A DNA stretch of 38,619 nucleotides from an uncultured beta proteobacterium. GTDB lineage: Bacteria > Pseudomonadota > Gammaproteobacteria > Burkholderiales > Burkholderiaceae_C. Every line of letters begins with the position of its first letter. Position 1 is the stretch's first letter. The stretch is taken from assembly GCA_903948045.1 (NCBI GenBank), contig CAJAXU010000483.1, positions 1-38,619 on the forward strand, in the 5' to 3' direction. Below the pieces are notes generated by a model. The model did no database searches. It was not told where the DNA came from and worked only from the letters and a program-made list of their open reading frames with translations. This document shows positions 1-38,619 of the stretch, one piece after another. A program made the translations under genes and the position numbers.

Positions 1-2
1 AG

Positions 3-497
3 CATGCCGGCATGGGCACGACGCTGGTGATGGCCATTTTTCGCGGGTCCAAGCTGATTCTGGGCCATGTCGGAGACTCACGTTGTTACCGCTTGCGCGG
101 GGGTGCTCTTCAGCAGCTGACGCGTGACCACTCGGTGCTGCAGGAGCAGATTGACGCCGGATTGCTGACGCCGGAGCAGGCGGCGCTGTCAAGGGATCGC
201 AACCTGGTCACGCGGGCTTTGGGCGTGGAAGGTGCTGCGAAACTTGAGATCAATGATTTTCCTGTGCAGGGCGACGACCTGTACTTGCTGTGTTCAGACG
301 GTTTGACCGATATGGTTCAGGATACGGGCATCGCGGCCACGTTGCGGCAGCGAACCACCCTCGATCAGACGGCGCAGGATCTGGTTCAGATGGCTAACCA
401 GAATGGCGGGCGCGACAATATCGCGGTGGTGCTGGTGCGGGCCAACGAGGCGAACCGTCAGAGCCATTTTCTCGCCAGGCTTTTGGGGAGATCTTAG
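3..497 (+). CDS. PP2C-family Ser/Thr protein phosphatase, 5'-truncated by window edge
   Basis: Frame is open to the window start (HAGMGTTLV...). PP2C motifs: GHVGDSRCYRL, TRDHS, LLCSDGLTDM, GGRDNIAVVLV. Confidence 0.9.
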   Translation, partial: HAGMGTTLVMAIFRGSKLILGHVGDSRCYRLRGGALQQLTRDHSVLQEQIDAGLLTPEQAALSRDRNLVTRALGVEGAAKLEINDFPVQGDDLYLLCSDGLTDMVQDTGIAATLRQRTTLDQTAQDLVQMANQNGGRDNIAVVLVRANEANRQSHFLARLLGRS

Positions 498-590
498 TGT
501 CTCAGCGCTGGTAACGATGCGCAGGTCACGGTCTAAGACCTCGCGAGCATCAATGGCACCTATGTGAGCGACGAAACTGTGTGCAAATGA
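498..590 (+). pseudogene. Remnant of an FHA (forkhead-associated) domain gene
   Basis: Direct translation in frame with the upstream phosphatase gives ..GNDAQVTV*DLASINGTYVSDETVCK*. DLxSxNGTYV is the FHA signature, but stops interrupt the frame and no long ORF covers it. Confidence 0.6.
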
Positions 591-724
591 GTTGGCTCCA
601 AGCCGGTTCATCGGCCGCAGTGTATGCTTTGGCCCTTCAAGGACCTGCTGCCGACCGAGATGCCGGTTGATTTGCTGCGTGATTTAGCCGGCCATTGTCG
701 AGATCTAAAGAGGAAGGAAAGTTG

Positions 725-1519
725 ATGAAGGTTCGTGTACTCGGTTGCTCTGGCGCCATTGCCAGAGATTGCAGGACCACGTCCTTTCTCATCGACCATG
801 ATTTGTTGCTTGACGCCGGAACGGGCGTTGGTGATTTGACCCTGGACGACATGCGTGGCATCAAACATGTGCTGCTGACACATTCGCATCTGGACCATGT
901 GGCTGCATTGCCGCTGATGGTCGACGCCATTGCCGGATCGATTACCCAGCCCCTGCAAATTTACGCTTTGCCCGCCACCCTTGACGCCCTTCGTGCGCAT
1001 ATCTTCAATGGGGTGATCTGGCCTGACTTCAGCCGCATCCCGACACCGCAAAAGCCATTTGTCAGCTTTCATGCCATTGAAGTCGGGCAGATCCTGCAAT
1101 TCGGCCAAAAACGCGTGGAGGTTTTGCCTGCAGTCCATATCGTGCCGGCGGTGGGCTTCGCCGTGTCGACCGAGGGGCAGCCGGCGTGGGTATTTACAGG
1201 CGACACGGAGCGCAACCCGGCGTTTTGGCAGCGAGTCAACCAGCTCGAGGTGGCCATGCTGGTGATTGAAACCGCCTTCAGCAACCGTGAGCAGGATTTG
1301 GCCCGGCGCAGCCTGCACCTCTCGCCCATCGCCTTGGCCGAGGAGCTTGGCTGCATCGCTGAGGGGCGCGACTACCCGATCTACATCACGCACACCAAGC
1401 CGGCGGAAGCCGAGCTGATCATGGCAGAAATCCTGGATTTCGAGCGTTCAAGTGCCTCGGCGTCGGGCAAAGCCCACGACATCCGGTGGCTGCTGGCGGG
1501 TCAGGAGTTCGACCTGTGA
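725..1519 (+). CDS. MBL-fold metallo-hydrolase, class II 3',5'-cyclic-nucleotide phosphodiesterase-like
   Basis: MKVRVLGCSGAIARDCRTTSFLID; HSHLDHVAALP metal-binding motif; THTKPAE C-terminal motif. Start set at ATG 725, downstream of the gaggaaggaaag RBS-like sequence. Confidence 0.85.
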   Translation: MKVRVLGCSGAIARDCRTTSFLIDHDLLLDAGTGVGDLTLDDMRGIKHVLLTHSHLDHVAALPLMVDAIAGSITQPLQIYALPATLDALRAHIFNGVIWPDFSRIPTPQKPFVSFHAIEVGQILQFGQKRVEVLPAVHIVPAVGFAVSTEGQPAWVFTGDTERNPAFWQRVNQLEVAMLVIETAFSNREQDLARRSLHLSPIALAEELGCIAEGRDYPIYITHTKPAEAELIMAEILDFERSSASASGKAHDIRWLLAGQEFDL

Positions 1520-3921
1520 GTGCCGCGCTCAAGGCCGGCTTGCCTGAGCCGTCCTTTGAAGCGCTCCAAAAATTGCCGGCAGACGAACGTGGCTTGCCAT
1601 TTGAGGCCCTGTTCTACAAGCACTTGCAGCAGGTCTCGGCGCGTATTCACGAGACAGATAACCTGGACCAGATCATGCTGGACGCCAGCGCCGATATCTG
1701 CGCGCTGTTCAACGCCGAGCGGCTGACCATGTACGCCGTTAACGCGGAGCAGTCGACGATTGTGTCCAAAGTTAAGACCGGCCTGAGCAGCAGCACCGAT
1801 CTCAAGCTGCCGATATCGGCACAAAGTATTGCAGGCTACGTTGCCTCCAGCCGCCAGTTGCTGAACTTGGCGGATGCCTATGATGAGCAGGCACTGCGGC
1901 GCATCCATCCGGATCTGAAATTTCTGAAGACTGTCGATCAGCGCTCCGGTTACCGTACGCGCCAGATGCTGGTCGCCCCGATCGTCGAGGGCGGCACGCT
2001 GCATGGCGTCCTGCAGATCATCAACAACCGGAACAACCAGACCTTCTCGGATCTTGAGGTGGACGGGGCCCTGCAGTTGTGCCGGACACTCGCCACTGCG
2101 ATCCGCCAGCGCGTCGAGAAGGCCTCACTCGGCCTGCGCCGGCGGGCCACCAAGTACGACGGGCTGGTCTTGGGTGGCGCCCTGACCACCGAGGCGCTCG
2201 AACAAAGCTGGCAGTTGGCCCGCGCTGGGGGGCACCCGGTCGAGCAGGTGATGATGACCCAGTTCAAGGTGGCAGCAGCCCAGATCGGCCAATCGCTGGC
2301 CCGCTATTTCGACGTGCCCTATGAACCGTTCCAGGCCAATCGGCTGCGGGCGGAGCCGCTGCATGGCATGCTCAAACGCGACTTTGTCGACAAACAAGGC
2401 TGGATCCCGCTGGAAGAGTCCGCCGTTGGCTTAGTGGTGATGTGCATGGATCCAGAGACAGTGCGCAGTTCGCGCATCGTGCCGCAGGTGTTTCCCCGCG
2501 TCACCCGCTTTGCCTACCGTGTGACAACACAGGCTGAATTTCAGGAGACGCTGGCGCAAATTTTTGGCGCGGCCGGTGGTCTGTCCATTGATGAAATGCT
2601 GGCCGACATGGATGGTGCGCCGATCGATGACGGCAGCAGCGATGATTCGCTCGAGTCGGCCGCCGCGGACAACGAGCTGGTCAAATTCGTCAACAAGGTC
2701 ATCATTGACGCGTACCACCAAAAGGCCTCGGACATTCACATCGAGCCCATGCCGGGCAAGCTTAAAACCGGTATCCGCTTCCGCATCGATGGCACGCTGA
2801 TGCCCTATATTGAAGTCCCGGCGCATTTTCGTCAGGCCATGGTGACTCGACTCAAGATCATGTGCGATCTCGATATTTCAGAGCGCCGCAGGCCGCAGGA
2901 CGGCAAGATCAAGTTCAAGAAGTACGGGCCGCTCGATATTGAACTGCGGGTGGCCACCATTCCGTCCGCCGGTGGCGTTGAGGACGTGGTGATGCGGATT
3001 CTGGCCGCAGGCGAGCCCATCCCGCTGAACCAGCTGGGACTGACGCCGCACAACCGAGAGCGAGTGGTGAAAACCGTTGAAAAGCCCTACGGTCTGTTTT
3101 ACGTCTGTGGCCCCACTGGGTCTGGCAAGACCACCACCCTGCATTCGATCCTCAGCCACCTGAACCGGCCCGACACCAAGATCTGGACCTGTGAAGACCC
3201 GGTGGAAATCACGCAAAAAGGCCTGCGTCAGGTGCAGGTCAACAAGAAGGCGGGCATTGACTTTGCGCTGGTAATGCGGGCCTTCTTGCGCGCGGACCCG
3301 GACATCATCATGGTCGGTGAGTCGCGCGACAAGGAAACCGTCTCGATGGGTGTGGAGGCGTCGCTGACCGGGCACCTGGTGTTTTCCACCCTGCACACCA
3401 ACTCGGCGCCCGAGTCGATCACGCGCCTGCTGGACATGGGCATGGACCCGTTCAACTTTGCCGACGCCCTGCTCGGCATCCTGGCGCAGCGGCTGACCAA
3501 AAAGCTGTGCGCCTGCAAGGCCGCTTATGTGCCCGAGGCGGAAGAGCTGGAGGTGTTTGCGGCCGAATACGCGGAAGAACTTAGCCACTCCACCGCCTGG
3601 CAACTTGACTTGGCCGGGGAAACCAGTCGTTTGATTGAGAGCTGGCGGCAGATGCATGGTCAGGATGGGCAGATCCAGCTGTACCGGGCGGTCGGTTGCG
3701 ACAAATGCAATCAGACCGGCTACAAAGGCCGCATCGGCTTGCATGAGCTGCTGATCGCCGACGAAGAGATCAAAAAACTGATACAGCAGCGGGCCCGCGT
3801 GGCGGAAATTTTTGCAGCGGCAGTGCAGTCAGGCATGCACACCCTCAAGATGGACGGCATGGAGAAGGTCATGATGGGGCTGACCGATCTCAAGATGGTG
3901 CGCTCGGTCTGTATCCGTTGA
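1516..3921 (+). CDS. GspE/PulE/PilB-family ATPase with N-terminal GAF and MshEN-like domains
   Basis: Walker A GPTGSGKTTTLHSIL, CEDPVE, RADPDIIMVGESRD, and the Zn-type CACKAAY...CDKCNQTGYKGRIGLHELL motif. N-terminus is GAF-like (DQIMLDASADICALFNAERLTMYAVN...). Likely GTG start at 1516 overlapping the upstream stop. Confidence 0.9.
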   Translation: MSAALKAGLPEPSFEALQKLPADERGLPFEALFYKHLQQVSARIHETDNLDQIMLDASADICALFNAERLTMYAVNAEQSTIVSKVKTGLSSSTDLKLPISAQSIAGYVASSRQLLNLADAYDEQALRRIHPDLKFLKTVDQRSGYRTRQMLVAPIVEGGTLHGVLQIINNRNNQTFSDLEVDGALQLCRTLATAIRQRVEKASLGLRRRATKYDGLVLGGALTTEALEQSWQLARAGGHPVEQVMMTQFKVAAAQIGQSLARYFDVPYEPFQANRLRAEPLHGMLKRDFVDKQGWIPLEESAVGLVVMCMDPETVRSSRIVPQVFPRVTRFAYRVTTQAEFQETLAQIFGAAGGLSIDEMLADMDGAPIDDGSSDDSLESAAADNELVKFVNKVIIDAYHQKASDIHIEPMPGKLKTGIRFRIDGTLMPYIEVPAHFRQAMVTRLKIMCDLDISERRRPQDGKIKFKKYGPLDIELRVATIPSAGGVEDVVMRILAAGEPIPLNQLGLTPHNRERVVKTVEKPYGLFYVCGPTGSGKTTTLHSILSHLNRPDTKIWTCEDPVEITQKGLRQVQVNKKAGIDFALVMRAFLRADPDIIMVGESRDKETVSMGVEASLTGHLVFSTLHTNSAPESITRLLDMGMDPFNFADALLGILAQRLTKKLCACKAAYVPEAEELEVFAAEYAEELSHSTAWQLDLAGETSRLIESWRQMHGQDGQIQLYRAVGCDKCNQTGYKGRIGLHELLIADEEIKKLIQQRARVAEIFAAAVQSGMHTLKMDGMEKVMMGLTDLKMVRSVCIR

Positions 3922-3944
3922 CTGACAAAAGTGGACTGACAAAA
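3920..3944 (+). repeat. Short tandem direct repeat GACTGACAAAA x2 upstream of the pilin promoter
   Basis: gactgacaaaa at 3920-3930 and 3934-3944, 14-bp period. Confidence 0.7.
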
Positions 3945-4020
3945 ATGTCGATAAGGCTTTGAAAAATCTCAAATGCTAGCCAAATCGCGCAAAATCGACA
4001 AAAATGGCACTCCTATGTGT

Positions 4021-4036
4021 TGGCATGAATGATGCT
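4021..4036 (+). promoter_or_regulatory. Sigma-54 (RpoN) -24/-12 promoter of the pilin gene
   Basis: TGGCATGAATGATGCT matches TGGCAC-N5-TTGCW with exact GG-N10-GC spacing, about 50 bp upstream of the pilin ATG. Type IV pilins are commonly RpoN/PilR-dependent. Confidence 0.75.
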
Positions 4037-4086
4037 GATACACAGACGGAGAGACAGGTGTTTGGTTTTTTATCAAGGAGTTTTTC

Positions 4087-4503
4087 ATGAAGCGTTCTAT
4101 GCAAAAGGGTTTTACCCTGATCGAGTTGATGATTGTGGTGGCCATCATTGGTATCTTGGCCGCCGTCGCGCTGCCGGCTTACCAGGATTACACCAAGAAG
4201 GCCAAGTTTGCTGAGGTGGTCTCGGTGGCCAACACCTACAAAACGGCCGTTGCCACCTGCGCTCAGGAGGCCGGTACGCTGACGGGTTGTAACGCTGGCG
4301 CGCTTGGCGTCCCTGCCACCACCGCGACCACGCACGTGGCGTCGGTTGCTGTCGCTGATGGCGTCATCACCGTGACCCCGACGTCGACCACTGCCGCCAC
4401 CGCCACACTCAAGCTGACACCGACCATGACTGCCGGTGCGCCAATGACCTGGTCCAATGCTGGCAGCGGTTGCCTGACGTCGAGCCCGATCCTTTGTAAG
4501 TAA
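4087..4503 (+). CDS. pilA: Type IVa major pilin (PilA-like prepilin)
   Basis: Leader MKRSMQKG followed by [36 protein letters not shown]-terminal Cys pair [11 protein letters not shown]; good RBS (aaggag). Confidence 0.93.
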
Positions 4504-4547
4504 GGGTTGACGCCAGCGGACGCGGCCTCTCTGGGCCGCTCCGTTTG

Positions 4548-4576
4548 AAAAAGCGCTGGCGACAGCGCTTTTTTTC
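4548..4576 (+). terminator. Rho-independent terminator downstream of pilin
   Basis: aaaaAGCGCTggcgacAGCGCTttttttt: 6-bp GC-containing stem extended by A/T pairing, followed by a T run. Confidence 0.85.
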
Positions 4577-4625
4577 TGTCTGCAGCTAACCTGCCTACCT
4601 AGAAAATATCCAAGACGATTGCCTT

Positions 4626-6137
4626 ATGCCATCATCTAGCCACGGCGTCCTCACCCGGGCAATCGGCGTCTTCTTGCTGCTGTTGCCTTGGCTCAATCCG
4701 TTTGCCCCTGCCCCGACCAGTCAGGTGGTGCAAAGCCTGCTGAGTCTGAGTTGTCTAGCGCTGCTGCTGCCGATGCCGCTGTGGCAAGGTGGTGGCGCAG
4801 TGCTGGTCAGGGTGGCAGCGCCGGCCTGGTTGTTGGCGGCTTTGCTGAGCTGTCTGATCGCCATGTTGCAATATTTTGGGGTAGGGCAGGCTTGGTCGCC
4901 CTGGGTCAACAGCGCGAGCGTCGGCGAGGCTTTTGCCAATCTGCGCCAACGCAACCAATTTGCCACCCTGACCACCATCGGGTTGGCCGCATTGCTGTGG
5001 TGGGCGCAAGCCGTGCGAACGCTGCCTTGGGCATCGTCTGCCAGCCTGCTCGCTGCCGTCCTGCTGGGGCTTGGTAATGCCGCATCGTCGTCGCGAACCG
5101 GCCTGCTCGAGCTGCTGGCATTGGCCTTGCTGCTACTGGTCTGGCAGCAGTGGCGGCACCCCCTGGTCTGGCGGGTGATGCTGACGGTTGGCGCTGCCTA
5201 CGCCAGCGCAACCCTGCTGCTGCCCTGGTTGGCTGGCCTGGGCGTTGGCGGTGCCGGCATCTTGGCGCGGATGCAGGAGCAAGCGCCAATTTGTGCCAGC
5301 CGACTCACGCTGTGGCACAACGTGCTGTATTTGATTGCAGAAAAGCCCTGGACCGGCTGGGGCTGGGGCGAACTGGACTACGCCCATTTCATCACCCTCT
5401 ACCCGGGTCCGCGCTTTTGCGATATCTTGAGCAACGCGCACAACCTGCCGCTGCACTTGGCGGTGGAGCTGGGCCTGCCGGTGGCCACCCTGTTGTGCGG
5501 CGGCGGCTTGTGGGTGCTGTGGCGGGCCAAACCCTGGCGTGAGCCCAACCCCACCCGGCAATTGGCCTGGGCAGTCCTGGCGCTCCTGGGCTTGCACAGC
5601 TTGCTGGAGTACCCCCTTTGGTACGGGCCGTTTCAACTGGCCGCTGGTTTGGCGCTCACCCTGCTGTGGCTGACCAGACCGGCCTCATTGCTGGTGCCAC
5701 GGTTGGCTCGGTCCGCTCGCTCTTTGGCTGCGGCGCCCGAGCTTTGGCGGCTGGCCATTGCGATCAGCCTCATGCTCGCCGTGCTGTATGCGGCCTGGGA
5801 CTACCAACGTATTCGCCAGATCTACCTGCCCGTCGCAGAGCGGGCGGCGCCCTACCGCGACAACACCCTGGCTAAGCTGCAGGGTTCCGGGTTGTTTGGT
5901 CCGCAGGTCGATTTTGCTGAGCTCACCACCACGGTGCTCAGCCCAGCCAACGCTTCCGCCAGCCAGGCGCTGGCGGAAGCGATGCTGCATTTTTCGCCGG
6001 AACCACGCGTGATTGAAAAACTGATTGACAGTTTGCTGCTGCAAGGCGAAGACGAAGCGCTAAAGTTTTATCTGGCGCGCTTCCAGGCGGCTTTTCCGGA
6101 GCCCTATAGCGCTTGGGCCAGTCGAAGCGGACGGTAA
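4626..6137 (+). CDS. Wzy_C-type O-oligosaccharyltransferase (PglL/TfpO-like), likely pilin glycosylation
   Basis: Multi-TM protein; NAHNLPLHLAVELGLPVA (Wzy_C His loop) and HSLLEYPLWYGPFQLAAGLALTLLW (PglL/DUF3366-like C-terminus). Located immediately after the pilin gene. Confidence 0.85.
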   Translation: MPSSSHGVLTRAIGVFLLLLPWLNPFAPAPTSQVVQSLLSLSCLALLLPMPLWQGGGAVLVRVAAPAWLLAALLSCLIAMLQYFGVGQAWSPWVNSASVGEAFANLRQRNQFATLTTIGLAALLWWAQAVRTLPWASSASLLAAVLLGLGNAASSSRTGLLELLALALLLLVWQQWRHPLVWRVMLTVGAAYASATLLLPWLAGLGVGGAGILARMQEQAPICASRLTLWHNVLYLIAEKPWTGWGWGELDYAHFITLYPGPRFCDILSNAHNLPLHLAVELGLPVATLLCGGGLWVLWRAKPWREPNPTRQLAWAVLALLGLHSLLEYPLWYGPFQLAAGLALTLLWLTRPASLLVPRLARSARSLAAAPELWRLAIAISLMLAVLYAAWDYQRIRQIYLPVAERAAPYRDNTLAKLQGSGLFGPQVDFAELTTTVLSPANASASQALAEAMLHFSPEPRVIEKLIDSLLLQGEDEALKFYLARFQAAFPEPYSAWASRSGR

Positions 6138-6142
6138 AGGCC

Positions 6143-6156
6143 GTTTGCAGCGGTTC
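6143..6156 (+). repeat. Left copy of 14-bp direct repeat GTTTGCAGCGGTTC (putative island boundary)
   Basis: Exact match to 19346-19359; lies 5 bp after the pglL stop codon. Confidence 0.6.
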
Positions 6157-6277
6157 GCACAATGGTGGGAGCATGTCACCTCAATCCGGTCAGAACGAAA
6201 ATGGACGGTGCTATTTACTATCAACGGTCCGTGCTCGGGTCTTTGGGGAGGAATATGGCCAACCTTGTTGTGCGTTT

Positions 6278-7804
6278 CTAGTCCTTGATGCTTGACTTTC
6301 GAGGCCAGCGGCTACGCGTCTTGAGGGCCAGCCCGCTGGTGCGGCGCACGAACCGTTGAGTGTCGTCGACGTTGACCTGATAGTCCCAGGGCGGACGCAT
6401 TTCGCTCGGCAGTTCCTTGATGAAGCGTCGTCGTGTTTGGCTCTTCAGCACCTCGTTGCGAATCCGTTCCGGTTCCCACCAGGAGAGCAGTTCGTTACGC
6501 AGCCCGGCCAGCACTTCGCCCGCGATGGAGGCAATGTTGTGCAGTTCGTTCGGATCCGCCACCATATCGTAGAGCTGGTCCTGATGACCATGGGTATAAA
6601 TGAGCTTGTAGCGTCCGCGCCGCAGCATGCAGCAGGGAGTCGATACCCCATCGGCCATGTACTCCACGAAGGCTGTCGCTTGGTCTGGGTCCGAGCGGCC
6701 CTCCATCAGCGGTCGCAGCGAACGGCCGTCGATCGGGTCGACCCATTTTGTTGTCGCGCCGTCAGTGCAGAAGTCAATCAGCGTTGGCAGCAGGTCGACG
6801 TGGGAGGCGCAGTCCGGGATCCGACGCATCGTCGACGACCCCGGCGGGCGGATGAGCAGCGGCACCTTGGCCGACCAGTCGAAGAACACTCGCTTGAACC
6901 ACATTCCGCGCTCGCCCATCATTTCGCCGTGGTCGGTGGTGAAGACTACGATGGTGTCGTCATCCATGCCTGAGCGCTTCAGGGTGAGAAGCAGGTTGCC
7001 CACCTTGTCGTCAATGTAGCTGATCATCGCGTAGTAGGTGTGGCGGGCACGGCGGATCTGCTCTTCGCTGGCGGACTTCTCGGCCAGACCATGCGAATGC
7101 TGGATCCAGCGGCTTAGGGTGTCACGCTGCTCCATCGGCATATCGCCAACAATCGGCAGGTTGATTTCCTCAGGTTTGTAGCGCTCCAGGTATTCCGGAA
7201 GGATGTGGAACGGCGGGTGCGGGTGGGTGAACGAGACACACAAGAAGAACGGGGCAGTCGAGTCGTCCCGCGCTAGGTCGTAGAGGCACTGGACGGACTT
7301 TGTCTCTACCTCTTCGTCATAGTCGAGTTGCAGGCTGCGGTAGCATAGGCCGCTCTCGTCTATTGTCCCGAGGTTGTATCCTGATGGGGCGGTTTCATTC
7401 TCTTTCTTGCGCCAGTCGGCCGTCCATGCGAAGTCTGACGGGTAGATGTCCGTGGTTAGGCGTTGCTGGAACCCGTGCAACTGGTCCGGTCCAGCGAAGT
7501 GCATTTTGCCTGACAAGATGGTCTTGTAGCCCAGGCTATTGAGGTAGTACGGTAGGGTTGGCGTGGCGGCAGGGAATTCGCTGGCGTTGTCGAAGGCGCC
7601 GATGCGAGAGGCGAACTGGCCGGCCATCAGCGACGAACGCGCCGGCGAACACAAAGGGAAGTTGCAGTAAGCGTTGTCGAAGACTGCCGACCGCTTGGCG
7701 AGCTCTTCGAGGTAGGGAGCCTTGACCGCGACGTTGCCATGAAACGGTAGTGCGAGTGCCGATAACTGGTCAGCCATTATCAACAGGATGTTGGGGCGTT
7801 TCAT
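6278..7804 (-). CDS. Sulfatase, choline-sulfatase (BetC)-like
   Basis: RPNILLIMADQLSALALPFHG, CSPARSSLMAGQ (Cys-type formylglycine motif CxPxR), LSGKMHFAGPDQLHGFQQRLTTDIYPSDF (BetC-like), TTDHGEMMGERGMWFK. Confidence 0.9.
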   Translation of the reverse strand: MKRPNILLIMADQLSALALPFHGNVAVKAPYLEELAKRSAVFDNAYCNFPLCSPARSSLMAGQFASRIGAFDNASEFPAATPTLPYYLNSLGYKTILSGKMHFAGPDQLHGFQQRLTTDIYPSDFAWTADWRKKENETAPSGYNLGTIDESGLCYRSLQLDYDEEVETKSVQCLYDLARDDSTAPFFLCVSFTHPHPPFHILPEYLERYKPEEINLPIVGDMPMEQRDTLSRWIQHSHGLAEKSASEEQIRRARHTYYAMISYIDDKVGNLLLTLKRSGMDDDTIVVFTTDHGEMMGERGMWFKRVFFDWSAKVPLLIRPPGSSTMRRIPDCASHVDLLPTLIDFCTDGATTKWVDPIDGRSLRPLMEGRSDPDQATAFVEYMADGVSTPCCMLRRGRYKLIYTHGHQDQLYDMVADPNELHNIASIAGEVLAGLRNELLSWWEPERIRNEVLKSQTRRRFIKELPSEMRPPWDYQVNVDDTQRFVRRTSGLALKTRSRWPRKSSIKD

Positions 7805-7883
7805 GTGGAGGACTTTCGTTGCGGACGTTTTCGGAGTTGGTCCAGCGCCATACGATAGGGGCGGCGCAACTGCTGCTACCTCG

Positions 7884-8861
7884 TTATTCAGTCAGCTTGA
7901 TGTTGCGCTCGCGCACGGTGTCGGCCATTTTCTTCATGTCGCTGGCGATGAACCCCCGGAACTCCTCGGCGCTGCCCCCCGTCGGGAAGCACCCCAGTAA
8001 CGCGAACTGAGCGATGACTTCTGGGTTCGCCAGGATGCGGTTTACCTCGGTGTTGAGCCTGTTGACGATGGCTGGCGGAGTGCCGGCGGGGGCTAGTAAA
8101 CCGAACCAAGCTACCGTATCGACTGCAGGATAGCCAAGTTCACGCATCGTCGCGACGTCGGGCAACGCGTCAAAGCGTTTGGGGCCGATCACTGCGAGGG
8201 CCCGTAACTTGTTTGCCTTTAGCATGGCACTGGTCACGCCGAGTCCGTGCATGCCGGCGCTCACCCGACCGGTGATGATGTCTCCGAGGGCCTGGGCTGA
8301 ACCCTTGTAGGGAACGTGCAGTGCTTTGAACCCGGCCACATCGGCCAGGGTTTCGATCGCGAAGTGCGCCCTGCTGCCGTTTCCTGCGCTGGCCATCGAG
8401 GCTTTGGATGGGTCTGAGCGCGCGGTGTCGATGTATTCCTTGAGAGTTTTAACGGGAGAGGACGCCGAGACTACAACCAGAAAGGGGATCGAGGTTGTAT
8501 TGATGATCGGTACAAAGTCCTTGACGGTATCGAATGGAAGCTTGTCGTACAGTGAGGGGTTACTGGTATGGGTGGCCGCAGCCCATAACAACGTGTAGCC
8601 GTCTGCCGGGCTTTTGGCCACGATGTCGGAGCCAAGAAGGGTCGCAGCACCAGCCTTGTTTTCAACCACCACCTGCACGCCTAGAGCCGACGCGAGATGG
8701 CGTGCCACGATACGGGCCGACGAGTCGCTGTCACCACCTGGACCATAGGGCGAGATCAGGCGGATCAACCGATTCGGCCAAGCGGACTGCGCAAAGGCAA
8801 GGTGCGGTACCGCACCGGCCGCTGCGAGCACGAGGGCGGCTCGTCTGGAAATTTTCAGCAT
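7884..8861 (-). CDS. Tripartite tricarboxylate transporter substrate-binding protein (Bug/TctC family)
   Basis: Signal peptide (..AAAGAVPHLAFAQ) then WPNRLIRLISPYGPGGDSDSSARIVA, VVENKAGAATLLGSDIVAKSPADGYTLL; typical Bug architecture. Confidence 0.92.
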   Translation of the reverse strand: MLKISRRAALVLAAAGAVPHLAFAQSAWPNRLIRLISPYGPGGDSDSSARIVARHLASALGVQVVVENKAGAATLLGSDIVAKSPADGYTLLWAAATHTSNPSLYDKLPFDTVKDFVPIINTTSIPFLVVVSASSPVKTLKEYIDTARSDPSKASMASAGNGSRAHFAIETLADVAGFKALHVPYKGSAQALGDIITGRVSAGMHGLGVTSAMLKANKLRALAVIGPKRFDALPDVATMRELGYPAVDTVAWFGLLAPAGTPPAIVNRLNTEVNRILANPEVIAQFALLGCFPTGGSAEEFRGFIASDMKKMADTVRERNIKLTE

Positions 8862-8921
8862 GTTTTCTCCTTCAGTTGTCTGTTGAGATGTCCGTTAGTG
8901 TGCGGCGTCGTTTGGAACGGG

Positions 8922-9623
8922 TCAGCGAATGCGGCTGTAGTCCAAGGGTTTGAGCAGCAGGCTGTCCATGCGGTCGATCAAAGAAGGCCAGACCTGCCGT
9001 GTGAGCTCCCACAGCGCCGGGTCGCTTTCCTGTGCTTCGCGCCAGCGCTGCCACGCCCCCATGTCCGTAAAGTGGCGTAACTCGATGCTCCGATGTGAGC
9101 GCCCGTTTGTGGTGCCGGGGCCGATCACAGTGTCGAAGAAGGCCACGACACGCGATCCCTCTCGCTCAAGCGCCGGCTGGATCTGATCAAAATAGGTCTC
9201 ATGGTGGCGGTCGGTGCCATCGGGTCGCAGCCATATCGTGCGCTGCTCGAACACGCCGCGCGGCTGGCCCTGGACCGCATCGAAGCTCGGCCACTGCTGC
9301 GGCAGGGCTGGCGAGCGGGGGTTGAGCCGCAGGATCGAGGTGTCGCAGAAGTCGAAGAGCGTGTATAACTGCGACACTCGACGCTCATCATGCGCGGCAT
9401 CATCGCGCAGACGCTGCTGATGCTGTTCCCAGGCGGCCAGGCTGTCGAACTGACGGATCTGGTAGACGCTCGATCCTGCCTCTGCGCCGATCCAAACTTC
9501 CCATGCGCCGACCAGAACGGAACCGTGGGATTCGATCACTTTCATCGAATCGCCCTGAAAGACCTCGTGGCGCTTGCTCAGGCGACCACCGCGGGAGATG
9601 ACCAGGCGGTGTTGGTAAATCAT
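8922..9623 (-). CDS. NIPSNAP-family protein
   Basis: Two ferredoxin-like repeats: E.R.Y + VLVGAWEVWIGAEAGSSVYQIRQFDSLAAWEQHQQRLRDD and RSIELRHFTDMGAWQRWREAQ. Start overlaps the upstream SDR stop by 4 bp. Confidence 0.8.
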   Translation of the reverse strand: MIYQHRLVISRGGRLSKRHEVFQGDSMKVIESHGSVLVGAWEVWIGAEAGSSVYQIRQFDSLAAWEQHQQRLRDDAAHDERRVSQLYTLFDFCDTSILRLNPRSPALPQQWPSFDAVQGQPRGVFEQRTIWLRPDGTDRHHETYFDQIQPALEREGSRVVAFFDTVIGPGTTNGRSHRSIELRHFTDMGAWQRWREAQESDPALWELTRQVWPSLIDRMDSLLLKPLDYSRIR

Positions 9624-10504
9624 GTGCTTGCCCCAAGTGGGACGTCGAGGGGTGAGCCGGCCGGATGGTCGAAAGCCACCGTGTGGGCCAGAGGTTCCCA
9701 GTGGTCGAGTTCGGCGATGGTTTTCGCGATCCGTGTGCGCACGCGGATCACGGCATCTTCACCCAGCGGAAGCCGCAACGGCAGGCGGTGGCTGCGGGCG
9801 AGTCGGAACAGGACCTGGGCGAGTCGCACTGGGTCATTGGGTTGGTGCCCGTTGCGTTCTTCTATGCGCCGGCGCGTGATGTCGATCGGTGTTCCGACAT
9901 AGGCCGCGATCTCGCTGGCCGTGAGGCGCATCGAAGCGCCAGCGAATAGGGTGCGAAACGAGCCTGGCTCGAGCACCATCACCTCGATGCCGAGGCTTGC
10001 GACCTCCTGTTTCAGGGCGTCCGAGTAGCCCTCGACCGCAAATTTGCTGGCCGCATAGAAGGCAAAGCCAGCCGACGCGGCATAGCCGCCCAGGGACGAG
10101 GTATTGAAGATGTGGCCGGCCCCGCGCGCTCGCATGAAGGGAAGCACGGCCCGTGTGACCTCGACCAGGCCGAAGAAATTGACCTCGAACATAGGACGGT
10201 ACTCCTGAGGCGAGGTTTCCTCCGCAGCGCCGAGCACGCCGTATCCGGCGTTGTTCAACAGCACGTCAATGCCGCCGGAGGCCGTTTCGGCCTGCGCCAC
10301 GACGCGGGCGACGCGTTCATGGTCGGTAACATCCAGCTGGTAGGCAAAGGTGCGGTCCGGATAAGCTTCTACGAGGGGCTGCACGTTGGCCACGTTGCGC
10401 GCCGTCAGGATAACGGCGTCACCTCGTGACAGCACTTCCTTGGCGACTGCATGCCCCATGCCAGAGTCGCAGCCGGTGATGAACCAGGTTTTCTTATTGT
10501 TCAT
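9620..10504 (-). CDS. SDR-family NAD(P)-dependent oxidoreductase
   Basis: TWFITGCDSGMGHAVAKEVLSRGD, LLNNAGYGVLGAAEE, Y-x3-K (FYAASKFAVEGYSDAL). Confidence 0.92.
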   Translation of the reverse strand: MNNKKTWFITGCDSGMGHAVAKEVLSRGDAVILTARNVANVQPLVEAYPDRTFAYQLDVTDHERVARVVAQAETASGGIDVLLNNAGYGVLGAAEETSPQEYRPMFEVNFFGLVEVTRAVLPFMRARGAGHIFNTSSLGGYAASAGFAFYAASKFAVEGYSDALKQEVASLGIEVMVLEPGSFRTLFAGASMRLTASEIAAYVGTPIDITRRRIEERNGHQPNDPVRLAQVLFRLARSHRLPLRLPLGEDAVIRVRTRIAKTIAELDHWEPLAHTVAFDHPAGSPLDVPLGAST

Positions 10505-10511
10505 TGCAATC

Positions 10512-11954
10512 CTAGATATGGAGATGAGTGATCGTTTTGGCGACCGTGTAGCTTCTGACCCCTTCGGTTCCGCCTTCGCGCCCGGAGCCGCTGTCCTTGA
10601 CGCCGCCGAAGGGGATGCCTGTCGTTGAGACCGTCAGATGGTTGATCGCAACGGCGCCACACTGCAGTTCGCGGGACATATGGTCGGCGCGGGCCGCATC
10701 GCGCGTGAATACGTAGCCGGCCAGTCCAAATGGGAGGGCGTTTGCTAGGGCCAGGGCCTGGTCCAGGTCTGTGTAGCTCGCCAGGCATGCGACAGGACCG
10801 AATGGCTCCTCGTGCAGAATGCGGGCCGTAGGCGGGACATCGACGAGGACCGTGGGTGCGTAGAAGAACCCCGACGTGCCGATCTGCTCACCGCCGCACA
10901 GCAGCGCTGCACCGCGCTGGCGCGCATCCTGCACCAGCCCGTCGATGTACTGTAGCCGCCTGGCATTGACCAGCGGGCCGACCGTAACGTCAGGCGCAAG
11001 CGGTGAACCCACCTTGAGCTGGCGCACCCGTTCCAGCATCGCTTCGGTAAAGGTCCGGTAGACCGAGTTGTGGATAAAAAAGCGCGTTGGTGCGATGCAG
11101 GCTTGACCTCCGTTGCGGAATTTGGCTGGCGTGCAGCGGGCCGCAGCGGCTTCGATGTCCGCGTCCTCGCAGACAATGACGGGTGCGTGCCCGCCAAGCT
11201 CCATCAAAATTGCCTTCATCTGTTGCGCTGCCAGCGATGCAAGTCGCTTGCCCACCGGCACGGAGCCGGTGAACGTGACCATGCGCACTTCTGGTGCTTC
11301 GATGAGTGTGCTCGAGACCAGTTCGGGGTTTCCGTACAGGAGTCCGATGACGCCTGGCGGAAGGCCGGCGTCAGCAAATGCTTGGACTACTGCCATCGCC
11401 GAGGCCGGTGTTTCCTCGGCTGCCTTCAGGATGATCGCGCAGCCCGCCGAGAGTGCGCTGCCGATTTTGCGGCACGGCGAGAGCACCGGTGCATTCCAAG
11501 GCGTGAAGGCGGCGACGATGCCAACGGCCTCAGGCACCACCATTTGTCGTAACCCGCGTTCGGACGGCACCACGCGGCCGTACAGACGGCGGCCTTCGGC
11601 GGCATCCCACTCCATCAACTCGATCGCACGCAGAACGTAGCTGCGGGAATCGGTCAAGGGGGTACCCAATTCCATCGCCGAGACCAGGGCCACGTGGTCG
11701 AGCCGATCGCGCAACAACCGGCACGCTCGCAGGATGAGTTCACTGCGTAATGCGGGATTGGTGTTTCGCCAAATGGTGTGGCCCGTGCGTGCGGCTGAAA
11801 GCGCCGACGCAAGCGTGGCGGCATTGGCTTCAGGCGCACGGCCGAGGATGGTTTCGTCGGACGGATTGACAACGTCGAAAAAGCGGGTGCTCGGGTCACC
11901 GGTAGTCCATTCGCCGTCAATGAAGAATTTGATGGTGGGGTAAATATCGGTCAT
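10512..11954 (-). CDS. NAD(P)-dependent aldehyde dehydrogenase
   Basis: AAFTPWNAPVLSPCRKIGSALSAGCAIILKAAEETP, FTGSVPVGKRLA, LMELGGHAPVIVCEDAD, NGGQACIAPTRFFI, HEEPFGPVACLASY. Confidence 0.95.
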   Translation of the reverse strand: MTDIYPTIKFFIDGEWTTGDPSTRFFDVVNPSDETILGRAPEANAATLASALSAARTGHTIWRNTNPALRSELILRACRLLRDRLDHVALVSAMELGTPLTDSRSYVLRAIELMEWDAAEGRRLYGRVVPSERGLRQMVVPEAVGIVAAFTPWNAPVLSPCRKIGSALSAGCAIILKAAEETPASAMAVVQAFADAGLPPGVIGLLYGNPELVSSTLIEAPEVRMVTFTGSVPVGKRLASLAAQQMKAILMELGGHAPVIVCEDADIEAAAARCTPAKFRNGGQACIAPTRFFIHNSVYRTFTEAMLERVRQLKVGSPLAPDVTVGPLVNARRLQYIDGLVQDARQRGAALLCGGEQIGTSGFFYAPTVLVDVPPTARILHEEPFGPVACLASYTDLDQALALANALPFGLAGYVFTRDAARADHMSRELQCGAVAINHLTVSTTGIPFGGVKDSGSGREGGTEGVRSYTVAKTITHLHI

Positions 11955-12050
11955 TGAAGAAGCGTGTTGATGGAGTTCTCAAGACCGCCTCCGAGCTGGT
12001 CTGGACAAGCACAGTATAGTTCGATAGCCCTAATAGATACACATATATAA

Positions 12051-12076
12051 ATAAATTATTCAAATACATAAATTAT
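12051..12076. promoter_or_regulatory. AT-rich divergent promoter core with direct repeat ATAAATTAT x2
   Basis: ATAAATTAT at 12051-12059 and 12068-12076 (17-bp period) within a strongly AT-rich patch between divergent ALDH and acyl-CoA dehydrogenase operons. Confidence 0.5.
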
Positions 12077-12153
12077 GGTAGCCTAAGGCCCGGCCGGTTT
12101 TAAGAGTTCCAACAGTTTAAAAAGATGAAAATGCAACCAGTGCGAGGTTTTGA

Positions 12154-13302
12154 ATGATGGCGGGTGCGTTCCACTTCCCGCCGTTCCAGGAGGACGAGGG
12201 CTTGCGCTCGCTACGAGAGGACGTCCGCAGTTTCCTCGGTGCGGAACGACGCAACGGCGGGATTCCGCCAGCTCCAGCGGGGTTTGACCCTGGGTTTAGC
12301 CGGCGGCTGGCGGGCCAGGGCTGGATTGGCATGACTTGGCCGAAACGCTTTGGCGGGCATGAGCGCACGCCGATCGAGCGTCATGTGGTCACCGAGGAAC
12401 TGCTATCTGCGGGTGCACCGGTGCGCGCCCATTGGGTCGCGGACCGGCAAAGCGGGCCGCTGCTGCTGCGTTTCGGCAACGAACAGCAGCAGCAGCGCTA
12501 CCTTCCGGAGATTGCTGCCGGGCGCTGCTACTTTTGCATTGGGATGAGCGAGGCCGGTTCGGGGTCCGATCTGGCATCGATCCGCACCAAGGCAATCAAG
12601 GTCGACGGTGGGTGGCGAGTAGACGGCGCAAAGCTGTGGACCAGCAACGCCCATCGGACCCATATGATGATTCTGTTTGCGCGCACGGGACCGGCCGGGC
12701 CCAGTCGGCACGAGGGGGTGAGCCAGTTCTTGGTGGACCTGAAATCTCCTGGCATTTCGATCCGTCCGATTATGAATATGGCCGGGGAGCACGATTTCAA
12801 CGAAGTCGCCTTGGATGCGGTGTTCGTGCCGGACGATGATTTGTTGGGAATCGCGGGGAACGGCTGGAACCAGGTGACCAGCGAACTCGTGTACGAGCGC
12901 AGCGGTCCCGATCGCTGGCTCAGCACCTACCACCTGCTGCGCGCCATGGCCGATCTGTGTCCGCAATTGGGCGCCGAGGGGTTGCAGGGCGTCGGACGCC
13001 TGACTGCACACCTATGGACGCTGCACCACATGTCGCTCTCAATCGCCGGGCTGATGGTCAAGGGCGAACACCCGGCCACTGAGGCGGCCGTGGTGAAGGA
13101 TCTCGGCACAAGCTTCGAGCGCGAGATTCCTGAGGCTGCCCGGCGGTTTGTCAGTGAGTCGGTGCGTGCCGCGTTACCGGCGCAGCATGCGTTTCCACAG
13201 GCGCTGCGAGCTGCAACCCTGCTGGCGCCTGCATTGACCATACGTGGCGGAACGCGCGAGATCCTGCGCGGGATGATTGCCAAGAGTTTGGGAATGAGAT
13301 GA
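12154..13302 (+). CDS. Acyl-CoA dehydrogenase (catalytic-type subunit)
   Basis: CIGMSEAGSGSDLASIRTKAIKVDGGWRVDGAKLWTSNAH, C-terminal IRGGTREILRGMIAKSLG. Confidence 0.93.
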   Translation: MMAGAFHFPPFQEDEGLRSLREDVRSFLGAERRNGGIPPAPAGFDPGFSRRLAGQGWIGMTWPKRFGGHERTPIERHVVTEELLSAGAPVRAHWVADRQSGPLLLRFGNEQQQQRYLPEIAAGRCYFCIGMSEAGSGSDLASIRTKAIKVDGGWRVDGAKLWTSNAHRTHMMILFARTGPAGPSRHEGVSQFLVDLKSPGISIRPIMNMAGEHDFNEVALDAVFVPDDDLLGIAGNGWNQVTSELVYERSGPDRWLSTYHLLRAMADLCPQLGAEGLQGVGRLTAHLWTLHHMSLSIAGLMVKGEHPATEAAVVKDLGTSFEREIPEAARRFVSESVRAALPAQHAFPQALRAATLLAPALTIRGGTREILRGMIAKSLGMR

Positions 13303-14381
13303 GCGATATACAAGATTTGGTGCGCGATACGGCGTCGCGCCTTTTCAGGGATCACTGTACGCGCGATGTTCAGGACGCGGCAGAACGAGGCACCTGGCCC
13401 GCGGCGGCTTGGGATGCGGCCTGGGGGGCCGGCCTGTTGTCGGCGCTGGACCCGGAAGCCATCGATGGACCTCTGCTGCCCCTTAGCGTGCTTGCGCCGG
13501 TCTTGGAGATGACCGGTGTGCATGCCGTTCCCCTGCCGATCGGTGAAACGCTGCTCGCGCAGCGCCTTTTTACTGCAGCTGGCCTAGCGTTTCCAGACGG
13601 ACCCCTGAGCATCGCCTCTGGGCTGGACCCCTTGCCGGACCTGAGCCGCACGAACAACGGCTGGGAGCTCAGCGGCCCCGTGCGACGCGTTCCATGGGGC
13701 CGGTATGCACAGGCCATCGCAGTGGCGGCACGTTACGGAGAGCGTATCGTGCTGGTGCGACTGGAAGGTCTGCGACCGGATACTCTGGACGTCAATTTGG
13801 CTGGCGAAGCGCGCGATAGTTTTGAACTCACCGGCCATCGCCTGACGGATGACACGGTGCAGGACAACGCGGCGGAAGTCGGTTCCCGGCTCCGGTTTGA
13901 GGGGGCACTGCTACGCGCGCTACAGATTGCCGGAGCCTTGGGACGGGTGCTGGAGCAAACGGTGCAATACAGCCTGGACCGCGTACAGTTTGGACGGCCT
14001 ATCGCAAAGTTCCAGGCTGTGCAACATCAGGTCGCGGTTCTTGCCGGTCAGAGCGCTGCGGCGGTGGCTGCTGCTGCGGCGGCGGTTACTGCGGTTTGGG
14101 CGCGAACTGGAGGCTTCGAGATTGCAGCCGCCAAGCTGCGAGCTAGCGAAGCGGCGGGCGTCGGTTGCGAGATCGCGCACCAGGTGCACGGAGCCATCGG
14201 GATCACTCATGAGTACGATCTGCATCTGCGCACCCGGCGGCTGTTGAGTTGGCGCGATGAGTTTGGATCCGAAACAGAGTGGGCGTACTGGATCGGCGAG
14301 CGTGTGCGCACCGTCGGTGGCGACGGGCTGTGGAACTACATTCAATCGCCCTACGAGGTGGTACGGGAGCCGGTAGCGTGA
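13299..14381 (+). CDS. Acyl-CoA dehydrogenase-like protein (second subunit)
   Basis: RVQFGRPIAKFQAVQHQVAVLAGQ, HQVHGAIGITHEYDLHLRTRRLLSW; ATGA overlap with upstream ACAD. Confidence 0.88.
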   Translation: MSDIQDLVRDTASRLFRDHCTRDVQDAAERGTWPAAAWDAAWGAGLLSALDPEAIDGPLLPLSVLAPVLEMTGVHAVPLPIGETLLAQRLFTAAGLAFPDGPLSIASGLDPLPDLSRTNNGWELSGPVRRVPWGRYAQAIAVAARYGERIVLVRLEGLRPDTLDVNLAGEARDSFELTGHRLTDDTVQDNAAEVGSRLRFEGALLRALQIAGALGRVLEQTVQYSLDRVQFGRPIAKFQAVQHQVAVLAGQSAAAVAAAAAAVTAVWARTGGFEIAAAKLRASEAAGVGCEIAHQVHGAIGITHEYDLHLRTRRLLSWRDEFGSETEWAYWIGERVRTVGGDGLWNYIQSPYEVVREPVA

Positions 14382-16531
14382 CAGAAGTTTCGACCACTCA
14401 CCTTGAAAGGGTCTTCTCCCCGTCCGCCATTGCGGTCGTCGGTGCCAGCGACGACGCCGACAAGATCGGCGGAAAGGTTCTCCGTACGCTGATGCGTCAC
14501 AACTATGCAGGCAAGCTCTATCCGGTCAACCCGTCACGCTCGACGGTAGCCGGACTAAAGGCCTATACGAGTGTCGCGTCCATTGGTATGCCGGTAGATC
14601 TGGCGCTGATAGCCGTTCCAGCTGCCGCCGTGCCATACACCTTGCAGGAATGTGCCCTTGCCGGGATCCCAGGCGCTGTCATCTTCAGCTCGGGGTTCGC
14701 TGATGCGGGCGACCGAGGGGCCGGACTGCAGCAGCAGCTGGATGACATCTGCCGGCGTACGGGAATTCGGGTTTCCGGTCCCAACTCGGAAGGTTTCCTC
14801 AACGTGCGTGACAAGGTGGCCGCCACCTTCAGCCCCGCTATTAATATCGAAGCGGGCGATCTCGATTGCGAGGCCCAGATCGGCATCGTCGCTCAGAGCG
14901 GAGGCCTAGGTTTTGCATTTTTCAATCGCGGACGGCGCGACGATCTGATTTTCAACTACGTATTCAGCGTCGGCAATCAGGTTGACCTCGAAATCGCAGA
15001 GTACCTGGAGTTTCTCATCGGGCAGTCGCGTACGAAAGTCGTGCTGATGTATGTTGAGTCGCTGAAGGACCCTGCCCTTTTCCTGCGAACGGCCCGACGC
15101 GCGGCTGACCTAGGCAAGCCCATCGTGCTGGTCAAGGTCGGCACGTCCAAGGCGGGGCGGCGCGCGGCGGAGTCCCATACAGGTGCGATTGCAGGGTCGC
15201 TGGAGGTGAGCAGCGCTGTATTTGCTCACCACGGCATCGTATGCGTGGACGATCAGGATGGGATGCTGGACTTCGCTGCCGCCTTCATCCACAACCCCCT
15301 ACCAAAGGGAAATCGGGTGGCCATCATTTCTGCTTCGGGCGGGACGGCCGTGTGGCTGGCCGATGCCTGTGAAGCAGCCGGCTTCGAGCTGCCTGAGATC
15401 GATGCCGGGCGGCGTGCGCAGTTGGAGGCGTTCATTCCGTTCTACGGCTCGACCACCAACCCGGTGGACATTACTGCACAAGGGACAGGTGGATATTCCC
15501 GGTCAATGGAGATCCTGGGGCAGGCGCCATACATTGACACACTGATCATCGCCGTGAGTTTTGCTCAGGAGCGTCGATTGATCGACGATGGACAGGCCAT
15601 TGCCGACATCGCTCGCAAGCTCGGCAAGCCCGTGCTGATCTACAGCTACACGGTGCCATCGGAGGCTTCACGCATGCATCTGCGGAAACTGGGGCTGCAC
15701 TGCTTCGCATCGCTTCAGGGATGCGTGCGCAGCCTGCAGGGACTGTGGACCTATGCGCAGTTCCAGCAGACTCGCCGGGAACGGGATGCGCCGGCTCGCT
15801 CCCCGGACATGGTCCCGCCCGAAGCCCGCCACTGGCTCGATGCACCCGGCGGTGCGTTGTGCGAGTACGAAGCCAAGGCGATGCTGGCCGCCTACGATGT
15901 ACCGGTTCCGCGCGAGGCGCTGGCTCGGGATGCTGACGATGCGGTTGCCAGCGCAGGGAGGATGGTCGGCCCCGTGGCCCTCAAGCTGCAGTCCCCCGAG
16001 ATCCCGCACAAAACAGAAGCAGGTGCTGTAAAGCTTGGCGTGCATGGTGAAGCCGCGGTACGCGCGGCCTTCGAGCAGGTCATGGCCAACGGCCGGCGGT
16101 TCGATCCGAAGGCGCAGGTCCGCGGGGTGCTAGTGCAGCCGATGGCCTCACCCGGTTTGGAACTGATTGCCGGCGTTATCAACGACCCTGATTTCGGCCC
16201 GATGGTCATGGTCGGTCTAGGCGGAATCTACGTTGAGATTCTGGGGGATGTGGCGCTGGCACCCGCGCCGTTGAATGCCGCCGCGGCGCTCGCAATGTTG
16301 GAGCGGCTGCGTGGGCGGCGCCTGCTCGAAGGTGTGCGCGGCGAAGCCCAGCGAGACAAGGCGGCCATTGTCGACCTGCTGGTCCGGCTTTCTCACTTGG
16401 CCTGGGACTTTCGGCATCGGCTGGCGGAGTTCGACGTGAACCCGGTCTTCCTGCACGAGCAGGGGCACGGCCTCACGGTGGTGGATGCGCTCGGCATTCT
16501 GAAGCCGATTGAAGAAGGAAAGACTTCATGA
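14378..16531 (+). CDS. Acyl-CoA ligase (NDP/ADP-forming), acetate-CoA ligase family with CoA-binding and ATP-grasp domains
   Basis: FSPSAIAVVGASDDADKIGGKVLRTLMRHNYAGKLYPVNP, GPNSEGFLNVRDK, VAIISASGGTAVWLADACEAAG, ATP-grasp GPVALKLQSPEIPHKTEAGAVKLGV. GTG start at 14378 overlapping the upstream stop. Confidence 0.92.
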   Translation: MTEVSTTHLERVFSPSAIAVVGASDDADKIGGKVLRTLMRHNYAGKLYPVNPSRSTVAGLKAYTSVASIGMPVDLALIAVPAAAVPYTLQECALAGIPGAVIFSSGFADAGDRGAGLQQQLDDICRRTGIRVSGPNSEGFLNVRDKVAATFSPAINIEAGDLDCEAQIGIVAQSGGLGFAFFNRGRRDDLIFNYVFSVGNQVDLEIAEYLEFLIGQSRTKVVLMYVESLKDPALFLRTARRAADLGKPIVLVKVGTSKAGRRAAESHTGAIAGSLEVSSAVFAHHGIVCVDDQDGMLDFAAAFIHNPLPKGNRVAIISASGGTAVWLADACEAAGFELPEIDAGRRAQLEAFIPFYGSTTNPVDITAQGTGGYSRSMEILGQAPYIDTLIIAVSFAQERRLIDDGQAIADIARKLGKPVLIYSYTVPSEASRMHLRKLGLHCFASLQGCVRSLQGLWTYAQFQQTRRERDAPARSPDMVPPEARHWLDAPGGALCEYEAKAMLAAYDVPVPREALARDADDAVASAGRMVGPVALKLQSPEIPHKTEAGAVKLGVHGEAAVRAAFEQVMANGRRFDPKAQVRGVLVQPMASPGLELIAGVINDPDFGPMVMVGLGGIYVEILGDVALAPAPLNAAAALAMLERLRGRRLLEGVRGEAQRDKAAIVDLLVRLSHLAWDFRHRLAEFDVNPVFLHEQGHGLTVVDALGILKPIEEGKTS

Positions 16532-17316
16532 CTGATCAACTGCTGTACGAGGTTCAGGACCGGGTTGCCACGATCACGCTGAACCGTCCGGAAAAGAAGA
16601 ACGCGTTCACGACCGAAATGCTGCATGCATGGGCCGATGCGCTGAATGAATCGGCTAGCCGCGAGGATGTGAACGTTGTCGTCTTGACCGGAGCCGGAGA
16701 CGCCTTCTGCTCTGGCGGCGACGTCGGTGGCATGCGCGAGCGTTCTGGCGCAAGTGCCTACCGGCGCAAGATGGAGTTGGCCGATCGCGTGCACCGGATT
16801 CCTCTGATCCTAGATGGTTTTGAAAAGCCAGTGCTTGTTGCCGTCAACGGGGTGGCCACAGGCGCTGGTATGGACATGGCCTTGATGGGCGATATCCGCA
16901 TCGCGGCCCGCAGCGCCCGGTTCGCCGAAACCTATATCCGCCTCGGAGTCTTCGCCGGCGATGGGGGGACCTGGTACCTCCCGCGCATCGTGGGCATGGC
17001 CAAGGCGCTCGAACTGCTGTGGACCGCGCGCTTTGTGGATGCTGATGAGGCCGAACGCCTCGGTATCGTCAGTACGGTGGTGGAAGACAGCCAACTGATG
17101 GCGTCAACCTACGAGATGGCCGGCCGGATTGCAGCGCAGCCGCCAGTTGCCGTGCGCATGATGAAGCGTGCGGCCATGCAGGGCGAGCGCATGGAACTGC
17201 GCGCCCACCTCGACATGGCTTCCTCGAACATGGCGATGCTATACTCAACTGAGGACCATCTGGAAGCATTGGAAGCCTTTGCCGAAAAGCGAAAAGGGCA
17301 GTTCAAAGGCCGCTAA
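16528..17316 (+). CDS. Enoyl-CoA hydratase/isomerase family protein
   Basis: VATITLNRPEKKNAFTTEM, LTGAGDAFCSGGDVGGM, VAVNGVATGAGMDMALMGDIRIAARSARFAETYIRLGVFAGDGG. Confidence 0.95.
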   Translation: MTDQLLYEVQDRVATITLNRPEKKNAFTTEMLHAWADALNESASREDVNVVVLTGAGDAFCSGGDVGGMRERSGASAYRRKMELADRVHRIPLILDGFEKPVLVAVNGVATGAGMDMALMGDIRIAARSARFAETYIRLGVFAGDGGTWYLPRIVGMAKALELLWTARFVDADEAERLGIVSTVVEDSQLMASTYEMAGRIAAQPPVAVRMMKRAAMQGERMELRAHLDMASSNMAMLYSTEDHLEALEAFAEKRKGQFKGR

Positions 17317-17325
17317 AACACGGGT

Positions 17326-18171
17326 GTGACGCGCATTAATTCACACATCCCCATGCCCAAAACGAAGGGGGCATTGCCCTCAGAGCCTGAGTCCTCGCAA
17401 GTTGCCGGAGTCGTTAAGTCGGCACGCCGTGTGTTGGAGATCTTCGAGCTGTTCGCCGAAGTCCAGCAGTCCTTGACCCTGACTGAAATCGCCAGGCGGC
17501 TGAACTATCCTGCACCCAGCGCCCTCGCGCTGCTCAAAAGCTTGCAGGCTCTGGACTACATGGCATTTGACCCGGCTGGCAAGACCTACAGCCCTACCAT
17601 GCGGGTTGCCATGCTCGGCGGCTGGGTCCAGGGCCGGGTGTTTCTGGAGGGCACGGTCGTGGCACTGATGACTGACTTGCAGGAGCGCACCGGTGAAACC
17701 GTCATGCTGGGAATGCAGAACGACATTCATGCCCAATACGTCCACACCGTGCAATCCCGGCGATCGCTGCGCTACTTTCTCAAGCCAGGCACTTTGCGGC
17801 CCATTGCTCGCAGCGCGATGGGCACCGTCCTGCTGGCGCAACTGCCGATTGAAGCGGTGACGAAGCTCATCCCCCGAATCAATGATCGGCAGGGGTCCGG
17901 CGAGCCCAGGGTCGATGCCGACGAACTGCTGTCGAAGCTGGCAAAAGTCCGGCGCGCGGGTTATGCGTACAGCGACCAGTTGACGGAGGGAATCAGTGCA
18001 ATCGCCATTCCGCTGCGCAACGATTCGGTGGACCAACCGATGGTGCTGGGGTTGGGCGGGCCGACGAGTCGGATCAAACCCAAGACGCAGGAGCTGGTGC
18101 AGCTCATGCGAGAGCTGATCGATCATCACACAGGCCCGACCTCGCGCGCGACGCCTTCCGGACGCGATTGA
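17326..18171 (+). CDS. IclR-family transcriptional regulator
   Basis: SARRVLEIFELFAEVQQSLTLTEIARRLNYPAPSALALLKSLQALDYMAFDP winged HTH; C-terminal effector domain with GTVLLAQLP...AGYAYSDQLTEGISAIAIPL. Start may be ATG 17353. Confidence 0.92.
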   Translation: MTRINSHIPMPKTKGALPSEPESSQVAGVVKSARRVLEIFELFAEVQQSLTLTEIARRLNYPAPSALALLKSLQALDYMAFDPAGKTYSPTMRVAMLGGWVQGRVFLEGTVVALMTDLQERTGETVMLGMQNDIHAQYVHTVQSRRSLRYFLKPGTLRPIARSAMGTVLLAQLPIEAVTKLIPRINDRQGSGEPRVDADELLSKLAKVRRAGYAYSDQLTEGISAIAIPLRNDSVDQPMVLGLGGPTSRIKPKTQELVQLMRELIDHHTGPTSRATPSGRD

Positions 18172-18231
18172 GGCGCCCCGTTTCGACCCCGGACGGCAGC
18201 CATAATTTTCCGCGTGGTGGATTCAGCACTT

Positions 18232-19155
18232 CTATGCGTTGAAGTGAAGTTTCAAGCCTGGCCGTGGCCACTCCATCTCGTACAGAACGCCAAGACCAGA
18301 TGATGTGATGTAGGCGGTGCGTAGATCCGGACCGCCAAAGCAAATGTTGGTGACGTAGGGATCGTATTGAGGCAGCGAAATCTGTTCAACCAACTTACCT
18401 TGCGGAGTCACCACACTGATACAACTTTTCATGAGTGTCGCCACACAGATGTTGCCTTCACTCTCAGTTGCCATAGAGTCGAGTAATTGATATCCATCAA
18501 ATCCATAAACCAAGGTTCCTGGCGTGAATTTGTTGGTTACGGGCTTTAATACTCCTGGCGATTCAATCTCCCATCCCCACAGACGTGCCGAGGTTGTCTC
18601 TGCAACATAAACGTGTGTATCGTTAGGTGCGAGCGATACACCATTTGCGCGACTGAGTGGATATATGCAGTTGGTGATGAACGAACCGTCTGCTTTCGCG
18701 TAGTACAAACCGGCATGGTCCGAATCACGATCGCGACTTTTGCCCAAATCGGTGAAATAAAAACCGCCATGCCCATCAAACACAATGTCATTTGGTCCGC
18801 ACAGTTTGTGCCCATCACAGGAGTCATAGAGGGTCTCGGTTGCACCTGTATGGATGTCAACACGTTGAATAGAACCCGACAGGTAATCAGATGGTGTGCC
18901 ATATGGGGCGGCGAAGCCTTCCACCTCTCGCCACATGAAGCCTCCGTTATTGCAGACATACAACTTGCCATCTGGCCCCATCGCAGCACCATTCGGACCG
19001 CCACCCACATGAGCGACAACGTTCTTGGTGCCATCGGGATAGCAACGGGTGATGTTGCCTGGTTTGATTTCAACTACGATCACACTAGCGTCTGACATAG
19101 CTATTGGACCCTCGGGAAACTGTAATCCCGTGGTCATGACTCGAGCTGTACTCAT
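18232..19155 (-). CDS. SMP-30/gluconolactonase/LRE family protein
   Basis: EGPIAMSDASVIVVEIKPGNITR, GGPNGAAMGPDGKLYVCNNGG, GPNDIVFDGHGGFYFTDLGKS, NGVSLAPNDTHVYVAETTSARLW; beta-propeller repeats. Confidence 0.93.
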   Translation of the reverse strand: MSTARVMTTGLQFPEGPIAMSDASVIVVEIKPGNITRCYPDGTKNVVAHVGGGPNGAAMGPDGKLYVCNNGGFMWREVEGFAAPYGTPSDYLSGSIQRVDIHTGATETLYDSCDGHKLCGPNDIVFDGHGGFYFTDLGKSRDRDSDHAGLYYAKADGSFITNCIYPLSRANGVSLAPNDTHVYVAETTSARLWGWEIESPGVLKPVTNKFTPGTLVYGFDGYQLLDSMATESEGNICVATLMKSCISVVTPQGKLVEQISLPQYDPYVTNICFGGPDLRTAYITSSGLGVLYEMEWPRPGLKLHFNA

Positions 19156-19210
19156 GTTTTCTTACTCCTGGAAAATGCGAGTGACTTCGCGGTTAACGAG
19201 CAATTGCTTG

Positions 19211-19357
19211 CTAGCGACCAACGTATTCTGGATTGCGCTTTAAGAAGAACGATTTCACGCTCTCAATGCACTCTTCGGTCTTGAACAGTGTTGGCGCCAC
19301 CACAGAAAACCATCTGTGCACAGTTGTCACCTGAGCATAGAAGCGGTTTGCAGCGGT
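19211..19357 (-). pseudogene. Truncated C-terminal fragment of an enoyl-CoA hydratase/isomerase
   Basis: Direct reverse-strand translation: ..RWFSVVAPTLFKTEECIESVKSFFLKRNPEYVGR*. Aligns without gaps to the intact ECH tail (..SSNMAMLYSTEDHLEALEAFAEKRKGQFKGR*); no N-terminal ECH sequence follows, the adenylate cyclase stop does. Confidence 0.65.
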
Positions 19358-19359
19358 TC
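19346..19359 (+). repeat. Right copy of 14-bp direct repeat GTTTGCAGCGGTTC (putative island boundary)
   Basis: Exact match to 6143-6156; overlaps the adenylate cyclase stop codon (19358-19360). Confidence 0.6.
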
Positions 19360-21466
19360 AGGATGCCAGTTTTTGGCGGCACTTTTCAACCATGACCTTG
19401 GCCAGCGCATCGTCAAATTCCCGGGCGATGTTGTCGTACGACACCAGCGCTGCCTCGTAGTCGTGGCTGACGTACACCTCATAGGCCGCCTGCGTTGACA
19501 GGCACAGTCGCTGCTCCGCTTCCGTGGCTTGAGTCTCTTGCGTACCGTCGCGAATTCCTAGCAGCTCATAAATGATCAGCTCGCCCTTCCTGCCTTTGAC
19601 GGTGATCTGATCGATCGGCCGCAGCCAGAGGCGCTCGCCAGCCTCCCGGAACAGTGAGTGGCTGACGCAAATGTGAGTGCCGAATTCCTTATTGATGCCT
19701 TCCAGACGAGAGGCGATGTTCACGCCATCGCCCATAACCGTATAACTCAAGCGCTCGGAAGACCCAATATTGCCCACAATCACAGCGTCGGTGTGCAGCC
19801 CAATCCGAACCACCAGTGGGGGCTTGTTCTCACTGATGAGTTGCTGGTTCAGTGTCACCATGCGTCGCTGTGCTTTCACCGCCGCCACACACGCATGATA
19901 GGCGTGGTCTTGGTCCAGTTTGGGGGCGCCCCAGAACGCCATCACCGCGTCGCCAATGAACTTGTCTACAGTACCCACCTCCTCCTTGATCGCGTAGGTC
20001 ATCAGTTCGAGGTAAGACGATACCCGCCGCAGCAATTCACGTGAGGGTGTGGACTCGGAGAGGCTGGAAAAGTCCTTGAGGTCAGAGAACAAAATCGTGA
20101 GGTAGCGGCTCTCGCCACCGAGCTCCAAGGCATTGCCCGAGCTCATCAGGTCGTTCACCAGGTCTCTGGGCACATAGGACGTGAACGCCGCAATGGTGGT
20201 CTTGAGTTTGCGGATGGCTTTGGAGAGCGTGTTGACTTCGTAAATGCTCGACTTGACCAGCGCAGATTCGCTGGCCGTGAAGTCCAGGATGCTCTGAATT
20301 TCTGCCGTGAGTCGCTCCAGCGGCTTGGAGATGATCTTTGACAGATAAACCGACATCACAGCAATGAAGACAAACGCCAAGGCGCCGAACATCATCAGCC
20401 GTTGGTTGATGGCATTGAGCTCCTGCAAAAAATCATTCAGTGGCACGACGGTCATCACCTCCCACGGCTTGTAAAAACTGGAGGGAAATGGTTGAAAGAC
20501 GGCAAAGTAAGTCTCTTTGTGGGGCCCGAACTGAAATTCAATCTGATTCTTTTTGCTATCAGCCCGGAGTTGTTGCGCCATGGCGGCCGGCGAATTTGGC
20601 AGGTCGAGCACCTTGCGAGGCGTCAACGTATCGCGGTCGCGCGTAAAGCCCTTGTCGACATCGGGATGAACAATGATATTGCCCGAGGTGTCAATGATCA
20701 GAGTCTGGCTGTTGCGACTGATGACGTTGGCCGTCAAGAAGTCAGAAAATGAGCGGACCGCAACCTGAGCGGTCACTGTGCCCAGCAACTCCTTGTCCCC
20801 CACAAAGGGGATCGTCGTCCCAATCACCGCCTGCTTGGTACTGGCGGCAAAAAACGGGTTGTCGATCACCATAGCATCAGCACCTCTGCCGGAAAAAGCC
20901 TTCACCGTGTCGATGTAAAAACCGCGTGTTCGGGGGTCATATTTGGTGGGTGTGGAAAACTTATCGACCACCCCGCCTGAGGCCTTGAAAAACGTGTAGA
21001 CCGATTCCGCCTCTGCCTTCTTGCTGCGGTCAATCACCCAGCTGACGTAATGGGAGCCATCGGGCGGGATCCTGTCGCCTACCGGCAGGGCCTTGTTGGT
21101 CCGCTGCACTTGCCGAAATGAGCCGTCCTTGGTCGCCAGAAAATAACTCACGATGTTGGGGTTGTTTTCAAGGTTGACCAACAAGTGTTCGGCAATCCGC
21201 TCCTGGTTGGCCAATTCTGGTTGCGCACTGATCATCCGAGAGGTGACCCGCACCGAACTGGCGATTGGATTAAGCAGCGCCACCAGGCTATTGATGAACT
21301 CCTGGTTTCCGCGTGCAACCAGGTTGACGGCATTGTTCTTGTAAGTGACGTAGTTTGTTTGGTACGAATAAGCGATAAATCCGACAAACAAGGGCGTTAT
21401 CAGCATCAGGAAAATCACACTGATGCTGAACTGCAGTCGGATATTTTTTGCGATTTGTTTCAGCAT
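19358..21466 (-). CDS. Class III adenylate/guanylate cyclase with extracytoplasmic Cache-like sensor and HAMP-like region
   Basis: Start at MLKQIAKNIRLQFSISVIFLMLITPLFVGF (RBS aggagt). Cyclase motifs LTILFSDLKDFSSLSES, VDKFIGDAVMAFWGAP, GLHTDAVIVGNIGSSERLSYTVMGDGVNIASRLE. Confidence 0.92.
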   Translation of the reverse strand: MLKQIAKNIRLQFSISVIFLMLITPLFVGFIAYSYQTNYVTYKNNAVNLVARGNQEFINSLVALLNPIASSVRVTSRMISAQPELANQERIAEHLLVNLENNPNIVSYFLATKDGSFRQVQRTNKALPVGDRIPPDGSHYVSWVIDRSKKAEAESVYTFFKASGGVVDKFSTPTKYDPRTRGFYIDTVKAFSGRGADAMVIDNPFFAASTKQAVIGTTIPFVGDKELLGTVTAQVAVRSFSDFLTANVISRNSQTLIIDTSGNIIVHPDVDKGFTRDRDTLTPRKVLDLPNSPAAMAQQLRADSKKNQIEFQFGPHKETYFAVFQPFPSSFYKPWEVMTVVPLNDFLQELNAINQRLMMFGALAFVFIAVMSVYLSKIISKPLERLTAEIQSILDFTASESALVKSSIYEVNTLSKAIRKLKTTIAAFTSYVPRDLVNDLMSSGNALELGGESRYLTILFSDLKDFSSLSESTPSRELLRRVSSYLELMTYAIKEEVGTVDKFIGDAVMAFWGAPKLDQDHAYHACVAAVKAQRRMVTLNQQLISENKPPLVVRIGLHTDAVIVGNIGSSERLSYTVMGDGVNIASRLEGINKEFGTHICVSHSLFREAGERLWLRPIDQITVKGRKGELIIYELLGIRDGTQETQATEAEQRLCLSTQAAYEVYVSHDYEAALVSYDNIAREFDDALAKVMVEKCRQKLAS

Positions 21467-21554
21467 CGTTGGACTCCTCAAGAAAATGATGTAGCGCCTG
21501 CCAAGCGTGTCAATTTGCAGCGCAATAATTGGGTTGCGAGTACGCCAATTTTGC

Positions 21555-22046
21555 TCAGGTGGCGGCGACAAAACTGCCCGACTTGCCACCGTGCTTTTCC
21601 AGCAACTTGCAGTCATTGATGGTCATGCCGCGGTCTACAGCCTTGCACATGTCGTACATGGTGAGCAGGGCCACCTGGACTGCCGTCAACGCCTCCATCT
21701 CGACGCCGGTGGGGCCGACGGTTTCAACCGTCGCGCGGCACGTCACGCTTGCAGGCTGGGTGGCAGTTGCTGGCACCGCCTGAAAATCAATCGCGAGTCG
21801 GGTCAGCGCCAGGGGGTGGCAGAGCGGGATCAGGTCGCTGGTTTTCTTGGCGGCCAGAATGCCAGCGATGCGGGCAATGCCCAACACATCGCCTTTCTTG
21901 GCGGTGCCGGCCTCAATCAAGGCCAAGGTCGCCGGCAGCATGTCGATCCGCCCGGCTGCCACGGCAAGCCGGTGCGAACTGGGCTTGGCCGCCACATCGA
22001 CCATGTGGGCCTGGCCCTGGCTGTCAAAATGCGTCAAAGCGCTCAT
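21555..22046 (-). CDS. moaC: Cyclic pyranopterin monophosphate synthase
   Basis: [81 protein letters not shown]. Confidence 0.97.
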
Positions 22047-22161
22047 AAAAAATCACCTTGGTGGACACGATGGATCGCCAGCGCCCGGTTTACACAGCGT
22101 TGACATCGCTGGTGCATCATACGGGCAGCCACTCAAGGAATTCCAGTTGCGACAAATCTAT

Positions 22162-23751
22162 ATGTCAAAAATGGCTCCAAGCCTTATGAAGCATAGTGTT
22201 ATAGCTATTATTTTAATAGCATTCAGCTGGTTGCAAGGGCCTGTGGTGCAGGCTCAGACGGTCGGCGCAGGCGGCGCCCGCTTGCCAACCCTGGGTGATG
22301 GTGGCGAGATGAGCAGCGCCGCGGAGCGCCGGTTGGGCGACCGGATCGCGCGTGAGATCTACCGAGACCCCGACTACCTGGACGACCCGGTGCTGGTCGA
22401 CTATGTCCAGGGCATCTGGCAGCCACTGCTGGCCGCGGCGCGGGCCCGAGGTGACCTGTCGTCCGAATTGCAGGCGAATTTTGCCTGGGAGATCATGCTG
22501 GGGCGCGACCGCTCGGTCAATGCCTTTGCGCTGCCAGGTGGCTACTTTGGCGTCCATCTGGGACTGTTGGCCGTGGTCGGCAGTCCCGATGAGTTGGCCT
22601 CGGTGCTCGGTCACGAGCTCAGCCACGTGACGCAACGGCATATTTCCCGCCTGATGGCGCGCCAGGGACAGCAGGCGCCTTGGCTGATGGGCGCCTTGAT
22701 TCTCGGCGCACTGGCCGCCAGCAAGAGTGCGGATGCGGCAAATGCCCTGATTTTGGGTGGGCAGGCGGCGTCGGCCCAAGGGCAACTCAATTTTTCCCGT
22801 GACATGGAGCGCGAAGCAGACCGCATCGGCTACGGCATCATGACCGAGGCCGGTTTTGACGCGCGTGGATTTGTCGGCATGTTCGACAAGCTACAGCAGG
22901 CGTCGCGCCTCAATGATAGTGGTGCCTATCCCTATCTGCGCAGCCACCCATTGACGACCGAGCGGATCGGCGACATGCAAAGTCGCCAGTCGATGGCGGG
23001 TCCGGTGATGCCAGGCGCAGCGCCATCGCTGGCGCACGCCATGATGGCGGGCCGCGCCCGTGCCCTGTCCAACCCGGGGGTTGACGCACTGCGTGGCTTG
23101 CTGAGCGAGGCTGACAGCATGGGGCTATCGCTGTCATCGACCGTAACGACACGCCAGGCCGGTGCGCTTTACGCGGGCGTGCTGGCCGCCGTCCGTTTGC
23201 GTGACTTTGGGGCGGCGGCCCTCCACCTGGACCGGCTGACGGCCCTGGTCTCATCTGACCCGGCGGGTGGCCAGTTGACGCATTGGCTGCGGGTCGAGCT
23301 CAATTTGGCGGCCGGGGACTGGCGGTCAGCTCAGGCCTTGCTTGAGACCCGCTCAGCGGGTGAGCCCGGGGCGGGGCAGATGCGTCGGCCGGAATTGCTT
23401 TTGCGGGGCCAGGTGGCGCTTCAGGCTGGGCAAGAGGCTGCTTGGCCGGCATTGACCGAGCGTTTGCAGCTGTGGGTGGCGGATCATCCGCGCGATGCCC
23501 AGGTGTGGCAACTGCTCGCCGGCGTCTACGCGGCGCAGCGCCAGACTTTGCGCGCTTTGCGCGCCGAGGCCGAGTCACGCGTGGCACAACTCGACTTGGC
23601 TGCGGCCCTGGACCGGCTCAAGGCGGCGCAGGACTTATTGCGACAAGGGCCCAGTGGCACAGCCAGTGCCGACCACATCGAGGCGTCGATCATCGACACC
23701 CGGCGCCGGCAACTGGAATCAGCGCTGCGAGAACAGGCGCTGGAGCGCTGA
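22162..23751 (+). CDS. M48-family metallopeptidase with TPR-like C-terminus (BepA/YfgC-like)
   Basis: HELSHVTQRH zinc motif, NAFALPGGYFGVHLGLL, READRIGYGIMTEAGFD. Signal peptide from 22162 or 22186 (MKHSVIAIILIAFSWLQGPVVQAQ). Confidence 0.92.
   Translation: MSKMAPSLMKHSVIAIILIAFSWLQGPVVQAQTVGAGGARLPTLGDGGEMSSAAERRLGDRIAREIYRDPDYLDDPVLVDYVQGIWQPLLAAARARGDLSSELQANFAWEIMLGRDRSVNAFALPGGYFGVHLGLLAVVGSPDELASVLGHELSHVTQRHISRLMARQGQQAPWLMGALILGALAASKSADAANALILGGQAASAQGQLNFSRDMEREADRIGYGIMTEAGFDARGFVGMFDKLQQASRLNDSGAYPYLRSHPLTTERIGDMQSRQSMAGPVMPGAAPSLAHAMMAGRARALSNPGVDALRGLLSEADSMGLSLSSTVTTRQAGALYAGVLAAVRLRDFGAAALHLDRLTALVSSDPAGGQLTHWLRVELNLAAGDWRSAQALLETRSAGEPGAGQMRRPELLLRGQVALQAGQEAAWPALTERLQLWVADHPRDAQVWQLLAGVYAAQRQTLRALRAEAESRVAQLDLAAALDRLKAAQDLLRQGPSGTASADHIEASIIDTRRRQLESALREQALER
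22204..22220. repeat. Perfect inverted repeat GCTATTA-TTT-TAATAGC
   Basis: Read directly: gctattattttaatagc, 7-bp arms, 3-nt loop; lies within signal-peptide coding sequence. Confidence 0.7.
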
Positions 23752-24072
23752 GTCGATCACGACGCCAAACACCGAATAAATCAGCGAGCCCAACAGCGCC
23801 GCGCCAAAGCCGCTGACGTAAAAGCCGTTCAGCAGGCTGGCGGCCCACCAGAACAGCAGGGCATTGATCACAAACAAAAACAGGCCCAGCGTCAACACCG
23901 TGACCGGCAGTGTTAACAGCACCAGCACCGGGCGCAGCAGCATGTTGAACAGCCCGATGACGAAAGCTGCGGTCAGTGCCGAGCCGAAGCTGCGCACCTC
24001 GACCCCCGTGTACAGATAGGCCACCGCCAGCAAGGCGGCCGCGCTGAGCAACCATTTGAGAATTAACTTCAT
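23719..24072 (-). CDS. Phage holin family (4TMS, holin_4_2-like) membrane protein
   Basis: MKLILKWLLSAAALLAVAYLYTGVEVRSFGSALTAAFVIGLFNMLLRPVLVLLTLPVTVLTLGLFLFVINALLFWWAA. Confidence 0.85.
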   Translation of the reverse strand: MKLILKWLLSAAALLAVAYLYTGVEVRSFGSALTAAFVIGLFNMLLRPVLVLLTLPVTVLTLGLFLFVINALLFWWAASLLNGFYVSGFGAALLGSLIYSVFGVVIDSALQRLFSQR

Positions 24073-24103
24073 GGTGCACCAGCATAGCACCGCCGTTGGC
24101 GCG

Positions 24104-24793
24104 TCAAGTGGGCGCAGCTGCACGCCGGGTAGCCCAGTGCCCCCCTACCAGCACGGCGATCACCGTGACGATGTACGTGCCCCAGCGCGCGGCCGTGTTG
24201 GGCAGGGCGGGTCCGTCAAACAGGCTGTCGAGCATCGGTTCGTTAACGATCATCTTGGCAGCGGTCAGGGCCAATACGGCAGCGCCGATCTGGATGATGG
24301 CGGGGAAGCGTTCCACCAGTTTGAGCACCACCGAGCTGCCAAAGACCACGATCGGCACGCTGATCAGCAAGCCGATGATCACCAGGTCGAAGGCGCCGTG
24401 GGCGGCACCCGCCACGCCAAGCACGTTGTCCACACCCATCAGTGCGTCGGCCACGACGATGGTTTTCATCGCACCCCAGAACGTGTTGGCGACTGGTGCG
24501 TCGTGCTCGCCACCGCCCTGATCAGCCAGTAATTTGTAGGCAATCCAGACCAAACCCAGGCCGCCGACGAGCATCAGGCCTGGCACCTGAAGCAGCCAGA
24601 CCACACCCACGGTCATCACAGCGCGTACGCCGATCGCACCCACAGTGCCCCAGATGATGGCCTTTTTTTGCAGTTGCGGCGGCAGGCTGCGCGCGGCCAG
24701 CGCAATGACGATGGCGTTGTCGCCAGCCAGGACCAGATCGATCAGGATGATCGCCATCAGGGCGGACCACCAGGCGGCGGAAAAAAGTTCCAT
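24104..24793 (-). CDS. TerC-family integral membrane protein (YjbE-type, probable Mn2+ exporter)
   Basis: LIDLVLAGDNAIVIALAARSLP, VVADALMGVDNVLGVAGAA; multi-TM, Mn-riboswitch-like leader upstream. Confidence 0.93.
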   Translation of the reverse strand: MELFSAAWWSALMAIILIDLVLAGDNAIVIALAARSLPPQLQKKAIIWGTVGAIGVRAVMTVGVVWLLQVPGLMLVGGLGLVWIAYKLLADQGGGEHDAPVANTFWGAMKTIVVADALMGVDNVLGVAGAAHGAFDLVIIGLLISVPIVVFGSSVVLKLVERFPAIIQIGAAVLALTAAKMIVNEPMLDSLFDGPALPNTAARWGTYIVTVIAVLVGGHWATRRAAAPT

Positions 24794-24884
24794 TGCAATA
24801 CCTTTTATATGTCGGGTGAATCAACACAGACCTGGCGCTGGCAAAGGTGGCGGTGGGAGGGTCGCCTTCCCGTGCTGCACGGAA

Positions 24885-25004
24885 AGTGCATGGCGAAGGT
24901 CTTGCCCGATGGCGCGCAGCAGGCTGCGGCATCTGATGCACCGGTCTTGCCCGGGGGCATGACGTATTGACGACGCATCAACGGGGGGCTACTCCCCTTC
25001 AGCG
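24885..25004 (-). promoter_or_regulatory. yybP-ykoY manganese riboswitch in the terC leader
   Basis: Reverse strand reads AAGGGGAGTAGCCCCCCGTTGATGCGTCGTCAATACGTC...CATCGGGCAAGACCTTCGCC, containing the conserved GGGGAGUAGC 5' element and GCAAGACCUU(U/C)GCC 3' element. Confidence 0.88.
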
Positions 25005-25073
25005 CGAATTAAACCATGCGCCGGGTAGGCTTGGAACGACAGGGGTTTCTGCCCCGGCTATCATCGGCCCCCC

Positions 25074-25544
25074 ATGGCAGGCATTCACATCACCGACATC
25101 GAGTCGGCCATCAATTACTGGCGCGACAAAAGTCCCTCGCTCGATGGCTTCTCCTTGGCGTCGCCGACGCGCGCCTTGGCCGAGGTGTATGCCCTGCTGG
25201 TTTTTTACCATGAGACCGAGGCGGATGAGTTTTCCTTTCCGCCGGCCGCGCTGGACGCCTGGCTAGCCTGGTACGACACCACGCCCGACGCTCCCTGCAT
25301 CGCGATCTGCTCTACCAGCCAGGGCGACGAGCAGTGCAAGGGCTGTGGCCGCAGCTTTGCCGAGGTGCAGTACTGGACCCAGATGCGCCCGGCGGAAAAA
25401 CGCCAGACCTGGCGGCGGATCACGCTGGAGGCTAGCGCCTGGCGGTTTAACCGCTACGCCGAGCGCGCCGGCGCCTATTTCCAGCGCGAGGGTTCGACGT
25501 CCACCGTCAGCGCACCGTCGCCCAGCATCAAGACGCCTTCTTGA
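25074..25544 (+). CDS. DUF3717/DUF1289 domain protein
   Basis: ITDIESAINYWRDKSPS N-terminus (DUF3717-like) and PCIAICSTSQGDEQCKGCGRSFAEVQYW (DUF1289 Cys motif). Confidence 0.85.
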   Translation: MAGIHITDIESAINYWRDKSPSLDGFSLASPTRALAEVYALLVFYHETEADEFSFPPAALDAWLAWYDTTPDAPCIAICSTSQGDEQCKGCGRSFAEVQYWTQMRPAEKRQTWRRITLEASAWRFNRYAERAGAYFQREGSTSTVSAPSPSIKTPS

Positions 25545-26034
25545 ACCGTGGCCTGCAGCTGCATGCTGCGTTGCGCCATCGGGATGAGGGCTTGCGCTGC
25601 CGCACTGGGGATGCGCCACACCGCCAGATTGGGCGGCCGTGCCAGTTTGGCTTGCATGCTGCGCCACCAGATGTCGGCCGAGGCGCTAAAGCAATACAGA
25701 ACCACCTGGTCGGCGCGGCTACAGGCCTTGAGCAGCGGCTTGTCTTCGGGTTGCCCCACCTCCAGCCACAGCCGGGTGCGGCCGGTGAAGTCGCGCAGCC
25801 AGACATCTGGCTCGTCCGGGTCACTCAGGCCGGCGCCAAAGGCCAGCGTGCCGTCGCCTTGGCAGACCGATTGCAGCTCGTGGGCGTGAAGCGCCAGCGC
25901 ACAGAGCCGAACCATCATGCGCTCATCGGTTTCACTCGGATGCCGCGCCAGCATCAGCGCATGGTCGGCGTAGTAGCCATGGTCGATGTCGGCAATCTGC
26001 AGACTGGCCTTGAAGATTGTTGATTTGAGCGCCA

Positions 26035-26035
<1 letters not shown>
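25475..26035 (-). CDS. yaeQ: YaeQ family protein
   Basis: MALKSTIFKASLQIADIDHGYYADHALMLARHPSETDERMMVRLCALALHA; DEPDVWLRDFTGRTRLWLEVGQPEDK. Confidence 0.93.
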
Positions 26036-27504
<1,469 letters not shown>

Positions 27505-27506
27505 TC

Positions 27507-28121
27507 ATGAAATTAATTGGCGCGCTCACCAGTCCCTATGTCCGCAAAGTCCGTGTCGTCATGGCCGAGAAAAAACTCGACTATGACTTGGTGCTGGAGA
27601 ACGTCTGGTCGGCCGAGACCCTGATTGGTGAGTCCAATCCACTGGGCAAGGTCCCCTGTCTCGTGATGGAGGGGTCCGAGGCCTTGCATGATTCCCGTGT
27701 GATCGTCGAATACCTTGACACCCTGTCACCGGTGGGCAAGCTGATTCCGTCGGTCGGGCGTGAAAGGGCCGAGGTCAAGACCTGGGAGGCGCTGGCCGAT
27801 GGTTTGCTCGATGCCTCGCTGCTGGCCCGGCTTGAGGCCACCTGGGCTGGACGCAGTGACGCCGAGCGCAGCCAAGCCTGGATTGACCGTCAATTGAGCA
27901 AGGTGCATGCCGCGCTGCGCGCCATGAGCCAAGGCCTGGCCGATAAGTCTTACTGTGTTGGCATCCATCTCAGTTTGGCCGATATCGCGGTGGGCTGCGC
28001 ACTGGGTTACCTGGATTTTCGCTTTCCCCAGATTGATTGGCGCACACCTTACCCGAACCTCACCCGGCTCCATGAAAAACTGATGCAGCGGCCCAGTTTT
28101 GCTGACACGTTGCCTGCCTGA
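27507..28121 (+). CDS. Glutathione S-transferase family protein
   Basis: MKLIGALTSPYVRKVRVVMAEKKLDYDLV, NPLGKVPCLVMEGSEALHDSRVIVEYLD, LSLADIAVGCALGYLDFR. Confidence 0.95.
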   Translation: MKLIGALTSPYVRKVRVVMAEKKLDYDLVLENVWSAETLIGESNPLGKVPCLVMEGSEALHDSRVIVEYLDTLSPVGKLIPSVGRERAEVKTWEALADGLLDASLLARLEATWAGRSDAERSQAWIDRQLSKVHAALRAMSQGLADKSYCVGIHLSLADIAVGCALGYLDFRFPQIDWRTPYPNLTRLHEKLMQRPSFADTLPA

Positions 28122-28136
28122 CCGCGACAACGATGG

Positions 28137-28586
28137 TCAGTGGTTAGCGCGCCGTTTGAGCCAGCGCATCAGGCCGCCCAAAATGGGGAGTTTCTCGTAC
28201 AGCTCCTCGGCAGCGTCCCAGTAGTCGCGGTGCAGGGTGACCAAGCCAGTTGCGGCAAATACCAGATGAGAGGCACCCAGGATGACCTGTGGCTGCGAAG
28301 GTCGGTAGGACCGCAATCGAAAATGGAATTCCCAGGTCAAAAAGCACTGCGCGCCTTGCACCACTTGTTCTGTCACCACAAAGCGCGGTTCATGCAGTGA
28401 TGCAAACATGTGCCTGAAGATGCCTTCAATCGCTGGCACGCCCGTCACCTCATTGAAAGGGTCCTTGAAGCGGGCCTGAGCATCGTAGATCTGACCGATG
28501 TCGGCCACGCTGCTCAGCGTCAGGGTTTCAAAAAACGTGACAACTCTGGCTACTGCGACCGCCGAAGGTGGTGGTGTCGTAATCAT
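28137..28586 (-). CDS. NTF2-like/SnoaL-like protein
   Basis: VVTFFETLTLSSVADIGQIYDAQARFKDPFNEVTGVPAIEGIFRHMFASL; start at 28586 with ATGA overlap to the upstream SDR stop. Confidence 0.85.
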   Translation of the reverse strand: MITTPPPSAVAVARVVTFFETLTLSSVADIGQIYDAQARFKDPFNEVTGVPAIEGIFRHMFASLHEPRFVVTEQVVQGAQCFLTWEFHFRLRSYRPSQPQVILGASHLVFAATGLVTLHRDYWDAAEELYEKLPILGGLMRWLKRRANH

Positions 28587-29362
28587 TGCGTGACACGCCG
28601 TACCAGGGCGAAAAACAGGCGGTCGGGCAGCAGCCGTAGTACTTTCATCCACCGCGTGAAGCGCTTGGGAAAGTGCAGCTCAAAGGCGCCGCTGCGCCAG
28701 CCTGCCAGCATGGCGGTGGCTGCCTGTTCCGGCGTGATCAGCGCAGGCATGGTGAAGGCATTGCCAGCGGTCAAGGGCGTCTCGACAAAACCTGGATTAA
28801 CAATCGACACCCCCAGGCCGCGGGGGCGCAGATCGAGGTACAGGGTTTCGGCCAGATTGATCAGCGCCGCTTTGGTCGGGCCGTAGGCCAGGCTGTTGGG
28901 CAGGCCACGGTAGCCGGCCACGCTGCCGACCAGGCTGATGTGACCCTGGCCGCGCGCCAATAGCGCCGGCAGCACTGCATCCAGCAGGTACAGGGCGCCC
29001 AGGTAATTGACGGCCAGGTGGCGTTGCATGTCGGCGACGTCGATGGCTTCGGCACGCATGGCCTGGTAGTGGCCTGCGCAGTAGACCACGCAGTCGATGG
29101 GCCCTTGTGCCAGCAAGTTGGTGGCGGCCAGGGCCACAGCCGCTGGGTCGGTGGCATCCAGCGCCAGCGCTTGACTGCCCGGGTGCTGCTGCACGAAGTC
29201 CGCCAGTGCCTCTGCCTTGCGGGCTGACACGGTCACCCGCGCGCCCGCCCGGTGCAGCGCTGAAGCGGTAGCCCGCCCGATGCCGGTCGAGGCACCAACA
29301 ATCCAGACTGTCTGGCCCTGCCAGTCACGCAGGGGCGGGTTGAGTGGGGCAAAGAGCGGCAT
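28583..29362 (-). CDS. SDR-family oxidoreductase
   Basis: VWIVGASTGIGRATASALHRAG, YCAGHY, SLVGSVAGYRGLPNSLAYGPTKAALINLAETL. Confidence 0.95.
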   Translation of the reverse strand: MPLFAPLNPPLRDWQGQTVWIVGASTGIGRATASALHRAGARVTVSARKAEALADFVQQHPGSQALALDATDPAAVALAATNLLAQGPIDCVVYCAGHYQAMRAEAIDVADMQRHLAVNYLGALYLLDAVLPALLARGQGHISLVGSVAGYRGLPNSLAYGPTKAALINLAETLYLDLRPRGLGVSIVNPGFVETPLTAGNAFTMPALITPEQAATAMLAGWRSGAFELHFPKRFTRWMKVLRLLPDRLFFALVRRVTQ

Positions 29363-29372
29363 AGGTGGCTGC

Positions 29373-29912
29373 TCAGCGTTTCACGAACGACAGGGTGACC
29401 TCGCCCAACCGGACGCCAAACTTGCTCATGGCGGCTTTGTTGAGCATGACCTTGTCCGTCATCAGGTACATCCAGTCATCAAACTGAACCTCGAACACGC
29501 GGCCGTCAACAGGCAGGTTCAGGGTGTAGGTCCAGTGGAAGGTGTTACCCCTAGTCTCGCCGCGAGCTTCGCCCACCACGTCGTCGGCGCGACCACTGAA
29601 GCGGCCGTCGCCGAGCTTGCGCAGTCGCCAAATGCGTTTTTGCGTGCTGCCATCGGAATAGCGGAAGTCTTCATCCAACACGCCATCGTCACCGTTCCAT
29701 GTGCAGACCATGACCACGGTGAAACGCTTGACCACGGTGCCGGAGCGGTCGGTGAAAACGCCGTAGGCGTCCAGTGTGCCGTTGAAGTACTGCGCAAGGT
29801 CAAGCAGTGGTTTGTCCTGGGCATAGGTTTCGATCTGCTGCACAGCGCAGCCGCTCAGTAGCAGCGTGGCTGGTGCGGCAGCGGCGGCAGCGAGCAACAG
29901 GCGGCGTTTCAT
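29373..29912 (-). CDS. DUF3833-family lipoprotein
   Basis: Lipobox LLLSGCAVQQIE; LAQYFNGTLDAYGVFTDRSGTVVKRFTVVMVCTWNGDDGVLDEDFRYSDGSTQKRIWRL. Start at 29912 overlaps the MFS stop. Confidence 0.88.
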   Translation of the reverse strand: MKRRLLLAAAAAAPATLLLSGCAVQQIETYAQDKPLLDLAQYFNGTLDAYGVFTDRSGTVVKRFTVVMVCTWNGDDGVLDEDFRYSDGSTQKRIWRLRKLGDGRFSGRADDVVGEARGETRGNTFHWTYTLNLPVDGRVFEVQFDDWMYLMTDKVMLNKAAMSKFGVRLGEVTLSFVKR

Positions 29913-31186
29913 GGCGTTCTCCGGATGATCAGGGTGTACAGCAGGGTGGCGGCCAGCAATTTGAGTGCGCAGGGCAACAGACAATAGGCTGCGGACAGGG
30001 TTTCCAGGGCGGCTCCGTCGCGGCTGCCTGGCTGATAACCGAGCGCCGCCAGCGCTGGCAGCGCACGGCCGGCCGCAAGGGCCAGGTTGAGTTTGGACGC
30101 GAAATTCCACCAGCCAAAGTAAGTGCCCTCCTGTGTGGACTGATCGCCACTGTTGGCGATGTGACCTGCTAGCAGCGCGCTCGGCACGGCCAGGTCGGCG
30201 CCCAGCCCGATGCCTGACAGTGCACACACGCCCGCGAAGGCGGCGCTATCGCCGGCGCCCAGACCGGCAGCAAAGATGAAGACGGCGATCGACAGCAGCA
30301 TGCCCAGCCCCCAGGCGCGCGCCAGCCCGAACCGGCCAACCAGCTTTAACCAGGCAGGTATTGACAGGGCAGCAGCCACAAAATAGGCGCTCAGGAACAG
30401 GGGCTCGGCAGCGGGCGGGGCCTGCAGCACGTCTTGCACAAAGAACAGCAGCAGGGTGGCTGGAATAGCGCTGGCGATGCCATTGACGATGAACACCGCC
30501 AGCAGTCGGCGGAATCCCGGGCGTGACCAAGGCAGCCAAAGCGAGCGCCTATCGCGCCCAGCGGATGGCTCTGGCGCAGCGGCCGGCCTGGGCCTGGGGG
30601 CTCGGGTCCAGGCCAGCCAGCCCAGCCCGATGGCTGCAAAAAAAATACCGACAGTGGCGGGCAGACCCAACGCGATGGGGCTTACGGACGCCAGGATCAC
30701 GCCGGCCAAGCCAAGCCCTTCACGCCAGGCCACCACGCGGCTGCGTTGCGCCTCGTTGCCACCCAGCATGGCGCCCCAGGACTGATGCATCACAGTCAGT
30801 GCGCTGAATGCGGCGTAAGTCAACACCAGACAGGCTCCGGCCCAGGCCAGCAGGGCATCCACCCCTTGCATCGGGGGAAAGAACAACAGTGCGAAGCCCA
30901 GGCCCAGTACGATCGATGCCGCCGCTGCCGCGCCCAGGACGGTGCGCGCCGAGCGTGCAAACAGGCGGTCGCTCCATCGCCCAAGCATTGGGTCGATCAG
31001 CGCGTCAAACAAGCGCGCGCCCAGCAGCAGGGCGCCAAGCGCCGCCAAGGGTACGCCAAAATTACGGGCGTAGTGGTTCGGCAGCAGTACATAAAGGGGC
31101 AAGGCGACAAAGGCGAGCGGCAGGCCCATCAGACCGTATCGCCAGCCCTCGCGCCAGCCAAAAGCAGTGGTGGCGCCGTCGTTCAT
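29909..31186 (-). CDS. MFS transporter (MelB/GPH-like)
   Basis: YGLMGLPLAFVALPLYVLLPNHYARNFGVPLAALGALLLGARLFDALIDPMLGRWSDR; approximately 12 TM. Confidence 0.9.
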   Translation of the reverse strand: MNDGATTAFGWREGWRYGLMGLPLAFVALPLYVLLPNHYARNFGVPLAALGALLLGARLFDALIDPMLGRWSDRLFARSARTVLGAAAAASIVLGLGFALLFFPPMQGVDALLAWAGACLVLTYAAFSALTVMHQSWGAMLGGNEAQRSRVVAWREGLGLAGVILASVSPIALGLPATVGIFFAAIGLGWLAWTRAPRPRPAAAPEPSAGRDRRSLWLPWSRPGFRRLLAVFIVNGIASAIPATLLLFFVQDVLQAPPAAEPLFLSAYFVAAALSIPAWLKLVGRFGLARAWGLGMLLSIAVFIFAAGLGAGDSAAFAGVCALSGIGLGADLAVPSALLAGHIANSGDQSTQEGTYFGWWNFASKLNLALAAGRALPALAALGYQPGSRDGAALETLSAAYCLLPCALKLLAATLLYTLIIRRTP

Positions 31187-31749
31187 GTTGCGGCGCGGGC
31201 CAGCAGGGCGTTGCGCAACTTGGGTTCGCTGGTGGCCTCACCCAGCCAGATGCCGAAGAACTTGGTGCCAAAGGCTGCGTCGCCCATGCCCCCGATTCTG
31301 CGCCCCTGGTGCCAGAACGAGACGCCCCCTGGCGGGTGCAGCCCCGTGATGCGGTCGCCCGCTGCCACATCAGGCAAGATGTCTTGCAAGTTCGTGAGCC
31401 AAGTCCGCGCTGTGTCCGGCGCGACCTCGTGCATCCGCCGGATCTCTTGCAGCGAGCGCTGCGCGATGTCGCTGGCGGTGAAGGCACGCAGATAGGTCAG
31501 GCACAAGGCAAAACGCTGTTGGCTGAACTGAGCAGGCTCAAAGCCAGGCAGCGCCCACAAAGCGGCGTCATACACAGACAGGCCGAAGTAGCGCAGCCGG
31601 CCGTTACCGACCAAGCGGGTTCCTGGCATGGCGGCGAGCACTTCGGCAGGCGGCGCCGGTGGCGTGTCCTGGGCCAGGGCGTCGAAGGTACAGGCCTGAA
31701 CGAAAGCGCCCAGGGCGGCTTGACCAAGCAGGGTGCGGCGAGTTGGCAT
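31183..31749 (-). CDS. Chalcone isomerase-like family protein
   Basis: Start MPTRRTLLGQAALGAFVQA (Tat/Sec-like signal); GTRLVGNGRLRYFGLSVYDAALWALPGFE, LRAFTASDIAQRSLQEIRR. Confidence 0.85.
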   Translation of the reverse strand: MPTRRTLLGQAALGAFVQACTFDALAQDTPPAPPAEVLAAMPGTRLVGNGRLRYFGLSVYDAALWALPGFEPAQFSQQRFALCLTYLRAFTASDIAQRSLQEIRRMHEVAPDTARTWLTNLQDILPDVAAGDRITGLHPPGGVSFWHQGRRIGGMGDAAFGTKFFGIWLGEATSEPKLRNALLARAAT

Positions 31750-31759
31750 GGGTCCGTCT

Positions 31760-32983
31760 TCAGAGCGCTGGCTTCTGCAGTGTGTATTGCACGACATCAA
31801 TATTGCCTTCGCAGAAAGCCGCTTCGCAATAAGCCAGATAGAACTCCCAAATTCGCATGAAACGCTCGTCAAAACCGCCTTGCAGCACCTGGCTGCGCGC
31901 GCCCAGAAAGGCTTCGCGCCAGCGTTTCAAAGTTTCGGCATAGTCCAAGCCAAACGCGTATTCGTCCACCACCTCGAAACCTGCGGCACTGGCCTGCGCC
32001 CGGAACTCGCGCGGGCAGGGCAGGCAGCCGCCCGGGAAGATGTACTGTTGGATGAAGTCTGTGCCTCGCACATACCGCTCAAAGATGCTGTCGTCAATCA
32101 CAATGCTTTGCACGCAGGCCCGACCCCCGGGTTTGAGCAGGCGCGCCAGCGTAGCGAAGTAGTTGGGCCAGTACGCGCGCCCTACCGCTTCAATCATCTC
32201 GATCGAGCAGATGGCGTCAAAAGGCGGGTCCTGGATGTCGCGGTAATCCTGCAGCCGTAGGTCAGCCCGTTCAGCCACGCCCAGGCGTTGCAGTCGCTCG
32301 CGCGCAAAGGACAGTTGTTCAGTGCTTAGTGTGACCCCGACCAGCGAGGCGCCGAAGGTGGTGGTGCTCATTTCCGCCAGGGCCCCCCAGCCGCAGCCGA
32401 CCTCCAGCACCCGGTCGCCGGCCTTGACCTGACACAGTTCCAGGGCACGCCGTACCTTGGCTGTTTGAGCCTGCGCCATGGGTTGGCTCAGATCACCGGC
32501 AAAAATTGCCGACGAGTAATTCATGGTGTCATCGAGCCAAAGACGGTAGAAAGCGTTGCCCAGGTCGTAGTGGGCGTGGATATTCTTTTGGCTGTTGGCG
32601 CGGGTGTTGCGGTTAAGCAGGTGCTTGATCCGGTAAAACAGGCGGCCGGCCCAGGACCCATAAATGGCCGATTCCACCTCTGCTCGGTTTTTCACCAGCA
32701 CCCGCAGCAGCTCGGTCAGGTTGGGGGTACTCCAATCTCCTGCGATAAAGCTCTCGGCAAAACCAATATCGCCTGATTTCAGCGCGGCGGCGCAGGGTTT
32801 CCAGTTGTGCAGATGCAAGGCGGCGTGGGGCGCTGCCGTGCCGCCAAAGCGCTGCATCGAGCCGTCTGGCAATTGCAGCGTCAAGCTGCCGTGCTGCAGG
32901 CCTTGCAGCAGCTTGAGCACGGCGCGGCCGGCCGCGGGCGTACCTTGCGGAATGGAATAGGGGGTGGCAGTGCTGGTGTTCAT
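31760..32983 (-). CDS. Cyclopropane-fatty-acyl-phospholipid synthase family SAM methyltransferase
   Basis: HYDLGNAFYRLWLDDTMNYSSAIF, VLEVGCGWGALAE, GVTLSTEQLSFARERL, SIEMIEAVGRAYWPNYF, FIQQYIFPGGCLP. Confidence 0.95.
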   Translation of the reverse strand: MNTSTATPYSIPQGTPAAGRAVLKLLQGLQHGSLTLQLPDGSMQRFGGTAAPHAALHLHNWKPCAAALKSGDIGFAESFIAGDWSTPNLTELLRVLVKNRAEVESAIYGSWAGRLFYRIKHLLNRNTRANSQKNIHAHYDLGNAFYRLWLDDTMNYSSAIFAGDLSQPMAQAQTAKVRRALELCQVKAGDRVLEVGCGWGALAEMSTTTFGASLVGVTLSTEQLSFARERLQRLGVAERADLRLQDYRDIQDPPFDAICSIEMIEAVGRAYWPNYFATLARLLKPGGRACVQSIVIDDSIFERYVRGTDFIQQYIFPGGCLPCPREFRAQASAAGFEVVDEYAFGLDYAETLKRWREAFLGARSQVLQGGFDERFMRIWEFYLAYCEAAFCEGNIDVVQYTLQKPAL

Positions 32984-32996
32984 GAGGGGCTTGGGC

Positions 32997-33773
32997 TCAG
33001 CGGGTGGTCAGCGAAGTCGGAGGAACCGGTTTGGCAAAGAAGGGCGCACGTTTGGCAAACAGCTTGAGCGCCTGCCAGTGGATGCGCAGTACCACGCCCA
33101 GCGTCATGGCCGGGTAGTGCCACAGCGCACGGCGCACGCTGCGGGCATTCAACGGAACCAACGCGCCACTGACACTGGTCTGAATTAGCGGGCCGTCGGC
33201 GTCGTCGAAATCAATCCGCCCCACCGTGCGGCAGCGCTTGGCATCCACCATGAAGCGGAAGCGGTAGCCCCCCTCCACCGGGCAAAACGGCGAGACATGA
33301 AAGACCTTGGCAGCCCGCTGCTCCACCCCGTAGCGGGGGGCGTCAAGCAGGTAGCAGTGGCGCTCACCGAAGGTGTTGTTGACCTCGACCACTATGGCGC
33401 GCAGGGTGCCGTCGGCACGGTGGCAGTACCAAAAACTGACCGGCTTGAAGGTGTGACCCAGTACCCGTGGGTAACAGTGCAGCCAGACCTCGCCATCGGC
33501 GCCGTCAATACCCTGCTGCTGCAACAGGTCGTCGAGCCAGGCCAGGGCGCCGCCCTGTGCCGGACTGCGCCCGTCACCATGGTCGACGTCAAAAAAACTC
33601 AGGGGTGCCCAGCGGTTGCGAACCAGCGCACCCGGGCCGGCCACCGCCAGACTGCGCATGGGCAGCATCAAAAAATACGTGCCATAGGTGAAGGCATTGC
33701 GCACCGGCTTGAGGCGCGTATGTCGCACCTGACCAAAGCCGATCAACGCCTGAGACGTTTCAGCGCGGTTCAT
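32997..33773 (-). CDS. DUF1365 domain protein
   Basis: GQVRHTRLKPVRNAFTYGTYFLMLPM, VFLHCYPRVLGHTFKPVSFWYCHRADG-type motif (VWLHCYPRVLGHTFKPVSFWYCHRADGTLRAIVVEVNNTFGERHCYLL). Confidence 0.92.
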   Translation of the reverse strand: MNRAETSQALIGFGQVRHTRLKPVRNAFTYGTYFLMLPMRSLAVAGPGALVRNRWAPLSFFDVDHGDGRSPAQGGALAWLDDLLQQQGIDGADGEVWLHCYPRVLGHTFKPVSFWYCHRADGTLRAIVVEVNNTFGERHCYLLDAPRYGVEQRAAKVFHVSPFCPVEGGYRFRFMVDAKRCRTVGRIDFDDADGPLIQTSVSGALVPLNARSVRRALWHYPAMTLGVVLRIHWQALKLFAKRAPFFAKPVPPTSLTTR

Positions 33774-35071
33774 GCCAGAGCGCCCTGGTTTGGGCCTAGC
33801 AGAGGTTCGAGTTGTGCTGCCACCGCCAAACCTGATTTAAGCCCGTCTTCATGAAAGCCATAGCCAGTCCAGGCCCCGCAAAAATAGGTGTGGCGCTGCC
33901 CCTGCAAGGCTCTGACAGCTTGCTGGGCCCGGATCGCGGCGAGGTCGAAGATCGGGTGCGCATAGTCGAAGCTGGCATGAACCTCGCCAGGCGCAATGGC
34001 GCGCAGTGGGTTGAGCGACACCAGCACTGGCTGCGCAAAGGGCAGCGGCTGAAGTTGATTGAGCAGGTAGTGCAGGCAGACTTGGTTGGCGTCCCCAGCC
34101 CCAATGGCGCGCTCATAGTTCCAGGCCGCCCAGGCCCGGCGCTGGCGTGGCAGCACCGAGGTGTCGGTGTGCAGCACGGCCCGGTTGGCCTGGTAACGGA
34201 TGGCGCCCAGTGTGGCGCGTTCGGCCTCGCTCGCGTCATCCAGCAAGGCGAGGGACTGGTCGGAGTGACTGGCCAGCACGACCTTGTCAAAGCGCTCGGT
34301 CTGCCCTGCGGCGCTGACCAGTACGCCCTGTGCATCCCGGCGGATCAGCTGCACCGGGCAGCGCAGGCGCTTGTCGTCAATCCGGGCGGTGATTTTGTCA
34401 ACGTACTGGCGTGCACCGCCATCCACCGTCCACCATTGCGGCCGGTTGGTGACCTGGATCAGGCCGTGGTTGTGGCAGAACCGGACCATGGTGGCCACCG
34501 GGAACTGCAGCATTTGGTCGGTTGGACAGCTCCAGATGCAGCCCAGCATCGGCAGAAAGTACCAGTCTCGGAACTCGGTTGAAAACTGGTGCTGCGACAA
34601 GAAGTCAGCCAACGGTTGTAGCAGTTCGGCATCCCGACCTCCGACGGCCAGGGCGGTGGCCAGACGGTTGAAACGCAGCACATCGCCCAACATCGCCAGA
34701 AAACGCGGGCGCACCAGATTGCGGCGCTGGGCAAACACGGTGTTGAGCGAGGAGCCGCTCCATTCCAGGACTGCTGGTGGCCGATGACCCGGGACCTGAA
34801 CCGAAAACGACATGTCCGAGCGGGCGGTCGGCACGCCGAGCTCGCCAAACAGCCGGATCAGTTCGGGGTAGGTGCGCTCATTGAAAACGAGAAAACCGGT
34901 GTCCACGCCATGACGGACGGGTCCGTCCGGGCCCGGGAGGGTGAGGTCGACCGTATGCGTATGGCCGCCGAAATAGTCGCCCGCCTCAAAAAGAGTGATG
35001 TCCGCCCGGCCGCGCAGGCGATGCGCCACAGCCAGACCAGATATGCCGGAGCCGACGATGGCCAGCTTCAT
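33770..35071 (-). CDS. FAD-dependent (amine oxidase-type) NAD(P)-binding oxidoreductase
   Basis: MKLAIVGSGISGLAVAHRLRGRADITLFEAGDYFGGHTHTVDL (Rossmann), GVDTGFLVFNERTYPELIRLFGELGVPTARSDMSFSV, CGAWTGYGFHEDGLKSG. Confidence 0.93.
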   Translation of the reverse strand: MKLAIVGSGISGLAVAHRLRGRADITLFEAGDYFGGHTHTVDLTLPGPDGPVRHGVDTGFLVFNERTYPELIRLFGELGVPTARSDMSFSVQVPGHRPPAVLEWSGSSLNTVFAQRRNLVRPRFLAMLGDVLRFNRLATALAVGGRDAELLQPLADFLSQHQFSTEFRDWYFLPMLGCIWSCPTDQMLQFPVATMVRFCHNHGLIQVTNRPQWWTVDGGARQYVDKITARIDDKRLRCPVQLIRRDAQGVLVSAAGQTERFDKVVLASHSDQSLALLDDASEAERATLGAIRYQANRAVLHTDTSVLPRQRRAWAAWNYERAIGAGDANQVCLHYLLNQLQPLPFAQPVLVSLNPLRAIAPGEVHASFDYAHPIFDLAAIRAQQAVRALQGQRHTYFCGAWTGYGFHEDGLKSGLAVAAQLEPLLGPNQGALA

Positions 35072-35216
35072 GCGCTGCAAACCGCTGCCTTGGGAGGCTC
35101 GAGGCATAAAAAGAGGGTGTGCATTGAAGATGGTACGTTGTAGTTATTTTATGACCAGTCGGTAATTTTTCAAAGCAAGGCCGCAATACCCGGGCTGGCG
35201 CCATGGCCGACCCCTG

Positions 35217-36455
35217 CTAAATGCGTTTGACCGACGGGATGGCCTTGGTCAGCGGCAGAAGTCGCTTGAGTGGCGGCCGGACCTTGATCTCATGACCCGG
35301 AATACTGCTCAGAATCTTGAACTCGCTTTGCGCCGTATCACGCACCGTCAACTCACTGTGCGTCATCCCGAGGCGATTGAGCATCACAGCGACAAAGGGG
35401 GTGGTGGTGTTCGCGCCGCGCCGTACCACGATCGCAGTTTCCTGAGAAGCCAGACGAACATAGGTGCCTGGAGAGTAGATGCCGACGGCCTTGATCAGGG
35501 CCGCGCCTGCCTCGTCGACCTGCTTGTTTTCATCAAAGTAAATGGCTTTCATGGCGATGCCCGGGGGCACCGCCTTGCGCGCCGCTCGCGGCGAAATGGC
35601 GGCCGCAAATTTGTCGGCGCGTTGAATCAGGCGGGCGATCCGTTCACCGGGCGAGCGTTTGGACAGCGGCCCTGGCAGTTTGGCGTGATGGTGCCGCACG
35701 CCCTCGAGCCAGAGTTGGTTGGTGAGCCCAAGTGAGGTCAGCATGTCGACTGAGCGTGCCGGATGCTGGTCAATGTTCTGCCGTTGTGGTGGTGCGACGG
35801 GCTCTTTTTGTTGCGCCAGCACGTCTTGCAGCTCCGTCATGCCAATGTTCATGCTCAGCGCGGCACGGCCGAGCGCGCTGGTGAGATCCGCCGGCCAATG
35901 CAACACCTCGCGTGCTGCAATGCCGCACATGGCATTGACCAGCATGGCATGGGTCGCACTGTAGCGCTCGACCTCGATAGAGGCCATCTGAATCAGGGCC
36001 AGCAGCGTTCCGTCCGGGTTGGCTTGGCTGAACAGACTGACTTTATCCTCCAGCCGCTCGACCTGTTCCAGGAACGCCGCCTCGCGACCATTTCGCAATA
36101 TGGCGTGTGCCTGCTCTTGTAGATAGGGCCAATCCGGTTCCTTGTCGACTTCCGGCAGCCGGGAAGGGCTGCGCCTGGCCCCCGCGACCTGGTCTCCGGC
36201 CTGGGCGATGTTGGCGAGTTTGGAGTCCCGCGCCAGCATCGTCAACATCTGTCCCTCTTGATGCCGCTTCAGTGCCTGCGCATCCTGGCGGTCGATGAAC
36301 AGGCTGTCGTTCCCCTGGGCCATGGCTTCAAGCTCGGTGCGGCTTTTGACGCGGCTCCCCTTTTTGAGCAGCAGGGCCCCACTGGCACTCCATAACGAAA
36401 AGGGAAGTGGATCTTCGATGCGGATGCTGGCGATTTTGACGGGCGAGAGGTCCAT
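35217..36455 (-). CDS. HD-GYP-like domain protein, catalytic motifs degenerate
   Basis: HD-GYP-like fold region YSATHAMLVNAMCG...AALSMNIGM...HPARSVDML...VRHHHAKLPGPLS...ERIARLIQRADKFAAAISPR; HD and GYP residues replaced. Confidence 0.75.
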   Translation of the reverse strand: MDLSPVKIASIRIEDPLPFSLWSASGALLLKKGSRVKSRTELEAMAQGNDSLFIDRQDAQALKRHQEGQMLTMLARDSKLANIAQAGDQVAGARRSPSRLPEVDKEPDWPYLQEQAHAILRNGREAAFLEQVERLEDKVSLFSQANPDGTLLALIQMASIEVERYSATHAMLVNAMCGIAAREVLHWPADLTSALGRAALSMNIGMTELQDVLAQQKEPVAPPQRQNIDQHPARSVDMLTSLGLTNQLWLEGVRHHHAKLPGPLSKRSPGERIARLIQRADKFAAAISPRAARKAVPPGIAMKAIYFDENKQVDEAGAALIKAVGIYSPGTYVRLASQETAIVVRRGANTTTPFVAVMLNRLGMTHSELTVRDTAQSEFKILSSIPGHEIKVRPPLKRLLPLTKAIPSVKRI

Positions 36456-36483
36456 GGACGGTCAGGAGTTACGGTCGCGGCGC

Positions 36484-37851
36484 TCAGGCCGGAAAATTGG
36501 AGGCCGGGGTGCGGGTCAAGGGGATGAGCCGAGAGAGATTGAGGCTGACTTTGACGCTGGCGCTGGGCAGGCCGGCGGTGACGCGCCAGTCGGCCAAACT
36601 GGTGTCGCGCAGGGTCAGCTCATTGTTGGGCAGGCCCTCGCGATTCAGCACCACAGCGACGCGTGGCGCGCTGGTTACTCGGCCGCGCCGCACCACAATC
36701 GCCACCTCTTGGCTGGCCAGCCGGACAAAAGACCCCGGTGGGTAAACACCCACGGCCTTCACAAGTGCGGCCCCAGCCTCGTCGACAGCCTGGTTTTCAT
36801 CAAAATAGGCCGCTTTCATGGCGATCCCGGTGGCGGCTGCCGAGCGGGAGGCGCGGGGTGAAATCGCGGCGGCAAAAATGTCGGCCCTTTGAATCAAGCG
36901 CGCCATCCGCTGGCCCTGGCTGCGTGCGGCCAATGGACCGGGTGCTTTGGCATGGTGGTCGAGCACCGCCTCCAACAGGTCGCGGTTGGTCACACCCAGT
37001 TGGCGCAGCAGTGCCGCCGAGTGACTCGGGTGCACCCGAACCAGTTCGCGCTGTTTGGGGTTCAAAGGTTCTTTTTGCTGCGCCATCCGGTCCTGCTGGA
37101 CCGACATACCGATGTTCATCGTCAGAGCCGCATGGCACAGCACAGTTTCTTGCAGCGCCGGCCATTTCAAGACATCGCGTGCGGCGATGCCGCACATCAC
37201 ACTGACGAGCATCGCGTGGGTGCCGCTGTAGCGCTCCAGATCCCGCGACGACAGAAAAAACAGGCTGAGCAGTGTGCCGTCGGGGTTGAGCCGGGCGTAG
37301 TGGCCAAGGTGGGCCTGTAGTTTTTCCAGTCGTTCACGGAAATTTTGTGGGTTGGAGACCCGCAGCAGGGCATGTGCCTGGTCTTGCAAGTCCAGCCAGT
37401 CGGCCTCACTGCTGGGGATCTCGCCCAAGGGAGCTTCGACTTTCGTGCTGGTAGCGCCGCTGGCCTCAACGCCTGCATTCAGTACGGCCGATACTTCGGT
37501 GCGCGGCGGTGCCGCCTTCAGGGTCGCCAGTCGGTCAGATCCTCTTGAGACAGCCCGCTCGCGAGCGACCACCACGCCCATGTCAGTCAGTCGGGTGCTG
37601 GCGATGGCGCCAAGAGCGCGATCTCCGCTCAGCAGTGCATTCAAGCGCTTTTGATAGGCGTTTTGAAAACGCTCGTATTCAATCGCATCGACCAGCAGCT
37701 TGTCGCGCTTGCCCAGCATGACCTCGTACTCCCGCTTGTCCTTCAGGATGTAGCCGCTACCAGCCACCATCAGGCCATTCTCATCCCAGACTGAGAATGG
37801 CAGGGCCTCGCCGATGCGGATGTGTTCGAAACTGAAGCTGACGCGTCGCAT
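36484..37851 (-). CDS. HD-GYP-like domain protein (tandem paralog), catalytic motifs degenerate
   Basis: Start MRRVSFSFEHIRIGEALPFSVWDENG; YSGTHAMLVSVMCG...AALTMNIGM...HPSHSAALL...LDHHAKAPGPLA...QRMARLIQRADIFAAAISPR. Clear paralog of 35217..36455. Confidence 0.75.
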   Translation of the reverse strand: MRRVSFSFEHIRIGEALPFSVWDENGLMVAGSGYILKDKREYEVMLGKRDKLLVDAIEYERFQNAYQKRLNALLSGDRALGAIASTRLTDMGVVVARERAVSRGSDRLATLKAAPPRTEVSAVLNAGVEASGATSTKVEAPLGEIPSSEADWLDLQDQAHALLRVSNPQNFRERLEKLQAHLGHYARLNPDGTLLSLFFLSSRDLERYSGTHAMLVSVMCGIAARDVLKWPALQETVLCHAALTMNIGMSVQQDRMAQQKEPLNPKQRELVRVHPSHSAALLRQLGVTNRDLLEAVLDHHAKAPGPLAARSQGQRMARLIQRADIFAAAISPRASRSAAATGIAMKAAYFDENQAVDEAGAALVKAVGVYPPGSFVRLASQEVAIVVRRGRVTSAPRVAVVLNREGLPNNELTLRDTSLADWRVTAGLPSASVKVSLNLSRLIPLTRTPASNFPA

Positions 37852-37932
37852 GGTCGCCCTGGGTTGTAACGATGGCGGGAGTCGAAAAAAGCAGCAGCTT
37901 AACCCAATTGTTGACCTGCTAGCATTGAACAC

Positions 37933-38424
37933 ATGAGCAATTCAGATGCCATTTTGGCCCTTTACGACAAAATTTGTGACCCGCGGGACCTGCCAGCGCG
38001 ACTGGCGCGCTTGCCACGGCCACTGGTGTTCACCAACGGCGTCTTTGATGTGTTGCACCGGGGCCATGTGCAGTACCTGGTGCAGGCCCGGGCGCTGGGC
38101 GCCAGCCTGCTGGTTGCACTCAACACCGACGCCTCGGCGCGCCGGTTGGGTAAGGGGCCAGACCGGCCGCTCAATCCGGAGGATGATCGCGCCGTGGTGA
38201 TGGCGGCGCTGGCCTCGACCAGCCTGGTCACCTGGTTTGACGAGGACACGCCGCTGCAGCTGATCACCCAGGTGCGGCCCGACATCCTGGTCAAGGGCGG
38301 CGACTACGACATGCAGACCCTGGCCGAGACCCGCGTGGTTGAATCCTATGGTGGCCGCGCCCTGGCCCTGCCTTTTGTCAGCGGCTATTCCACCACGGCT
38401 CTGGTGCGAAAAATCCGCCAATAA
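37933..38424 (+). CDS. rfaE2: D-glycero-beta-D-manno-heptose 1-phosphate adenylyltransferase
   Basis: LVFTNGVFDVLHRGHVQYLVQARALGASLLVALNTDASARRLGKGPDRPLN, DILVKGGDYD, VSGYSTTALVRKI. Confidence 0.95.
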   Translation: MSNSDAILALYDKICDPRDLPARLARLPRPLVFTNGVFDVLHRGHVQYLVQARALGASLLVALNTDASARRLGKGPDRPLNPEDDRAVVMAALASTSLVTWFDEDTPLQLITQVRPDILVKGGDYDMQTLAETRVVESYGGRALALPFVSGYSTTALVRKIRQ

Positions 38425-38434
38425 AGCATGGCGA

Positions 38435-38619
38435 TCAAGGTCTGGCCGGTGCGGATGGGGTAGGAGCGGGCGCGCGCCGCAGCCAGCGGGTCAGGCGCCC
38501 CAGCAGGTGCTCCAAGTCGTCGATGTAGGTGAACACCGCCGGCACCACCAGCAGGCTCAGCAGCGTGGAGGTGATCAGGCCGCCGATCACGGCAATCGCC
38601 ATCGGTGAGCGAAAACTCG
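38435..38619 (-). CDS. RND efflux permease, C-terminal fragment (truncated by window edge)
   Basis: Direct reverse-strand translation: ..[50 protein letters not shown], the conserved last TM of AcrB/HAE-type permeases. Confidence 0.88.

Follow-up and report, generated by a model that had tools for sequence, protein, structure and literature searches.

A route from alkyl sulfates to acyl-CoA was proposed in 2012 for the slf operon of the Psychrobacter plasmid pP62BP1 (PMC3346939), which was the sole related system found in the literature for the gene set described here. The nearest characterized relative of the sulfatase in this gene set is BetC of S. meliloti (SmCS), whose structures (PDB 6fny and 6g60) it matches and whose residue roles are taken here from PMC9063841 and PMC5870055. 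The window, i.e. the whole stretch of 38,619 nucleotides that was analysed, corresponds to contig 483 in an assembly of 741 contigs that is 82% complete. An earlier note, made from the letters of this stretch, had read part of it as a catabolic system leading from a sulfate ester to beta-oxidation. All the genes it named were recovered where it had placed them, as intact open reading frames with clear family matches; the NIPSNAP gene at 8922-9623 had been overlooked, the IclR gene lies just beyond the end of the noted region at 17316, and the ligase start, put at 14279, is most likely the GTG at 14378 instead, which overlaps the ACAD2 stop codon (GTGA). The features are as follows.

6278-7804, minus strand: BetC-family sulfatase, class I, Cys-type, with an altered choline pocket (PF00884, PF12411, TIGR03417; pocket residues; tree clade)
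7884-8861, minus strand: Bug/TctC periplasmic binding protein (PF03401, 227 bits)
8922-9623, minus strand: double NIPSNAP-domain protein (PF07978)
9620-10504, minus strand: SDR oxidoreductase with YxxxK motif, PRK06180 subfamily (NF004824, 319 bits, cut-off 298)
10512-11954, minus strand: aldehyde dehydrogenase (ALDH), SSADH-like (PF00171, 495 bits)
11955-12153, no strand: AT-rich divergent intergenic region, presumed to hold the promoters and the IclR target (from the sequence)
12154-13302, plus strand: ACAD1, acyl-CoA dehydrogenase, the larger of the two subunits of a probable heteromeric enzyme (PF02770/PF02771; resembles Tcur3483, 6wy9)
13299-14381, plus strand: ACAD2, acyl-CoA dehydrogenase, partner subunit (PF00441; best PDB match Tcur3481, 6wy8)
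14378-16531, plus strand: ADP-forming acyl-CoA ligase, fused (PF13549, PF13607, PF13380; start from the GTGA overlap)
16528-17316, plus strand: crotonase-superfamily protein lacking the two glutamates canonical for hydratases (PF00378)
17326-18171, plus strand: IclR-family regulator, last gene of the plus-strand operon (PF01614, PF09339)
6148-21566, no strand: accessory block, including SMP-30-like and adenylate cyclase genes (DNA alignment against the relative G020)

The order of transcription is ALDH-SDR-NIPSNAP-Bug-sulfatase on the minus strand (the left arm) and ACAD1-ACAD2-ADP-forming ligase-crotonase-IclR on the plus strand (the right arm). Genes within the arms overlap by 4 bases or are separated by gaps of 7-80 bases, and the arms diverge from a 199-base AT-rich gap, a spacing that fits two divergent operons. 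A search of this gap (11955-12153) for an IclR operator returned just weak inverted repeats. In the close relative G020, whose flanks share about 82-85% DNA identity with those of the window, the alignment ends at 6147 and picks up again at 21567, and an unrelated lipoprotein-like gene occupies the site; the flanking PglL-like and BepA-like genes also adjoin in other members of the genus (L204, L206, L208 and L209). The break in G020 and the adjoining flank genes elsewhere mark the two operons, together with the SMP-30-like and cyclase genes, as a variable block. The insertion of this block is directly visible in the alignment, and its interpretation as an acquired catabolic island is a proposal that could fall either way. 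The G+C content of the two operons (0.62) is the same as that of the flanks, and that of the SMP-30/cyclase part is 0.53; this part (18232-21616) encodes an SMP-30-like protein and a Cache-domain adenylate cyclase.

The genes can be arranged into one putative route, of which we infer the substrate class, the sequence of reactions and the link by which the left operon would feed the right one. The Bug protein would bind a small sulfate ester, for uptake or sensing, and an FGly-dependent BetC-family sulfatase without the choline clamp would cleave the ester in the cytoplasm, after which the SDR and then the ALDH would convert the freed alcohol to the acid. From the plus-strand operon, under IclR, the ADP-forming ligase would turn this acid into an acyl-CoA and a heteromeric ACAD would desaturate it; the crotonase-family step would come last, and it may not be a hydration. 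The left arm of this scheme, with Bug uptake or sensing, cytoplasmic sulfate removal and alcohol oxidation by SDR and ALDH, is considered fairly probable. That the right arm activates and desaturates the same acid is about evenly balanced, because what backs it is the shared block and a parallel cassette found in other genomes. The whole route, with the left operon handing over to the right one in an acquired island, is given an even chance.

Among the left-arm proteins, the ALDH scored below the cut-offs of both TIGR01780 and TIGR01804 (403 of 646 and 352 of 669 needed, respectively), and by score it is SSADH-like and not a BADH. No match to TctA or TctB was obtained among the window genes searched. 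Orthologues of the NIPSNAP protein show 91, 59 and 56% identity to it and occur, the window's own apart, in 2 of 399 genomes of the order; one (G091, 56%) stands beside a GMC oxidoreductase, a Bug gene and a sulfatase of another type, and another (G299) has no sulfatase nearby. The paralogue at C564 sits with an ALDH (45%), a GMC oxidoreductase and a Bug gene; this locus and the one in G091 count in favour of the proposed route. The AlphaFold model of the NIPSNAP protein is poor (pLDDT 49, built from 4 sequences).

The closest relative of the left arm, locus L027, encodes a sulfatase 90% identical to that of the window and keeps the SDR-NIPSNAP-sulfatase order at 85-87% DNA identity. Bug is absent there between NIPSNAP and the sulfatase, and the ALDH is a 236-base remnant directly beside the SDR (window 11706-11941, matching L027 8030-8265). 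Upstream of this remnant, L027 4895-6908 carries an integrase-core gene and a split group II intron reverse transcriptase. The best match to the right-arm ligase in the L027 genome reached just 34%, in a 2.6 Mb bin in which absence is uncertain.

In the right arm, the two ACADs have their counterpart in Tcur3481-Tcur3483 (6wy8, 6wy9), likewise encoded by tandem unlike genes, each window protein matching one of these subunits best or second best. The resemblance of ACAD1 and ACAD2 to Tcur3483 and Tcur3481, respectively, makes a heteromeric enzyme a likely prediction; the identity is low, and the substrate is not inferable from this likeness. ACAD2 has a match in 40 of the 399 genomes of the order. 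Related ACAD pairs often occur with a crotonase or CaiB gene and in one case (L155) with an ADP-forming ligase, and no S1 sulfatase was present near such pairs at any of the 20 loci read, nor any sulfatase at the locus of the genome's own ACAD paralogue. Other relatives of the ligase above 42% identity were not found among the 399 genomes. As aligned, the crotonase carries Asp and Tyr at the equivalents of E144 and E164, the catalytic glutamates of rat hydratase. Since both are replaced, a hydration step is without sequence support, and the assignment of this gene as an enoyl-CoA hydratase in the earlier note is doubtful. The Asp of the GDGG motif, considered as a PaaG-type catalytic residue, is one position off in the alignment and was therefore not claimed as such. 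The cluster contains no gene for a 3-hydroxyacyl-CoA dehydrogenase or a thiolase, which leaves the supposed beta-oxidation incomplete.

The parallel cassette was found at the nine loci (L028-L036) encoding the sister group of the window sulfatase (66-69% identity), in Variovorax, Cupriavidus, Ramlibacter, Caenimonas and one Burkholderiales bin; these share ancestry and are not nine independent events. In all nine, CaiB and a crotonase lie on one side, and ALDH, HIBADH and Bug follow the sulfatase, whereas a CoA-type gene within 5 kb was seen at just 3 of the 49 other BetC-like loci with full flanks. The cassette has in common with the window the orthologous sulfatase clade, Bug, ALDH, CoA activation and a crotonase, but its enzymes are not orthologous to those of the window (32% for the ALDH and 28% for the crotonase): CaiB replaces the ADP-forming ligase, HIBADH replaces the SDR, ACAD is lacking, and a LysR gene lies close by at 7 of the 9 loci, versus IclR in the window. 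Its crotonase is also without both hydratase glutamates. The link between sulfatase and CoA metabolism drawn in the earlier note thereby gains support, since ALDH, CoA-transferase and crotonase genes accompany this sulfatase clade in nine other genomes, and by analogy the cassette supports the logic ester to alcohol to acid to acyl-CoA. It is tentatively suggested, at somewhat below an even prospect, that the window-type sulfatase clade (11 genomes found) represents a new BetC-family specificity for a natural sulfate ester degraded via CoA thioesters, with two unrelated enzyme sets assembled independently around it. Beside the cassette, L029 15599-20730 contains a class II aldolase, a further Bug, an amidase and a LysR gene, which are conserved in most of the nine genomes.

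The window sulfatase keeps all the class I catalytic residues that were checked (D14, C54, R58, N75, K102, H104, H201, D296, H297 and K309), and its FGly motif CxPxR reads CSPAR. The genome, in which a formylglycine-generating enzyme (FGE) was to be looked for, proved to encode one convincing candidate (C165), FGE-like in sequence and with its C-terminal half cut by a contig end, so that the active-site cysteines fall outside the sequence. In this contig (L001) a flavin monooxygenase-like protein is encoded upstream in the same open frame as the FGE-like sequence, the two being joined via an HSREGGNP-type repeat. A second PF03781 protein (C690) was rejected as an FGE, the paired cysteines near its C-terminus being missing.

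With SmCS the window sulfatase shares the fold family, the checked catalytic residues, the CxPxR motif and, in the tail, most of the residues checked (W449, R465, D481, Q483 and R494). It differs in the quaternary-ammonium clamp, where W129 is kept and W143S, Y144G, H145Y and E386D are found, in the C-terminal gate N146-D500, of which N146 is kept and Asp500 lost (N495R is a further change; the last tail residues are aligned less surely), and in the absence of a bet operon, family searches of the window genes having found no betA, betB or betI beside it. It is improbable in our estimation that the enzyme still serves choline or a close quaternary ammonium, the operon then acting on choline-O-sulfate or an analogue. 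The TIGR03417 score of 564 bits exceeds the equivalog cut-off of 433, Y123 is kept in addition to W129 and N146, the Asp at 386 is still acidic, and the sister-group enzymes keep W129, H145 and E386. However, that cut-off was passed by all eight proteins tested from several clades, one of which keeps the full pocket, so the name choline-sulfatase alone is no proof of choline specificity. Further arguments against choline are the altered positions 143-145 and the lost gate, the ALDH score far under the BADH cut-off, an operon without a choline dehydrogenase, and the genome's own BetC, which sits elsewhere (C400, locus L163), keeps W143, Y144, H145, E386, N495, L499 and D500, and scores 845 bits with TIGR03417 versus 564. 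With this full-pocket enzyme present, choline-O-sulfate probably already has an enzyme. In the tree, the window sulfatase and 10 others form a clade with full support, to which S. meliloti BetC does not belong. Choline sulfatase as the most likely function was rejected on account of the pocket residues and the separate BetC, in agreement with the earlier view of a BetC-like enzyme probably not acting on choline. Judging from these residues and the second enzyme, the likely substrate is a sulfate ester other than choline-O-sulfate, probably a small alkyl one. The retained W129 and acidic side chain at 386, together with H145 in the sister enzymes, make it possible that this ester carries a cationic group other than choline. 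P-T-N-L-T replaces the choline clamp, with Asp at 386, in a large BetC-like sulfatase clade (L060-L103) that comes mostly from marine alphaproteobacteria; its members usually adjoin a Bug gene, often near a GMC oxidoreductase, and one member tested would be auto-named choline-sulfatase. The source genome (G000), a single bin, has 22 matches to S1-type sulfatases, with Bug adjoining a sulfatase at several of the fetched loci.

Another explanation, to which we attach a real but clearly less than even probability, is that two independent operons share the acquired block and the divergent promoter region, the left one scavenging sulfate and oxidising the alcohol and the right one degrading an unrelated acid via its CoA ester. 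Modules of the right-arm type had no sulfatase at any of the 20 loci examined, the L027 genome has the left unit and no close right-arm ligase, the regulator belongs to the right operon only, and the right arm was seen adjoining the left one in the source genome only; the earlier assumption that the ACAD/ligase/ECH arm belongs firmly to the sulfatase pathway finds no support here. Against two separate operons, the sister clade independently has CoA activation and crotonase genes adjoining the sulfatase, and both arms belong to a single block and are transcribed away from the same short gap. It is very improbable that the genes are chance neighbours in a gene-dense hot spot, forming no functional unit: the site is variable among relatives, G020 having a different gene there, and the SMP-30 and cyclase genes have a deviating G+C content, but genes overlap, sulfatase-ALDH-Bug neighbours recur at other loci, and chance clustering was rejected on account of the gene order kept in L027 and the sister cassette.

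The reading retained here, the route from a sulfate ester to an acyl-CoA, would indicate that Burkholderiales can draw carbon and sulfur from sulfate esters other than choline-O-sulfate, and the pocket comparison indicates that automatic naming by TIGR03417 labels as choline-sulfatase enzymes without the conserved choline pocket. In its proposed logic, which combines a sulfatase, alcohol oxidation, an ALDH and a CoA ligase, the route is the same as that of the slf operon (PMC3346939). The slf operon, however, has its own set of components, namely an alkylsulfatase of the metallo-beta-lactamase type (SdsA1 homologue), a GMC oxidoreductase, an AMP-forming ligase and an AraC regulator, and it is without ACAD, crotonase, Bug and NIPSNAP (PMC3346939); its sulfatase and ligase are non-homologous to those of the window. 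Nor do the window genes form an slf-like single transcription unit, the ligase being in the divergent operon, apart from the sulfatase, SDR and ALDH. The statement in the earlier note that this is not a described pathway therefore holds for the exact gene set, whereas a general conversion of alkyl sulfate into acyl-CoA had already been proposed for slf (PMC3346939).
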